From: Alkalihalobacillus sp. FSL W8-0930
GTDB taxonomy: Bacteria; Bacillota; Bacilli; Bacillales; Bacillaceae_D
DNA: 64,000 nt
Assembly (NCBI GenBank): GCA_037965595.1
Contig: CP150183.1
Location: forward strand, 3,720,001-3,784,000
Direction: 5' to 3'
The position numbers and the translations under genes are program-made. The notes beneath the pieces are model-generated. The model was given only the letters and a program-made list of their open reading frames with translations. It ran no database searches and was not told where the DNA came from. Below, piece by piece: positions 1 through 64,000 of the stretch (position 1 is its first letter; each line of letters begins with the position of its first letter).

Positions 1-2
1 TT

Positions 3-98
3 TTTAGAAAAAGTGCATCAGATGCTCGTTACTTCCTCTTAAATGTTCAGCGAGAACACGGAATTGTCCATGTTCAACCTTCAATTCTTCGCAAATAA
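3..98 (+). CDS. C-terminal fragment of an unidentified protein
   Basis: Frame 3 is open from the window edge for 31 codons and ends in TAA at 96-98, 37 bp before the next gene on the same strand. The decoded tail ends HGIVHVQPSILRK. I cannot assign a family from this short tail. Its closeness to the FhuF-like gene suggests a shared iron or siderophore operon, but that is inference. The other two frames contain stops, which is why this frame was chosen. Confidence 0.35.
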   Translation, partial: FRKSASDARYFLLNVQREHGIVHVQPSILRK

Positions 99-135
99 TG
101 AAAAGTAGCGATGATTTGGAAGGTGATTTGATTCT

Positions 136-876
136 ATGAATGAATTATTGAAAGAAGAGTTAATAGGGTTAGGAATACGCCCTGTAGATAGAATAGAAGA
201 CCAGCAATCGATACCCTCTCAATACTTAGTTCATGAAGAGAGGTGTATGGATTTTCTTCAAAGCTATATGAAGAAGATTCATGCACCAAATATTAGAATC
301 ACAGCTTCGCTATTTATGAAGCAGTATGCGCGAATAACGATTGCCGCTGTACTTTATCAAATGGGTTCCAAGAATAGACATGTTACACTTCCACTTTCAA
401 GCTGCTATGTTGGAGAAGATCGCAAACTGTTTGTTGATCGAAAACAAGTGGTTTGGAATGAGTGGACTTTTGGCACTCGCGAAGAGTGGTTAGACCGTAG
501 TCTGCGACCATTGTTCACCTCTCACATAACATCCGTGATCTCAATGCTGCAGCAAACAGCAAAGGTCTCTTCTTCTATACTGTGGGAGAATGTTGCCGTT
601 CGTATGAACTCTTTTTACCGCGTACTTCTTCAAGAAGACCTTAGTAATGAACAACAGGACCTGATCAAAAGAGACTTTTCCTTTTTAAAACAAGCAACCG
701 GAGACCTTTTCGGGTTGGAGGTAAATCCACTTTCATCCTACTTGCATCTAGATACATCATTTAACACAAGACGTACATGCTGCATGTACTATTTAGTTGG
801 CAAAAAAGAATATTGCGGTGTGTGTCCGTTAACAAAAGAGAGCGGACATAACGTTAAAGCAGCGAATAAAACATGA
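136..876 (+). CDS. FhuF-like (2Fe-2S) siderophore-iron reductase
   Basis: A 246-residue cytoplasmic protein. The C-terminal region carries RRTCCMYYLV followed by CGVCPL, the C-C-x10-C-x2-C arrangement that binds a [2Fe-2S] cluster in the FhuF family. Family members reduce ferric iron from imported siderophores such as ferrioxamine. A purine-rich ribosome site (GGAAGGTGAT) lies upstream of the ATG. The protein continues only about 14 residues past the last cluster cysteine, and its final 10-11 codons fall inside copy 1 of a dispersed repeat, so the native C-terminus was probably replaced. The iron-binding part is intact, so I expect it to be functional. Gene context upstream is cut off by the window edge. 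Confidence 0.85.
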   Translation: MNELLKEELIGLGIRPVDRIEDQQSIPSQYLVHEERCMDFLQSYMKKIHAPNIRITASLFMKQYARITIAAVLYQMGSKNRHVTLPLSSCYVGEDRKLFVDRKQVVWNEWTFGTREEWLDRSLRPLFTSHITSVISMLQQTAKVSSSILWENVAVRMNSFYRVLLQEDLSNEQQDLIKRDFSFLKQATGDLFGLEVNPLSSYLHLDTSFNTRRTCCMYYLVGKKEYCGVCPLTKESGHNVKAANKT

Positions 877-1100
877 ACATAGCAATATATCCGCTACAGG
901 AGAATCCCTCGCACCCACAAGAACGGCCTCAGTCCCCTCCACGGAAAAAGCACCGCTACAGTGTCTTCACCACGTTCTGTTCCGTAGGGGTCTCGGGTTC
1001 TCCTTACGCTCGTTTTTCCAAAAAAAAGAAATGACGAATGATTAAATAGTCAAATCATTCGTCATTTCTTTTTTTATTTTAATGTTATGTCCCGGCCTCC
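843..1100 (+). repeat. Dispersed intergenic repeat, copy 1
   Basis: About 258 bp, beginning with GCGGACATAAC inside the 3' end of the FhuF-like gene and closing with GTTATGTCCCGGCC, an inverted terminal sequence. The core contains CCGCTACAGGAGAATCCCTC, GTGTCTTCACCACGTTCTG and GAGTCTCGGG-like blocks shared with copies at 10883, 23845 and 32442. It fills the gap between two convergent genes. Related-looking GC-richer repeats are common between genes in Bacillaceae. No protein is encoded. Boundaries are set by comparison with the other copies and are good to a few bases. Confidence 0.85.
1028..1077 (+). terminator. Strong hairpin terminator within repeat copy 1
   Basis: A 16-bp perfect stem pairs 1028-1043 (GAAATGACGAATGATT) with 1053-1068, followed by a run of seven T. 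The opposite strand also has a T run after the stem, so it can stop transcription from both convergent genes. Confidence 0.8.
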
Positions 1101-1104
1101 TTAC

Positions 1105-1812
1105 CTAAGAAGAGTATCCAGTTGATTGGAAAAAGAATTGGGATTGCTCGTAGTTATACGTTACTTTTGAGTAGTCAAATGGTTGGGCATTATTTAGGTA
1201 GAATATCGTCTCCACAAATAGTTTAGGATCGCCCACTTTAAGCTCCAATAGCTCTGCCTCTTCCCTCTTCAGCTTATTAATGTGCATGTACATGTCCGAG
1301 AACCCAATCTTCTGACCTAACCCCTCGGAGATGTAATCAAAGATCGAACCCTCTACAATCTCCTGATTCAAATACGTAACAATTGATTTATTGTAATATG
1401 ACTCCTCTAGGCAAAGTGTCTGACCACTAATGTAGCGTACACGCTTTACGTAATAGACGTCTTCTGTTAAATCGATATTCAGATTCTCCGCCACTTCTTC
1501 TGTTGGTTTCCGCACATCTAATTCAAGCACCTTAGCCGTTATGTTAAAACGACGCAGTTCTCCACTAAACCCTTGATTAGAGAAGCGAATATAGCCATTT
1601 CGCTTTTGCTTTCTTACAAAAATTCCACTTCCCCTTACTTGATAGATGAGTCCTTTTTTCTCGAGTAAACTAACTGCTTTCATCACCGTACTTTTACTCG
1701 CTTGAAATTCGGTCATCAAATGCTCGAGTACAGGTAGCTTTTTCCCTTGTTCATATTTTTTATCTACAATGGTCTGTTCGATCTTCTGCGCGATTTCTTC
1801 GTACTTTAACAT
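1105..1812 (-). CDS. GntR/HutC-type regulator of the adjacent beta-glucoside PTS
   Basis: The protein has about 235 residues, with an N-terminal GntR winged helix (about 1-70, including SKSTVMKAVSLLEKKGL) and a C-terminal UTRA ligand-binding domain (about 90-230). Such regulators repress sugar operons and release DNA when a phosphosugar binds. The start is placed at the ATG at 1812 because AAGAGG at 1825-1820 is 7 nt away; an in-frame ATG at 1818 would be only 1 nt from it. The gene is divergent from the PTS gene at 1981, so it most likely controls that operon and itself. YydK- and TreR-like proteins are the closest types; the exact effector is not known. Confidence 0.85.
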   Translation of the reverse strand: MLKYEEIAQKIEQTIVDKKYEQGKKLPVLEHLMTEFQASKSTVMKAVSLLEKKGLIYQVRGSGIFVRKQKRNGYIRFSNQGFSGELRRFNITAKVLELDVRKPTEEVAENLNIDLTEDVYYVKRVRYISGQTLCLEESYYNKSIVTYLNQEIVEGSIFDYISEGLGQKIGFSDMYMHINKLKREEAELLELKVGDPKLFVETIFYLNNAQPFDYSKVTYNYEQSQFFFQSTGYSS

Positions 1813-1918
1813 ATACATTCCTCTTTTTTACGAATTAGTCTCTTGGATAAATGATACCACATCATGAACAGTAGCTCTTCTTGAAAAATAGTGTATAAAT
1901 AAATTTATTATTAGGTTA

Positions 1919-1959
1919 TTGATAAATTAGTACGTAACAATTATAATGTAAGCGTACAA
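1919..1959 (+). promoter_or_regulatory. Promoter of the PTS/6-phospho-beta-glucosidase operon with cre-like and operator-like sequence
   Basis: A -35 box TTGATA (1919-1924) and a perfect -10 TATAAT (1942-1947) are separated by 17 bp. An inverted pair GTACG (1930-1934) and CGTAC (1953-1957) brackets the -10 box and could be the GntR operator. TGTAAGCG at 1948-1955 matches half of a CcpA cre site. The promoter is clear; the operator and cre readings are tentative. No LicT-type RNA switch is seen here. Confidence 0.7.
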
Positions 1960-1980
1960 CAGAATAAAGGAGTGTATGAG

Positions 1981-5329
<3,349 letters not shown>

Positions 5330-5342
5330 TGCATGAAAAAAA

Positions 5343-5381
5343 CGCAGGCTGCCCTCTTTATAGGGTCCTGCGCTTTATTTT
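5343..5381 (+). terminator. Rho-independent terminator of the first bgl operon
   Basis: CGCAGG (5343-5348) pairs with CCTGCG (5367-5372), with a further CCCT/AGGG inner stem, followed by a T-rich tail. It sits between two convergent genes. Confidence 0.75.
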
Positions 5382-6432
5382 ATTCTGCCGTATATTTACG
5401 AACAGCAGGTAAGATTTTTGTTGCGATGATCTCAATATTTTTCTCGAGCTTTTCAAAAGGTACCCCACCAAAGTCCATTTGTGCCACGTAGCGCTGATGA
5501 CCAAATACTTCGCGTTGGTAAAGGATCTTCTCAATAATTTGATCAGGACTTCCCACGTTCATCACATTATGTGGATCAGCACCCTGCTCAAACTGAAAGC
5601 GAGGGAACCCTTGACCATTGGTACGCTTCATTCCTTCATTAATATGAGGATAATACTCATCGATTGCCTGTTGCGTCGTCTCTGCTGCGTAGAAGAAACC
5701 TGCTGTCGAAACTGGTAGTTCTGCCGGATCATGTCCACCCTCAGTTGCAGCCATACGGTATGCATCCACCGTGCGCTTGAACGCTTCGACCGGTCCACCT
5801 AAATGAGCTAAGAACATTGGAACCCCTGCATAACCCGCTTTAATAGCACTGGTTGGTGTTCCCCCTACTGCACGCCAGATTGGCAGGCGACCACTTGCTG
5901 GACGTGGAAGCACCTCTGCATTCCGAAGCGGCTTACGAAACTGTCCACTCCAATTGACGACCTCTTCCTCATTAATCTTCCGTAGCAAATCAAACTTCTC
6001 TTCAAATAGTTCTTCATAGTTGTGTAGGTCATACCCAAGCAGTTCGTACAAGCCAACACGTGAAGCACGCCCTGCAACGATCTCTGCACGCCCACCTGAC
6101 AACAAGTCAATCGTAGAAAAATTCTCGTACACTCTCACAGGATCTGACGTACTAATGATTGTTGAGCTACTTGCAACCTTAATCTTTTCCGTTGCCTGCG
6201 CAATCGCTGATAGCACAACTGCATGAGCCTGTGTCGCAAAAAATTCCTGATGACTTTCGCCGACGCTAAAGAAATCAAGCCCCGCCTGCTCAGCGAGCTG
6301 AGCCAATTTAATGATTTCCTGCAGTCGCTGCTGTACAGGGATTCGCTCACCTGTCCAAGGATTCGCTAAGTGATCCCCTAATGTATAGATACCAAACTCA
6401 AACTTGTTAGGATTTATCCGATACTTCTCCAT
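5380..6432 (-). CDS. LLM-class flavin-dependent oxidoreductase
   Basis: A 350-residue protein of the bacterial luciferase-like monooxygenase superfamily, a TIM-barrel fold using reduced FMN or F420. Recognisable blocks are the N-terminal FGIYTLGDH, FFSVGESH, TSDPVRVYENFSTIDLLSGG and AGRASRVG. Bacillus proteins of this group are mostly uncharacterised monooxygenases or reductases. GAGGTGA precedes the ATG at 6432. It is monocistronic with its own promoter and a palindrome over the -35 box, which suggests control by a regulator encoded elsewhere. The substrate is unknown. Confidence 0.88.
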   Translation of the reverse strand: MEKYRINPNKFEFGIYTLGDHLANPWTGERIPVQQRLQEIIKLAQLAEQAGLDFFSVGESHQEFFATQAHAVVLSAIAQATEKIKVASSSTIISTSDPVRVYENFSTIDLLSGGRAEIVAGRASRVGLYELLGYDLHNYEELFEEKFDLLRKINEEEVVNWSGQFRKPLRNAEVLPRPASGRLPIWRAVGGTPTSAIKAGYAGVPMFLAHLGGPVEAFKRTVDAYRMAATEGGHDPAELPVSTAGFFYAAETTQQAIDEYYPHINEGMKRTNGQGFPRFQFEQGADPHNVMNVGSPDQIIEKILYQREVFGHQRYVAQMDFGGVPFEKLEKNIEIIATKILPAVRKYTAE

Positions 6433-6450
6433 CTAATCACCTCTACCATT

Positions 6451-6490
6451 AGTATAAAGAGGAAGCCCACTTAATGTAAGTACGCACTTA
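6451..6490 (-). promoter_or_regulatory. Promoter and palindromic operator of the LLM oxidoreductase gene
   Basis: On the minus strand, TTACAT (6479-6474) and TATACT (6456-6451) are 17 bp apart. The inverted repeat TAAGT-N4-ACTTA at 6477-6490 overlaps the -35 box, the usual position for a repressor site. Redox-sensing HxlR/MarR regulators use AT-rich palindromes of this kind, but no such regulator gene is adjacent. Confidence 0.5.
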
Positions 6491-6530
6491 TGGGTGGCAT
6501 TGTATCTAAAAGGATACTGTTCATCTACAA

Positions 6531-6562
6531 AAATAAAGCAGACCCACTTTTGAGTCTGCTGT
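6531..6562 (-). terminator. Terminator of the small ABC exporter operon
   Basis: On the minus strand the stem AGCAGAC/GTCTGCT is followed by TTTATTTTT, 11 bp after the permease stop codon. Confidence 0.7.
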
Positions 6563-6573
6563 TCCTGACGTAT

Positions 6574-7233
6574 TTAGAATTCCTTTTTTCTATAGATTTG
6601 ATTCGTTATTACATAAGAGAGAAAAAAGAGAACGAAACTCACAAGAGCAAATGCTGCAGAAAAAAGAAAATCAAGATCCAGATTTTGTAGAGGTGCAATT
6701 GTATAATTGTTAAACACCCAATTAAAAATGAAGCTGCCAAGGAAGTAAGATCCAATTGCTACTAACACACTAAGCATCAGAACCATGTCTGATTTTTCTG
6801 TGCCTAAGTGATAAGTTAGAGGATAAGCCACTAATCCTAAAATGAGGGCTAATCCAATTCCATTTAAGATAGAGTTCGTCACTGCATTTGTCCATATGCC
6901 TTCAGAGATGAATTCCGCTACAACAAACACACCAACCGAAATGATGATTCCTACGAACATTAACATCACAAAGAATAAAAAGTGACTCCGAACAATTTGA
7001 CTCCGCTTTAAAGGAAGTGCTAAAACAAACTTATTCCATCCGGACATGGTTTCATTTTTCAAGACTTCAAAAGCAGGTGTGACCATAAAGATAATGGGAA
7101 TAAATGTCGCGACCGTTAACAACATATCTTGTTGAGCAATAAGGAGAACACCCATAATGACAACACTGAGAACCAAGTATCCCCAAAAGCTTTTATTTAC
7201 GGAGTACCATTGATTTAACATTAATCCTTTCAT
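6574..7233 (-). CDS. ABC-2 type permease (ABC2_membrane_5-like)
   Basis: A 219-residue integral membrane protein with six predicted hydrophobic segments, the first at about 17-35 and the last at about 188-210. The block ETMSGWNKFVLALPLKRSQIV is typical of short ABC-2 permeases that work with YhcH- or PmtC-like ATPases. It starts on the stop codon of the ATPase gene (ATGA overlap at 7233), so the two are translationally coupled and make an exporter. In staphylococci the related PmtCD pair exports amphipathic peptide toxins; whether that applies here is unknown. Confidence 0.85.
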   Translation of the reverse strand: MKGLMLNQWYSVNKSFWGYLVLSVVIMGVLLIAQQDMLLTVATFIPIIFMVTPAFEVLKNETMSGWNKFVLALPLKRSQIVRSHFLFFVMLMFVGIIISVGVFVVAEFISEGIWTNAVTNSILNGIGLALILGLVAYPLTYHLGTEKSDMVLMLSVLVAIGSYFLGSFIFNWVFNNYTIAPLQNLDLDFLFSAAFALVSFVLFFLSYVITNQIYRKKEF

Positions 7234-8084
7234 TATTTATCACCTCGCATGAGTAATAGAGTCATGTCATCAATCGAATATGGCTTCCTTTTTATCGTTT
7301 GTTCGATTTTTGACTCATCAGTAACTAATACATCCCAACCGTTTTCACTTTCACGCTTTGCTAGAATAAAGCGCTCATCAATCTGATTCAATTTTTCTGG
7401 CAAACATTCTAAAATGGCATACATTGATTTTAATTCTGATTTAGATACTTCCAGTACGATCTCTCCATTTTTAATAAAAATAAGTGCATCTGCTATTTTC
7501 TCAATATCGCTAGTAATATGTGAAGACAGCAGGATTCCTCGTTTGTCCTCTGATACAAAGTCCTTTAGAACCGTCAACACCTCATCTCTACCTGATGGAT
7601 CAAGGCCCCCGGTTGCCTCATCTAATATTAGTAGCTTTGCATGATGAGAGAGGGCTACAGCAATGGCTAATTTCATTGACATACCTCTTGAAAAACTGCT
7701 TAGTTTCTTCTTATCTGGTAACGAAAATAAGGTAACATATTCTTCAAACTTTTTCTGATCCCACCTTTGATAAATCTCCTCAAACACACTTCCTAGTCTT
7801 GATATCGTAAGATCTTTCGGGAGATTCATATCGTCAAAAACAAAACCGATATCCTCTCGAATTTGCGTATGATCTGAAGTTAACTCTTCTCCAAAAATAT
7901 GAATGGATCCATCGTCCTTCTGCAACGTTCCGAGAATGGCCCCCATTGTCGTTGATTTACCAGCTCCATTTTCGCCTATGAAGCCAACAATCTTTCCATA
8001 AGGGATCGTGAATGAGACGTCTTTTAGGGCAAAGGATGAGTCATGATACTGTTTACTTAGGTTTTTCACCTCTAAGATTGACAA
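7233..8084 (-). CDS. ABC transporter ATP-binding protein
   Basis: A 283-residue ATPase with Walker A GENGAGKST (about 37-45), signature region FSRGMSMKLAIA (about 133-144, degenerate from LSGGQ) and Walker B LLILDEATGGLD. The C-terminal 70 residues are divergent. A TTG start at 8084 is supported by AAAGGAGGG 6 nt upstream. It is the second gene of a three-gene minus-strand operon, between a small membrane protein and the ABC-2 permease. It powers export rather than import, because no binding-protein gene is present. Confidence 0.92.
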   Translation of the reverse strand: MSILEVKNLSKQYHDSSFALKDVSFTIPYGKIVGFIGENGAGKSTTMGAILGTLQKDDGSIHIFGEELTSDHTQIREDIGFVFDDMNLPKDLTISRLGSVFEEIYQRWDQKKFEEYVTLFSLPDKKKLSSFSRGMSMKLAIAVALSHHAKLLILDEATGGLDPSGRDEVLTVLKDFVSEDKRGILLSSHITSDIEKIADALIFIKNGEIVLEVSKSELKSMYAILECLPEKLNQIDERFILAKRESENGWDVLVTDESKIEQTIKRKPYSIDDMTLLLMRGDK

Positions 8085-8106
8085 TGTGTTCCCTCCTTTA
8101 AATGGA

Positions 8107-8403
8107 TTAAGATTTAGTCATAAGTCTAGAAAGAGATTGAAAAAGAATAACGATGATCATCGCACCTGCCATTAGAAAAGTAATGGCATTCAATTCAAAC
8201 ATCCGATATGGCGCCAGAAATTCAGTGAAAAGTCCCTCTGGTAACAGCCCCATTAGATTGTTCACTACATTCTCACTTTCTCTTCGATTCGGTTCCCAAG
8301 TTGTGAAATGAATTAAAAGAAAAATGATTTGCACAAGTAAAAATGTAGCAATTGCTCCAACTACACTTTTAAAAAGAGAATTGTCGCTAGGTCTCTTCTG
8401 CAT
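8107..8403 (-). CDS. Small membrane protein of the ABC exporter operon
   Basis: A 98-residue protein with two hydrophobic segments (about 12-34 and 70-92) separated by a charged loop containing WEPNRRESENVVNN. I do not recognise a family. AAGAGGTG lies 7 nt before the ATG and the gene is 22 bp upstream of the ATPase, so it is probably an accessory subunit, a regulator of the exporter or an immunity protein. The first gene of related Pmt-type operons is usually a GntR regulator; here it is replaced by this membrane protein. Confidence 0.65.
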   Translation of the reverse strand: MQKRPSDNSLFKSVVGAIATFLLVQIIFLLIHFTTWEPNRRESENVVNNLMGLLPEGLFTEFLAPYRMFELNAITFLMAGAMIIVILFQSLSRLMTKS

Positions 8404-8592
8404 TCGTTCACACCTCTTTTGGCTTAGTACTTACCTTGTTCCCAGGAACCTCTTTTATAAACCTTTTTTTGTATATTAAACAAAAAAATATTAAATTTAT
8501 CAATTAACAGTTATCTCTATATTTAATTCTCACTCAAGGTTTTCAATCCGCGAAAAACGGAAATACCTACGTTAGATACATAAGGAGGATGA

Positions 8593-10875
8593 ATGATGAG
8601 TGATCAAGTAAACCAGTGGTTAAATGAACTAACAATAGAAGAAAAAGCAGAGTTATGTAGCGGAAAGGATTTCTGGACAACCCAAGCAGTTGAGCGAGTA
8701 GGCATCCCGTCTATCATGATGACGGATGGTCCACACGGTTTACGTAAGCAGGCAGGTGAATCTGACCATCTAGGTCTAAATGAAAGTGTACCTGCTACTT
8801 GCTTTCCTTCAGCCGTAGGCCTTGCCTCAACATGGAATCGTGATCTGATTTATGATGTGGGTGTCGCTTTAGGTAAGGAAGCTCGTAAGGAAGAGGTGGC
8901 TGTTCTTCTAGGACCAGGTGCAAATATTAAGCGTTCGCCGCTATGTGGTCGTAACTTTGAATACTTTTCAGAGGATCCGTATGCGTCTGCGCAGCTCGCT
9001 GCAGCTCATATTAAAGGGGTACAAAGCGCGGGCGTTGGTGCTTCGCTTAAGCACTTCGCTGTGAATAACCAGGAACACCGACGCATGAGTGTTGATGCGA
9101 TCGTTGATGAACGAACACTGCGCGAGATCTATTTAGCTAGCTTTGAGGGTGCTGTAAAAGAAGCACAGCCGTGGACCGTTATGTGCTCTTATAATCTGGT
9201 TAACGGAGAATATGCCTCAGAGCATAAGCGTTTGTTAACAACGATCCTTCGTGATGAATGGGGATTTAATGGCCTTGTTGTATCTGACTGGGGAGCTGTG
9301 AACGAACGTGCAGCTGGTGTAGGAGCTGGGATGGATCTAGAGATGCCGACATCGAACGGTGTTGGAACACAGAAAATCCTTGATGCGATTGAGCAAGGCG
9401 AGCTCAACGAAAAAGCTCTTGATCAAGCAGTCACTCGCATTTTAGAGTTGGTTGAGAAGTCATTTTCTCAAGAAGCTCTAGCAGATGTTGATATGGATGC
9501 ACAGCATCAGCTTGCACGAAAGGTTGCCAGAGAGGCTGTTGTGCTTCTGAAAAATGAAAGTCAGCTGCTTCCTCTTCAAAAAAGTCAGCGTGTTGCTGTA
9601 ATCGGTGAGCTCGCTAAAAAGCCTCGATATCAAGGCGGAGGAAGCTCTCACATTAATCCGTATCAGCTAGATAATGCCTATGATGAGCTCGCGCGTTATG
9701 CAGATTCGGTCTCTTATGCACAAGGCTATGACCTAGAAAAGGATAAGGTAGATGATCAGTTGATCCACGAGGCAACAAAGTGTGCACGTGATTCCGAGGT
9801 AGCTGTTTTGTTTGTTGGCTTGCCGGATCGCTATGAGTCTGAGGGATTTGATCGAGATCATATGTCTCTCCCAACTAACCACGAAGCCTTAATCCGCTCT
9901 GTTTTAGATGCACAGCCAAACACAATTGTTATCCTAAGCAATGGCTCGCCTGTAGAAATGCCTTGGGTCGATGATGTGCCATCCATTATTGAAGGATACC
10001 TCGGTGGACAAGCAGGTGGTGGTGCTGTTGCGGATATCTTATATGGCGTTGAATCTCCTTCCGGTAAGTTAGCTGAGACCTTCCCTGTAAGAGTTGAGGA
10101 TAACCCGTCCTACCTTTATTTCCCGGGAGAAGGTGACCGCGTCGAGTACCGCGAAGGAATTTTCGTTGGCTATCGCTACTATGACACGAAAAAGGTCAAA
10201 CCACTGTTCCCGTTTGGTCACGGATTAAGCTATACAACATTTTCTTATGAAGACATGACTGTATCTAACCGTAATCTAAATGAATCAGAAAAGGTGAAGG
10301 TGACGATCCAAGTTAAAAACACAGGCTCCGTAAAAGGGAAGGAAATCGTTCAATTATATGTACACGACAAGCTTTCATCTGTTGCTCGTCCAGAAAAAGA
10401 ACTGAAAGCATTTGATAAGGTCGAGCTTGAACCAGGCGAAACTAAAGAGGTTCACCTTGAATTAGATCGTCGTGCCTTTGCCTACTACAATACGGACAAA
10501 GAGGACTGGTCAATAGAAAGCGGAGAATTCGAATTAAGAGTGGGCCCTTCTTCTGCGGATATTGTACTTACAGAAACGATTTCTGTTACCTCTTCCGAAC
10601 CAACCACATTTGAAGTGACTCGAAACTCAACAATCGGTGATCTGATGCAATCCGAACATGCAGAAAAGCTGAATCAATTTCTCGAGAGACAATTTAGTGA
10701 GAGTCCCCTCACTCCGGATGAGGAATCAGAAGGAAAAAATGAAGAAGGCGGATCTGATATGATGAGCGAAATGCTTAAATACATGCCTCTTCGTGCACTC
10801 GTTAATTTCCAGCCATCAAAAGAAGCAAACGAAGCACTCGAGCAGTTTATTAAAGAATGTAATCAATCAAAGTAA
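8593..10875 (+). CDS. Beta-glucosidase, glycoside hydrolase family 3
   Basis: A 760-residue cytoplasmic enzyme (no signal peptide). The order is a family 3 N-terminal barrel (about 15-290) with KHFAVNNQEHRR and the nucleophile aspartate in GLVVSDWGAV, the C-terminal alpha/beta domain (about 305-545), and a fibronectin-III-like domain (about 575-645). A further 100-residue tail, rich in Glu and Ser around 700-720, is beyond the usual family end. AAGGAGG precedes two in-frame ATGs (8593 and 8596); the second has the better spacing. It hydrolyses unphosphorylated beta-glucosides, complementing the two phospho-beta-glucosidases in this window. Confidence 0.93.
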   Translation: MMSDQVNQWLNELTIEEKAELCSGKDFWTTQAVERVGIPSIMMTDGPHGLRKQAGESDHLGLNESVPATCFPSAVGLASTWNRDLIYDVGVALGKEARKEEVAVLLGPGANIKRSPLCGRNFEYFSEDPYASAQLAAAHIKGVQSAGVGASLKHFAVNNQEHRRMSVDAIVDERTLREIYLASFEGAVKEAQPWTVMCSYNLVNGEYASEHKRLLTTILRDEWGFNGLVVSDWGAVNERAAGVGAGMDLEMPTSNGVGTQKILDAIEQGELNEKALDQAVTRILELVEKSFSQEALADVDMDAQHQLARKVAREAVVLLKNESQLLPLQKSQRVAVIGELAKKPRYQGGGSSHINPYQLDNAYDELARYADSVSYAQGYDLEKDKVDDQLIHEATKCARDSEVAVLFVGLPDRYESEGFDRDHMSLPTNHEALIRSVLDAQPNTIVILSNGSPVEMPWVDDVPSIIEGYLGGQAGGGAVADILYGVESPSGKLAETFPVRVEDNPSYLYFPGEGDRVEYREGIFVGYRYYDTKKVKPLFPFGHGLSYTTFSYEDMTVSNRNLNESEKVKVTIQVKNTGSVKGKEIVQLYVHDKLSSVARPEKELKAFDKVELEPGETKEVHLELDRRAFAYYNTDKEDWSIESGEFELRVGPSSADIVLTETISVTSSEPTTFEVTRNSTIGDLMQSEHAEKLNQFLERQFSESPLTPDEESEGKNEEGGSDMMSEMLKYMPLRALVNFQPSKEANEALEQFIKECNQSK

Positions 10876-10882
10876 CGAAAAA

Positions 10883-11142
10883 GGGGGCGGGACATAACAT
10901 TAATGCAGCGAGCAAAACACGAAGCTAGCACTAAACCCGCTACAGAAGAATCCCTCGCACCCACAAGAACGGCCTCAGCCCCTTTCGCGGGAAAAGCGCC
11001 GCTACAGTGTCTTCACCACGTTCTTTTCCGTAGGAGTCTCGGGTTCTTCCTCCGCTTGTTCAAATCAAATCATGAAAGGCGAATGATTCTGCAATCGAAT
11101 CATTCGCCTTTTCAAATTGATATTTAGTTATGTCCCAGCCTC
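10883..11142 (+). repeat. Dispersed intergenic repeat, copy 2
   Basis: About 260 bp with inverted ends GGCGGGACATAAC and GTTATGTCCCAGCC. It shares the core blocks CCGCTACAG, GAATCCCTCGCACCCAC, CCGCTACAGTGTCTTCACC and GTCTCGGGTTC with copy 1. A 14-bp stem at 11075-11088/11098-11111 is followed by T-rich sequence and should act as terminator. It starts 7 bp after the family 3 beta-glucosidase stop and lies between convergent genes. An open frame at 10903-11127 is only the repeat read through and is not a gene. Confidence 0.85.
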
Positions 11143-11156
11143 TTTCACCTTTTCCC

Positions 11157-12086
11157 TTAAAACATACTCAACGAATAATTCTTCGACATCATCTCAAGAA
11201 GTCTTAACCCTGCAATACTATTTCCTTTATCATCAAGTGATGGACCACAGATCGCGATGCCACATTTTTTCGGAATGGAACCCATGATTCCGCCTGCAAC
11301 ACCACTTTTTGCGGGGATTCCCACTTTAATCGCAAACTCACCAGATGCATTATACATTCCGCATGTAACCATAAATGTCTTACAAATACGCGCGATATCC
11401 CAGGGAATGATTTGCTCTCCTGACACAGGATCTGCCCCATCCATTGCAAGCACACAACCGATTCTGGCTAAATCTAAACAGTTCATTTCAATCGCACACT
11501 GCTTCGTGTACAAATCCATTAACTCTTCAACAGGCTCATTAATGACACCGTGCTGCTTCATAAAATAACAAAGTGAACGATTAAGATGACCTGTCTCAAG
11601 CTCAGACTGTGCAATGATATGGTTGTATGTGATTGACTTATTTCCAGATAGCCTTCGGATAAAGGCAAGCAGTCGCTGCAAGCGATCGTCAACCGAATCC
11701 CCTTTAATCATATGAGTAATTGCGAGTGCGCCTGCATTGATCATTGGATTTAACGGCTTTGAGGGCTTATTTGTTTCAAGCTTCGCAATCGAATTAAACG
11801 GATCACCCGTTGGTTCCTGCCCCACGTGATCAAACACATACTCCTCCCCGCGATCCATTAAGGCAAGCGCAAGAGAAAGTACCTTTGAGATACTTTGTAA
11901 TGTAAAATTCTCATCGATGTCTCCCGCTGAATAACAGCGACCGTCGGGATAATATAAGGCAACCGAAAGTTTATCTTCATCTGCCAGCGCGAGTGCCGGT
12001 ATGTAATCAGCAATTTTCCCGTATTTTGCTTGTTGTTTAGCTTCCTCAACAAGCGATTCTAATTCAGTATTTGATTGGCACTGCAA
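11157..12086 (-). CDS. glsA: Glutaminase
   Basis: A 309-residue serine-dependent glutaminase that converts glutamine to glutamate and ammonia. The beta-lactamase-like fold has its catalytic S-x-x-K motif in LQSISKVLS (Ser65, Lys68) and the family blocks NPMINAGA, YNHIIAQSE and KSGVAGGIMG. A TTG start at 12086 is supported by AAAGGAGG 8 nt upstream. Length matches the family (about 305-330). Bacillus species carry one or two paralogues (YbgJ, YlaM). It is a single-gene unit here, and the downstream dispersed repeat supplies the likely terminator. Confidence 0.93.
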   Translation of the reverse strand: MQCQSNTELESLVEEAKQQAKYGKIADYIPALALADEDKLSVALYYPDGRCYSAGDIDENFTLQSISKVLSLALALMDRGEEYVFDHVGQEPTGDPFNSIAKLETNKPSKPLNPMINAGALAITHMIKGDSVDDRLQRLLAFIRRLSGNKSITYNHIIAQSELETGHLNRSLCYFMKQHGVINEPVEELMDLYTKQCAIEMNCLDLARIGCVLAMDGADPVSGEQIIPWDIARICKTFMVTCGMYNASGEFAIKVGIPAKSGVAGGIMGSIPKKCGIAICGPSLDDKGNSIAGLRLLEMMSKNYSLSMF

Positions 12087-12160
12087 AATAAAATCCTCCT
12101 TTACTTCTCTTTGGTACGTATTATGTCCACTTATTTCTTATGTAGTACGAATGGTCCAAC

Positions 12161-12328
12161 TCAAAAAGGTTCATTGAAACTGAGTTCACTTTGATGATCA
12201 TAGATCCATAAAAACATTGCTTCGTTCATTTCATATAAAGCCTGATCTTTACGAAAAAATGCCATAAAAATGGTTTGAATGATAAGCATCATACACCATA
12301 CCGCTGAACGCTCTAATTTTGAAAGTGT
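12161..12328 (-). pseudogene. Detached C-terminal tail of the phosphotransferase gene
   Basis: Directly after the TAG that ends the upstream phosphotransferase frame, the same frame stays open for 55 codons until TGA at 12161-12163. The decoded peptide contains LERSAVWCMMLIIQTIFMAF and ALYEMNEAMFLWIYDH. This matches what the last helices of aminoglycoside-phosphotransferase-fold proteins usually look like. It has no ribosome site or start of its own. I read it as the end of the gene, cut off by a nonsense change or a sequencing error. Confidence 0.6.
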
Positions 12329-13081
12329 CTATCCATTATCATATGCTTCCACTAATCGTTGAACAAAGGTTGGCCATGCATCTCTTAGCTCACCTTTGTC
12401 ATAAACCTCACTTAACACACTTGTTGCACAATAACATAGATCAAACAATGTATGATTCACTTCTGCGAGATCAAAATCAATAACCCCAGCCAAATCATTT
12501 TCATGGAAGAGTATGTTATGAATGTGAGCGTCCCGATGAATAAGTTGTTTCGGCAATGTATCAGAGAACCTCTTTATCCTTTCTTCAAGATGGGCATAGA
12601 TTGGTCCAAGTCTCCAAGAACACACCCCCGTGACTATTCCACTTACAGCGTACTCATAAACCATCTGGTAAAGATCCGTGTGCTTCCATGCTTCACTCGT
12701 CTCGTAAGAATGCAAGGATTGGTGCATTTTAGCAAGAGTAGAACCAAGTGCAGTGGGCGCTACGGGATCCTGAATACATTCAACTGCGCTAAATGTCTCA
12801 CCTTCAATGTACGAGTACATCACATAATACTTATTTTGATGAGACACAAGAAACTGTTCATTTTGATTGGAAACTGGATGTTGAACTGAAAGTCCTTTTG
12901 TATTCAAATGCTTTAAAAGTTCGTGCTCCCTTTGAAAGGCTTTAGGACTTTCTTTTTGCTTAAGCACAAATAACTCATCTTTATCCGTCGCTATCTGCGT
13001 TGCGCGTTCTGTGAGTATGTTTGTTTTCTTAACTTTTATATCGTAACTGGCCAATGCTTCTTCTACATTCTTAAACTGCAT
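12329..13081 (-). CDS. Aminoglycoside phosphotransferase-fold kinase, truncated by in-frame TAG
   Basis: A 250-residue protein of the APH/choline-kinase-like fold that transfers phosphate from ATP to a small molecule. The catalytic loop is LIHRDAHIHN and the metal-binding motif VIDFDLAE, both intact. The ATG at 13081 follows GAGGTGA. The ORF ends with TAG at 12329-12331, yet the frame continues for 55 plausible codons, which would bring the protein to about 306 residues, normal for the family. Without the tail the C-terminal helices are missing and activity is doubtful. In Bacillaceae such genes are mostly of unknown substrate; resistance should not be assumed. Confidence 0.8.
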   Translation of the reverse strand: MQFKNVEEALASYDIKVKKTNILTERATQIATDKDELFVLKQKESPKAFQREHELLKHLNTKGLSVQHPVSNQNEQFLVSHQNKYYVMYSYIEGETFSAVECIQDPVAPTALGSTLAKMHQSLHSYETSEAWKHTDLYQMVYEYAVSGIVTGVCSWRLGPIYAHLEERIKRFSDTLPKQLIHRDAHIHNILFHENDLAGVIDFDLAEVNHTLFDLCYCATSVLSEVYDKGELRDAWPTFVQRLVEAYDNG

Positions 13082-13120
13082 GCCATCACCTCATGTTTGA
13101 TAGTAAGAAAACCTACACTC

Positions 13121-14683
13121 CTACCCTACATCCTCACTATACATCTGCACCTGATTACGTCCTTGCCTTTTCGCAAGATACAGGGCTTCATCGCTTTTCT
13201 TAAGAAGTTGATGCAGGGTTTCTTCTGTATGGGATTGTGCTTCGGCCACGCCACTGCTCACGGTCACAGTGATGGATTGATCTGGGAGAACTAGTGGGGT
13301 AGACTCCAATTTTAGACGAAGACGGTTGGCCACTTTCTCTGCTTCAGACCCTGTTTTCCCTTTTAATCCAATCACAAATTCCTCGCCACCATAACGGGCA
13401 AATAAGCTGGGTTTCTCAAGCTGAGACTTGCAGACATCGGCAACATGTTTAAGCAGCAGGTCTCCTACGTCGTGTCCAAAGGTATCATTTACCTTTTTGA
13501 AATGATCGACGTCAAATAAAATCATTGAATACGGGAGCTCGTCTTCTTTTGCTAAAATTAAGTCCAACTCTCCTTTTTCAAAAAAGGCTCTTCGATTGTA
13601 TAGCTGTGTCAGTTCATCGTGATATGCACGATTTTCAAGCTCACGCTGTAGTCGTTTTAATTCACTTATTTCCGTAAAAATGAGTAGCATGCCTTTTTGA
13701 TTGTTTGCATGCTGTAGTGGTAGCATTCGTATTTGGTATATATAAGGGATAGGAAATGATTCTAGGTTAACTTCACTCGATACAGAACTTGCATCTAACG
13801 CAAGTGGAAATGGTTCATTCACTAACTCTTGCCAAACCTCATTAAATTCCATCCCATACATTGAACGATGAATAGCAGGGAACATCCCCTTAAAAGCTTG
13901 GTTAAATTCAATTAATTGATGTGTATCATCCAGTACTACAACTCCATCATTGATACTATTAAAGATCGCATCCTTGGCAATCGGTACAACAGCAAACATT
14001 CTTGTGGTATTAATAGACCATACATATAACAAGGACGTAAACCATAAAACCATCGGTACAGGATCAATACCTGGTGGAGTTAACCCCAATAAATAAATAA
14101 AGGCCGTGAACATCGGGATAAACTGTCCAATCAGTAAAAATAAAAGCTGTGCCCGATATACCTTTGCCGTTTCCCTCCACCTAGATAACATGAGCAGAAA
14201 CGCGACAAACATACTGGAGAACGTAACAATGCCATGCACGATGTACCATGGGCCAATTTCTTGAAAAACAAAGGGTGCACCTAAAACAGGGTCGATTTCA
14301 AAGACAAGGTAGTGTAAGTGATGAAAGTCATTTGTGGCAACCATGATAAACGTGATTATAGATATAGAAAGAAGCGGTAACGCCCAAGCTGCTTTGATGT
14401 TCATTCCTAAATATTTCATGGCAAATAGCAAACCGAGTGTAGCGGATGCAGGCATGCCAATATAGAGAATGGCATTCCAAAATTTAAGGGCTTCTAGAGA
14501 ATTAGCAGTTAAGCCAAGAGCGGAACCAAAGCAGTAAATTGAGATTGTAATCGTATACAACATAAAGTAGTACGCAATATTCGTATATTGATGACGTCTG
14601 AAAAAAACGTACATACATACATAAAGGTTAATCACTCCGGATGTACTGAACAAGGCAATGTAGGCAGTTAATTGGGAACTCAT
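13121..14683 (-). CDS. Membrane-bound diguanylate cyclase (7TM-PAS-GGDEF)
   Basis: A 520-residue protein. Residues about 5-215 form seven membrane helices of the histidine-kinase N-terminal 7TM type. A PAS-like domain follows (about 225-335), then a GGDEF domain (about 350-515) with DELTQLYNRRAFF, FDVDHFKKVNDTFGHDVGD and the active-site motif GGEEF (about residue 431). It should make c-di-GMP from GTP in response to a membrane or extracellular signal. AGAGG lies 8 nt before the ATG. It is a single gene; the second c-di-GMP protein of this window is at 43997. Confidence 0.92.
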   Translation of the reverse strand: MSSQLTAYIALFSTSGVINLYVCMYVFFRRHQYTNIAYYFMLYTITISIYCFGSALGLTANSLEALKFWNAILYIGMPASATLGLLFAMKYLGMNIKAAWALPLLSISIITFIMVATNDFHHLHYLVFEIDPVLGAPFVFQEIGPWYIVHGIVTFSSMFVAFLLMLSRWRETAKVYRAQLLFLLIGQFIPMFTAFIYLLGLTPPGIDPVPMVLWFTSLLYVWSINTTRMFAVVPIAKDAIFNSINDGVVVLDDTHQLIEFNQAFKGMFPAIHRSMYGMEFNEVWQELVNEPFPLALDASSVSSEVNLESFPIPYIYQIRMLPLQHANNQKGMLLIFTEISELKRLQRELENRAYHDELTQLYNRRAFFEKGELDLILAKEDELPYSMILFDVDHFKKVNDTFGHDVGDLLLKHVADVCKSQLEKPSLFARYGGEEFVIGLKGKTGSEAEKVANRLRLKLESTPLVLPDQSITVTVSSGVAEAQSHTEETLHQLLKKSDEALYLAKRQGRNQVQMYSEDVG

Positions 14684-14741
14684 CGTTCTAGCCTCTTTTA
14701 CTAGTCATTTTATTTAAATGTAGCATAAAAGTCCTAGTATG

Positions 14742-15152
14742 CTAGTCTTTTTTAGAAGAATGGTTTAATTTCTCTAGAATAACATCAAGAAAGTTCTCTA
14801 TTGAACCACTAAAGCGTTCCACACCCTCTACATGGTAGAAGCTGCTCGTTTGATTCGGGGTAAATACTTCATCTGTGTGTGAGTAGAGGTAGATTGGTTT
14901 TTGACTTCCTAGAGCTATTCCTAGCTCTACATGACTGCTTTTACCTAATGGGAGGATGAATATCATAAAGTCACTGCCAATAATAGCTTCTTTCTCTTGC
15001 TCTCCTATCGATGTGAACTCCTCCACGGACTGAACGTTCTCCCATTCTGTCCAATCATAGGACTGTACAAAGCCTTCTTTTATCAAAGTCTGAGCTACCA
15101 AACGTACTTGTTCAATATTACGAAAGCTTGAGCCAATATAAAATGTCTTCAT
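14742..15152 (-). CDS. Nucleoside 2-deoxyribosyltransferase-like protein
   Basis: A 136-residue cytoplasmic protein beginning MKTFYIGSSFRN. It has the pattern of the nucleoside 2-deoxyribosyltransferase-like fold: an N-terminal strand, a helix with VRLVAQTLI, YDWTEWENV, and then the SDFMIFILPLGKSSHVELGIAL block. The ATG at 15152 overlaps the upstream stop (ATGA) and has GGGAGGA upstream, so it is preferred over a GTG at 15164 lying within that ribosome site. Coupling to the preceding gene remnant suggests a former two-gene unit. Many Bacillus members are described only as group-specific proteins; catalytic activity is unproven. Confidence 0.7.
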   Translation of the reverse strand: MKTFYIGSSFRNIEQVRLVAQTLIKEGFVQSYDWTEWENVQSVEEFTSIGEQEKEAIIGSDFMIFILPLGKSSHVELGIALGSQKPIYLYSHTDEVFTPNQTSSFYHVEGVERFSGSIENFLDVILEKLNHSSKKD

Positions 15153-15379
15153 CGTTCCTCCCACTCTATGTCATCCTTGCTCTCTTCAATGGCTTGTAAT
15201 AACTGATTGTCCTCGCCGACTACTCTGTATATATCGGAACCTACACCAACTTCGCGTTCCCACACATCAATTCTTAAATTAGCAGGAGTGCCACTTATCA
15301 TGTATTGAAGGCCACCCGTAGATCTGTCTGTTTTCTGAAGTTGCATGTTCGCTGGCTCAGAAATGATGGCCTCACTCAA
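15149..15379 (-). CDS. C-terminal half of a split membrane-anchored protein
   Basis: A 76-residue open frame with no recognised family, containing RVVGEDNQLLQAIEE. Its only start is a TTG at 15379 without a convincing ribosome site. It lies in exactly the same frame as the upstream 71-residue ORF, separated by one TGA (15395-15397) and five sense codons. The two most simply form one gene of about 152 residues, interrupted by a stop. It overlaps the next gene by ATGA, as an intact operon partner would. Probably not translated on its own. Confidence 0.45.
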   Translation of the reverse strand: MSEAIISEPANMQLQKTDRSTGGLQYMISGTPANLRIDVWEREVGVGSDIYRVVGEDNQLLQAIEESKDDIEWEER

Positions 15380-15394
15380 TTCTTGATTTCCATC

Positions 15395-15610
15395 TCAAGA
15401 GTAGGACAAATACCCTTCAATCCTAGTCATAGTTAGATAGATTCTTCCTTCATCAAAACGGATGTCAGAGCCGTATTCCCGCTCTAATACTTTTTCATAA
15501 GAAAGAACCCTCGCTTGATCGTACCAATTATAGATTCCAAGCCCTACTACTGTAAGAACCAGAACACCGATCATAAATAAAACAAGCGTACCAAGCTTAT
15601 AGTTTCTCAA
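15395..15610 (-). CDS. N-terminal half of a split membrane-anchored protein
   Basis: A 71-residue frame with a single membrane helix at about 8-27 (LVLFMIGVLVLTVVGLGIY), followed by an outside domain beginning VLEREYGSDIRFDEGRIYL. The TTG start has AGAGGGG about 10 nt upstream. It stops at TGA (15395-15397), just before the in-frame remainder at 15149-15379. The complete product would be a small, signal-anchored extracytoplasmic protein of unknown function. As it stands it is likely a broken gene. Confidence 0.5.
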   Translation of the reverse strand: MRNYKLGTLVLFMIGVLVLTVVGLGIYNWYDQARVLSYEKVLEREYGSDIRFDEGRIYLTMTRIEGYLSYS

Positions 15611-15658
15611 GCGAGCTCAGCCCCTCTCTTCCATTCTTCCTGAATATCCCTTCCCTTC

Positions 15659-16231
15659 TTAATTTCTTACAAAACCCATTAAGCCATAGTTTGTAAATCG
15701 ATGAATAAGAAGAGCCATTTCCTTTGGTGATTCTTGTTGACCATTTACTAACCATTTTTCAATTGCATCTATGCTTCCGCTTAAGACAAGCAACGGAAGA
15801 TACGAAGATATGTCTTCTTGCACGTTCATTTTTTTCATAAAGTCCTTCATTATTATATGTTGCGTTAATTCCATTACTTGTCTTTTAAATGTCGTATCAG
15901 CACTCCCGCTTAATAGCACTTGGCATAGATCACTTTTCTCAGCCGCATATTCAAGGATCTTCTCTGTCATTTGAAGAGCTTCCTCTTCTTCATTGAAGTT
16001 ATATTGATTAAGTGTTTTGTACATGTCGTCTACAACCTCTTCACTAATTTTCTCAAGAAGGTCGTAGGGATCGGTATAGTGACCATAAAAGGTCGAACGA
16101 TTAATATCAGCCATCTCACAAAGTTCTTTTACCGTGATAGACGAAATTGGTTTTTCTTTAAGTAGCTTAACCAAGGCTTCCTTTAAGGCATGACGAGTAT
16201 ACCTCTTGCGCCGATCTATTTTTTCGTTCAA
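15659..16231 (-). CDS. TetR/AcrR family regulator
   Basis: About 190 residues. The N-terminal helix-turn-helix (about 10-55) includes ISSITVKELCEMADINRSTFYGHY, characteristic of the family; the C-terminal ligand domain is helical. The start is uncertain. A TTG at 16231 gives LNEKIDRRKRYTRHAL and follows AAAGGA at some distance, while an upstream ATG at 16267 would add 12 residues. The gene is divergent from the MMPL transporter, with a perfect palindrome between them, so it most likely represses that transporter operon and itself. The ligand is unknown. Confidence 0.85.
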   Translation of the reverse strand: MNEKIDRRKRYTRHALKEALVKLLKEKPISSITVKELCEMADINRSTFYGHYTDPYDLLEKISEEVVDDMYKTLNQYNFNEEEEALQMTEKILEYAAEKSDLCQVLLSGSADTTFKRQVMELTQHIIMKDFMKKMNVQEDISSYLPLLVLSGSIDAIEKWLVNGQQESPKEMALLIHRFTNYGLMGFVRN

Positions 16232-16300
16232 TGAACGTTCACATCCTTTATTCATCTTATACAACATATTCCTATGTACTGTTGATTATTTAACACATTT

Positions 16301-16341
16301 TAAACAACTGTTTGTTGTTTAGCCAACACCGTGTCTATATA
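16301..16341 (+). promoter_or_regulatory. TetR operator overlapping the MMPL operon promoter
   Basis: A perfect 8-bp inverted repeat TAAACAAC-N5-GTTGTTTA covers 16301-16321. It overlaps a -35-like TTGTTG (16312-16317), with a -10-like TATATA (16336-16341) 18 bp downstream. The position between a TetR gene and its divergent target fits repressor binding. Confidence 0.7.
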
Positions 16342-16386
16342 CTTTTAATGGAATCATATGAAATGTCAATATAGGTGGGGACAAAA

Positions 16387-18444
16387 TTGCTTATACATAA
16401 AATCATTCAATACAAGAGGTCCGTCGTGCTGTCATTTGCAGCACTAACGATTGTTGCTATCATTGCTCAATTTTTTGTATCCGTTAACTACAACATGGTT
16501 GATTATCTTCCAGAGGATGCTCCTTCAAGTATTGGCCTCGAGGAAATGCAAAGGGAATTCACATCGTCTATTCCTAATACGAATGTTCTCATACGTGATG
16601 TCACCGTACAAGAAGCGATTGATTATAAAGAACAGCTTGGTGCGATCAATGGTGTCACTGATGTTACCTGGCTTGATGACATCATGGACACTCGAATTCC
16701 ACTTGAGATGGCAGATAAGGCTATGATCGAGTCCTATTATAAAGATGGTCAGGCGCTTATTTCATTAACAATTGAAACAGGTGCAGAGGTTGAAGCCACT
16801 GATGCCATTTATGAATTGATTGGCGAGGAGAACGCGGTCGCAGGCGAAGCCGTGAATACCGCTACTTCACAAAATATGACGAGCTCAGAGACGATTTATG
16901 CGGCTGCATTGCTAGTCCCGATCATCATTATTATTCTTGTTCTTTCAACCAACTCATGGGTAGAGCCAATTTTCTTCTTAACAGCAATCGGTGTCTCCAT
17001 ACTCATTAACTTAGGCACAAATATTTTCTTAGGGGAGATCTCGTTTGTTACCCAATCTGTCGCACCAATCCTGCAGCTTGCCGTTTCGCTGGACTATGCA
17101 GTCTTTTTGCTACACAGATTCTCTGATGAGTTGAAGCTCGGACATTCACCGGAAAAAGCGATGGCTATTGCGATGAAAGCTTCATTCCCTGTTATCTTTG
17201 TCAGTGCACTTACCACTTTTTTTGGATTCATGTCCCTAATGTTAATGGACTTTGGAGTCGGTGCAGACCTTGGTTTGAATCTAGTAAAAGGAATTGTGTT
17301 TAGCTTTTTATCCGTTGTGATCTTCTTACCTGCATTGACGCTATACGGGTATAAATGGATTGAAAGAACACAGCATAAAAGTCTTGTTCCAAGCTTTAAA
17401 GGAGTTGGAGCAGCCTTACTGAAATGGCGGATGCCTGCTCTTATCCTAGTCTTTATCTTACTGGTGCCGAGCTTCCTGGCTCAAAGTAGTACATCCTTCA
17501 CATATGGGTTAGGAGATTTGCCAGAGAATACACGAACAGGTCAGGATATTAAAGCTATTGACGAGGCGTTTGGTCAATCCACACCAATTGTACTACTCGT
17601 ACCAAACGATGATATCGCAAAAGAAGATCAGCTGGCACTGGAACTCGAGCAGCTGCCCTATGTGGACTCGGTCATGTCCTATACCACTGCTGTGGATTCG
17701 GCCATTCCAATCGACTTCTTAGATGAATCGATTACAAATGAATTTCGTTCCGACAATTATAGTCGGATCATGGTCATGACTAGCGCTGGCGTTGAAGGCG
17801 ATATCCCATTCCAGTTAGTTGAACAGACACGGGAACTCGCAGATTCCTATTACGGGGATGATGCCTATACATTGGGAGAAAGTGTCACGCTTTATGATAT
17901 GAAGGTAACGGTCAGTAAGGATAATCAATTCGTTAATATCATGACCATTATTACGATTGCGGTTGTGCTTTTGCTAACATTCCGGTCAGTTTCAATCCCA
18001 ATTATTTTGTTACTTACGATTCAAGCTGCCGTTTGGATTAATTTATCCGTCCCTTATTTTACGAACGATTCCCTTGTCTTTGTCGGGTACTTAATTGTGA
18101 GTACGGTGCAACTTGCCGCCACAATTGATTACGCCATTCTTTTAATGGAAACATACAAACATCACCGCGCGAAAATGAATGCTTATGAAGCGATGAAAAA
18201 AGCGTTAGATGAAAAATTATTCTCGATCACGATATCAGCAGCTATCCTATCAAGCGTTGGGTTTATTTTATGGTTTACTTCTACGAACCCTACCGTATCA
18301 GCTATTGGTCTCTTACTCGGACGTGGTGCTGCACTTGCTTTTGTACTTGTCATCGTGTTCTTGCCAGCCTTACTGATTGTCTGTGATCGCTTTGTGAAAA
18401 AGACGACATACCGAGCAAATTTTTATGAGGAGGAAGACAAATGA
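16387..18444 (+). CDS. MMPL/RND family transporter
   Basis: About 685 residues with 11-12 membrane helices in two homologous halves, each made of one helix, a large outside loop, then a cluster of helices (about 175-330 and 525-675). The halves carry LQLAVSLDYAVFLLHRF and LAATIDYAILLMETY, the conserved TM4 blocks with the proton-relay aspartate. The TTG at 16387 is chosen because GGTGGGG lies 6 nt before it; a GTG at 16375 lies within that site. The last four bases overlap the next gene (ATGA). MMPL proteins of Firmicutes export lipids or hydrophobic compounds; the substrate here is unknown. Confidence 0.9.
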   Translation: MLIHKIIQYKRSVVLSFAALTIVAIIAQFFVSVNYNMVDYLPEDAPSSIGLEEMQREFTSSIPNTNVLIRDVTVQEAIDYKEQLGAINGVTDVTWLDDIMDTRIPLEMADKAMIESYYKDGQALISLTIETGAEVEATDAIYELIGEENAVAGEAVNTATSQNMTSSETIYAAALLVPIIIIILVLSTNSWVEPIFFLTAIGVSILINLGTNIFLGEISFVTQSVAPILQLAVSLDYAVFLLHRFSDELKLGHSPEKAMAIAMKASFPVIFVSALTTFFGFMSLMLMDFGVGADLGLNLVKGIVFSFLSVVIFLPALTLYGYKWIERTQHKSLVPSFKGVGAALLKWRMPALILVFILLVPSFLAQSSTSFTYGLGDLPENTRTGQDIKAIDEAFGQSTPIVLLVPNDDIAKEDQLALELEQLPYVDSVMSYTTAVDSAIPIDFLDESITNEFRSDNYSRIMVMTSAGVEGDIPFQLVEQTRELADSYYGDDAYTLGESVTLYDMKVTVSKDNQFVNIMTIITIAVVLLLTFRSVSIPIILLLTIQAAVWINLSVPYFTNDSLVFVGYLIVSTVQLAATIDYAILLMETYKHHRAKMNAYEAMKKALDEKLFSITISAAILSSVGFILWFTSTNPTVSAIGLLLGRGAALAFVLVIVFLPALLIVCDRFVKKTTYRANFYEEEDK

Positions 18445-20258
18445 AACGAGTCATCCCAGCTACGTTAGCGGCTACATTACTTATACACCCTGTTTGGTTT
18501 ACGACATTCGCATATGCCGAGGACTCCTCACCAACTGGAACCATCTATTCAAAGGATGAGGTCATCTACGCGAATCTAGATGAAGTAGGGACGGTTAATG
18601 AGCTGTATGTTGTAAATGCCTTGGAGGTAGGTAGAGAAGGATCGATTATTGATTATGGTAACTATGACAACCTTACAAATCTAACGACTCTATCTGAAAT
18701 GACCCAGCTGGAACAGGATCAAGTTGAGATACATGATGCACCTGAAGGTATGTTTTATTACCAAGGAAACCTCTCAACGAATACAAATCTACCGTGGAAT
18801 TTTGATATTTCATACGTCTTAGATGGAAATGAAGTCTCTCCAGAAGAACTCGTGGGAAATGACGGAAGCTTTGAACTGCATATCAATGTCACACAAAACG
18901 AGGAGGTAGATCCTGCTTTTTTTGAAAATTATCTACTCCAACTCTCAATTCCTTTGGACAGTACTATCTTCACTCAAATTGATGCACCTGAGGCGACTGT
19001 CGCAAATGCAGGCCAAAATAAGCAGTTGGCCTATACGATCATGCCTGAAGAAGAGGCATCATACACGCTTCGGGCCAATGTCTCAAACTTTGAAATGAGT
19101 GGAATTGAAATCTCTGCTCTTCCCTCTTCGTTTGCCATTGATACACCTGACACTGAAGAATTAACTGGAGAATTTGACTCGTTAACAGGAGCCATCAGTG
19201 ATCTAAACAACGGTTTAGGGGACGTAAAATCTGGAATTGACGCCTTGTCGACTGGTCTTGTTCAACTGGAAACGGGATCCGCTAACTACCGGGATGGTGT
19301 AAACGAAGCTGCAAATGGCGGTTCGGATTTAGTGGAAGCATCCGGTGCCATCCAATCAGGTTTAAATCAGTTAAATGAAGGACTATCTGCAAGCGATACA
19401 AACATCGATATTGGTCTTGACGAAGACCTATTTGGCGCCCTTAATCAGTTCACAATTGGATTATCCGAGCTCAGCGCAGGAATGGATGAACTCAATACCC
19501 ATTATCAGGATGCCTATGGCGTTCTAAAAGAAGCAATTAATGACATTCCCTCTACTGAAATAAGTGAAGAGGAGATTCAGCAGCTATACATTGATAACCC
19601 TGAATCAGAGGTTGTTCATCAACTTGTAGAAACGTACGCAGCAGCCCAAAGAGCAAGAGCAACCTTCTATGCTGTAGATGAAGCCTTTCAAGCGGTTCAG
19701 CCAGCATTAGAAGAAATGAGTCAGGCCTCCTCACAATTAGAAGAAGGGATGAATACATTCTCATCCTCCGTTCAAGAAGGCTTACAGGACCTTGATTTAG
19801 GAGAGGGACTTGAAGAGCTTGCGAGTGGAATCAACGAGCTTGCCTCGCAATATGGCAGCTTTCATAATGGATTAGTAGAGTATACAGGTGGAGTCAACCA
19901 GCTATCCAGTGGATATCAAGAGCTTCACAACGGACTCAGTGAATCAGCAAATGGATCGTCTGAGCTATCCGGTGGTCTTTCTGACATTCGAGGAGGCATG
20001 ACAGAGCTCGAAACGGCCACATCAGACATTCCAGAACAAATGCAGGAAGAAATTGATGAAATGATCTCCCAGTACGATAAGTCCGACTTTGAAGCCATAT
20101 CTTTTGTTTCAGCAGAAAATAATGAGCTCGTAAATAATGTACAATTTGTCATTCAAACCGAGGGCATCGTTCTCCCCGACGATACAGAGGAAGCATCTGG
20201 CGAAGAAGATGATCCTAGCATTTGGCAGCGATTTTTATCGTTGTTTGGTTGGGATTAA
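18441..20258 (+). CDS. Secreted YhgE/Pip-like coiled-coil partner of the MMPL transporter
   Basis: A 605-residue protein with a signal peptide cleaved near residue 26 (TTFAYA/ED). An N-terminal beta-rich part (about 30-220) is followed by a long region of leucine/glycine-spaced repeats (about 225-550, for example LSTGLVQLETGS and ELSSGYQELHNGLSE-type units), as in the extracellular part of YhgE/Pip proteins. Unlike YhgE it lacks the C-terminal membrane helices and ends in a short hydrophobic stretch SIWQRFLSLFGWD. Start-stop overlap with the MMPL gene points to one complex in which this protein extends outward from the transporter. It has high acidic content. Confidence 0.75.
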   Translation: MKRVIPATLAATLLIHPVWFTTFAYAEDSSPTGTIYSKDEVIYANLDEVGTVNELYVVNALEVGREGSIIDYGNYDNLTNLTTLSEMTQLEQDQVEIHDAPEGMFYYQGNLSTNTNLPWNFDISYVLDGNEVSPEELVGNDGSFELHINVTQNEEVDPAFFENYLLQLSIPLDSTIFTQIDAPEATVANAGQNKQLAYTIMPEEEASYTLRANVSNFEMSGIEISALPSSFAIDTPDTEELTGEFDSLTGAISDLNNGLGDVKSGIDALSTGLVQLETGSANYRDGVNEAANGGSDLVEASGAIQSGLNQLNEGLSASDTNIDIGLDEDLFGALNQFTIGLSELSAGMDELNTHYQDAYGVLKEAINDIPSTEISEEEIQQLYIDNPESEVVHQLVETYAAAQRARATFYAVDEAFQAVQPALEEMSQASSQLEEGMNTFSSSVQEGLQDLDLGEGLEELASGINELASQYGSFHNGLVEYTGGVNQLSSGYQELHNGLSESANGSSELSGGLSDIRGGMTELETATSDIPEQMQEEIDEMISQYDKSDFEAISFVSAENNELVNNVQFVIQTEGIVLPDDTEEASGEEDDPSIWQRFLSLFGWD

Positions 20259-20270
20259 ATATATGAATGA

Positions 20271-20306
20271 AGAAGTAGCGACCTTGTTTTCGCTACTTCT
20301 TTTTTA
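20271..20306 (+). terminator. Terminator of the MMPL operon
   Basis: AGAAGTAGCG (20271-20280) pairs perfectly with CGCTACTTCT (20291-20300), followed by a T run. This is the end of the two-gene transcript. Confidence 0.85.
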
Positions 20307-20435
20307 TGACCAAATTATGTTAAATTACTAGTCACTCAGAGTGAAAAGAGATTAGGTCATTCTAATCATGGATTATTATTCCATATTAGTGGAAAATGAT
20401 AATACATGCTATAGATCGTAGAAAGGATGGTTAAT

Positions 20436-21755
20436 TTGGTACATAAAAAAACGATGGTAAATATGAGTCTTGCCACTCCATTCCTTCTAATACTATTTCT
20501 TTTTGCTTGTTCGTCGGAAGAATCAACAAGTGAACCGTTAGAGACAGCTCAAGCAGAAATAGAGAAAAATGAAGAAGTAGTAGAAGAAACAACTGAAGAG
20601 GTAATCGAGGAAGAAGAAAATGAAGGCTATCCATTTCCACCAAAAGCAGAGATCGTTTCTTCCTTTTCTGAAGCAGAGATCAAAACCTCAGATGACTATG
20701 ATAACCTAGTCGCACAAACGTTAAGACAGGACAATATGACTCCAAGAATTTTTTTAGGCGATGAAGAAGTCGTTGCAGCAGAAAGTTTTTTCATCTATCG
20801 ATATGATCTGAGTAATCAAGAAGAAATCTGGAGAATGCAAGACGGCATACACGATCTGGCGGAAGCACAGATTATTGATGGCACCTTATATTCATATAAT
20901 ACAAAAGGAGTCATCGCAACGGATCTTGATAGCGGTAAGGTGGTTAGAGACTACCCTTTTGAACTTGGTCATGAACCACGTCCACACTATTTTGATGACT
21001 ACCTTCTCCTTTACAATCATGAAGAACTAACCGCCTTTGACTTTCATACAGGAGAAGAGCTTTGGACAAACTCCCTACCCAGTGCTATAGATACAGCTAT
21101 CATAGAAAGTGACCAAGGATTTATTTACGAAAACGACCTTATATTATATATTCTCGATAAGGATACAGGTGAGGTCTTATTTGAACATGACCGCCCTTAT
21201 ACACTATCTGATAGCAAGAGCTTAAATCATTATCCAATTGTCCATGAAGACTCTATCTTTGTCGCTGATTACGCACTTGTTGATCGAGTGACGATTCTTA
21301 AAGAGTTAGATGCTAAGACAGGAGAATTACGTAACGAGGCCTCATTTGATGCTAGTCACTCTGGTATGCGTGAGCCTATGAAAACGGATACTGGCATACT
21401 AATGCCCACAGATATTGAACAATCAGGAGAACTCGCTTTCCTGAACTTTGATCTAGAAGAACAATGGAGAATCGACCATGATGGATTTGTTCTCGAAAGA
21501 TACCTATATCTAGATGGAAAAATCTATCTTGTCGCAGCCAAAGGGGAAATTCCGGCGGTAGGAGATTATCACCTCTTTGTTATAGATAGTGAATCAGGAG
21601 AAATTGAAGAAGCCATCGAACTTGGAAATGGGTTTAAAAACAAACAGCTTTATACGAATAATGGTAAAGTCTACGTGTATTTAAACGGTGATGCTGACAC
21701 TCGTACGTTTATTTATGACCACGAAGGAAATACATATCGTCCGTTTGCAGAATAA
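20436..21755 (+). CDS. Lipoprotein with PQQ-like beta-propeller repeats
   Basis: About 439 residues. A signal peptide ends in the lipobox LFLFACSS, so the mature protein is lipid-anchored at its cysteine. A very acidic linker (about 40-65) precedes WD/PQQ-like blades such as GVIATDLDSGKVVRD, LTAFDFHTGEELW and DLILYILDKDTGEVLFE. The TTG at 20436 sits 8 nt after GAAAGGA and is preferred over the ATG at 20427, which lies within that site. Beta-propellers of this sort are binding or scaffold proteins (BamB-like fold); the quinoprotein active site is not evident. It is a single gene with its own terminator. Confidence 0.8.
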   Translation: MVHKKTMVNMSLATPFLLILFLFACSSEESTSEPLETAQAEIEKNEEVVEETTEEVIEEEENEGYPFPPKAEIVSSFSEAEIKTSDDYDNLVAQTLRQDNMTPRIFLGDEEVVAAESFFIYRYDLSNQEEIWRMQDGIHDLAEAQIIDGTLYSYNTKGVIATDLDSGKVVRDYPFELGHEPRPHYFDDYLLLYNHEELTAFDFHTGEELWTNSLPSAIDTAIIESDQGFIYENDLILYILDKDTGEVLFEHDRPYTLSDSKSLNHYPIVHEDSIFVADYALVDRVTILKELDAKTGELRNEASFDASHSGMREPMKTDTGILMPTDIEQSGELAFLNFDLEEQWRIDHDGFVLERYLYLDGKIYLVAAKGEIPAVGDYHLFVIDSESGEIEEAIELGNGFKNKQLYTNNGKVYVYLNGDADTRTFIYDHEGNTYRPFAE

Positions 21756-21763
21756 TGTATATA

Positions 21764-21800
21764 AATCCCCTGGCCTAGTGGCTCAGGGGATTATTTTTTA
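21764..21800 (+). terminator. Bidirectional terminator between lipoprotein and aldo/keto reductase genes
   Basis: AATCCCCT (21764-21771) pairs with AGGGGATT (21785-21792), followed by ATTTTTTA. The 3' end overlaps the last codons of the convergent reductase gene. Confidence 0.75.
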
Positions 21801-22727
21801 TGGAATCATATTACCTGCTGCAGCATACAACTCATTCCACTCTTCGCGAGTTAATGGAATGGCTGATCCCTCAGCTGATTCCCTTAAGCGACCGGCATTC
21901 GTTGTACCAAGCACAACCTGGATATTGGCTGGGTGGCGTGTAACCCATGCAACAGCAATGGTAGTTGGAGTCACATCATATTTTCTGGCAAGACGATCTA
22001 GAACATCGTTTAGTTTCGGGAATCGCTCACGATCTCCTACGAATACGCCGTCAAAGAAACCAGTTTGGAATGGAGACCACGCTTGTAAGGTAATATCGTT
22101 TAAACGACAATACTCCAACGTACTACTATCTCTGTTCACAGCATTCTCCGTATTCATATTTAGCGATACCCCCGAATCGATGAGAGGAGTATGAGCTAAA
22201 CTGAATTGTACCTGATTCACAACAAGCTTCTGATTTAAGCTCTTCTGGAGGAGTTCAATTTGCATTGGGTTGTGGTTTGAAACACCAAAGTGACGAACTT
22301 TTCCAGTAGCGTGCAATTGATCAAAGGCTTCTGCCACTTCCTCTGGCTCCATCAATGGATCCGGACGGTGAAGCAGTAGAATATCTAAATACTCAGTCTG
22401 TAATCTCTGAAGGATTTTATCAACGGACGTTAAAATATGATCCTTGGAAAAATCGTAATATCCCGTAGCGCCGTGTCTGATCCCACATTTACTTTGAATA
22501 ATCATGTTTTCGCGTATACTCTTATCCATTGAGATAGCCTGAGCAAATTGTTCCTCACAGCTTCCTCCACCGTAAATATCAGCGTGATCAAAGAAATTGA
22601 TTCCAGCTTCTTGAGCTGTATGAATTAATGCTTCTGTTTCCTTTAAAGACAAGCTGTTAATTCGCATATTTCCCATAATAATGTTGGACACATTTAAATC
22701 GGTTCCTTTAATGTTAAATTGTTTCAA
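21798..22727 (-). CDS. Aldo/keto reductase
   Basis: A 309-residue NADPH-dependent oxidoreductase with the (alpha/beta)8 fold. Catalytic residues are visible: Asp and Tyr in FFDHADIYGGG, Lys in IIQSKCGIR, and His in LLHRPDPL. The C-terminal cofactor motif region is VLGTTNAGRLRES. It resembles the YdhF subgroup. The start is a TTG at 22727 with AGGAGG 8 nt upstream. It stands alone upstream of ohrR on the same strand, with about 70 bp between, so co-transcription with ohrR is possible. The physiological substrate is unknown. Confidence 0.9.
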   Translation of the reverse strand: MKQFNIKGTDLNVSNIIMGNMRINSLSLKETEALIHTAQEAGINFFDHADIYGGGSCEEQFAQAISMDKSIRENMIIQSKCGIRHGATGYYDFSKDHILTSVDKILQRLQTEYLDILLLHRPDPLMEPEEVAEAFDQLHATGKVRHFGVSNHNPMQIELLQKSLNQKLVVNQVQFSLAHTPLIDSGVSLNMNTENAVNRDSSTLEYCRLNDITLQAWSPFQTGFFDGVFVGDRERFPKLNDVLDRLARKYDVTPTTIAVAWVTRHPANIQVVLGTTNAGRLRESAEGSAIPLTREEWNELYAAAGNMIP

Positions 22728-22800
22728 CCTAAAGCCCTCCTAGTCATCGTGTCGTACTCAATAATAGCTTACTAAATTGATCAGCCGCTGTATACTTTTT

Positions 22801-23235
22801 CTATTTCTTCTTCATTTGCTTGAGAAAGATAGTAAGAAGCTCGTCTAGCTTTTTATAATCCTCTAAGTCTAATGAGAGATTTCCCACTAACTGTGAAGGG
22901 ATACATTCAGCCTTCTCCTTTAGTGCTACTCCCTTTTCCGTAAGCTCAATGATAACACTCCGCTCATCTTCTACTGAGCGCTTACGGGTAAGAAGGCCGT
23001 GTGTCTCCATGCGCTTTAACATAGGAGTTAACGTACCAGAGTCTAAAGATAGCTTCTCGCCTAACTCTTTTACTGTACTTGTATTCTTCTCCCATAGAAC
23101 TAATAAAACAAGATATTGTGAATAGGTGACATCCAGTTCACCTAATAATGTGCGATACATTTTCATGATTTCTTTCTCTGCTGTATACATCTTAAAGCAG
23201 ATTTGATTCTCTAGTTTTAGTGCCTCGTTATCCAT
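22801..23235 (-). CDS. ohrR: Organic hydroperoxide-sensing MarR-family repressor
   Basis: A 144-residue MarR-family protein. The reactive cysteine lies in KLENQICFKMY (Cys13), matching the sensing Cys15 of Bacillus subtilis OhrR, and LDSGTLTPMLKRM is the recognition helix. A second cysteine, Cys111 in KEKAECIPSQ, is at a position where B. subtilis has Asp. The ATG at 23235 follows AAAGGAG; upstream in-frame codons belong to the operator region. When oxidised by lipid or organic peroxides it should release DNA and derepress the divergent ohr gene. The adjacent long inverted repeat is the likely operator. Confidence 0.92.
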   Translation of the reverse strand: MDNEALKLENQICFKMYTAEKEIMKMYRTLLGELDVTYSQYLVLLVLWEKNTSTVKELGEKLSLDSGTLTPMLKRMETHGLLTRKRSVEDERSVIIELTEKGVALKEKAECIPSQLVGNLSLDLEDYKKLDELLTIFLKQMKKK

Positions 23236-23298
23236 TAACGACACTCCTTTCTGCTTCTTTCTATCATACACAATAGTAAGATTAAACACCAAAATTAA

Positions 23299-23374
23299 AT
23301 TGTGCAAAACTTAATTGTTGACTATATAATTTTAATACGTTACGATGGTTTCAAGCAATTAAGTTTTGCACAAT
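23299..23374 (+). promoter_or_regulatory. ohrR-ohr intergenic operator pair and ohr promoter
   Basis: ATTGTGCAAAACTTAATTG (23299-23317) is repeated as an exact inverted copy at 23356-23374, 19 of 19 bases. Between them lies the ohr promoter: TTGACT (23318-23323), 17 bp, TACGAT (23341-23346). The left arm abuts the -35 box and the right arm covers the region just after the start site. OhrR is the obvious candidate ligand. Confidence 0.8.
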
Positions 23375-23395
23375 ACAAATCAGGAGGTTTTCAAC

Positions 23396-23818
23396 ATGAA
23401 ATCATTGTATACAGCAAAAGCAACAGCAGAAGGCGGACGTCAAGGAAAAGTAACAAGCAGCGACGGTACACTAGATTTAACTCTAACAATGCCTAAATCA
23501 CTTGGCGGTCAAGAAAAAGAAGGCGCAACAAATCCAGAACAACTATTTGCAGCAGGCTACTCTGCATGCTTCGATAGCGCACTAGCAGCCGTGGCAAGAC
23601 AATCTAAGAAACGTATTGAATCAAAAGTGACTTCTGAAGTTTCAATTGGCCAAGATCCAGAAGGTGGCTTTAAACTAGCGGTTGTCTTAACTGTTGCAGT
23701 GAACGGCGTATCTCTTGAAGAAGCAGAAGAACTAGTTGAGCAAGCACACAGCTTCTGTCCATATTCAAAAGCAACAAAAGGCAATATCGATGTGGAGCTA
23801 AGCACATCCGTATACTAA
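23396..23818 (+). CDS. ohr: Organic hydroperoxide resistance protein (thiol peroxidase)
   Basis: A 140-residue Ohr/OsmC-family peroxidase that detoxifies organic and fatty-acid hydroperoxides with lipoyl or other dithiol reductants. Both redox cysteines are present, in GYSACFDSAL (Cys58) and HSFCPYSKAT, and the N-terminal MKSLYTAKATAEGGRQG is typical. CAGGAGG lies 8 nt before the ATG. It is divergent from ohrR and transcribed from a promoter flanked by a perfect inverted repeat, so it should be peroxide-inducible. A dispersed repeat follows its stop. Confidence 0.96.
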   Translation: MKSLYTAKATAEGGRQGKVTSSDGTLDLTLTMPKSLGGQEKEGATNPEQLFAAGYSACFDSALAAVARQSKKRIESKVTSEVSIGQDPEGGFKLAVVLTVAVNGVSLEEAEELVEQAHSFCPYSKATKGNIDVELSTSVY

Positions 23819-23844
23819 GCCGAACATCGTTTAAATAGAGTGGA

Positions 23845-24120
23845 AAAGAGACTGAGAAAAAACTTAAATTAACTAGAAAATGGCGAATGATTCTAAGATA
23901 AAATCATTCGCTATTAGTGTTTTCTTCGTATTTTTTAGACAAGCGGAGGGAGAACCCGAGACTCCTACGGAACAGAACGTGGTGAAGACACTGTAGCGGC
24001 GCCCTTTCCGCGAAAGGGGCTGAGGCCGTTCCCGTGGAAAGCGAGGGATTCTCCTGTAGCGGATAGATTGCTATGTTCGTGTTTTGCTAACACATTCATA
24101 TAATGGCTCAGACTTTTTTT
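23845..24120 (-). repeat. Dispersed intergenic repeat, copy 3 (inverted orientation)
   Basis: About 276 bp, in the opposite orientation to copies 1, 2 and 4. Read on the minus strand it contains CCGCTACAGGAGAATCCCTC, AACGGCCTCAGCCCC and CGCTACAGTGTCTTCACCAC, the same core as the others. The ends are diverged (GTCTGAGCCATTA and a GACTGAGAAAA partner) rather than GGGACATAAC. The stem 23879-23892/23902-23915 keeps pairing through a G-T wobble. It lies between the convergent ohr and GH1 gene ends and touches the latter's stop codon. Confidence 0.8.
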
Positions 24121-24121
24121 C

Positions 24122-25561
<1,440 letters not shown>

Positions 25562-25617
25562 CTAAACTCCCTTTCTCGTTATGAAGAGGACCGGCACTCA
25601 CCGATCCCCTACCATCA

Positions 25618-27660
<2,043 letters not shown>

Positions 27661-27679
27661 TAATAAAGAGATATATAAT

Positions 27680-28543
27680 TTATGATTCCATTGTTTGATC
27701 CGTTTGACGTTTGGTTACCCGATGAGTATGAAGAATCAAATACGTTTCTTCATCTTTAGAGATGTCCCAGTTCAAACTTTTGTTAAGATAGGCTTTAATT
27801 TTTTGCGTACATTCAAATGCTTCTGGATACTTTATCTTAATTTGATCATATAAGAAGTAATCTTCATCACTTGAATACTCTTCCTCCATTCGTGAATAAC
27901 GAACGGCAAAGAAACGAAGATGTGTAATGAATCGCTCATAATTAATCGAATTCTCATCTAATTCCATTTCATAATGGTACTTCACAATGTTTAATACGTC
28001 GTTAACGAGTTCGGTTACCTGAACAGCCATCTCTAAGTTTCCACCTGACATAGCGCTGTTCACAAGATGTAGCGCAATGGATGCTGCTTCATCTTCAGGA
28101 AAATCAACTCCCGTATCTCGTTTTATAATCTCAAGCGCCTTAAGAGCTACTTGATATTCAGACTTATAATACTTACGAATTTCCCATAAAAGCGGGTTCT
28201 TCAATTGAATGTTTTCTTTGTGTCTCCTGATTGCGAAGGCAATATGATCGGTTAAGGCGACATAGAGATAATCATCTAACGTATAGGATAACTGTGACCT
28301 TGCATGATCTAAGATCCTAGCCGCTATCACTAGGTATAGCTCCGATGTCTCCCTTAAAAGGGTAGCAAGCTTATCAGAGACCCCATCCTTTTCAAGAATA
28401 AATGTCTTTTCAATCTTTGCTGGATCAATGCTGTCACCTGTTTTCTTCTGAAAAGCCAGACCTCTACCCATGACGACTTGCTCTTGTCCATTATCATTAA
28501 ATGCAATAACCACGTTATGATTTAGTACCTTTTCGATTTTCAA
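27680..28543 (-). CDS. licT: LicT/BglG-type transcriptional antiterminator
   Basis: About 287 residues. An RNA-binding CAT domain (1-55; KIEKVLNHNVVIAF and MGRGLAFQKKTG) is followed by two PRD domains (about 70-170 and 175-280) carrying the regulatory histidines, including ALTDHIAFAIRRH and ILHTHRVT. It binds RAT RNA and prevents termination when the matching beta-glucoside is present. The start is taken as the TTG at 28543, giving LKIEKVLN, which aligns with the MKIAKVIN start of B. subtilis LicT; GAGGTG is 6 nt upstream. An ATG at 28570 is possible but less well placed. It is the first gene of licT-bglP-bglH. Confidence 0.93.
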   Translation of the reverse strand: MKIEKVLNHNVVIAFNDNGQEQVVMGRGLAFQKKTGDSIDPAKIEKTFILEKDGVSDKLATLLRETSELYLVIAARILDHARSQLSYTLDDYLYVALTDHIAFAIRRHKENIQLKNPLLWEIRKYYKSEYQVALKALEIIKRDTGVDFPEDEAASIALHLVNSAMSGGNLEMAVQVTELVNDVLNIVKYHYEMELDENSINYERFITHLRFFAVRYSRMEEEYSSDEDYFLYDQIKIKYPEAFECTQKIKAYLNKSLNWDISKDEETYLILHTHRVTKRQTDQTMES

Positions 28544-28596
28544 CCGCTTCACCTCGTTCGACTCACCCATTCATGTAAGAAAGCGATTGTTCAAAA

Positions 28597-28680
28597 AAAA
28601 CCTAACACTAATACGCACGGATCCCATGGTGAGCCCCACATAAAAGAAGTTAGGTTTTGCCTGCCGAACAGTAACAATCC
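28597..28680 (-). promoter_or_regulatory. LicT RAT antiterminator and terminator in the licT leader
   Basis: On the minus strand GGATTGTTACTG-N4-GCAGGCAAAACC (28680-28653) matches the classical BglG/LicT RAT almost perfectly. Its last bases begin the terminator stem AACCTAAC (28656-28649), which pairs with 28606-28599 and is followed by a run of T. This makes licT positively autoregulated by its own product. Confidence 0.92.
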
Positions 28681-28692
28681 AAGTTATTGGTT

Positions 28693-28738
28693 TGTAATCG
28701 CTTACCTATTTTTATCATAAACAAATATATACTGTCAA
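28693..28738 (-). promoter_or_regulatory. Promoter and CcpA cre site of the licT operon
   Basis: On the minus strand a consensus -35 TTGACA (28738-28733) is followed after about 18 bp by a weak -10 TAAAAA. The cre-like sequence GGTAAGCGATTACA (28706-28693) lies just downstream of the start region, matching the CcpA consensus at all but one key position. Carbon catabolite repression of the operon is expected. Confidence 0.7.
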
Positions 28739-28751
28739 GAGCGTTTTTCGA

Positions 28752-28781
28752 CAAAAAAACTGGTTGAGTAAAATCAACCAG
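28752..28781 (-). terminator. Terminator overlapping the mqo stop codon
   Basis: On the minus strand CTGGTTGA (28781-28774) pairs with TCAACCAG (28767-28760), followed by TTTTTTT. The stop codon of mqo is part of the upstream arm. Confidence 0.8.
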
Positions 28782-30297
28782 CTTGATGATTTGTATGAGA
28801 CCCCTTTGCTTTATTAGGGTCATTTAACTCCAATACTTCCGCCGTCGAAGCATGAACATGATCAAGAAGTTCTTGGTTGTTCATCAATAATTGTCCGTAG
28901 GACGGAACCATTTCCTTGATCTTTCCTTCCCATTCTTTCATATGAGTAGGGAAACAGCGTTTAATGACATCGAGCATGACATGGACAGCTGTTGATGCGC
29001 CTGGCGATGCTCCCAGTAATGCAGCGATTGAACCATCTTCCGCACTAATAACTTCTGTACCAAATTGAAGTGTTCCTTTTCCGCCTGCTTCCGTATCCTT
29101 AATAACCTGAACACGTTGACCGGCAATAACAAGATCCCAATCTTCTGTCTTGGCATTCGGAATAAAGTCACGCAAGTCCTTCATACGTTGCTCTTTAGAA
29201 AGCATCACTTGTTGAATCAAATATTTTGTCAGTGACATATTCTTTGCTCCTGCAGCAAGCATCGTCACTAAGTTATCCGCTTTCACAGATGTAAAGAGGT
29301 CTAACACGGATCCATGCTTTAAGAACTTCGGCGAAAATCCAGCAAACGGTCCAAACAAAAGCATTTTTTGATTATTAATAAAGCGTGTATCAAGGTGAGG
29401 TACAGACATCGGCGGTGCACCGACTTTCGCCTTACCGTACACCTTTGCGTGATGCTGATTGACAACTTCAGGGTTGTTACAGGCCATAAAGATACCACTA
29501 ACCGGGAATCCACCGATGTGTCTCCCCTCTGGAATGCCTGACTTTTGAAGAAGGTGCAGACTTCCACCTCCTCCGCCAATGAACACAAACTTCGCTTTGT
29601 GAACTGCCGTTGTACCGCTTTCAAGATTACGTACCTTTACTTCCCACAACCCATCATTTGTGCGTGTTAAGTCGGTTACGGTATGTTGGTAATGCATATC
29701 TACACCTAAAGACTCTAGATGATCAAACATCTTGTGCGTTAACGAGCCAAAATTCACATCCGTACCCGTATCAATCTTTGTTGCTGCGATGTGATCCTCT
29801 TGGAGACGACCGTTCATCATTAGTGGGATCCATTCCATCAATTTCTCTGGATCCTCTGTAAATTCCATACCTTTAAAGAGAGGGTTGTCTGAAAGCGCTT
29901 TAAAACGTTTTTTAAGAAACTCGATATTGGCTTGCCCTTGTACCATACTCATATGTGGTAGAGATTTAATGAACTCCTGCGGGTTTTGTATTCTGCGTTG
30001 GCTAACCAAATAAGACCAAAACTGCATAGAGACTTGAAACTGTTCATTAATGTTAATTGCCTTGCTAATATCCATCGTACCATCGGGTTTTTCTGATGTG
30101 TAATTTAATTCACATAAGGCCGCATGACCTGTCCCCGCGTTATTCCATTCATTCGAACTTTCTTCACCTGCATTTGATAGCTTTTCAAAAACTGTCATCT
30201 TCCAGTTCGGTGCTAATTCCTTTAACAGTGCGCCCAACGTTGAGCTCATAATGCCAGCACCAATCAATATAACGTCCGTACTTTGTGTGTTCGTCAT
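28774..30297 (-). CDS. mqo: Malate:quinone oxidoreductase
   Basis: A 507-residue FAD enzyme at the inner face of the membrane that oxidises malate to oxaloacetate and passes electrons to quinone. The N-terminal dinucleotide motif is [17 protein letters not shown], followed by [31 protein letters not shown], which is diagnostic of Mqo; a C-terminal block contains [18 protein letters not shown]. Length fits the family (about 490-550). It is a single gene with its own hairpin terminator. About 240 bp separate it from the Crp/Fnr gene upstream, with no further feature that I can identify. Confidence 0.96.
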
Positions 30298-30538
30298 ATA
30301 TTTTCAGTCCTTATACGTTAAGATTCGAAGAAAAATTTGAAATTGTACTTTTCTTATTGTACCACTTTCAGGACCAATTTAAAATATCACCCGCTTTTTT
30401 ACATAAAATATCGTGGAAAATATAGGTATATTAGTATAACATCTCATGATTATCTTAGGCTCATTACTTACTATATGTATTTCTATACAGACTTGTTATT
30501 CATGTAGATTGAAATTGGTTTACTTTGATATCCCCCAT

Positions 30539-31204
30539 TCATCTTAATCCTTTGGCAAGTGACCGTAATGCTTCTAAGTTATGAATGTTATATGCTTTAC
30601 CTGCTTTACTCAGGTACCCCTTTTCACAGAATAACTGAAGCACATGTAATAAATGCCTATACGAAACGCCAAGATAATCACAAACCGTCACATGTTTTTC
30701 TCGGTATATGCCTTGATCAGCCAATTCTAAAATAAAGTGTGCGAGACGATTCTCAAGTGGAAAGGCCTGGCTTTGAGAAGACTTCGTCGACATAAAGGTT
30801 GCCTTTTTACTTAAAAAGATTGCTAGCTCCCGTAGAAACACCACATCCTCCAACAGGTTCGTTCTACAAGTCACAAGTGGGATAGCAAAGCACACTGTTC
30901 TTGTCGCAACCTGAATCCCTTTAGAATAATAATTCTCATGCAGCAGCTCCATTTCCCCGATATAATCGCCTGGGTTCACAAAATTAATGAGTGAAACCTT
31001 ACCATTCAAATGCGTTGTATAAATCTTCGCCTTGCCCTCTACCATATAAAAGAGTGCATCCGGTTTTGTGCCCTCGCGAACAATCCACTCGTTTCGCTGA
31101 AATTCATGAACAGTCATGTATTCATGTACCGGAAAAGAAAATCGATGCGCAATGGAATGTTCTTTTATATATTGATTCATTTTTTCTGTTGTCACCTTAG
31201 TCAT
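30539..31204 (-). CDS. Crp/Fnr-family transcriptional regulator (YeiL-like)
   Basis: About 221 residues, with an N-terminal cyclic-nucleotide-binding-like jelly roll (about 20-130; HLNGKVSLINFVNPGDYIGEMELL) and a C-terminal helix-turn-helix (about 165-215; VTVCDYLGVSYRHLLHVLQLF). The ATG at 31204 has GAGGTG 6 nt upstream; a longer reading from 31309 would run into the divergent gene's start and is rejected. The overall build resembles YeiL. It has several cysteines but no Fnr-type cluster spacing at the N-terminus. It probably controls the divergent MFS gene that begins 79 bp away. Confidence 0.83.
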   Translation of the reverse strand: MTKVTTEKMNQYIKEHSIAHRFSFPVHEYMTVHEFQRNEWIVREGTKPDALFYMVEGKAKIYTTHLNGKVSLINFVNPGDYIGEMELLHENYYSKGIQVATRTVCFAIPLVTCRTNLLEDVVFLRELAIFLSKKATFMSTKSSQSQAFPLENRLAHFILELADQGIYREKHVTVCDYLGVSYRHLLHVLQLFCEKGYLSKAGKAYNIHNLEALRSLAKGLR

Positions 31205-31283
31205 CTTACACCTCAAATATGAGAAATCTCCTATTTCTAACCTTCCATAACATGATACCATGCATAAGAATGGAGGATGCATC

Positions 31284-32435
31284 ATGAATACACATCGCTG
31301 GATGAGCACGCAGTTTTTTAGTTTCTTTGTTACATGGGGAATATTCCTGCCTTTTTGGACAGGTTGGTTAGTCTATTCAAAAAATCTTTCTATAACGGAT
31401 GCAAGCTTAATCATGAGTATGGGACTAGTGGCACGCGGACTTTCTACACTTTTTGCCTTTCCTTACTTATCTGGATGCTTCAGTAATAAGGTTGTTTTAA
31501 AGGGAGCCGCTATTGGAACGTTGATTTCAGTCCTTTGCTATATCCCGTCTCAAACCTTTACTAGTTTACTTCTCGTTACGATTTTCTTTCACTTTTTTTA
31601 TCCACCACTCATGCCTATATTGGATACAGCAGCAAGCCGACTCGTGCAGCATAAACAATTAGAGCATTATGGCAAAACGCGTCAGTGGGGATCAATCGGT
31701 TTTGTGAGTGTAGGGATCGTTCTTTCTCTTTTTATAACAGCATATAGCGAGGACGTTATTTATTACGCTTTCCTACTTGGCATTTCTGTTCTAGTATTCT
31801 TAGCTTTTCAAAAAGCACCATTGGTTTTGTCAGAAAAACCTGTCAAAAACCCAGCAGTGACGGGCGGTTTCATGAAAATGTTTCATATGAAACATTTTTG
31901 GCTTGTTCTATTAATTGTTGTTTTACTGCAGGCAGCTCATGCATCTTACTATAATTATGGATACATTTACTTACAGGACATTGGGGCACCTGATTACTTG
32001 ATTGGCGTCATTATTAACATTGCGGTCATGGCTGAAATTATCTTTTTCTCCACGGCAGATAGAGGGTTTAAACGATTCTCCATTGGATCTCTACTTGCAC
32101 TTGCTGCATTTGGATCCTCGCTTCGGTGGCTGTTAGTCTTTGCGTTTCCAAGTGTAATTGTTTTTTCCTTTGCCCAAATTCTTCATGCATGCTCGTTTGC
32201 CATGGCTCATTACGCATTTATGCAATACTTGATCCGATATATCCCTCAGCATCAAATCCCAAAAGTACAAGGCCTGTACTCAGCGCTTGCACTGAGTTGG
32301 AGCACCGCTGTCTTCACATTATTCGGCGGGTACCTTTATGAGATTAAACCTGGATATGCTTTCTTAGGAATGGTGGTTTCAACGCTACCTGCTTTGCTTC
32401 TGGCATTAAGATATCGGATGGTTGAGGATAAGTGA
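31284..32435 (+). CDS. MFS transporter, MFS_1-like (HcaT/phenylpropionate permease type)
   Basis: A 383-residue membrane protein with 12 predicted helices. The blocks MSMGLVARGLSTL, PILDTAASRLV and YGKTRQWGSIGFV belong to the MFS_1-like group that includes HcaT and nucleoside-type permeases. GGAGG precedes the ATG at 31284; the upstream in-frame ATG at 31260 has no ribosome site. It is divergent from a Crp/Fnr regulator and followed after 6 bp by a short dispersed repeat. Substrate cannot be inferred; aromatic acids or sugars are possible. Confidence 0.85.
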   Translation: MNTHRWMSTQFFSFFVTWGIFLPFWTGWLVYSKNLSITDASLIMSMGLVARGLSTLFAFPYLSGCFSNKVVLKGAAIGTLISVLCYIPSQTFTSLLLVTIFFHFFYPPLMPILDTAASRLVQHKQLEHYGKTRQWGSIGFVSVGIVLSLFITAYSEDVIYYAFLLGISVLVFLAFQKAPLVLSEKPVKNPAVTGGFMKMFHMKHFWLVLLIVVLLQAAHASYYNYGYIYLQDIGAPDYLIGVIINIAVMAEIIFFSTADRGFKRFSIGSLLALAAFGSSLRWLLVFAFPSVIVFSFAQILHACSFAMAHYAFMQYLIRYIPQHQIPKVQGLYSALALSWSTAVFTLFGGYLYEIKPGYAFLGMVVSTLPALLLALRYRMVEDK

Positions 32436-32441
32436 TAACAT

Positions 32442-32554
32442 GAGGCTGGGACATAACATTAATGTAGTGAGTAAAACAAGAACACAGCAAATAATTCGCT
32501 ACAGGAGAATCATTTACCATTTTCTCGTTGATTTTTAGTTATGTCCCGGCTTCT
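32442..32554 (+). repeat. Dispersed intergenic repeat, copy 4 (internally deleted)
   Basis: 113 bp with well-kept inverted ends GGCTGGGACATAAC and GTTATGTCCCGGC. It keeps the left part (CGCTACAGGAGAATC) of the family but lacks the core and the hairpin found in copies 1-3. It fills the space between two convergent genes, beginning 6 bp after one stop and overlapping the other. It looks like a miniature derivative created by internal deletion. Confidence 0.8.
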
Positions 32555-33809
32555 AAATGTCTTTCTCGTCTACCACGGTTCCACGATCAGCGAGAACTAC
32601 TTTTTGGCAGTCTAATTTGCCGCAGAGGACAAAGCGCTTTTCTTCCTCATCGTAGACATAGTAAGGTTCGAGTGTGAGGTGCTTCCGTAATGTATGAACA
32701 GCTTCCTCTTTAAGAATCCTTAAATCTCCAGACATCTTAAACGATTCATACATCGCAGCAAAGTCACTTGTATCCAAGATATTCATTACTTTAAAATCTT
32801 GAGGGTCAATCATAAAAACAAGCTTGGCTTGAAATGCCTTCGCTCCCTTCTCAACTGGACGTGTAACTGCATGGATTACTCCCCACTCCCGAAACATTCC
32901 TGAAAGCATCCATTTTCCGCTATCATGCGGATAGAAGGAAGACACATAGTCTGTAACGATCTCCTTTACTCTCAATTGATCAATCTCATTAATTGGTTGA
33001 GCATCTACGCTTTCTTCATTTTTAAAAGCCGTCTCAATCGATACTTCACGGCTCATCGATAATTCTGTTCTTACTCTCCCTCGTGCTCCTGGCCTACTCC
33101 ATGTCAACGGCTTATTCAACAAAACATAAGGTCGTTCAAGGAGAGAATAAGGGTATGTCTTCTTTAAATCGTGACGTATAAATAATTCCTCCACCATATA
33201 GACCTCTTGTATCGCTTCTTTATCAAAGTCCGGTAAGGCATACCGATCCACTTGCTTTTCAAATAAATCGTGAACATCCTCCACTTGTAAAAGATAATCT
33301 TCCTTTGCTGCCACGCTTTGATTGGGGAAAACACCATGCTTAGAAAATAGAGTCAGTTGATTTAAATCATTCCACTCAACATGTATGTACCCTCCAGGAT
33401 CGGTTGGAATTCCATCTATACAACTTTTAAATCCATAGCTTCGTTCATCTTTCTGTTCAATCATAAAACTGTCAGCATGCAGTCCGGTCATCTTTTTGAC
33501 CCATTTGATAACCTCAGCTTGATTTGAAAATGAGTAAGACGTCTCAGCAAAGGATGTATCTCCTCCAAAAATCACTCGACTAAAAACCTGTTCATGAATA
33601 TCCAGCTCAATCGTCGCTGCCCCCTCAGGATACATATCCTCTTCCGTTATACCTTCGACTCCTTTTGGCAACCATTCCGTACATAATACATACCTCGTGT
33701 CATTTAATGCGTTTACTTCCTGCAAAATAGTATGCTTATGCAAGGTGTAATTTGTTAAACCCCACTTAAGCTTCATTTCATTAATCATTGTTTCAATCGT
33801 TGAATTCAA
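32553..33809 (-). CDS. Hypothetical protein, possibly YcdB/YcdC-like
   Basis: A 418-residue acidic protein without signal peptide or membrane segment. Two similar alpha/beta units may be present (about 1-160 and 250-400): each has a WGL/WGV stretch, a charged helix and a strand-rich part such as FGGDTSFAETSYSF or QAKLVFMIDPQDFKVMNI. This pattern recalls the YcdB/YcdC domain of Bacillus, but I am not certain. It has its own transcription unit upstream of the HAD gene terminator. Its stop codon touches repeat copy 4. Function unknown. Confidence 0.65.
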   Translation of the reverse strand: MNSTIETMINEMKLKWGLTNYTLHKHTILQEVNALNDTRYVLCTEWLPKGVEGITEEDMYPEGAATIELDIHEQVFSRVIFGGDTSFAETSYSFSNQAEVIKWVKKMTGLHADSFMIEQKDERSYGFKSCIDGIPTDPGGYIHVEWNDLNQLTLFSKHGVFPNQSVAAKEDYLLQVEDVHDLFEKQVDRYALPDFDKEAIQEVYMVEELFIRHDLKKTYPYSLLERPYVLLNKPLTWSRPGARGRVRTELSMSREVSIETAFKNEESVDAQPINEIDQLRVKEIVTDYVSSFYPHDSGKWMLSGMFREWGVIHAVTRPVEKGAKAFQAKLVFMIDPQDFKVMNILDTSDFAAMYESFKMSGDLRILKEEAVHTLRKHLTLEPYYVYDEEEKRFVLCGKLDCQKVVLADRGTVVDEKDI

Positions 33810-33845
33810 CCCGCCACCTCCATACGATTCTTACTCTACTATAAT

Positions 33846-33877
33846 AAAAAATCCGTCTATTAAGATAGACGAATTTT
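33846..33877 (-). terminator. Terminator of the Afu-type importer operon
   Basis: On the minus strand ATTCGTCTAT (33874-33865) pairs with ATAGACGGAT (33860-33851), followed by TTTTTTATT. It ends the five-gene operon just after the HAD gene. Confidence 0.8.
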
Positions 33878-34665
33878 TACGCTTTTAGTAGTGAATTTGT
33901 CTCTCTAATAACTGAAGCAACTGCGTGGTTTGTGTGGTGCACAGTCTGATGAGTGGCAATGCACTTCAAATTGGGGTGGGCATTTTCTACGGCATAACCA
34001 TAGTCCGCTGCTTCTAATAGAGAGCAGTCATTCATTTGATCTCCAACGGCTATAACTTGATCCACTTCAATATCCATTTGATTTAAAAGTTCATAAAGAG
34101 CCTGGCCTTTTGAAGCTCCAGTTGGAAGAATTTCTAGGTAGCTTGTATCTGATTGAATACACACTTCGTTTAATACTCCTGCGAAGCGCACTGCATCTTC
34201 TAACTCTCTACCAATAATTAATACTTTGTTTATCTTTTGTGGTGGCACTTCCGTAAAGAGACATGTCACATTTTCTTTTGCCTCATACGCGTGAATAAGT
34301 GAATGAGGTCTAGGTGTATAAATGCTTTGTGCGTCATATGCAATCACTACAGCATGCTTACTAACTACATGCCACAATGTATGCACTTCTTCCACATGCT
34401 CTGTTAAAACCATTGACCACACTATCTTTTGTTCTTTTGGACAAAAGATCTGTGTCCCGTTTCCTAAAATAACAGGCGCCTTAATACTCAGCTCATTAAT
34501 ATATGGAAGTGCTGCTTGTAGCATTCGTCCCGTAGCAATCGTAAAGATATTCCCTTCTTTTATAAACTGATCAATCGCTTCCTTATTTTCTCGACTAATC
34601 TGGTGGTGGTCGTTTAGAAGTGTCCCATCAAGATCAGAAATCAACAGCTGTTTAGCCATATACAT
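33877..34665 (-). CDS. HAD-superfamily phosphatase, Cof type
   Basis: A 262-residue cytoplasmic hydrolase. Motif I is LISDLDGTLLND (nucleophile Asp), motif II is in IATGR, and motif IV is AVGDQMNDCSLLEAA; the large cap domain of type IIB (Cof/YidA) lies between. Such enzymes dephosphorylate sugar phosphates and related metabolites. It overlaps the end of the ATPase gene by 14 bp, so it is translationally coupled; a second ATG at 34659 is also possible. Being the last gene of an importer operon that also encodes a PHP hydrolase suggests the imported compound is phosphorylated. Confidence 0.9.
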   Translation of the reverse strand: MYMAKQLLISDLDGTLLNDHHQISRENKEAIDQFIKEGNIFTIATGRMLQAALPYINELSIKAPVILGNGTQIFCPKEQKIVWSMVLTEHVEEVHTLWHVVSKHAVVIAYDAQSIYTPRPHSLIHAYEAKENVTCLFTEVPPQKINKVLIIGRELEDAVRFAGVLNEVCIQSDTSYLEILPTGASKGQALYELLNQMDIEVDQVIAVGDQMNDCSLLEAADYGYAVENAHPNLKCIATHQTVHHTNHAVASVIRETNSLLKA

Positions 34666-35791
34666 TCAAATCCACAGCTTGCTGTTCTGGAACTTTGTTC
34701 AAGCGATGTCCGGAAGTAGGGTGATAGAGATTTAGTCCATCGAGATTTGCTTTCACATAAACGGTACTGTCTGGAAAATAGTTTACAATCCCCATCTGTT
34801 TTGCGAGTAGCATCGTCTCCCCGCATTGGATATGAATCGTTGTTTCTGGACCCGCAGGAAGAACGGCTCTCACTGTTCCTTGAACAGTCCCTTTTTGCGG
34901 TGTACGAGATAAAACAAGATCCTCTGGCCTAACAGTAAGAACCACTTCTTTTGAAAAGTCCTCTAGCCAGCTTGTATTCATTACAAAGTCACCTAGATCT
35001 GAGTGAATGATAAAAGACGAATGGGAGGATTCCGTGCACGTAGCATTTAAAAAATTATTGGCTGGATTCCCAACAAACTGAGCGACTGTTAAATGCGCTG
35101 GATATTGATAGAGTTGGATCGGTTTATCCACCTGAAGGATCTCTCCCTCTGAAAAAACAGCAATTTTGGTTGACATGGTCATCGCTTCTACTTGGTCATG
35201 CGTCACATAAATCATCGTTGTCCCTAGCTCATGGTGCAAACGTTTCAGCTCTGCACGCATTTCAACACGAAGCTTTGCATCCAGGTTCGATAAAGGTTCA
35301 TCCAGCAAGAGGATTTTTGGCTCTGTGACAATCGCTCTGGCAATCGCAACTCGTTGCTGTTGCCCACCTGATAACTCAGATGGATATCGATCTTTATAGT
35401 CGAGAATTTGAAGCTTTTGCAAAGATGCCTCCACACGCTTTTTTATTTCCTTTTTAGGAAATTTCCGTCCTTCAAGCCCAAACGAGACGTTCTCATAGAC
35501 CGTCATATGTGGCCAAAGCGCGTAGTTTTGAAATACAAGATTTAACTTTCGATCTGCAGGTGGAGCGAAATATTGAGTTTGTCCATCAGCAACGAGCTTG
35601 TCGCTAATAACAATCAGACCCTCTTCCTGCTGTTCAAGTCCAGCAAGAATTCGAAGTGTGGTTGTTTTCCCACATCCAGACGGTCCAAGGAAGGTCATAA
35701 AGTCTCCTTCCTCGATCTCAAGGCTAATGTTTTTTAAAACATGCTGACCACCAAAATGTTTATTAATTCCTTCAAGCTTTATGAAAGACAT
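34652..35791 (-). CDS. ABC transporter ATPase, Fbp/Afu/Potter type
   Basis: A 379-residue ATPase with Walker A GPSGCGKTT (about 37-45), signature LSGGQQQRVAIARAI, Walker B ILLLDEPLSNLD and H-loop TMIYVTHDQVEAM. A C-terminal TOBE regulatory domain occupies about 240-370. The ribosome site GGAGGG overlaps the stop of the permease gene, so it is coupled to it. It energises import together with the fused permease and the binding lipoprotein of the same operon. ATPases of this subgroup serve ferric iron, polyamine, phosphonate or sugar-phosphate systems. Confidence 0.93.
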   Translation of the reverse strand: MSFIKLEGINKHFGGQHVLKNISLEIEEGDFMTFLGPSGCGKTTTLRILAGLEQQEEGLIVISDKLVADGQTQYFAPPADRKLNLVFQNYALWPHMTVYENVSFGLEGRKFPKKEIKKRVEASLQKLQILDYKDRYPSELSGGQQQRVAIARAIVTEPKILLLDEPLSNLDAKLRVEMRAELKRLHHELGTTMIYVTHDQVEAMTMSTKIAVFSEGEILQVDKPIQLYQYPAHLTVAQFVGNPANNFLNATCTESSHSSFIIHSDLGDFVMNTSWLEDFSKEVVLTVRPEDLVLSRTPQKGTVQGTVRAVLPAGPETTIHIQCGETMLLAKQMGIVNYFPDSTVYVKANLDGLNLYHPTSGHRLNKVPEQQAVDLNVYG

Positions 35792-35794
35792 GGT

Positions 35795-37600
35795 TTACCC
35801 TCCAATTCCTTTAGTAAAGTCAATCTTTCCGATCTTACTCGCAATGAAGTATGTGATTAGGATGATACCAACGATGATTAACATTAGAGCATTGGCATAT
35901 TGCTGGAATCCCGATTCTGCGTACTTAAACATGAGTGTTGGTAGAGTTCCGTTTTCTGGAGTAATGAGCAAGATAATTAAGTCAAGCTCCTTAATGACAC
36001 TGATAAAGAGAAGCAAAAACATTGTAAAGAGTGTCTTTTTACTTAAAGGGAGCATGATTCGCGTGAAGCGTCTGCCCCAGTTTGCTCCTTGTACATAAGC
36101 TGCTTCCTCCAGCTCTCCACCAATCTGGTGCATCGTACTTGCTCCTGAGCGTGTAGCAATTGGTAATTCATTCACCACACATATTAAGATAATCAACGTG
36201 ATCGTTCCGTATAGGCTCGGCATAAACCAACTCGGAGTAGCAAACATAGATAGGTAGATAGCAGAAAATGCAATACCAGGAATTAAGTATGGAAGATAGC
36301 TTAATTGCTCAATGGCTCGCCCATCTAAACGATTACGACGCTTTGAGACAATGTAGCCAAATAACAACCCCATCAATGCCGCAATACTTGCAGCAATAAA
36401 AGCGATTTTGAGTGAATTTCCAATGGCAGAAAATAGAGCATCATTCTTCAATACGCCTACCTCCCCAGACGCAATCGCTGGATTGGACTCACCTATCCAA
36501 AAGTGTAACGTGAATTGATCCAGTGAGAACTGGCTATTAGACATCATAAATGTTTGTAGAGTTAATACGATAAGTGGTAGAGCAGACACTGCGCCCATAA
36601 ATCCGAGCACTGTCCATGTAATAGGTCTGTGCCACTTCTTTAACGAATACAAATGCTTTCGTGAATCTTTTCCTGTAATCGTCGCAAAGCTTCGGCGTTT
36701 TCCGATCGCCTTTTGGTTAAAGAAAATGAGCAATGCACACACCATTAAGAGTACAATACATAACACGTAGGCTTCTTGGATCATGCGGTTTTGAATACTT
36801 GAATGAAGCATGGTGGCAATCGTATAGTACTTAGTTGGCAATCCCAAAAAGGCCGGGACGCTAAACGAACCTAGTGCCTTGGAGAACGTTAAGATAAAGC
36901 CTGATGAAATAGCTGGGATCAGTAGCGGTAATGTGATCTTACGAATCGTTCTCGCACTGCTCGCTCCTAAGATACGTGCTGATTCTTCTAAGCTAGCATT
37001 TACAGCCCCAAGTGCGACCGATAGTAGTAAAAAGAAAAAGGTGAAATAATTTAACGTCATCGTTAGAACAATAGGTAGAAACCCATAAGCAAGCCTATCA
37101 GGGGGGCTTATTTGAAACACAGAATAAAATAACCCTTGTCCTCCACCGATTCGATCATTTTTAAATACAGACATCCAGGCAAAAGCCATAACCCAGGAAG
37201 GAAGCATATAAGGAAGAATAGCTAGCATGGTCATTGATTTTTTATAACGGAAGTCCGTTCGCATGACAAGCCACGCTAGACCACCACCAAGCAAAAAGGA
37301 AAGAATAGAGACTGTTAACCCAATGGATAAGGAATGAAACAGTGGCTTGTAGAATAACGGCTGGCTTATGCTGCCTGAAAGAACATTCACCCAGTTCGCA
37401 GCTGTAAGACCGCCTGATGCTGCTCCCCCTCGTCCATCCTCTTGAAACGTCTCCAAGAGGATCTGTCCGATTGGGAAAGCCACCATATACACTAGAAAAA
37501 TCAAGGCGAGAGCTGAGATGACGTGTACAGGATTTGTGAAAATACGAATCAGTTTATTTAACAGCCTTGACCGTGAATGGTAGCGCGAAATCTGAATCAT
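35795..37600 (-). CDS. ABC transporter permease, fused double-domain (Afu/Fbp type)
   Basis: A 601-residue membrane protein with 12 helices in two homologous binding-protein-dependent permease domains (about 70-290 and 365-590). Each half shows an EAA-like loop, for example LEESARILGASSARTIRKITLP and LEEAAYVQGANWGRRFTRIMLP. This fused architecture is typical of FbpB/AfuB and PhnU-like permeases. The ATG at 37600 follows GGAGG; an upstream start would lie within that site. The gene sits between the binding protein and ATPase genes with nearly no spacing. Confidence 0.93.
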   Translation of the reverse strand: MIQISRYHSRSRLLNKLIRIFTNPVHVISALALIFLVYMVAFPIGQILLETFQEDGRGGAASGGLTAANWVNVLSGSISQPLFYKPLFHSLSIGLTVSILSFLLGGGLAWLVMRTDFRYKKSMTMLAILPYMLPSWVMAFAWMSVFKNDRIGGGQGLFYSVFQISPPDRLAYGFLPIVLTMTLNYFTFFFLLLSVALGAVNASLEESARILGASSARTIRKITLPLLIPAISSGFILTFSKALGSFSVPAFLGLPTKYYTIATMLHSSIQNRMIQEAYVLCIVLLMVCALLIFFNQKAIGKRRSFATITGKDSRKHLYSLKKWHRPITWTVLGFMGAVSALPLIVLTLQTFMMSNSQFSLDQFTLHFWIGESNPAIASGEVGVLKNDALFSAIGNSLKIAFIAASIAALMGLLFGYIVSKRRNRLDGRAIEQLSYLPYLIPGIAFSAIYLSMFATPSWFMPSLYGTITLIILICVVNELPIATRSGASTMHQIGGELEEAAYVQGANWGRRFTRIMLPLSKKTLFTMFLLLFISVIKELDLIILLITPENGTLPTLMFKYAESGFQQYANALMLIIVGIILITYFIASKIGKIDFTKGIGG

Positions 37601-37619
37601 TGATTTGCCTCCTCCCACT

Positions 37620-38801
37620 TTACTGATTTGCTAAGATAAAATTCCGTACATCATTTGAATGGTCATATAAGTATTCTCCGTCATATGGCCACAGGGAAAG
37701 ATCGCTGCTTGGACGTTGTCCTTCGACTGACACATCCGTACGGGTTGACCAAGAACCAGGCACATTGTATGGTCTAAATCCTTCACCTTGTCCATCTGCT
37801 TCTCCTGCCATCCAACGAATTAATAGCTTCGCAGCAGCTGTATGCTCGGCATTGTTAGCCATATACAAGTAAGATGTACCTGCTACAGACATTTTAGGCT
37901 CCACATCATATAGGAACTCCGCTGTGTAACCTTGCTCTTCAATGTGACGTGATTTACTTGAAGTGGTGATACCTACTGGTGGTTTTTCCTGACCTGGTGT
38001 CCCTACTGCTTCAACAACATCATCGCCTGAGCTCACAAATACAGGATCGTTGGCTAATAATTGTTTGATAAATTCATAGCCTGCATTGTCCGTTCCATCA
38101 AGCTCAATGGCATTCCCAAACTTCTCTTCATAGGCAGCTTCCATGTCATCAGCGTTTTGAACAATGGTTGTAAACAGATCAAGTGTGTCAGATGACAGCA
38201 ACGGATCATCCATCACAATTTTGCTTTTCCATTCTTCATCCGTTAAATCCCACCAGTTTGTGATGGTTGATTCATCATATACCTCGTTATTCATGAAAAT
38301 GGCTCGAGTAGAAAAGTAAAAAGGTAATCCTGGCTCATCAAGAAAGGTTTCGTCGAGTTTTTCAACTATGTCATCTGGTGCGTACTTATGAAGCATCCCT
38401 TCGCTTAACAACTCACCTGATACAACACCTCCACCATCTTTTACAAAGACAACGTCAGCCGTATTTAGACCAGCTTCCTGTTCACGAGCTACTTTTTCCA
38501 CGATTTCAATCGTCCCCAAATCAAAAGCGTCAACCTGAATACCAGGGTATTCTTTTTCGAAGCTAGCCTTCACGTCCTTAATGCGACTTGACTGAGAGTA
38601 AACAACAACCTTTCCTTCTTCCTTTGCTAGCTCATACAATTCATCAGGGGTTTCATTGGCATCAAGATTCGCTTCTTCAAGCCAGCTTGAACCTTCTTCT
38701 GCATTTGCTTCATTCGTTGAGTCATTACTACACGCTGTAACTGCTAACAACGATGAAAGGGCTAGTCCTGCTGGGATCCATTTACGAAGTGTTTTATTCA
38801 T
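37620..38801 (-). CDS. ABC transporter substrate-binding lipoprotein (AfuA/FbpA-like)
   Basis: About 393 residues; the signal peptide ends in the lipobox LLAVTACSND, so it is anchored outside the membrane. The mature part is a periplasmic-binding-protein type 2 fold: EEGKVVVYSQSSRIKDVKASFE opens the first lobe, with FYFSTRAIFMNNEVYDE and WWDLTDEEWKSKIVMDDP further on. The ATG at 38801 is preceded by AAAGGAG. AfuA-like proteins have been assigned to iron in some bacteria and to hexose phosphates in others, so the ligand must be inferred from context: an organophosphate is favoured by the neighbouring hydrolases. Confidence 0.9.
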   Translation of the reverse strand: MNKTLRKWIPAGLALSSLLAVTACSNDSTNEANAEEGSSWLEEANLDANETPDELYELAKEEGKVVVYSQSSRIKDVKASFEKEYPGIQVDAFDLGTIEIVEKVAREQEAGLNTADVVFVKDGGGVVSGELLSEGMLHKYAPDDIVEKLDETFLDEPGLPFYFSTRAIFMNNEVYDESTITNWWDLTDEEWKSKIVMDDPLLSSDTLDLFTTIVQNADDMEAAYEEKFGNAIELDGTDNAGYEFIKQLLANDPVFVSSGDDVVEAVGTPGQEKPPVGITTSSKSRHIEEQGYTAEFLYDVEPKMSVAGTSYLYMANNAEHTAAAKLLIRWMAGEADGQGEGFRPYNVPGSWSTRTDVSVEGQRPSSDLSLWPYDGEYLYDHSNDVRNFILANQ

Positions 38802-38815
38802 GTGTTTACTCTCCT

Positions 38816-39589
38816 TTAGACGCTCACGATGGAGTCGTTGATTTTTTCTACCTTCCAAGCTTCTTTCATTCGTTCAGCAGCATCGACTCTTGTTTGCAAT
38901 ACAGGAGAAATGATGGCTCGATATGCGCCTTGCTCGATCACTTCCTTTAATTCAAGTGCTGTATCACATGATCGATCAAGCTTGTTGTAAACCACTCCAT
39001 ATTGAATAGGAAGATGTGTGTCACTCCCACAGACAAATGGTTTTGAAAGGGGCTTAACAAATGCCTCTACTTCCTGTTTTGCTGTATCCATTCCTTTTCT
39101 AAATAAATCTCGACCATTCAAATCAAATGCATCCATCTGCTGAAGTAGCTCAACCGAATGATTCGTTAAAGGCGTTCCTTCTCTTAAAGGATGCGCGCCA
39201 ATTTTTAATAAAGGATGACCCTCAGCTAATGCCAGTAGCTTAGTTAAAGTGATAAACTGATGCTCCTCTGTGTGTGGTGACAACTGGTTTCGAATCTCTC
39301 GAATAGAAGCACGAGGACCAATAAAGAGAATATGTCCATTGTCCTCTACATCAATCTCCATTCCAGTAAACACTTTTACTCCGTCTGCATGATAATGATC
39401 GCCGATATATGAATAATGCTCGTCCAACGTATCAAATACGTCTGAAAAACGATGTGTATTAAAATGCTCCGTTAAAGCGATCGCATCAAGTCCAGACTCC
39501 TTAGCGTTCGCAAGCATCTCTTTAAAATAGGTAATGTCGAATTCCGTCTTTTTTGTCCATTTACCATGAGTATGCAAGTCAATGTTCAT
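38816..39589 (-). CDS. PHP-domain hydrolase
   Basis: A 257-residue cytoplasmic metal-dependent hydrolase. The PHP signature starts at MNIDLHTHGKW, with IALTEHFNTH, VFTGMEIDVED, IGAHPLR and VCGSDTHLP supplying further metal ligands. PHP proteins hydrolyse phosphate esters (histidinol-phosphatase and nucleotide or cyclic-phosphate phosphoesterases). It is the first gene of the importer operon, 15 bp upstream of the binding-protein gene and divergent from the RpiR regulator. It probably acts on the imported compound. No polymerase domain is present. Confidence 0.87.
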   Translation of the reverse strand: MNIDLHTHGKWTKKTEFDITYFKEMLANAKESGLDAIALTEHFNTHRFSDVFDTLDEHYSYIGDHYHADGVKVFTGMEIDVEDNGHILFIGPRASIREIRNQLSPHTEEHQFITLTKLLALAEGHPLLKIGAHPLREGTPLTNHSVELLQQMDAFDLNGRDLFRKGMDTAKQEVEAFVKPLSKPFVCGSDTHLPIQYGVVYNKLDRSCDTALELKEVIEQGAYRAIISPVLQTRVDAAERMKEAWKVEKINDSIVSV

Positions 39590-39689
39590 ATCAAATCTAC
39601 CTCCTGTGTCGTTCGTCTACACCCATAGCATGCCTGTGGAGTGTTAAGACAATATAAAGAGAATGTAAAAAAACCAACATCCATCAAAA

Positions 39690-39713
39690 ATGAAGGATTT
39701 CATACATTATAAT
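39690..39713 (+). promoter_or_regulatory. Palindrome and -10 box before the RpiR gene
   Basis: ATGAA-N4-TTCAT at 39690-39703 is immediately followed by a -10 box TATAAT (39708-39713); no good -35 is seen. The palindrome would lie in the spacer of the promoter, suiting autoregulation by the RpiR-type protein and perhaps control of the divergent importer operon. Confidence 0.5.
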
Positions 39714-39738
39714 CACGGGTATATAAGGAGGAGATAAA

Positions 39739-40566
39739 GTGATTGGGTTTGATGAGGTGACGTTAACCAAAAATCAACAGCGAGTCGCAAACTTTCTAAC
39801 GAAAAACGGAGAGAGAATTGCGTTTTTAACAGAACAAGAAATCGCAGACGCTTGCTTAGTGAGCAGCGCAACCGTTTCTAGGTTCTGGGGAGCAATTGGC
39901 TACAAGAATTTTAAAGCATTTAAGCGAAGTCTTCAGCTTGAACATGTATCCACACCCGTAAATAAAACGGAGAATACATTTCAAAAATACGGTCAACATC
40001 CGTTTTTACCAATGCTTAACGCACACATTCATAATCTTGAAACAACATTGACCCGGTTATCAGAAGCTGATTTTAAAGCCAGTACAAACATGCTCGTTCA
40101 TGCTTCTCGTATTCATGTCTATGGGAATGGGGCTGCTCAATTTTTAGTAGACCTTGTCGGCTTTCGCTTACAACGATTTGATTGTGAGGTTACCTGTATG
40201 GCTCCAAGTGGGCATGAAATCTTTGAGAATCTCATTCATTTTCACTCTGATGACGTCGTCGTTGTCTTCGGATTTTTGAACTATTCGCCAGAGCTTCAGG
40301 TCATTTTTGACCTTTGTCAAAAGCAGCAGGTGCCCATCATCCTTATTACGGACAGGCTAATCTCACCTATGCGAGAAAAAGCGACAGCCGTTCTTTACTC
40401 TGAACGTGGAGAGAACAATGAATTTCATTCCCTTGTCGCAACTCTCGCCATTGTTGAAGCGTTAATCCTAGAGGTTGGACGTGGAAAGGGAGAGAACGCA
40501 CTAGCTAAATTAAAGCAGCTTCAAGAGATGAGGAAGCAGTATTCGGGGATGTTGCCTAAGGAGTAG
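39739..40566 (+). CDS. RpiR/MurR-family regulator
   Basis: A 275-residue regulator with an N-terminal HTH_6 domain (about 10-75; ADACLVSSATVSRFWGAIGY) and a C-terminal SIS domain (about 110-245; HVYGNGAAQFLVDLVGF) that binds phosphosugars. The start is GTG at 39739 with AAGGAGGA 7 nt before it. It is divergent from the PHP-binding protein-permease-ATPase-HAD operon and is the likely controller of it. A phosphosugar effector for an RpiR protein agrees with a phosphorylated ligand for the importer. Confidence 0.9.
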   Translation: MIGFDEVTLTKNQQRVANFLTKNGERIAFLTEQEIADACLVSSATVSRFWGAIGYKNFKAFKRSLQLEHVSTPVNKTENTFQKYGQHPFLPMLNAHIHNLETTLTRLSEADFKASTNMLVHASRIHVYGNGAAQFLVDLVGFRLQRFDCEVTCMAPSGHEIFENLIHFHSDDVVVVFGFLNYSPELQVIFDLCQKQQVPIILITDRLISPMREKATAVLYSERGENNEFHSLVATLAIVEALILEVGRGKGENALAKLKQLQEMRKQYSGMLPKE

Positions 40567-40605
40567 CGGTGGAGGGGTGAAACGAATCTTCTTCATACAA
40601 CATGA

Positions 40606-40650
40606 AAAGCGGATGAGTCTCCCGATTAAGTAGACTCATCCGTTTGTTTT
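40606..40650 (+). terminator. Bidirectional terminator between rpiR-type and rhaM genes
   Basis: CGGATGAGTCT (40610-40620) pairs perfectly with AGACTCATCCG (40632-40642), with T-rich sequence following on both strands. It lies between convergent genes. Confidence 0.8.
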
Positions 40651-40753
40651 AGAATTATGCTGCAACAGTGGCTCCATATTCTAAATAATTTGACATAAAT
40701 ATGGTAATAATTGCTTTCATTCCACTTCTTTACTTAGCCAGGATTGTCTCTCC

Positions 40754-41068
40754 TCACGCTAAATAAAACACTTCATTTAACTCTTTTGATACTGGGCTAT
40801 TATCTTCATTTGTCTCCATTATTGGCTCCATATAAGCCCACCACTTTCGGCAAATCTCAGTTTCTGATACCTGTGCATATAATGCTTCATCCTGAACAAG
40901 AAGGTAGGCAAATAACTGACCCGTTTCCTCTAACAAGAAGATCGAGTATTCGCTTACACCATGCTCCTTAAGCATCTTTTCCATCTCAGGCCACAATTCA
41001 TCATGGCGTTTCTTGTACTCTTCATATTGGTCTTTGTACACCTTCATGACACTTGCTTTGCGTACCAT
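40754..41068 (-). CDS. rhaM: L-rhamnose mutarotase
   Basis: A 104-residue protein of the RhaM family (former DUF718), which interconverts alpha and beta anomers of L-rhamnose. Typical blocks are the N-terminal [19 protein letters not shown], with the general-acid histidine, [18 protein letters not shown] and [12 protein letters not shown]. Length is normal (about 104). GGAGTGGTGTAA lies just upstream of the ATG. No other rhamnose genes occur in the window, so this is an orphan copy and may act on another aldose. Confidence 0.9.
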
Positions 41069-41170
41069 TTACACCACTCCTTTTTTGTCATTACCTCAAT
41101 ATAGTAACCGCTCTCAAAACAAGAGACTATAACCTCCTTGACTTAATAAAATGTCCTTATTTGCACTCTC

Positions 41171-41242
41171 TTAAATGAATTGCGATGCAATCAGATAGAT
41201 CATTGCAAAAATCAACAAGTATAATAGTATTTTTCGTACCAT
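41171..41242 (-). CDS. 23-residue hydrophobic small protein
   Basis: A short frame encodes MVRKILLYLLIFAMIYLIAS plus QFI, a single membrane helix with a basic N-terminus. AAAGGAG lies 6 nt before the ATG, as good as any ribosome site in the window. It is between the AIM24 gene terminator and rhaM on the same strand, so it would need its own promoter or readthrough. I know no family for it. Small hydrophobic peptides of this kind occur widely in Bacilli, and conservation would decide whether it is real. Confidence 0.45.
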   Translation of the reverse strand: MVRKILLYLLIFAMIYLIASQFI

Positions 41243-41255
41243 TCTTTTCTCCTTT

Positions 41256-41296
41256 AAAAAGAAACGGCTACATAAGAGCCGTTTCCTGGTTTTTTA
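41256..41296 (-). terminator. Terminator after the AIM24-family gene
   Basis: On the minus strand GAAACGGCT (41285-41277) pairs with AGCCGTTTC (41269-41261), followed by TTTTT. The opposite strand also carries a T run, so it may work both ways. Confidence 0.75.
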
Positions 41297-41971
41297 TTCC
41301 ACTTCAAACCCCGGCTGAACAATGACAAATCCACTTCCAGTAAACTTCATCTGAATCGATTCACCGCTTCCCTTTCCAAGGAATGTTCGATAACTAATGT
41401 CCGTGTGAAATTCTGGTTTTAAATCTCCTGACCAGGCAACTGTTGCGGTTGGATCCGTGTACACTGGAAGCTCCGGTGTCACTTCTAGTGTAAGTGGTTC
41501 AAAATAAGTGGTGATCGCCACCTTGCCGTGCCCATTTAATGTCACATTAAACAATCCACCCGACATTAACCCAGCCATCTTCCGCATCATCTCAATATCC
41601 CATTCAACGGTTGGTTCAAATGCAAGCAAGTCATTTCCGTTTACCGTAATTTGTTGGTTACCAAGCTCAAGTATAGTAATCCTCTTACCCTGATCGGCGA
41701 GGAACAACCTGCCTTCACCTGTAGCCTTCATGAGCTCCTGCCCTTCAGTAGTGAAGGACTTTTTGAATGCCCGTCCTAAACCGTGTTCGAGAATTCTTTC
41801 ACGTTCAAATTTAATTTCGCCTTGATAACTAATCATGGATCCCATTTTCGACCAGATCTCACCACTTAGATCTATTTCTAAAATTCGTTCAGACTGTAGA
41901 GCAAATGAATCCGTGGAGGTTTTCTGCTGTTTGGTTTTGCTTAAAAATTCATCTACGGAATACGTTGTCAT
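41294..41971 (-). CDS. AIM24-family protein
   Basis: A 225-residue beta-rich protein of the AIM24/TIM24 family, whose bacterial members are of unknown function and are thought to act near membranes. Matching features are the repeated beta-turn segments ILEIDLSGEIWSKMGSMISY, GRLFLADQGKRITILEL, LLAFEPTVEWDIEM and the glycine-rich C-terminal end GKGSGESIQMKFTGSGFVIVQP. It is 15 bp downstream of a lipoprotein gene and probably in the same transcript. No signal peptide is seen. Confidence 0.85.
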   Translation of the reverse strand: MTTYSVDEFLSKTKQQKTSTDSFALQSERILEIDLSGEIWSKMGSMISYQGEIKFERERILEHGLGRAFKKSFTTEGQELMKATGEGRLFLADQGKRITILELGNQQITVNGNDLLAFEPTVEWDIEMMRKMAGLMSGGLFNVTLNGHGKVAITTYFEPLTLEVTPELPVYTDPTATVAWSGDLKPEFHTDISYRTFLGKGSGESIQMKFTGSGFVIVQPGFEVE

Positions 41972-41986
41972 CTACTGAGACCACCT

Positions 41987-42862
41987 TTAGTTATTCATAT
42001 TTGAGCCGAATGTGTCTTCAAGCTCTCCATCAACGACTTCTACATCATCTGGCGCTTGAAAAAGAGATTCATCAAAATCAGGATTCACTTCATATTCAAT
42101 GACTGCGCCCGAGCTACTCGTATCTCCGGCAGCATGCTCCGCGTCCTCTACCGCAGTCTCACTTTCCATTTTAATTTCATAGAATGTTTCTTGATCAAAC
42201 CAATATTCGGTTACCTGTCCGTCACGATCTGCCTCGATATGATAGGTGGAGAAACCATTAATCTCTTCCTCGCCTACATAAGTCAGCTCCGCATTCTCTA
42301 GTAGATTCTCGTATAAACTCGCCCAGTCTGATAAATCATCCTGCGTGGGATCAACGCCTTGTTCATAGCGAATAGCTTCCTCGTCGCCTTCATCGTATGT
42401 GATCGTGAAAACAGGATCATCTAGGTCACTGAATTGATATGAGGGTGGCATCTCATCAGAAAAGGCTTCGCCGTCCTCTTCACCCTCTGTTGAGAATTCC
42501 AGGTCCATTCGCGTATATAACTCTCCATCTTGAATGAAATTCCAATGTGTTTCAGTGATTGACGTTGAAACATCACCTTCAGGCACATTTTCCTGATCCG
42601 CATCAAAATCTACACTAACCTCTCCTTCTGATACCATGTAAAGACTAGTTAATCCATCATAGAAAGCAATCGCTTCTTCTACGATCTCTTCTGCCGAAGG
42701 TGTATCCTCCGCATCTTCATCCGACTCCTTTTCTTCATTCATCGTCTCTTCTGTACCTGTTTCCGCTGTTTCGTTTGCTGTTGCCGTTTGACTTTCATCC
42801 TCACTACCGCACGCCGCCAAAAAGACAGCGCCTGTTACTGTAAGTACAATCGCCTTTTTCAT
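41987..42862 (-). CDS. Acidic lipoprotein (DUF6612/LolA-like)
   Basis: A 291-residue protein. The signal peptide ends with lipobox VFLAACGS, followed by an extremely acidic linker (about 22-60) and a folded domain. That domain has EEAIAFYDGLTSLYMVSEGEV, THWNFIQDGELYTRM and YHIEADRDGQVTEYWFDQET, typical of the DUF6612 type of LppX/LolA-like barrel. Function is unknown; lipid carrier roles are suggested for the fold. It precedes the AIM24 gene in an apparent two-gene operon. Confidence 0.8.
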   Translation of the reverse strand: MKKAIVLTVTGAVFLAACGSEDESQTATANETAETGTEETMNEEKESDEDAEDTPSAEEIVEEAIAFYDGLTSLYMVSEGEVSVDFDADQENVPEGDVSTSITETHWNFIQDGELYTRMDLEFSTEGEEDGEAFSDEMPPSYQFSDLDDPVFTITYDEGDEEAIRYEQGVDPTQDDLSDWASLYENLLENAELTYVGEEEINGFSTYHIEADRDGQVTEYWFDQETFYEIKMESETAVEDAEHAAGDTSSSGAVIEYEVNPDFDESLFQAPDDVEVVDGELEDTFGSNMNN

Positions 42863-43036
42863 CTAGCATTCCTCCCCTTTTGATCTCTCTACCCTCCTAT
42901 TCACCAAGTTACTAGAAGCTAAACTTTAAATTGTATGCAGTTCCTTTATTTTCTTTTCATTATAGATTGCTTACTTTTTCTAGAAAAGGTTATAGAGAAC
43001 TAGAACGTCATTCTTACGAAAAGAGGAGTGAATCGG

Positions 43037-43813
43037 GTGAGTATCATTGAGAAATTTAAGTTAACAGGTCAGAAAGCGTATGTAACTGGAGGAGCAAGAG
43101 GTATTGGGAAAAGCATTGCCACTGCCCTTGCGGAGGCTGGAGCAGACGTTGCGATTGTAGACCTTGATCTGGAGGAAGCCAAAAGAACAGTCGCTTCAAT
43201 CAAACAAGCAACGAGTACTCAACCCATAGCGATTGAAACGGATGTAACGAGCCCTGAAGATGTTGAACGAATGGTTTCGGAGATCGTGAATGAATACGGT
43301 CGAATCGATATTGCTTTTAACAACGCCGGCATTTGTATCAATACTCCTGCAGAAGAGATGACCTTCACACAATGGAAAAAAGTCATAGATATTAATCTCT
43401 CAGGTGTCTTCTTAACCTCCCAGGCTGTTGGAAAAGTCATGCTTGAACAAGGGAAAGGGACCATCATTAATACAGCTTCTATGTCTGCCCATATTGTGAA
43501 TGTGCCTCAGCCACAAGCTTCATATAACGCTTCCAAGGCTGGAGTTATCCAATTAAGTAAGTCACTTGCGGTGGAGTGGGCAAAAAAAGGTGTACGCGTA
43601 AACACAATAAGTCCTGGTTATATTGGAACAGAACTTACACTGAACTCTCCCGACTTAAAACCACTCATCAACGAATGGGAAAGCGTATCACCACTCGGCC
43701 GAATCGGAAAACCTGAGGAACTGCAAGCCATTGCCGTTTATCTAGCAAGCGATGCAAGTTCGTTTACAACAGGGTCGGATTTGGTGATTGATGGAGGATT
43801 CACGAGTGTCTGA
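43037..43813 (+). CDS. Short-chain dehydrogenase/reductase
   Basis: A 258-residue classical SDR with the cofactor motif TGGARGIGKSIA, NNAGI (FNNAGICIN), catalytic Ser in INTASMSA and YNASK (Tyr and Lys), plus PGYIGTEL. The acid residue in VDLDLEEA after beta-2 indicates NAD(H) preference. Start GTG at 43037 is 8 nt after AGAGGAG; a GTG at 43028 overlaps that site. Many such proteins are sugar-alcohol or 3-oxoacyl reductases; the substrate is unknown. It is a single gene with its own terminator. Confidence 0.92.
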   Translation: MSIIEKFKLTGQKAYVTGGARGIGKSIATALAEAGADVAIVDLDLEEAKRTVASIKQATSTQPIAIETDVTSPEDVERMVSEIVNEYGRIDIAFNNAGICINTPAEEMTFTQWKKVIDINLSGVFLTSQAVGKVMLEQGKGTIINTASMSAHIVNVPQPQASYNASKAGVIQLSKSLAVEWAKKGVRVNTISPGYIGTELTLNSPDLKPLINEWESVSPLGRIGKPEELQAIAVYLASDASSFTTGSDLVIDGGFTSV

Positions 43814-43829
43814 CATTTTGTTCTTATAT

Positions 43830-43859
43830 TGCATAGTCTAGTGGCTATGCATTTTTTTA
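43830..43859 (+). terminator. Terminator of the SDR gene
   Basis: TGCATAG (43830-43836) pairs with CTATGCA (43845-43851), followed by TTTTTTT. Confidence 0.75.
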
Positions 43860-43996
43860 TAAACATTCGACTATTTTCAACAAATTTTCACTATAATTCC
43901 TAGGATTAAGGTAATATGAAATAAAGACTATAAAAAAACAATTATAATGAATAACCAACCCTAAGTTCTGAATCTATGAAAAATGGAGGCCTTTGA

Positions 43997-46360
43997 ATGA
44001 ACGAGGAACAGACAAGGTATTCTCGACTTGCTAATATTACAAAGTTGATTAATTCAAAGCTTGAATTACGAGACATGCTTGAACAGGTTACACAGGCTAT
44101 ATCCGAAGAAATTGTTCGTTGTGATTCTGTTGGCATTTATCTGCCTCAAAGAGATGGTACATTCAGAGGCTACGTTGGTAAGCCTGACACACTTAATGGC
44201 TGGACTTTGGACATGCATGTCATTGATACAGACTATGATTTACTCGCGAAGGAAGTCATTGAAACAAGAAAAACGATCTATATTCCTGACACATCAAAGG
44301 ATCATCGCCCTGATCCTAGAGCCGTAAAGGGGTTCTCCATTAAATCCTTATTAGTCCTTCCGATTTCATTTGAAGATGAGCTGTTTGGACTTGTCTTTTT
44401 ATTTGATTATGGGATTCCTATGAATTTAACGGAAAAGGAGATTCAAACCGTTGAGGCTTATGTCAGCATGGCAGGGGTGGCCATTTTAAATGCAAACACA
44501 TTAGCTCACAAGGAGCAATTAATAACGGATAAGCAAACGCTTCTTGATGTGACACGTGAATTATCAATGTGTTCCTCCCTGCAGGAAAGTATTGATTTAT
44601 GCTTCTCCTATTTAACAAAAGTAATGGCAAATCCTAATATTGGCGTTCATTTACTAGATCCGATTGCTGAACAAAAGGTGAAACCAGCGAAGCTAAGCAA
44701 AGAGAGTGAATGGACTGAGGAGAATTGGAAGAAAACACATGAAAACATAGGTTTTGACCAGAGTAATGATCTCGTGATGAAGGAAGTTTTCGAAACAAAA
44801 AAGCCTATTATTATCCCTGATGTCTATGCTGATCATAGACCTAATCATGAACTATGCCATAACTTTGGAATCAATGGTTTAGCGATGTTTCCATTGATCT
44901 CTATGGGTCGGATTTTAGGACAGATTTCCATCGTCAATTTAAAAAAGGATCCGATTCACTACACTGAGGCAGAGATTGAACTCGCTCAATCCATTGTTGA
45001 TGCAACCGCTTCTACCTTGGCCAACTTGATCTATATGGAAAAGCAGGAAATGATTATTGAAGAGCGCACGTCAGAGGTACGCTTTCATGCGTATTTTGAT
45101 AGCCTTACTAACTTGCCAAATCGATCCTTACTATCCGATCGCCTATCTCAAGGCTTAAAGTACGCAAAGATAAACGATGAAAAAGCGGCCATTCTTTCCT
45201 TAGATTTGGATCGATTTAAGCTTGTGAATGACACATTCGGACACAGCTACGGGGATCAACTATTAAAAGACGTAGCCACACGATTGTCGGAGTGCGTACC
45301 GAGAGATGCCACCGTTTCAAGGCAAGGCGGAGATGAGTTTATTATTTTCCTACCTACTATAAAAAACGAGAAAGACATTCTGGATGAAATACATTGTATT
45401 CAGGAGGCTTTTAGTACGCCTTTTCAAATTGGAGATACAGAGCTTTTCGTAAAGACAAGCATTGGTGTCAGCATATTCCCGGATAATGGTCTTGAAGGGG
45501 AAGTTCTCATTAAACACGCGGACACCGCTATGTATAAGTCAAAGGCGGTACCAGGTAATAGCTATCATTTCTTTAGCGAACGACGAGATAATCGAACCAT
45601 CGATCGAATTATGTTTGAAAACGATCTCTATAAAGCGTTAGAGCAAAATGAACTCTCTGTATATTATCAACCACAAATTGATTACCCAACGAATACAATT
45701 AAAGGTGTGGAAGCCTTATTACGATGGAACCATCCCATAAAAGGAATGATTCCTCCTGATACATTTATTCCTATTGCAGAAGAAACAGGCTTAATCGTTC
45801 CAATTGGTGAATGGGTCCTAAGACAAGCTTGTAAGCAGTTAAGGGAATGGCATGATGCTGGTTCTCCACTCATTACGATGGCTGTGAACTTATCTGTTCA
45901 ACAATTTGAACACGATGAATTAGTAGAGACCGTCCAAACGGTTCTTCAGGAAACAGGGATTTCATCTGAATACCTTCATCTAGAACTAACAGAAAATGTG
46001 ATTGTAAAGAACACAGAATCCATTGTACTCACAATGAAACAATTAAATGAGCTAGGCATAAAGCTTGAGATTGATGATTTTGGAACAGGGTATTCCTCCT
46101 TGGGTTATCTAAAGAATTTACCTATCTCTACTCTGAAGATTGACCGGTCATTCGTTAAAGACATGCTTAAAGATGACGCAGCGATTACAAAAACAATCAT
46201 CACACTTGCTCATAACCTCAATTTAGAAGTCATTGCTGAAGGTGTCGAAACAAAGGAACAGGCTGACTTTTTGCTTTCACTAAATTGCGAACGAATGCAG
46301 GGATATTTTTTCAGTAAACCAGTACAATCGTCCGACATTATGATAAAATATTTCCAGTAG
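43997..46360 (+). CDS. GAF-GAF-GGDEF-EAL c-di-GMP signalling protein
   Basis: A 787-residue cytoplasmic protein with two GAF-like domains (about 10-165 and 185-350), GGDEF (about 365-525) and EAL (about 545-785). The GGDEF motif in [11 protein letters not shown] is intact, as is EALLRWNHP for the phosphodiesterase; [15 protein letters not shown] and FVKDM further support EAL. It may make and degrade c-di-GMP, with direction set by ligands or redox at the GAF domains. AATGGAGGCCTTTG precedes the ATG. The downstream thiamine-diphosphate enzyme starts 42 bp later and may be co-transcribed. Confidence 0.93.
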
Positions 46361-46402
46361 TATCTGGTTATATAATCCAAAGGAGACAAGGAGATTGTCA
46401 TA

Positions 46403-48037
46403 ATGAAAGCAGCACGCATGGTCTTAGAGTATTTAAAAGAGAATGGTGTAACACACATCTTTGGTATTCCAGCCGGTTCAGTTAACGCGTTTTTTGATGA
46501 ACTATACGACATGAAGGAATTAACACCTGTAGTCACAAAACACGAAGGTGCCGCTACCTATATGGCCGCAGCATACGCTAAGTATTCTGGTCATTTGAGT
46601 GTGGCAATTGGTTGTAGTGGTCCAGGCGGCACGAATTTAGTAACTGGAGCCGCAAATGCCATGCGAGAACACTTGCCTGTCTTATTTATTACTGGTGCTG
46701 TGCCAGTTAGTACGGTCGGCTTAAATGCATCTCAAGAATTAGATGCAGAGCCGATCTTCCGTCCCGTAACAAAGTATAGTGTCACGGTCAACGAATCAGG
46801 AAATGTTCTAAGTGAAATTGCAAAAGCTTGTGAAATCGCTATCTCTGGAGTTCCTGGCCCTGTGCACGTGGCGCTTCCAATTGATGTTCAGCATGGAAGC
46901 GTAGACACTCTAACCGTTCCTGTCCTTCCATCAAGAGAACAACTTGTTCCTGACCTGCAGACGATCAAGCACGTAGCGGACGAGCTCGTATCGCGTGAAA
47001 AAGGAATCGTGTTTGTCGGCCAAGGTGTCAGAGGAGCCGTTGAACAATTAGTCGAACTTGCAGAGTTACTAGATTGGCCGATCATCACGACACCACAGGC
47101 TAAAGGGTACATACCTGATACCCATCCACTTTTAGTTGGAGTGTACGGGTTTGCAGGTCACGAAGCAGCCTCTAACCTTATTGCTGAGGGAGATGCAAAC
47201 GTATTATTGATTGTTGGATCAAGCCTCGGTGAAACAGCAACCAATAACTATAATGTGAAGCTGACTGAAAATCGTTTTACGATTCAATTAGACTTTGACG
47301 AAACCGTTTTTAACCGTAAGTACACAACTGATTTGCCAGTACACGGAGATATTAATCTAAGTCTCGTATTTTTAATAGAAGAATTGCGTAACAGAGGACT
47401 GACACAAACAAGCTATGAGCATAAGCTAGTCGAGGATGAGACAAACCTTGAAGACTACAATACAAAAAACGTCATGCTGAACCTACAAAACCTTCTTCCA
47501 CCATCAACTCGATACACGATTGATATCGGGGAATTTATGGCCTATGTTATCAACCATATGAGCGTGAAAGAGTCTGATACTTTTGGTATAAACGTTCACT
47601 TTGGCGCGATGGGTACTGGTATTGGTTCGGCAATCGGTTCTAAGCTAGCAGAACCCGATCGTCCAGTCGTTTGTGTAACAGGAGATGGCTGCTTCTTTAT
47701 GCATGGTATGGAAATCTTAACGGCAAAAGAATATAACCTCCCTATTCTCTTTGTTGTCATGAACAATGCCCGACTAGGCATGGTTTATCATGGACATGCA
47801 TTGCAGTTCAAGCGAACACATCCTTCATTTGAACAACAGCAAATTGATATTAGCGCAATGGCCGCCGGAATGGGTGTTCCAAGCTTCCGCGTGAACTCAA
47901 TGGATGATCTCAACCAAGCAACAATTGATCATTTAATGAACGGAAATGGTCCTGCTGTACTAGAAGTTGCACTTATTGATCAAAACACCCCTCCAATGGG
48001 AGATCGAGTGAAGTTTTTGTCTTCATTTGGGAAGTAG
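46403..48037 (+). CDS. Thiamine-diphosphate-dependent enzyme (acetolactate synthase/benzoylformate decarboxylase-like)
   Basis: A 544-residue cytoplasmic enzyme of the ThDP superfamily, with the catalytic glutamate in VTKHEGAATYMAAAYA, a central FAD/NAD-like domain (about 190-330) and the ThDP-binding motif GDGCFFMHGMEIL...NNARLG in the C-terminal part. It resembles acetolactate synthase, pyruvate oxidase and benzoylformate decarboxylase proteins; the central domain does not let me pick one. AGGAGACAAGGAG precedes the ATG at 46403. It lies downstream of the c-di-GMP gene, with a terminator just after it. Confidence 0.85.
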   Translation: MKAARMVLEYLKENGVTHIFGIPAGSVNAFFDELYDMKELTPVVTKHEGAATYMAAAYAKYSGHLSVAIGCSGPGGTNLVTGAANAMREHLPVLFITGAVPVSTVGLNASQELDAEPIFRPVTKYSVTVNESGNVLSEIAKACEIAISGVPGPVHVALPIDVQHGSVDTLTVPVLPSREQLVPDLQTIKHVADELVSREKGIVFVGQGVRGAVEQLVELAELLDWPIITTPQAKGYIPDTHPLLVGVYGFAGHEAASNLIAEGDANVLLIVGSSLGETATNNYNVKLTENRFTIQLDFDETVFNRKYTTDLPVHGDINLSLVFLIEELRNRGLTQTSYEHKLVEDETNLEDYNTKNVMLNLQNLLPPSTRYTIDIGEFMAYVINHMSVKESDTFGINVHFGAMGTGIGSAIGSKLAEPDRPVVCVTGDGCFFMHGMEILTAKEYNLPILFVVMNNARLGMVYHGHALQFKRTHPSFEQQQIDISAMAAGMGVPSFRVNSMDDLNQATIDHLMNGNGPAVLEVALIDQNTPPMGDRVKFLSSFGK

Positions 48038-48053
48038 GAAATAAGAGAAGAGT

Positions 48054-48082
48054 GACTGCCGAGTGTTTCGGTAGTCTTTTTC
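48054..48082 (+). terminator. Terminator of the ThDP enzyme gene
   Basis: GACTGCCGA (48054-48062) pairs with TCGGTAGTC (48068-48076; one G-T pair), followed by TTTTTC. Confidence 0.75.
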
Positions 48083-48121
48083 TGTTTGTGGGGAGATTTT
48101 CGGTTCAGGTGAGCAGAAGTT

Positions 48122-48273
48122 CTTGATTTTCTAGCCGAAGAGCTTGGTAAAGAGCTACATGTTCTTAGTTTTATGAGGTCGAGCTTAGTTTTAGTGTCTA
48201 GCTACTTAGTAGAGTATTGGTTCTTCTTGATATTGGGGGTCGTTTCTTGCTTCAGCTCTCTGTGGTGGTCTTC
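48122..48273. repeat. Phased CTTRNTA array, left part
   Basis: Seven copies of a short core (CTTGATT, CTTGGTA, CTTAGTT, CTTAGTT, CTTAGTA, CTTGATA, CTTGCTT) start at 48122, 48143, 48164, 48184, 48205, 48226 and 48246, that is every 20 or 21 bases. The 13-14 bases between cores vary. Because 20- and 21-base steps alternate, no reading frame can follow it. The array is interrupted by the insertion element and continues after it. Confidence 0.85.
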
Positions 48274-48387
48274 TGTCAAGAAAGTGGACACTAAAAAGTA
48301 AGAGTGATTCCTCTCGAAGCCTATCTTACTGCCTCTTACGGAGATAAATGAAATCTTATCTAAAAGTCTGGAGAAACGTTCTTTTGT

Positions 48388-49275
48388 CTAACTAATTGTT
48401 TTTTGCGAGTCATGATTGGTCCTTTGTGCGTAGGTTCTCTCAAATTGGTTTGGGGATTGGTAGTTCAAAGTCGAATGCCTTCTCGTTTCATTGTACCGAC
48501 TGTAAATGTAGTGATGAATGGATTTCATCGCCTCGTTTCTTGTTTGAAATCGAAAACGATAGATGAGTTCTCTTTTAATGGTCGCGTGAAACGATTCAAT
48601 ACACGCATTGTCATAGGGATCGCCTTTTCGGCTCATACTTATAGTGGCTTTCACTTGAGTAAGTGCCTCGATATACTCGTTTGAACAATATTGAGCTCCT
48701 CGATCAGAGTGGTGAATAAGCCCCTTCGGGGGGCGTCTAGTCGCTATCGCACGCTCAAGAGCGTGTAACACAAGGTCTTTTTCCATCGAATTACTCATAT
48801 TTAGGCCCACAATTTTTCGAGAAAACAGGTCCATAATGGATGCGACGTATAACCAGCCCTCTAATGTCCGAACATACGTAATATCTGTCACCCATATGGC
48901 ATTTGGGTACGCAGCTTGAAACACTCTCTTCAGTAAATTGGGATACACATGTAGAGTGTGCGTGGAATCCGTTGTGACGACATATCTCGCTTTAGGCTTT
49001 GCGCTAACCTTCATTTCTTGCATATATCGCGCCACCGTTTTTTGCGAGATCACATAGCCCCATTCGATTAGATCCTGATGGACGCGAGGACTTCCGTACG
49101 TAGCCAAGCTCTCGTGGAACGATTGACTAATCTTCTTTTTTACGTCCGCTTTCCGTTTTTCACTCTCTGTTTTCCCACCGCGTAGTTTGGCTTTCCACTT
49201 GTAGAATCCACTGGTCGAGACTTGAAGGACTGAACACATCTTCACAATGGAATGTTCATCTTGATGAGCATCCAT
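48388..49275 (-). CDS. IS3-family transposase OrfB (integrase core)
   Basis: A 295-residue frame with HTH_21 (about 30-75) and an rve integrase core: D in WVTDITYVRTLEGW, D in HHSDRGAQYCS and E in DNACIESFHATIKRE form the DDE triad. The C-terminal YNETRRHSTLNYQSP block is the usual family end. No ribosome site is needed if it is made by -1 frameshifting from OrfA: its frame is open upstream of the ATG to the A6G heptamer at 49326-49320. Full length and intact. Confidence 0.93.
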   Translation of the reverse strand: MDAHQDEHSIVKMCSVLQVSTSGFYKWKAKLRGGKTESEKRKADVKKKISQSFHESLATYGSPRVHQDLIEWGYVISQKTVARYMQEMKVSAKPKARYVVTTDSTHTLHVYPNLLKRVFQAAYPNAIWVTDITYVRTLEGWLYVASIMDLFSRKIVGLNMSNSMEKDLVLHALERAIATRRPPKGLIHHSDRGAQYCSNEYIEALTQVKATISMSRKGDPYDNACIESFHATIKRELIYRFRFQTRNEAMKSIHHYIYSRYNETRRHSTLNYQSPNQFERTYAQRTNHDSQKTIS

Positions 49276-49286
49276 AAAATGAAATT

Positions 49287-49577
49287 TTATTTGGGCTTTT
49301 GCGTGAAGATGTGCATGGCCTTTTTTAAGATCTCGTTCTCCTCTCGAAGAGAGAGCATTTCCTTTTCATGATGCTTCTTTAACTTCTCCACTTCGGATGG
49401 AGTCAAATAATCGCCTGAATTTGGCTTTTCTTGTTTCTTCTTATAATCTTGAACCCAGCGGTGGATGGAGGAAACATGAACTTCCAATTCATACGCCATG
49501 TCGCTCGCCTTTTTGCCTTCTTCGATGATTAACTTCGCCACATACTCACGATAATCAAGAGAATACTTTTTCGTCAT
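49287..49577 (-). CDS. IS3-family transposase OrfA
   Basis: A 96-residue protein with an N-terminal helix-turn-helix (MTKKYSLDYREYVAKLIIEE to HRWVQDYKKK) and a leucine-zipper-like C-terminus (about 60-90; LREENEILKKAMHI), as is typical for OrfA. Near its end AAAAAAG (minus strand, 49326-49320) is a standard -1 frameshift signal that would produce the OrfAB transposase. OrfA alone normally regulates transposition. Confidence 0.92.
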   Translation of the reverse strand: MTKKYSLDYREYVAKLIIEEGKKASDMAYELEVHVSSIHRWVQDYKKKQEKPNSGDYLTPSEVEKLKKHHEKEMLSLREENEILKKAMHIFTQKPK

Positions 49578-49647
49578 AGGAACACGTCCTTTGTCAGATT
49601 AGATTTAGTGTACAGAGAATCAAATTAACGTGTCCACTTTTTAGACT

Positions 49648-50058
49648 AACCTCAGTGGGCTTAATAGATTTGGTGATTTTCTTGGTAAGAGGCTCTGGCT
49701 CTTGGTTGGGCTAAGTCTCTTCTTAGTATTGAGTACGTGTTCTTGATAAAGCGGTGAACTTCCTTGCTACATGCCCCCTGCTTAGTCGTGACGTTCCTCC
49801 ACCCTCCATTTTGAGCCTGGTTCTTGCTAATGCACCTAACCTTCTTGGTACTTAGACGCGTTTTCTTGTTAACAGAGCTACCGGGCTTGGTATCGACACT
49901 CCCATCTTGGTAAAACATCAATTCTTCTTGGCATTGAGGGTCGTTTCTTAGTTGGCCCCCCCTGTGAGCTTACTAAAGATCGCATTTTTCTTGATAAGAG
50001 GAAGCGATTCTTGCTAAAATCTGCTTCCTCCTTACTAGCTCACTTGTTCTTCTTACTA
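49648..50058. repeat. Phased CTTRNTA array, right part
   Basis: Nineteen recognisable cores start at 49660, 49681, 49701, 49722, 49742, 49763, 49781, 49823, 49844, 49865, 49886, 49906, 49927, 49947, 49969, 49990, 50010, 50031 and 50052. Steps are 20-22 bases, apart from one of 18 and one of 42 (a lost unit). Forms include CTTGGTA, CTTGATA, CTTGCTA, CTTACTA and CTTAGTA, usually preceded by TT. The last core contains the stop codon of the gene that follows on the minus strand. No ORF here is believable. Confidence 0.85.
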
Positions 50059-50598
50059 ACTCAGGTTCATCCCCCGCACAACCTGCGATATCGCTCCCAT
50101 CGTTTGTCTTTTAAAGGAATCTGGCACAGATTGTCCGGTTGGATTTTCGTAGTAATAATAGCTCCCGTTTTCTTCGGGCCAATATCCTAATGTTCGTAAT
50201 GAATTTTCCAATTCGCTAGGTAGTGATGAGGTGTTTGTCTTATTTTTATATAGATCGGTTGGATAGATTTTTACGTCAACATCACCAATCCCCGTCCAGA
50301 CCACAAAAAGATCTTGTTCATCTTGAACAATCCACTGATTTTTGGAATAGAGGGAAATGTGTGTTCCTTCTAGAGCAGAGATCCCATCAAGGTTAATCCC
50401 GTAATTCTGATTGATAAACAGACGAATGTCCTGACCCGAATGGCGTTCTTTTAAAAATTCAGTGAAGGTCTGATCCTGTACGATTTTATCACTTAACTCC
50501 ATTTGATATGCAGCTTGTACCACTTTATGAATATCGGTCGTTTGAATAGGTGGTTCCATTTTCTCTAAGTACTGATCCATCTTTTCTACCTTTTTCAT
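50056..50598 (-). CDS. Hypothetical cytoplasmic protein
   Basis: A 180-residue protein that I do not recognise. It starts MKKVEKMDQYLEKMEPP, is helical in the N-terminal third, and has a tyrosine-rich SYYYYEN segment near the end. No signal peptide or membrane helix is predicted. The ATG at 50598 has GGGGG about 9 nt upstream. It is downstream of murB on the same strand, separated by a terminator, and its stop codon lies in the last unit of the CTTRNTA array. Function unknown. Confidence 0.65.
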   Translation of the reverse strand: MKKVEKMDQYLEKMEPPIQTTDIHKVVQAAYQMELSDKIVQDQTFTEFLKERHSGQDIRLFINQNYGINLDGISALEGTHISLYSKNQWIVQDEQDLFVVWTGIGDVDVKIYPTDLYKNKTNTSSLPSELENSLRTLGYWPEENGSYYYYENPTGQSVPDSFKRQTMGAISQVVRGMNLS

Positions 50599-50651
50599 CA
50601 ATTGGCCCCCATTTAAATGAATGATTGTATGTATCTCCCTTATTTTACTAT

Positions 50652-50683
50652 AAAAAAGAAGCGTAGAGTATATTCTACACTTC
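50652..50683 (-). terminator. Terminator of murB
   Basis: On the minus strand GAAGTGTAGAATA pairs with TACTCTACGCTTC (50683-50658, one mismatch), followed by TTTTTTATAG. Confidence 0.8.
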
Positions 50684-50690
50684 TCCTTCT

Positions 50691-51608
50691 TTATTCAAGA
50701 TCTTCACCAAGCACGATGACTTCGGTATCTAATTCAACATGGAAATTGGTTTTTACTGTTTGTTGGACGAGTTTAATTAAGTCTAGGTAATCTTTTGAAG
50801 TAGCTCCATTAATATTTACAATAAAGCCTGCATGTTTTTTGGAAACCTCGGCTCCACCAATCCTTGTTCCCTGTAGGTTACTGTCTTGAATAAGCTTTCC
50901 TGCAAAATGACCAGGCGGACGCTTAAAGACACTACCACATGAAGGGTACTCGAGTGGCTGTTTCGATTCTCTTGCTTCGGTCAACGCATCCATTTTTGCC
51001 TTGATGACGACTGGATCCCCTACTGTCAGTTTAAACTCACCTTCAAGAATGATGTAATCGTGGCTTTGGAACGTACTCTGTCGATAGCCAAGGTTTAGGT
51101 CTTCCTTTTCAATCGTTAGAATCTCGCCTTCCTGAGTCATAACCGTTGCTCGTTCTAATACCTCAGAGATTTCTCCACCGTATGCCCCTGCATTCATATA
51201 TAAGGCGCCACCCACACTGCCAGGGATCCCACATGCAAATTCAAGACCGGACAAGTTGTGATCCAATGCTTTTCTGGAGGCCCCAATAATCGTTCCGCCG
51301 GCTTGGGCAATCATTTTGTCTCCTTCTATAAAGAGATTTGTTAATTTGCCCATGCCAATCGTCATCCCACGAATGCCACCATCTTTGATAATGACGTTCG
51401 AGCCGCTACCAAGGATTGTGAGTGGCAAGTCGTAGGTCTTACAAAGATCTAACGCTGCTTTTAATTCGTCTATACTCTCAGGTGTCACAAATAGATCGGC
51501 TTTCCCACCCATTCTTGTGTACACATGCGTTCTAAGAGGTTCTGCGAGACATACATTTTCTGATTTTATAGTTGTTGTTAATTCTTGATAAATCGTTTCA
51601 AGGTTCAT
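50691..51608 (-). CDS. murB: UDP-N-acetylenolpyruvoylglucosamine reductase
   Basis: A 305-residue FAD enzyme of peptidoglycan synthesis that reduces UDP-GlcNAc-enolpyruvate to UDP-MurNAc with NADPH. The FAD domain has LGSGSNVIIKDGG and ACGIPGSVGGALYMNAGAYGG; the C-terminal domain has the catalytic serine in CGSVFKRPPGHFAGKLI and GGAEVSKKHAGFIVN. The type IIb pattern matches Bacillus MurB proteins. It stands alone here rather than in a division/mur cluster. Confidence 0.96.
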   Translation of the reverse strand: MNLETIYQELTTTIKSENVCLAEPLRTHVYTRMGGKADLFVTPESIDELKAALDLCKTYDLPLTILGSGSNVIIKDGGIRGMTIGMGKLTNLFIEGDKMIAQAGGTIIGASRKALDHNLSGLEFACGIPGSVGGALYMNAGAYGGEISEVLERATVMTQEGEILTIEKEDLNLGYRQSTFQSHDYIILEGEFKLTVGDPVVIKAKMDALTEARESKQPLEYPSCGSVFKRPPGHFAGKLIQDSNLQGTRIGGAEVSKKHAGFIVNINGATSKDYLDLIKLVQQTVKTNFHVELDTEVIVLGEDLE

Positions 51609-51775
51609 TATACTTGCACCCCATCGTTTAAAATAAACTAATACCTAGTATACAATATGACAGCAGATTGGCTATCGTTCATTTGAATGAATTTTAACTC
51701 TTTACACTGTAAGAAAATAGAATCTTTACATTGGTTAGAACTTTCATCATAACACGGTAGCACGTGCACTTATAG

Positions 51776-52168
51776 TTATCCTTCTTCTATTGGTCTAAGT
51801 TCAGTAAGTACCTCTTTATAAAGATCAATTAGCTCGTTTCCCTGTAACTCTTTGCACAATGCCTCAGCCATAATTGGCTTGAGCGTTTGCTTTAAGGTTT
51901 CTTTATAATCAATATCGGCCTTTTTTACTCCCTCAGGATGAACAACCACACCTTTTTGTCGATGAATAAGTATGTAGCCTTCTTGTTTTAAATGCTGATA
52001 GGCCTTATTCACTGTATGTAAGTTAATCCCAATATCAGAGGCCATCGCACGAACAGACGGTAATGGATCGTTTGGCTGCAGCTCTTTCTTTGCAATACCA
52101 ATCACAATTTGCTGAATGATTTGTGTGTAGATGGCATCCTTCGATTCAAAATCTAACGAAACGTTCAA
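51776..52168 (-). CDS. GntR-family regulator, short YhcF type
   Basis: A 130-residue protein: a GntR winged helix (about 10-75; LPSVRAMASDIGINLHTVNKAYQHL) plus a short C-terminal helix for dimerisation, without an effector domain. Such YhcF/YtrA-type regulators usually control nearby ABC exporters. The start is TTG at 52168 with GGAGG 7 nt upstream. It is divergent from the LytTR regulator/ABC exporter locus, so that locus is probably under dual control. Confidence 0.87.
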   Translation of the reverse strand: MNVSLDFESKDAIYTQIIQQIVIGIAKKELQPNDPLPSVRAMASDIGINLHTVNKAYQHLKQEGYILIHRQKGVVVHPEGVKKADIDYKETLKQTLKPIMAEALCKELQGNELIDLYKEVLTELRPIEEG

Positions 52169-52261
52169 CTCAAAGCCTCCCCATTTTAACTGTTATACTT
52201 ATATTATAACAGATAGAACCAAGAGACAATTATTTTCGAGGAAATAATACAAATTATTAAA

Positions 52262-52289
52262 TTGACATTACTCTCCAATATTGTACGCT
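52262..52289 (+). promoter_or_regulatory. Promoter of the LytTR regulator gene
   Basis: A consensus -35 TTGACA (52262-52267) lies 16 bp before a weak -10 TACGCT (52284-52289), about 40 bp upstream of the start codon and in the divergent region shared with the GntR gene. Confidence 0.5.
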
Positions 52290-52331
52290 TAACAAAAGAC
52301 TACAAGAATGATTGTACAAAGGGGTTACGTC

Positions 52332-53279
52332 ATGACTACTTTCAGCATTGATCAAGACATGATTTCATCTGAATCCATTCCTGCATTTTCTCTAACTACT
52401 AGTGATAAAGAAGTGACAACAGTCTATTGTAATACGGATATGCAAACAGAGATTATTAAAACATTACAAACTCAACTAACTACACCCATCTTTGATCAGA
52501 AGGATGGCTTATATACTCGTTTAACCGTTCAAGAGAATGTTTCCTTTTATCATAAATGGTTCGGATGTAAATTAACGCTTCACGAACTTCTTGTTCAATT
52601 TGAATTAGCCTCCATAGCAAAAAAGCCGTTACATAAATGCTCGGTTTCTGAGGTACGCCGGGTTCATTATATAAAATATCTACTAAGTGCTCCTAGCGCT
52701 ATGGTCTTTATCGAACCCATTCACGGAGTAGACGTTCAGACAACACAAACGTTTATCGCTATGCTTGAACGAATAAAACAAGACACCATTCCAACATTAA
52801 TTTTTGTTTCGAATATGGAGCATGCTCTCCTTTTAGGGGATATCCCTTATAAACTACAACAAAGTGGCTTAAACAAAATTGAAATTGATGAAGAACCAAA
52901 TGAGTTAGAAACAGAAAACGCACCTAAAACCTCATTTGATCATCTATTCAAAATCCCTGCGAAGGTTGATGACAAGATCATTCTATTTGATCCATTAGAG
53001 ATTGATTACATAGAAAGTCAGGACGGGAAAGGTAAGATTGTGATTAATGATCAATCTTACTTGATGGATCTCACTCTTTCAGAGATTGAGAAGAAGTTAA
53101 ATGTGTACGGATTTTATCGGTGCCACAGATCTTATATTGTGAACCTGCAAAAAGTACGTGAAATCATCACTTGGTCAAAAAATGCGTATTCACTTCGAAT
53201 TGATAACAGCGTTCAATCGACGATTCCGTTATCTCGGACAAAGATCCAAGAGATTCAGGAAAGATTTAGCTTACGGTAG
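52332..53279 (+). CDS. LytTR regulator with a degenerate ABC-ATPase-like N-terminal domain
   Basis: A 315-residue protein. The N-terminal 200 residues resemble an ABC ATPase that has lost its catalytic motifs. LYTRLTVQENVSFYHKWFG parallels LYERLTVYDNLKLFCKLYG of the neighbouring ATPase; Walker A is absent, the signature is CSVSEVRRVHYIKYLL and Walker B reads MVFIEPIHGVD. The C-terminal 100 residues are a LytTR DNA-binding domain (IDYIESQDGKGKI, FYRCHRSYIVNL). The ATG at 52332 follows AAAGGGG. It most likely senses or binds the exporter and activates its transcription. Fusions of this sort occur in other Firmicutes but are little studied. Confidence 0.85.
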   Translation: MTTFSIDQDMISSESIPAFSLTTSDKEVTTVYCNTDMQTEIIKTLQTQLTTPIFDQKDGLYTRLTVQENVSFYHKWFGCKLTLHELLVQFELASIAKKPLHKCSVSEVRRVHYIKYLLSAPSAMVFIEPIHGVDVQTTQTFIAMLERIKQDTIPTLIFVSNMEHALLLGDIPYKLQQSGLNKIEIDEEPNELETENAPKTSFDHLFKIPAKVDDKIILFDPLEIDYIESQDGKGKIVINDQSYLMDLTLSEIEKKLNVYGFYRCHRSYIVNLQKVREIITWSKNAYSLRIDNSVQSTIPLSRTKIQEIQERFSLR

Positions 53280-53281
53280 GT

Positions 53282-53352
53282 ACCGTTCATCGAATGAAGC
53301 GAAACATGTATAGAGAAATGGACACCATTCAAACGAAATCTAGGTACCATTC
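53282..53352 (+). promoter_or_regulatory. Direct repeats resembling LytTR sites before the ABC operon
   Basis: ACCGTTC (53282), ACCATTC (53324) and ACCATTC (53346) lie 42 and 22 bp apart, two of the three in the 21-22 bp spacing typical of LytTR direct repeats. A -10-like TATGAT follows at 53409-53414 with no good -35, consistent with an activator-dependent promoter for the ABC genes. Confidence 0.55.
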
Positions 53353-53444
53353 GGCATCTTTTAAGTACATTTCGTACTGAATCGAATGCGACAATCCCTT
53401 GTGCGGTCTATGATAGAAGCAGATAAACAAGGGAGGGCAACAAA

Positions 53445-54293
53445 ATGGAAAACGTAATCGAAGTGAACGGATTAAAGAAAACATTTGGCTCACATACAGC
53501 CATTAAAAATGTAACGCTACATGTTAAAAAAGGAGAAATCTTTGGCTTACTAGGACCAAGTGGATCTGGGAAAACAACAACTAATAAAATACTCACAGGT
53601 GAGTTATCACCAACATCTGGTGAGGTAAACGTACTCGGAATGACATCATCTAAATTTGGATCTGCTTCATTTAGATCAAAGATTGGTATCTTATCTGATA
53701 ATAGTTCTTTATATGAACGACTGACTGTTTATGACAATTTAAAGCTTTTTTGTAAATTGTATGGAGTTCCTGTTTCACAGATTGATGTTCTTTTAAAAGA
53801 AGTTAACTTACAGGATGACGGTTCTCGCATCGTTTCTAAATTATCAAAAGGAATGAAGCAACGTGTTCTACTGGCTAAAGCATTGATTCATAAACCAGAG
53901 CTTGTTTTTCTAGATGAACCAACATCTGCACTAGATCCCGGAAACATGACACACATTCATCGTGGATTGCAACGACTAAACGAAGCCGGAACAACAATAT
54001 TCTTAACAACCCATAATATGGAAGAAGCAACTGAGCTATGTGACCGCGTTGCATTCCTTCATGAAGGTGAGCTCCAGGAAGTGGATAGTCCATCTGCACT
54101 TAGATATAAGTACTCTACAGGAGCATTCCATGTGGAAACGCATGATGGCGAACAAATGGTGATTAAAAACAAACCAGAAAATGCAAACCAGATTCAACAG
54201 CTGATCGCAACCAATCAAGTTAAGTCCATGCATTCAGACCACCCAACGCTTGGCCAAATCTTCTTAAAAGTTACAGGAAAGGAGCTTGTCTAA
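53445..54293 (+). CDS. ABC transporter ATP-binding protein
   Basis: A 282-residue ATPase with Walker A GPSGSGKTT (about 36-44), signature LSKGMKQRVLLAKAL, Walker B LVFLDEPTSALD and H-loop TTHNMEEA. The C-terminal 70 residues form the tail typical of drug- or peptide-exporting ATPases. AAGGGAGGGCAACAAA lies upstream of the ATG. Its stop overlaps the start of the permease by one base, so the pair is coupled. Substrate unknown; the control by GntR and LytTR proteins suggests antimicrobial peptide or lantibiotic defence. Confidence 0.92.
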   Translation: MENVIEVNGLKKTFGSHTAIKNVTLHVKKGEIFGLLGPSGSGKTTTNKILTGELSPTSGEVNVLGMTSSKFGSASFRSKIGILSDNSSLYERLTVYDNLKLFCKLYGVPVSQIDVLLKEVNLQDDGSRIVSKLSKGMKQRVLLAKALIHKPELVFLDEPTSALDPGNMTHIHRGLQRLNEAGTTIFLTTHNMEEATELCDRVAFLHEGELQEVDSPSALRYKYSTGAFHVETHDGEQMVIKNKPENANQIQQLIATNQVKSMHSDHPTLGQIFLKVTGKELV

Positions 54294-54988
54294 TGAATAC
54301 TCAACGCATAGCTGCCATTTTTGAAAAGGATTATAAGGATTTCTTGAAAAATTCATCATTACTTGTTACAGCTGCTATTCCTATCTTCATGGCTCTCCTC
54401 TACAGTCAAATTGATTTTGGTGGTGAGATGACCTTTGCAGTATTTATCGTCGTTGGCATAACATTTTCAGCTGTGACAGCCGGTTCTATGATAACAATGA
54501 TGGCTGAAGAAAAAGAAAAAAATACACTAAGAGGGTTAATTCAATCTCCTGCTTCATTTATTGATATTATTATTGGAAAATGTCTATTGACGAGTGTGGT
54601 AACGATCATCGTTCTTGGCATTTCATTACTTCTTATTGGGTTTGAACCCTTATTAGAAACTAGAATGATCATTGGAACGATTTTAGCTTTTATTTTCTTT
54701 CTTTTTCTTGGCATTGGCGTAGGACTTTTTGCAAAAACACTCGCATCAACTTACGTGTATACTACACCAATCATGTTAGTGTTTGGTTTTACACCGATGT
54801 TTTTAGCAATTGATTTCTTCATAAACAATAAGGTTGCTTCTACAATCATTGAGTATTTTCCGATGATACAGCTTTTAGAAATTGATGAAACGTCCTCATG
54901 GGCTCCGATTGGAATCATTGGAATATGGCTAGTCGCTTCAATTATATTTGCCTTTGTTTTATTCAAGAAAGCTGTAAAAGACGATTAA
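54293..54988 (+). CDS. ABC-2 type permease
   Basis: A 231-residue membrane protein with six hydrophobic segments (first at about 22-40, last at about 205-225). The block GSMITMMAEEKEKNTLRGLIQSPA is the cytosolic loop that typically contacts the ATPase in ABC-2 permeases. Start codon overlaps the ATPase stop. It forms the export channel with the preceding ATPase; the operon ends at the hairpin after it. Confidence 0.9.
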   Translation: MNTQRIAAIFEKDYKDFLKNSSLLVTAAIPIFMALLYSQIDFGGEMTFAVFIVVGITFSAVTAGSMITMMAEEKEKNTLRGLIQSPASFIDIIIGKCLLTSVVTIIVLGISLLLIGFEPLLETRMIIGTILAFIFFLFLGIGVGLFAKTLASTYVYTTPIMLVFGFTPMFLAIDFFINNKVASTIIEYFPMIQLLEIDETSSWAPIGIIGIWLVASIIFAFVLFKKAVKDD

Positions 54989-55004
54989 ACCTTTTTAAGA
55001 CAAA

Positions 55005-55040
55005 ACACACCCGCTCCCCCGAGCGAGTGTGTATTTTTGT
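55005..55040 (+). terminator. Terminator of the LytTR-linked ABC operon
   Basis: ACACACCCGCTC (55005-55016) pairs with GAGCGAGTGTGT (55021-55032; one mismatch), followed by ATTTTTG. Confidence 0.8.
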
Positions 55041-55099
55041 TTAGGCTCATCATCCTAAAGGGTATAGCGCGTAGTACTAGTCAACTTAGGAGGAGATTC

Positions 55100-56641
55100 A
55101 TGATGAGTCAGGTTACTATCCCAAAGTACCCCCACTCGCTTTGGCAGGCAGGGCGTCACAAAGATTCATTCCCAGCCCTTGATCGAGACATTCACGTAGA
55201 TGTTTCGATTATTGGCGGAGGTGTTACAGGCCTTACTTCTGCTTATTTATTAGCGAAGAAAGGGTTAAAGGTTGCGCTAATTGAGGCCGATCAGCTTCTA
55301 AGTGGAACAACAGGGTACACAACTGCTAAGGTCTCTTCTCAACACGGAGCGATTTACCAGAAACTTATTAAACAATTTGGGAAGCGACACGCTCGGTTGT
55401 ATTATGAGGCTAATGAAATGGCATTAACATTTATTAGAGAGACTATTAAAGAAGAACAGATAGATGCAGAGCTTGAAACAAAGGATGCCTTTATCTACGC
55501 TACAAGCACCGACTATGCGAAGGTGATCGAAAAAGAAGTAAAAGCATATGAGAGTTTAGCAATTAATGGAATCTTAGAAGAAGGCGACGTTGGCCTGCCT
55601 TTCAAAGTGAATAAAGCCCTACGCCTTAAGGAACAAGCCCAATTTCATCCAGTTACTTTTTTCAAAGGACTCATCTCAACCATTCTTCAAAATGGCGGTC
55701 AGATCTATGAAGGTACTCGCATTCAGACAGTTAAAGGAACAGATGAACCTAAAGCGGTCACATCGGATGGCCACACGATCACAAGCAAACATTGTATTGT
55801 TAGCACACACTTTCCAATAAATGATAAGACAGGGCTCTATTTCACCCGTCTTCATGCAGAACGATCCTACTGCTTAGCGGTTAAGCCAACGTCTCCTCTC
55901 CCTGATGGAATGTCATTGAACATTGAACCAGGTGGGACATCACTCCGCACTGCGTCTAGTCCAGAGGGAGACCCTTTATTATTAATAGGAGGCGCAGGTC
56001 ACCCTGCAGGGAAAAATGAGGGAAGTCAGTTTCAATCCTATGAAGAGTTACAGCAGTTTGCTGAAAAATGGTTCGGCGTTGAAGCAATCCCTTATCGCTG
56101 GTCATCCCAGGATTTAATTACCCTTGACTCGCTTCCATATATCGGTCAAAATGTGGCTGGCGAACCTCATACCTATGTGGCAACAGGCTTTGGAAAATGG
56201 GGCATGACCAACGGAGTGGCTGCTGCTCTCCTTTTAAGGGACAAAATCCTCGGCGAAGTTCAAGACAATCCTTATCACGTATTATTCGACCCTATGCGTT
56301 CAAAAGTAAAAAAGACAGACATTACTAGCTTTATTAAAGAGAATACAGGAGTGGCCAAGGAGTTTGTAAAAGGTAAAGTACAATCCAGCGATAAGAGCGT
56401 AAGCGACTTAGGACTTGATGAAGGGGCCGTTGTTAAATATAAAGGCAAACAAGCAGGAGCTTACAAAGACAAAGAAGGAAACACATACATTGTCTCAACT
56501 ACCTGTACTCACATGGGCTGTACACTTAATTGGAATGACGCAGAGCGTTCATGGGACTGCCCCTGTCACGGTGGCAGGTTCTCTTATAAAGGGGATGTGT
56601 TAGAAGGCCCACCGGTAAAAGATTTAGAGCGACTAGACTGA
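55100..56641 (+). CDS. FAD-dependent oxidoreductase with C-terminal Rieske domain (YhfW-like)
   Basis: About 513 residues. An N-terminal DAO-type FAD domain (about 10-390) starts with DVSIIGGGVTGLTSAYLLA, and a C-terminal Rieske [2Fe-2S] domain (about 415-510) has CTHMGCTL and CPCHGGRF, giving the C-x-H and C-x2-H ligands. It matches the YhfW type of Bacillus. The electron acceptor and substrate are unknown; family members oxidise amino acids or related compounds. The ATG at 55100 (or 55103) follows TAGGAGGAG. It is a single gene ended by a perfect 15-bp hairpin. Confidence 0.9.
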   Translation: MMSQVTIPKYPHSLWQAGRHKDSFPALDRDIHVDVSIIGGGVTGLTSAYLLAKKGLKVALIEADQLLSGTTGYTTAKVSSQHGAIYQKLIKQFGKRHARLYYEANEMALTFIRETIKEEQIDAELETKDAFIYATSTDYAKVIEKEVKAYESLAINGILEEGDVGLPFKVNKALRLKEQAQFHPVTFFKGLISTILQNGGQIYEGTRIQTVKGTDEPKAVTSDGHTITSKHCIVSTHFPINDKTGLYFTRLHAERSYCLAVKPTSPLPDGMSLNIEPGGTSLRTASSPEGDPLLLIGGAGHPAGKNEGSQFQSYEELQQFAEKWFGVEAIPYRWSSQDLITLDSLPYIGQNVAGEPHTYVATGFGKWGMTNGVAAALLLRDKILGEVQDNPYHVLFDPMRSKVKKTDITSFIKENTGVAKEFVKGKVQSSDKSVSDLGLDEGAVVKYKGKQAGAYKDKEGNTYIVSTTCTHMGCTLNWNDAERSWDCPCHGGRFSYKGDVLEGPPVKDLERLD

Positions 56642-56651
56642 TATAGATGCA

Positions 56652-56692
56652 AAAACACCCCAAACAATATCTAGAAATGTTTGGGGTGTTTT
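56652..56692 (+). terminator. Bidirectional terminator between Rieske oxidoreductase and chemoreceptor genes
   Basis: A 15-bp perfect stem pairs AAAACACCCCAAACA (56652-56666) with 56678-56692. T runs occur on both strands, so it serves both convergent genes. Confidence 0.9.
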
Positions 56693-56701
56693 CAATTTTA
56701 C

Positions 56702-58723
56702 TTACTTAGTTTTGTCTTGTTTTTCTAGCTCAAATCGCAACGCCAAGTCCTGCAGCTCCTCCGCTACTTGCGAAAGGCTTGTAACAGATGCGGCAATTTC
56801 CTGCATCGATGCAAGCTGCTCTTCAGTGGACGCTGTCACGTTTTCAGAGTTGGCTGCAGTCATCTCTGCAATCATAGAAATCTCTTTAAAGGCTTCTATA
56901 AATTGCTTGGTTCCTGCATCAAGGTGCTTGGTTTCCTCATGAACGTTTTGGACGTCGTCTGAGACGCCTTCCATAAATTTCTGTACTACATTAAAGGTAG
57001 TACCCGCTTGGTTCACCACTTCAATTCCTTTTTGTACTTGCTCTGTACTTTCATTCATTTTCAAAGTGGTTTGGTTTGTTTCTTTTTGCACTGACTCAAG
57101 TGTCGATTTGATCACCTTGGCAGAGTCCGCTGATTGTTCGGCAAGCTTGCGAACCTGCTCGGCAACAACGGCAAAGCCTTTTCCTTGCTCGCCTGCACGT
57201 GCTGCTTCAATGGCTGCATTTAAAGCAAGAAGGTTGGTTTGTTCAGCAATTCCCGTAATTTCATCAATGACTTTTGTGACCTCTGTTGCTTTGCTGCCAA
57301 GACCTGTGACACTAATTGAAAGCTCTTCAACCGTTTGCTTTACCTGCTGCATCTGTTGAATGCTACTCGAAATGGCTGTGTGTCCATCTTCTACAGCCTG
57401 TGTGGCCTGCACCGTATTTTGAAGAACCGCATGCGCGCGGCCTGTTACAGATGAGACGCTTTCTGTCATCTTCTTCGTTGCCACGTTTCCTTGTTTGATT
57501 AAGTCTTTTTGTCTGTCTACCTTATGTGCCATTTCCTGCACGTCTGCTGAAATTTGTTCTGTCGCTTTTGTATTTTCCTCTGCACTTGCAGACAGCTCCT
57601 CAGCAGAAGCAGCCACATATTGAGACTTGTCCTGAACCTGTGAAATCATGTTTGCTAGTGATTGTCTCATTGTTTCAAATGCCCTACTCAGACGATTAAT
57701 TTCGTCTTTATCATTATTGGTTGTATTAAATGCTACCCTCAAATCTCCTTCACTCATCTGTTCAGCAGAGTTTGTCAATTTACGAAGAGGTCCAGTAATC
57801 GATCGAACCAACAGCAATACAAGCGCCATTCCAACAACGATTGAAGCCACTGTGACGATTCCCGAAGTGGTTAGGATTGGTTGTGTTGCCTGACCCACTT
57901 CCTTATCAAAGGAAACTGCAACGATCTTCCATCCTGTTTCTGGGTTTGTTAAGAAGGTAAGCGTTGTTGCATCTCCATTAACATTTGAATCCACTTGACC
58001 TGAATCCGACTCTTGAAAAACTTGATATTCTTCACTTGCCTCTTCCCCCACAGTTTCTGTAGGATGGGCAAGATATCGATTCTCTTCATCTAGCAAGAAA
58101 ACGTACCCTTCTTCTCCAATAGAGAGGCTTGAAAATAGCTCGGTTAAGGCATCGAGTGTGATATCAATTCCTGCTACACCTAGTCCGTCATCTGTTGTTT
58201 TCGCAATCGTTGTGACAAGGGAACCTGTTGATGCTGATACATAAGGAGGAGTTATGACGGCCTCACCACTTTGTCCTTCAGCTTGCTGATACCAGGCTCG
58301 TACACGTGGATCATAATCCGCACCTACAGGAGAATCATTAGGAGATTGCATAAAATGCCCCTCCCCTGTTCCTACAAAGGTCAGCTCCACATTCGTTCGC
58401 GAATCTTGAAAATCATCTAAAAGCAATCGTTGCTCTGGTGTATCCTCCAATAAAAAGGAGCCCACGTTACTTGTACTGGCTAGGTAATCGATATTTTCTT
58501 TTTGACTTAAAATAAAACTACTAATTGTATGATTAATAATATATACACTTTCTTCAGCCGACCCCTTCAATTGCTTATCCACGTTCTGACTTGCACTGAG
58601 AAAGGAGATACTCGCAATTAGGAAGCTAGGTATAATGAGTACCAATAAAAAGGAAAGAATGAGTTTAGATTTTAACGACATCTTTAATCCTGCTGGTACA
58701 ACTTTTCTTTTACTGTTTGACAT
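56702..58723 (-). CDS. Methyl-accepting chemotaxis protein with dCache sensor
   Basis: A 673-residue transmembrane chemoreceptor. A first membrane helix lies at about 20-45, followed by an extracellular dCache domain (about 50-290; [14 protein letters not shown] and [10 protein letters not shown]), a second helix at about 295-315, HAMP (about 317-370) and the signalling domain (about 390-670) with the conserved hairpin [19 protein letters not shown]. The dCache pocket residues suggest an amino-acid or small-acid ligand. Start is uncertain: ATG at 58723, or the ATG 14 codons on ([11 protein letters not shown]), which has AGGA upstream. It stands alone. Confidence 0.93.
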
Positions 58724-58934
58724 ATGGTGTGGTCCCCATTCCTAAAGTTTCATCTACACATGTCCATTTGAGACAAACATGTATTACTTCATCTATCGGA
58801 CGGTATTCAACCACTTTTTATAGATGTTACGGCCACCGAATCAATCTTTTTTGTGAAAACGTCACCTTCTGTAAAAAGGTTGTTTGAATGGTGAATTTAT
58901 AGGCTATCAGATGTTAAAAAGGAGGAGCATTCCC

Positions 58935-59054
58935 ATGCACCCACCAGAAAACGAACGGCTTAAAGACCCGAAAAAGCCGTCCTATAAAAAGCTACTTATC
59001 GCCCTTTTTCTAGGAAAGCTCTCTGCAGTTGTATTTGTTCAATGTGTGATCTAA
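58935..59054 (+). CDS. 39-residue putative membrane peptide
   Basis: ATG at 58935 follows AAAAAGGAGGAGC, one of the strongest ribosome sites in the window. The product starts MHPPENERLKDPKKPSYKKL and continues into a single hydrophobic stretch IALFLGKLSAVVFVQCVI at its end. The last four bases overlap the end of the convergent LysR gene. No family is known to me. The charged N-terminus and C-terminal helix suggest a tail-anchored membrane peptide. It is the only gene in an otherwise empty 330-bp gap; 58724-58934 shows nothing I can identify. Confidence 0.65.
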   Translation: MHPPENERLKDPKKPSYKKLLIALFLGKLSAVVFVQCVI

Positions 59055-59950
59055 CTTGTTAGATGCGAATCATCCAATTCTCTTAATTCTCCTACCAGCT
59101 TCTGAAAATGTTTAAACGGAGCTCCCATCCATAACTCTTTGTGGTACACAAAATAAATGTTCCGTTCGAGCTCCGAATTATCAAACTCAATATAGGCCAA
59201 ATGGTCCTCTTTTTCAATTAACTTCTTAGAAATCAGCGCAACCGACTTCCCGTAAGAAAGCATTCGACTAATCGTTGAAACCGAGTCAAGCTGAATCATC
59301 TCCATCTCTAGGTTCTGTTCTCTAAGCCATGTTTCCGAGAAATGACCAGTTGAACTTGAAAGTCGATGAACGAGTAGAATCTGGCCCCTCATATCAACCT
59401 TCTCAACAATTGGCATAGTGGAAAATGGGTGGTTTGTGCTGAATGCAAGTACAATCTTGTCACTTGCAATCGGTTCATAGTGAAGTTCAGGTTCTTTTTT
59501 GCCTGTTTCCATAACTAAACCACAATCAAGCTCTTGTAATAGGAGCTTTTTTTCTATTTCAGGGGCCGTCTGTACGTCGAGTGATACCTTAATTTTTGGA
59601 TAATGTTCTGCCAGCTGATGAATCAGCTTAGGCATATAGATTTGTGCTGGCACCCCACTTGCTCCAAGCATGATGGAGCCGTGTCCCCCTTGCTTATAAT
59701 CCTCCACACTTTTCTCCATCGCCTGGTTCACTTGGTTCAGCTGCTTCGCGTAATGGTATAACATTTCACCTACATCTGTTAGTTTATAGCCACCCGCATT
59801 GGTTCGAAAGAGCTTCACTCCGTATTCTTCTTCTAACGATTTAATATGGAACGAGACAGTTGGAGTAGACAGCCCTAGAAGTCTGGCGGTTTGAGTCATT
59901 TTTTTCGTTTCAACTAAAGAGAGAAAGACGTGCAGCTTTTGAATATTCAC
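59051..59950 (-). CDS. LysR-family transcriptional regulator
   Basis: A 299-residue LTTR. The winged helix-turn-helix occupies about 1-60 (MTQTARLLGLSTPTVSFHIKSLEEEYG) and the PBP2-like effector domain about 90-295 (GHGSIMLGASGVP, KIKVSLDVQTAPEIEK). It is divergent from the AfuABC-type importer starting at 60098, so it probably activates that operon in response to the imported compound or a metabolite. The start is an ATG at 59950, with GGAGACCC upstream. Confidence 0.92.
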   Translation of the reverse strand: MNIQKLHVFLSLVETKKMTQTARLLGLSTPTVSFHIKSLEEEYGVKLFRTNAGGYKLTDVGEMLYHYAKQLNQVNQAMEKSVEDYKQGGHGSIMLGASGVPAQIYMPKLIHQLAEHYPKIKVSLDVQTAPEIEKKLLLQELDCGLVMETGKKEPELHYEPIASDKIVLAFSTNHPFSTMPIVEKVDMRGQILLVHRLSSSTGHFSETWLREQNLEMEMIQLDSVSTISRMLSYGKSVALISKKLIEKEDHLAYIEFDNSELERNIYFVYHKELWMGAPFKHFQKLVGELRELDDSHLTS

Positions 59951-59969
59951 TTGGGTCTCCTACAGTATT

Positions 59970-59984
59970 TTAGATAAATTCTAA
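59970..59984. promoter_or_regulatory. Palindrome between the LysR gene and importer operon
   Basis: TTAGA-N5-TCTAA is a perfect inverted repeat 20 bp before the LysR start codon. It contains the T-N11-A pattern of LysR-type boxes and may be the autoregulatory or activator site. Weak evidence by itself. Confidence 0.4.
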
Positions 59985-60097
59985 TGATGTGTTGAGTTTA
60001 TCAGAATCGTTTTAACGTATTGTTAACAATCCATTAATCCTTTCTAAATACTTTGTCCCTAAACTAAAGACGAAGAGAAAAATGAGGAGAGGGTAAC

Positions 60098-61066
60098 ATG
60101 ATCATTCGCTTGAATGGGATCGAGAAACGATTTGGCTCCGTACAAGCAGTCAAACCAATTGATCTCACAATTAAAGACAGCTTTGTCACCATCCTCGGTC
60201 AATCAGGCTGTGGAAAGACCACTTTATTAAAAATGCTGGCCGGTCTGACTGAACCCACTGCGGGTGAGTTAACATTTGATGAGCGTACGATTTTCTCTAA
60301 AACAAAGAAAATCAACGTGAAGCCAAATAAGCGAGAGATCGCAATGGTCTTTCAGGACTTTGGGTTGTGGCCTCACATGAATGTGCTAGATAACATCGCG
60401 TTTGGCCTTCGTGGCAAAGTTTCTAAACGAGAGCGACTGACCCTGGCACGCGAGGCACTAAGTCGGGTGAAGCTTGAGGCTAAAGCGAACATGTTGCCCG
60501 GTGATTTGTCCGGTGGTCAACAACAACGTGTGGCTCTCGCACGAGCGATTGCCGTCCAGCCAAAATTGACCTTGTTTGATGAAGCATTAAGCGCACTTGA
60601 CGCGGTACTACGTGATGAAATGCGCGAAGAAATACTAACGATCCTTCAGTCCATCGGATCCCAAGGGATTTTTGTTACACATGATCAATCAGAAGCAATG
60701 GCGATGTCTGATTCGATGATTGTGATGGATGCTGGTTCTATTGTTCAAACCGGCTCTCCAGAAGAGATCTATCACACGCCAGCTAATTCCTACGTGGCAA
60801 ATTTTATTGGAAAGACCAACTGGTTAGAAGGAGAAGATCAGATGATTCGCCCAGAGAATATTACTCTAAACCCTCGAAAGCACACCATCCTGAGATCGGG
60901 TGTTGTGGCAAAAAGCATGTACGAGGGCGACCGCTATGTCATTTTTGTAAATACGCATGGACAGCTATGGAAGGTCTATGATCATAAACCTCATGAAGAA
61001 GGTTCAGCGATCACCCTTTATATTAACGAGCACTCAATCCATTCACTAATGAAACGGGAGGCATAA
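60098..61066 (+). CDS. ABC transporter ATPase, Fbp/Afu type
   Basis: A 322-residue ATPase with Walker A GQSGCGKTT (about 33-41), LSGGQQQRVALARAI, Walker B LTLFDEALSALD and VTHDQSEAM. Its TOBE domain (about 240-320) is short, as in FbpC. GAGGAGAGGG precedes the ATG. In Walker B the usual DEP is DEA. The binding-protein gene follows after 4 bp and the fused permease after that, making a complete importer. The ligand may be iron or an organophosphate; no Fur box was noticed upstream. Confidence 0.92.
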   Translation: MIIRLNGIEKRFGSVQAVKPIDLTIKDSFVTILGQSGCGKTTLLKMLAGLTEPTAGELTFDERTIFSKTKKINVKPNKREIAMVFQDFGLWPHMNVLDNIAFGLRGKVSKRERLTLAREALSRVKLEAKANMLPGDLSGGQQQRVALARAIAVQPKLTLFDEALSALDAVLRDEMREEILTILQSIGSQGIFVTHDQSEAMAMSDSMIVMDAGSIVQTGSPEEIYHTPANSYVANFIGKTNWLEGEDQMIRPENITLNPRKHTILRSGVVAKSMYEGDRYVIFVNTHGQLWKVYDHKPHEEGSAITLYINEHSIHSLMKREA

Positions 61067-61070
61067 TAAT

Positions 61071-62111
61071 ATGAAAAAACGTAACCTATTAACGATTGCA
61101 GGGGTATCAGCATCACTTTTTCTACTTGGAGCTTGTGGAGATAATGCCGAAGCCACGGAAAAAACAGAGAACACGAACACAGAAACAGCTGCAGCCCAAA
61201 CTGACTCAACAAGTGATACATTAACCGTTTACTCTGCTGGACCTGAAGGATTAGCTGAGAACATTCAAGCTGCATTCGAAGAAGAAACAGGCTTAAAGGT
61301 TGAAATGTTCCAAAGCACAACTGGTAAAATTCTTTCTCGTCTTGAAGCAGAATCCAATAATCCGATTGCCGATGTTGTTGTTCTAGCATCTATTCCTTCA
61401 ATGGAAGGACTAAAATCTGAGGAGAAGCTTCAACCCTACGAGCCTGAAAATGCAGATCGTATGAACCCAGATTGGAATGATTCTGACCATTACTACTATG
61501 GCTACAGTGCTTCTGCTCTAGGTGTTGCCTATAATACAAACCAGGTTGAATCTCTTAATGCAGATTGGGAAGCATTTGGGGAGGCTGAATGGGAAGGCCG
61601 CGTCACAATGCCTGACCCAACCTCATCTGGCTCTGCCGTAGATTTTTTATATGGACTTACAGATAGCGATGAAAAAGGCTGGGATATCATTCAAAGTTGG
61701 AAGGATAATGGCCTTCTTGTTGCAGGAGCAAATAAGGAGTCTCTTGATGCAGTGATTACTGGAGATAAAGACGTTGTTGTTGCGGCTGTCGACTACATGA
61801 CGTACAAAGCGAAGGATAGTGGTGAGCCGGTTGACATTTACTATCCTGAAAGTGGTACTGTGATCAGCCCACGTGCAGCTGGGATCGTAGCTGATTCTAA
61901 AAACCTAGAAGGTGCAAAGGCCTATATGGACTTCCTTTTGTCTGACGCGGCCCAAGAGCTTGTTGCAGATGCATACATCCTACCAGGAAATGCGGACAGT
62001 GAGTTAAGCAACCGCGCACCATTAGCTGATATTCCTACTCTTCCATTTGATTTTGAAGGCATCGAAGACAAGCAAATTGAAACGCTGAATACCTTCTTAT
62101 CTATGGAGTAA
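61071..62111 (+). CDS. ABC transporter substrate-binding lipoprotein, Afu/Fbp type
   Basis: A 346-residue protein. The signal peptide ends with lipobox FLLGACGDN; a Thr/Glu-rich acidic linker precedes a type 2 binding-protein fold (TLTVYSAGPEGLAENIQAAFE, then YGYSASALGVAYNTNQV). The domain order matches AfuA/FbpA/PhnS-like proteins. It lies 4 bp after the ATPase gene. The absence of an obvious paired-tyrosine iron site (I see none near the C-terminus) argues mildly for a non-iron ligand such as an organophosphate. Confidence 0.9.
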   Translation: MKKRNLLTIAGVSASLFLLGACGDNAEATEKTENTNTETAAAQTDSTSDTLTVYSAGPEGLAENIQAAFEEETGLKVEMFQSTTGKILSRLEAESNNPIADVVVLASIPSMEGLKSEEKLQPYEPENADRMNPDWNDSDHYYYGYSASALGVAYNTNQVESLNADWEAFGEAEWEGRVTMPDPTSSGSAVDFLYGLTDSDEKGWDIIQSWKDNGLLVAGANKESLDAVITGDKDVVVAAVDYMTYKAKDSGEPVDIYYPESGTVISPRAAGIVADSKNLEGAKAYMDFLLSDAAQELVADAYILPGNADSELSNRAPLADIPTLPFDFEGIEDKQIETLNTFLSME

Positions 62112-62141
62112 TTCGCTACGACGCACATTGGAGGTATCCAC

Positions 62142-63797
62142 ATGATTATACAGAAACACGCGCCTTATACGATCCTATTAATCATTGTTAGCTTACTAGC
62201 AGTAGCACCTTTGTTTTCCGTCCTCATCTACACATTTGTAGATGAGGGTTCTCTATCATTTGAATCTATGCAATATGTGCTATCTTCCAATCAAATTCTT
62301 CAAACGATGCAGAACTCCCTATTGCTTGGTGTGTACGTAATTGCTTCAACAACACTGATCGCCCTACCACTTGCGATTATTCGTACAAAAACATCTCTTG
62401 CACGTCACAACTGGCTTGATCTTGTGTTTGTCATTCCGTTTATGACCCCTCCTTACATCGGGTCTATGGGATGGATTTTATTTATGCAGAACAATGGCTA
62501 CTATGAGCAATTATTTGGCGGCAAGTTCCCTTTTACCTTCTTTCATGTTGCAGGAATGGTCTTTGTGATGAGCATGCACCTCTATCCATTCTTGTATCTA
62601 ATGTTAAAAAATGCTCTCCTCAGAATGAATGGATCCTTTCTAGATGCAACCTTAATCTATGGGCGTAATCCTGTTTGGAACTGGTTTCGTGTGGTCATGC
62701 CACTACTCATTTCAAGCTACGTAATGGCGAGTCTCCTTGTTTTTATTAAGACATTAGGAGAGTTCGGTACACCAGCTACATTTGGTAAACGAATTGGGTA
62801 CGACGTGCTTACAACAGATATTCATGCCTATCTATCTCGCTGGCCGATTAATATCTCAGCGGCTACCAGCCTATCACTCATTCTATTAAGTGTATGTATG
62901 GTCATTTGGTATCTTCAGAATGTGATTAGTAGAAAGTATTCGTTTGGGATTCACTCGGGGAAATCAGGCAGTAGCGCCAAACCAAAAGACACAGGTCTTG
63001 TTCGATTGATCTCAAGTGGCTATGTTCTAATTATCCTAGGTCTTTCCATTGGAATTCCTTACTTTTCTATCATCGTGACCTCCCTATTAAATATTCGCGG
63101 AGATGGTCTCAGCTTCAGCAATCTGACGTTCACTCATTATGCAGACTTATTTACCATTGGCTCCTCGAGCTTTAAAGCACTGATGAACAGTATAAATTTT
63201 GCCTTTATCGCTGCTACGGTTGCAGCCGTTATTGGCTTTTGTGCCGCGCTTATTATTCGTGAGGGGCAAAAGAAATCACAGCAGGTGCTAGATTTTACAA
63301 GCATTCTATCAAATATTGTTCCCGGCATTGTCTTTGTTGTGGGTCTGATTTTATTTTGGAACACCCCATGGTTTCCATCGACCATCTACAACACAACCTG
63401 GATGCCGATCGTCACGTACATTGTGCTCTTTCTGCCATATTCCGTGCAATACACAAAGTTTGCCTTATCACAGCTTCATTCATCCATCCACCAATCAAAT
63501 GCGGTCTTTGCTCACAACGAGTGGCTTGTCCTCATTCGAGTCTGGTTACCTCTTCTAGGGCAAGGAATTCTAGCAGGATGGGTGATGACCTTTATTATAT
63601 CAATGCGTGAATTGGTTGGTTCCTTACTTATTCTTCCGCCTTCTGTAGAAACAAGTGCAACATTTATCTATAGCCAATTTGAACAAGGAGATGTCTCAAA
63701 AGGAATGGCCATGGCTGTTGTGACTGTTTTATTGACCATCCTTTGTATCTTCGTGGTCGAGTCGCTGCAACGAAAGGCCCTGCGAACGAAATCATGA
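62142..63797 (+). CDS. ABC transporter permease, fused double-domain
   Basis: A 551-residue membrane protein with 12 helices in two permease domains (about 50-270 and 340-540). EAA-like loops are NGSFLDATLIYGRNPVWNWF and SIHQSNAVFAHNEWLVLIRV. It is the homologue of the permease at 35795-37600, though the two differ in length and sequence. GGAGGTATCC precedes the ATG. The next gene, a metallo-beta-lactamase fold protein, begins on its stop codon (ATGA). Confidence 0.92.
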   Translation: MIIQKHAPYTILLIIVSLLAVAPLFSVLIYTFVDEGSLSFESMQYVLSSNQILQTMQNSLLLGVYVIASTTLIALPLAIIRTKTSLARHNWLDLVFVIPFMTPPYIGSMGWILFMQNNGYYEQLFGGKFPFTFFHVAGMVFVMSMHLYPFLYLMLKNALLRMNGSFLDATLIYGRNPVWNWFRVVMPLLISSYVMASLLVFIKTLGEFGTPATFGKRIGYDVLTTDIHAYLSRWPINISAATSLSLILLSVCMVIWYLQNVISRKYSFGIHSGKSGSSAKPKDTGLVRLISSGYVLIILGLSIGIPYFSIIVTSLLNIRGDGLSFSNLTFTHYADLFTIGSSSFKALMNSINFAFIAATVAAVIGFCAALIIREGQKKSQQVLDFTSILSNIVPGIVFVVGLILFWNTPWFPSTIYNTTWMPIVTYIVLFLPYSVQYTKFALSQLHSSIHQSNAVFAHNEWLVLIRVWLPLLGQGILAGWVMTFIISMRELVGSLLILPPSVETSATFIYSQFEQGDVSKGMAMAVVTVLLTILCIFVVESLQRKALRTKS

Positions 63798-64000
63798 TGA
63801 ATCTCACCACTCTTGGAGGCGTAAAAGAATACGGTCGAAATTGCTTTCTTCTAACCGACCACACAACCAACACACGTATCATGCTAGACTGCGGCGTCAG
63901 AAACGGCACGCCCGAAGTGTACCCTGAGATTACCGAGGAAATCGCTCAGTCGCTTCAAGCCGTCTTCATCTCACATGTTCATAATGACCATATCGGAGCA
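63794..64000 (+). CDS. Metallo-beta-lactamase-fold hydrolase, 5' fragment
   Basis: The first 69 codons of a gene running past the window. The decoded start includes MNLTTLGGVKEYGRNCFLL and the metal-binding motif FISHVHNDHIGA (H-x-H-x-D-H). MBL-fold proteins hydrolyse phosphodiesters, thioesters, lactones or RNA. It overlaps the permease stop by ATGA, so it is the fourth gene of the importer operon and probably acts on the imported compound, as the PHP and HAD genes may in the first such operon. It has an alternative ATG at 63797. Confidence 0.85.
   Translation, partial: MMNLTTLGGVKEYGRNCFLLTDHTTNTRIMLDCGVRNGTPEVYPEITEEIAQSLQAVFISHVHNDHIGA

Follow-up and report, generated by a model that had tools for sequence, protein, structure and literature searches.

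Among the closest described counterparts of the locus presented here are the REP/BIME repeats, which have the gene of the RAYT (Y1) transposase beside its own type of repeat and serve as insertion targets for IS elements (PMC2817692, PMC1525189). The phased arrays found in the window (by which we mean the whole stretch of 64,000 nucleotides that was analysed), and at other loci of this and related genomes, resemble them in being intergenic repeats, in adjoining, each type of repeat its own, a gene for a putative DNA-cutting enzyme, and in being the target of an IS. A cognate enzyme gene beside its own repeat family is found here as well, with a NERD-domain protein in place of Y1. Four differences stand against these likenesses: the array core, CTTRNT, is asymmetric and points in one direction within an array, whereas the REP unit is a palindrome of 20-40 bp; the arrays keep a phase of 20-21 bp while their spacers drift; the recurrent neighbour belongs to the NERD family and not to Y1; and chains of at least five cores on both sides of the NERD gene occur in only 9 of 50 loci. 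Because the repeats lack palindromic symmetry and their recurrent partner is a NERD protein rather than a Y1 enzyme, we do not file the system as REP-RAYT, even if the NERD-array pair may, by analogy, work like a REP-RAYT pair.

Plasmid iterons and ParR-type centromere arrays consist of short unidirectional sites, about two helix turns apart and many in a row. The arrays share this layout with them, but are chromosomal, occupy dozens of loci and have a NERD gene as recurrent neighbour. Their alternation of a constant short piece with changing spacers, beside a nuclease-like gene, also recalls CRISPR; the constant part, however, measures about 6-9 bp (at least 23 bp in CRISPR), the remainder of the 20-21 bp unit drifts between species by point mutation, and no cas domain was found among the 17 proteins scanned around arrays. 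Intergenic sets of directly repeated heptamers are known as the TAACTGA repeats of Beggiatoaceae, which in the genome studied lie mostly just upstream of start codons and for which translation control has been proposed; the abstract of that work mentions neither a helical phase nor an adjoining partner gene (PMC4679880). A search of the open-licence literature, in which sequence strings were queried as short strings, returned no description of such arrays or of NERD proteins in connection with arrays. NERD is named in a figure legend of a CRISPR survey (PMC10910872), a passage on Bacillus methanolicus places a NERD gene at a distance of 456 bp from upp (PMC12802215), and a 2022 paper on SmdA, a distant NERD-like membrane protein, states that the importance of the NERD domain had previously been unstudied in any bacterial protein (PMC9040797). 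The arrays belong to a large family in Bacillus-like bacteria that is apparently undescribed.

Layout of the array in the window

The array of the window lies between two convergent genes and is interrupted by an insertion sequence, with the following features (steps in bp).

46403..48037, forward strand: flanking gene, thiamine-pyrophosphate enzyme
48054..48084, forward strand: terminator-like hairpin with T run, read by eye, between the thiamine-enzyme gene and the array
48122..48252, forward strand: left array part, 7 cores, steps 21,21,20,21,21,20 (position-weight chain model)
48262..48265: GTGG target duplication, left copy
48266..49654, reverse strand: IS3-family insertion sequence with rve and HTH_21 domains (ends from four aligned copies; gene finder)
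48388-49275, reverse strand: orfB of the IS
about 49287-49577, reverse strand: orfA of the IS
49655..49658: GTGG target duplication, right copy
49660..50058, forward strand: right array part, 19 cores, steps 21,20,21,20,21,18,42,21,21,21,20,21,20,22,21,20,21,21 (position-weight chain model)
49823..50058, forward strand: 12-core element, steps 21,21,21,20,21,20,22,21,20,21,21
50056..50598, reverse strand: flanking gene, 181 aa, whose stop codon overlaps the array end

Direct listing and the chain model both recover the 7 and 19 cores counted in the first-pass annotation, with their steps of 20-22 bp, the one of 18 and the one of 42. The array is thus real, and the core given there as CTTRNTA is better written CTTRNT: the consensus of the chain-model units is TTCTTGGTAW, in which CTT-R-N-T is nearly invariant, and the last A of CTTRNTA is kept in only about 62% of the units. 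The cores of the window follow CTTRNT and mostly read TTCTTGGTA. The 181-aa flanking protein has no Pfam family at E 0.001.

A chance origin of the array was rejected. Genome-wide, 74 triples of CTTRNTA with spacings of 19-22 bp are present, versus 1 for the reversed pattern, and the looser core CTTRNT gives 343 triples versus 34. In the window and the first stretches fetched from its genome, the chain model detects 453 units in 39 arrays, and 1.24 Mb of Markov sequence yields a single two-unit chain that barely reaches the threshold; when read backwards, the same stretches contain one chain of 6 units and one of 11, and this control is hence not empty. The runs thus far exceed the reversed and Markov controls. 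Neither do the mixed steps of 20 and 21 bp fit a decayed protein gene, as had been argued for coding repeats when the array was first noticed.

The window also encodes, close to the array (52308-53279), a protein with a C-terminal LytTR domain, whose N-terminal part weakly resembles the neighbouring protein at 53445-54293, an unusual fusion. Known LytTR sites have a geometry similar to that of the array. The protein was rejected as array binder: beyond an A. gibsonii ortholog, just weak matches lie near arrays.

An IS3-family element within the array

When the IS is removed together with one GTGG duplication, a step of 21 bp is obtained across the empty site. Relatives of the IS at E < 1e-60 number five in its own genome, and none was found in four congeners. 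The copies at 319119, 371389, 2907698 and 3768391 are at least 97% identical and have CTTGGTA-type array pieces on both flanks, and a divergent relative, 68% identical (G000:C1:3387929-3388801, locus L230), lies within a phased array of core TTTTTGMGCA. All five IS3-family relatives of this genome hence sit in phased arrays, and these are of two core types, so that what the IS recognises may be the structure of the array or its protein instead of one sequence.

Distribution and genomic context

As the first-pass annotation had proposed, phased runs were searched across the full genome and its relatives, and they are found there. All five genomes examined of Alkalicoccobacillus, the genus of the window, carry phased-array triples, from 50 up to 532 in A. 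porphyridii (G003), and of 36 other genomes of the same family, 35 carry none and one a single match. The core TTCTTG has a match in 64 of 397 genomes of the order, many of them with one only; some genomes of other families, among them G020, G088 and G119, have 83-163 matches versus 0 in the reversed control, and the arrays fetched from TTCTTG-core genomes have mean steps of 20.0-20.8 bp. The narrower pattern TTCTTGNKA occurs in 4 of 398 genomes of the class, one of them outside the order. Among the matches listed, CTTGGTA repeats outside the genus mostly have a uniform period of 19, 21 or 22 bp, often with spacers much alike, and in some short runs the spacers differ. Cyanobacteria and Bacteroidota also have tandem 21-bp repeats with CTTGGTA and near-alike spacers (e.g., L102, L110, L158, L184), not all of them in a clear open frame.

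The arrays are intergenic and lie chiefly at the 3' ends of genes or in the spacers of convergent gene pairs. In four genomes, 92 merged arrays (IS genes being counted as neighbours) comprise 36 in convergent, 44 in tandem and 7 in divergent setting, with 5 unclassified, while 355 array-free spacers of at least 120 bp comprise 29, 210 and 116, respectively. The arrays are accordingly in excess between convergent genes (36 of 87 classified arrays versus 29 of 355; Fisher, p = 1.7e-12), in line with the setting first noted in the window, and deficient between divergent ones (7 of 87 versus 116 of 355; p = 9.6e-7). On 104 3'-facing sides, the median gap from gene to array is 78.5 bp (less than 30 bp on 19 sides), and a terminator-like hairpin is present on 48, always ahead of the array, and on none of the other 56. 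Some arrays lie downstream of rRNA and tRNA genes. Of the 25 array loci of this genome, as delimited by our own clustering of CTTRNTA triples, 22 are within 1 Mb of the origin, placed by dnaA (p = 1.4e-4). The suggested clustering by replichore is seen as clustering in the origin half; a strand bias between replichores is visible by eye in this genome but absent in G004, and hence is not claimed. In one Alkalicoccobacillus genome, a phased array (G004:C1:2637906-2637952, locus L240) lies about 0.9 kb upstream of dnaA.

Gyrase binds BIMEs in E. coli, and the convergent bias, the arrays following rRNA and tRNA genes, and the concentration around the origin would suit nodes of chromosome architecture or supercoiling, where gyrase, a nucleoid protein or another conserved protein binds the 3'-end arrays and NERD is merely a frequent neighbour. 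We regard this as improbable, since a general factor has no need of the differing cores that stand beside different NERD genes, and since arrays are far commoner at NERD genes than at other reading frames (see below).

Conservation and helical phase

Array positions and sequences were compared between the genome of the window (G000) and its closest species here, A. gibsonii (G001). For 26 of 31 array rows of G000 (three loci being split into two rows, and the right flank of the window being rearranged), homologous flanks could be matched in G001, and in 23 cases an array lies between them; several G000 arrays further correspond to sites that carry an array in G002 and G004. No clean insertion footprint was found at two G000 arrays that are absent from G001. 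In the 15 array pairs that aligned out of 16 submitted, whose aligned copies need not all be true orthologs, 16 of 964 columns at fixed core positions are substituted (1.7%), versus 861 of 2520 spacer columns (34%), a comparison in which core conservation is somewhat favoured because the units were located in G000. Over 17 array pairs with 5663 aligned columns, there are 1410 substitutions, but the gaps are limited to 13 of one base and a single one of 20, corresponding to a whole unit. Selection acts on the core and the phase of the arrays.

The mean step is 20.44-20.69 bp in the five species, and arrays of at least ten cores at NERD loci have a mean of 20.53 bp per step (sd 0.25, n = 25 arrays, some sharing one locus). 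The helical phasing proposed for the window array holds insofar as the step is about two turns; yet at 20.4-20.7 bp it falls slightly short of two turns of B-DNA (21.0), so that the cores would face one side only if the bound DNA had about 10.2-10.4 bp per turn. Taken as two turns, the mean step amounts to 10.2-10.35 bp per turn, below relaxed B-DNA, which would be consistent with DNA that is wrapped or bound in a filament. Many dispersed loci of this genome and of A. gibsonii have in common a 12-core element with steps of 21,21,21,20,21,20,(21 or 22),21,20,21,21. The common pattern is 21,21,20,20,21,20,20,21,20,20,21 in G002, (21,21,20)n in A. porphyridii, and an alternation of 20 and 21 in G004. 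In each of the five species, neighbouring steps of 20-20 and 21-21 are rarer than expected (3 versus 22 for 20-20 in G000), and the 20s and 21s leave smaller mean residuals from a straight line than shuffled steps do. This evenness test is modest for any one pattern, single patterns being seldom significant (mean p of 0.06-0.28 per species) and related by descent, and some arrays with steps uniformly of 20 or uniformly of 21 bp count against evenness.

The first-pass annotation had favoured two natures for the array, a structured RNA or a set of protein-binding sites. The former is not supported: RNAalifold gave no consensus structure for 31 elements on either strand, spacers pair no better within than between elements (9.09 versus 9.20, 23 non-redundant elements), the folding energies of the arrays are ordinary (z of -0.7 to -1.3), and the window has no Rfam match at gathering scores. 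The latter, in the form of binding sites under selection, is well supported by the disparity between core and spacer substitution, by the self-correcting steps and by a candidate cognate protein, described below.

Selfish satellite DNA, tolerated and accumulating where it is harmless, with NERD merely helping its copying and the host gaining nothing, would account for the expansions in A. porphyridii, where the 532 triples of G003 include arrays of up to 60 consecutive cores, and for the tandem blocks of 62, 124 and 247-298 bp found among the arrays; the rarity of arrays between divergent genes and the IS insertions within them agree with it. Selfish DNA is nevertheless a quite improbable explanation, given how little the conserved core positions are substituted between species and how regularly an array of G000 recurs at the corresponding place in G001.

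A NERD-domain protein adjoining the arrays

An all-against-all comparison of the genes at array loci gave six gene groups spanning at least three families. In one of them, the NERD group, 9 of 10 members at these array-chosen loci, from four bacterial families, lie within 400 bp of an array, versus 4/46, 3/15, 0/13, 1/13 and 2/5 in the other five groups and 215/1455 for all genes. The NERD protein has about 330 residues, with a NERD domain and two CxxC pairs (zinc ribbon), and all five proteins scanned score 67.5-83.4 bits with the PF08378 (NERD) profile (cut-off 22.1). In 48 proteins drawn from the 50 NERD loci, with a median pairwise identity of 40%, the nuclease-like residues are E47 in 47 (one gap), and D81, E/D94 and K96 in all 48. 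The C-terminus looks like a helix-turn-helix, a reading made by eye only, since the single-sequence structure model (pLDDT 35) is unusable; a PDB search with the NERD alignment returned 28 matches at E 0.065-0.99, mostly zinc-ribbon ribosomal proteins. A profile search scoring up to five candidates per genome detects the family at E < 1e-20 in 307 of the order's 397 genomes, frequently with several members in one genome.

Many NERD paralogs with differing motifs, and weak named matches of the NERD part that include the defence proteins MADS6 and PglW, could point to defence against phages or plasmids, with NERD as the effector and the arrays titrating or storing it. Those matches, however, cover the NERD part only and lie far below the cut-off where one exists, the arrays are dispersed at gene ends in positions kept between species, and in viral contigs, where 73 stretches fit a pattern, none was confirmed as a NERD relative. 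A defence role is very unlikely.

The pairing was then viewed from the side of the protein, at loci chosen by their NERD gene, with a detector that presupposes no motif (four fixed letters of any kind within seven, steps of 19-22 bp). We are highly confident that NERD genes are associated with phased arrays. A chain of at least six cores is present at 28 of the first 30 loci, versus none of 30 Markov copies and one of 69 pieces of 4 kb from relatives, and 39 of all 50 loci have at least six phased cores within 600 bp of the gene, at a median distance of 77 bp. In flanks of 700 bp, at least six cores are found at 39/50 NERD genes, 1/50 Markov copies and 0/72 reading frames of similar length from relatives, and at least five at 45/50, 3/50 and 1/72; chains of four are uninformative (50/50, 18/50 and 30/72). 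The 50 loci include six seeds found via arrays and five further Alkalicoccobacillus loci (one gene being counted twice); without these, at least six cores are found at 28 of 39 and at least five at 34 of 39. Twenty of the loci were added by hand-picking, 16 of them lower-scoring matches outside the genus, and only 7 of these 16 have a flank chain of at least six, so that either the pairing loosens towards lower scores or arrays at such loci are shorter. In the loci fetched from four Alkalicoccobacillus genomes, all nine distinct NERD genes (11 entries) are adjacent to an array. Against a cognate relation, 11 of the 50 NERD genes have no array of at least six cores nearby.

The two-sided chains of at least five cores (L349, L354, L358, L364, L374, L382, L384 and L391, with L377 being the same gene as L349) recall an enzyme gene with its repeats on either side, the core being not always the same in both flanks. 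At 28 of 39 loci, the array closest to the NERD gene is on its 5' side, as would be expected if it were the NERD operator and the dispersed arrays regulated other genes. It lies on the 3' side in the other 11, though, and dispersed arrays are seldom found between divergent genes and usually follow gene ends; autoregulation has hardly any chance of being the explanation.

Two NERD genes of the genome of the window bear on its own array.

G000:C1, about 3342866-3343861: own NERD gene with CTTGGTA arrays
3350687 (about 3.351 Mb): second own NERD gene, with a 19-core array of core CtATCgCAT, not CTTGGTA

Cores mostly differ between NERD groups: TTAGACYGAWT is found at L354, L361 and L362, GGACAGTAAA at L363 and L392, GCGTGAAA at L359 and L360, TCTATGAGTC at L364, GCTACAAA at L370 and TGTCCGATA at L373. 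NERD proteins more than 60% identical have the same core in 12 of 12 comparisons (one being the same gene twice), those 50-60% identical in 18% of 33, and those below 50% rarely. Outside close relatives, the similarity of cores follows protein identity neither overall nor in any protein window, and the segment conferring specificity is thus not located. The genome of the window has further arrays with other cores, GAATC.A (L205:6713-6921), CGCGCAC (L213:882-1031), GATTCC (L215:5525-6177) and GTGCGCG (L289:10277-10468); their NERD partners were not located in the fetched loci, which counts against the cognate reading.

The step signature of the 12-core element of the window is identical to that of the NERD-adjacent 12-core array at L215:11115-11350. 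In the same genome, no more than 50 kb separates 5 of 24 other array loci from the NERD gene, versus 0.62 expected (p = 0.0003; p = 0.003 when restricted to the origin half). The corresponding numbers are 4 of 8 in G002 (p = 0.007) and, without significance, 3 of 10 in G001 (p = 0.075) and 1 of 10 in G004 (p = 0.31), the arrays of these species being common by descent. The identical signature and the clustering near the NERD gene link the window array to the NERD-adjacent one, and we read it, with a probability of about 0.6, as one dispersed copy of the array that is cognate to the NERD protein encoded at about 3.343 Mb.

A possible partnership of repeat and enzyme

The pairing suggests a new kind of repeat-and-enzyme partnership, in which the NERD protein probably binds the arrays directly. 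It would recognise the asymmetric core TTCTTGNTA, and adjacent protomers, two helix turns apart, would touch along the DNA; we propose that, owing to such contacts, selection keeps the core and the phase, and not the spacer. We also infer that NERD forms filaments, acts as a nuclease and takes part in the spread of the arrays. The enzyme would also drive repair or recombination at the arrays, leading to their spread and homogenisation, as proposed for RAYT and REP. The conserved nuclease-like residues, together with the expansion in blocks, the one step pattern per species and the excess near NERD genes, suggest such an enzyme-driven spread, to which we would give somewhat less than an even chance. 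Bound arrays, largely beyond gene ends, could then serve as topological or insulating nodes, and a function in DNA topology at gene ends is rather unlikely. The full picture, a widespread two-part system of Bacillales in which each NERD protein has a private phased array, forms a filament with two turns per protomer, copies and homogenises its arrays genome-wide, builds dozens of chromatin-like nodes at gene ends and attracts IS3-family elements independently of the core, is tentative, and we would stop just short of betting on it.

NERD domains are common, and the array beside most of the NERD genes examined offers a direct candidate substrate for each protein, making the question of what these proteins act on testable. 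If the pairing reflects binding, it would give access to new protein-DNA codes and make the arrays, with their cognate enzymes, a class of dispersed repeats new to bacteria; gene ends might in that case also carry a chromatin-like structure of a new kind.
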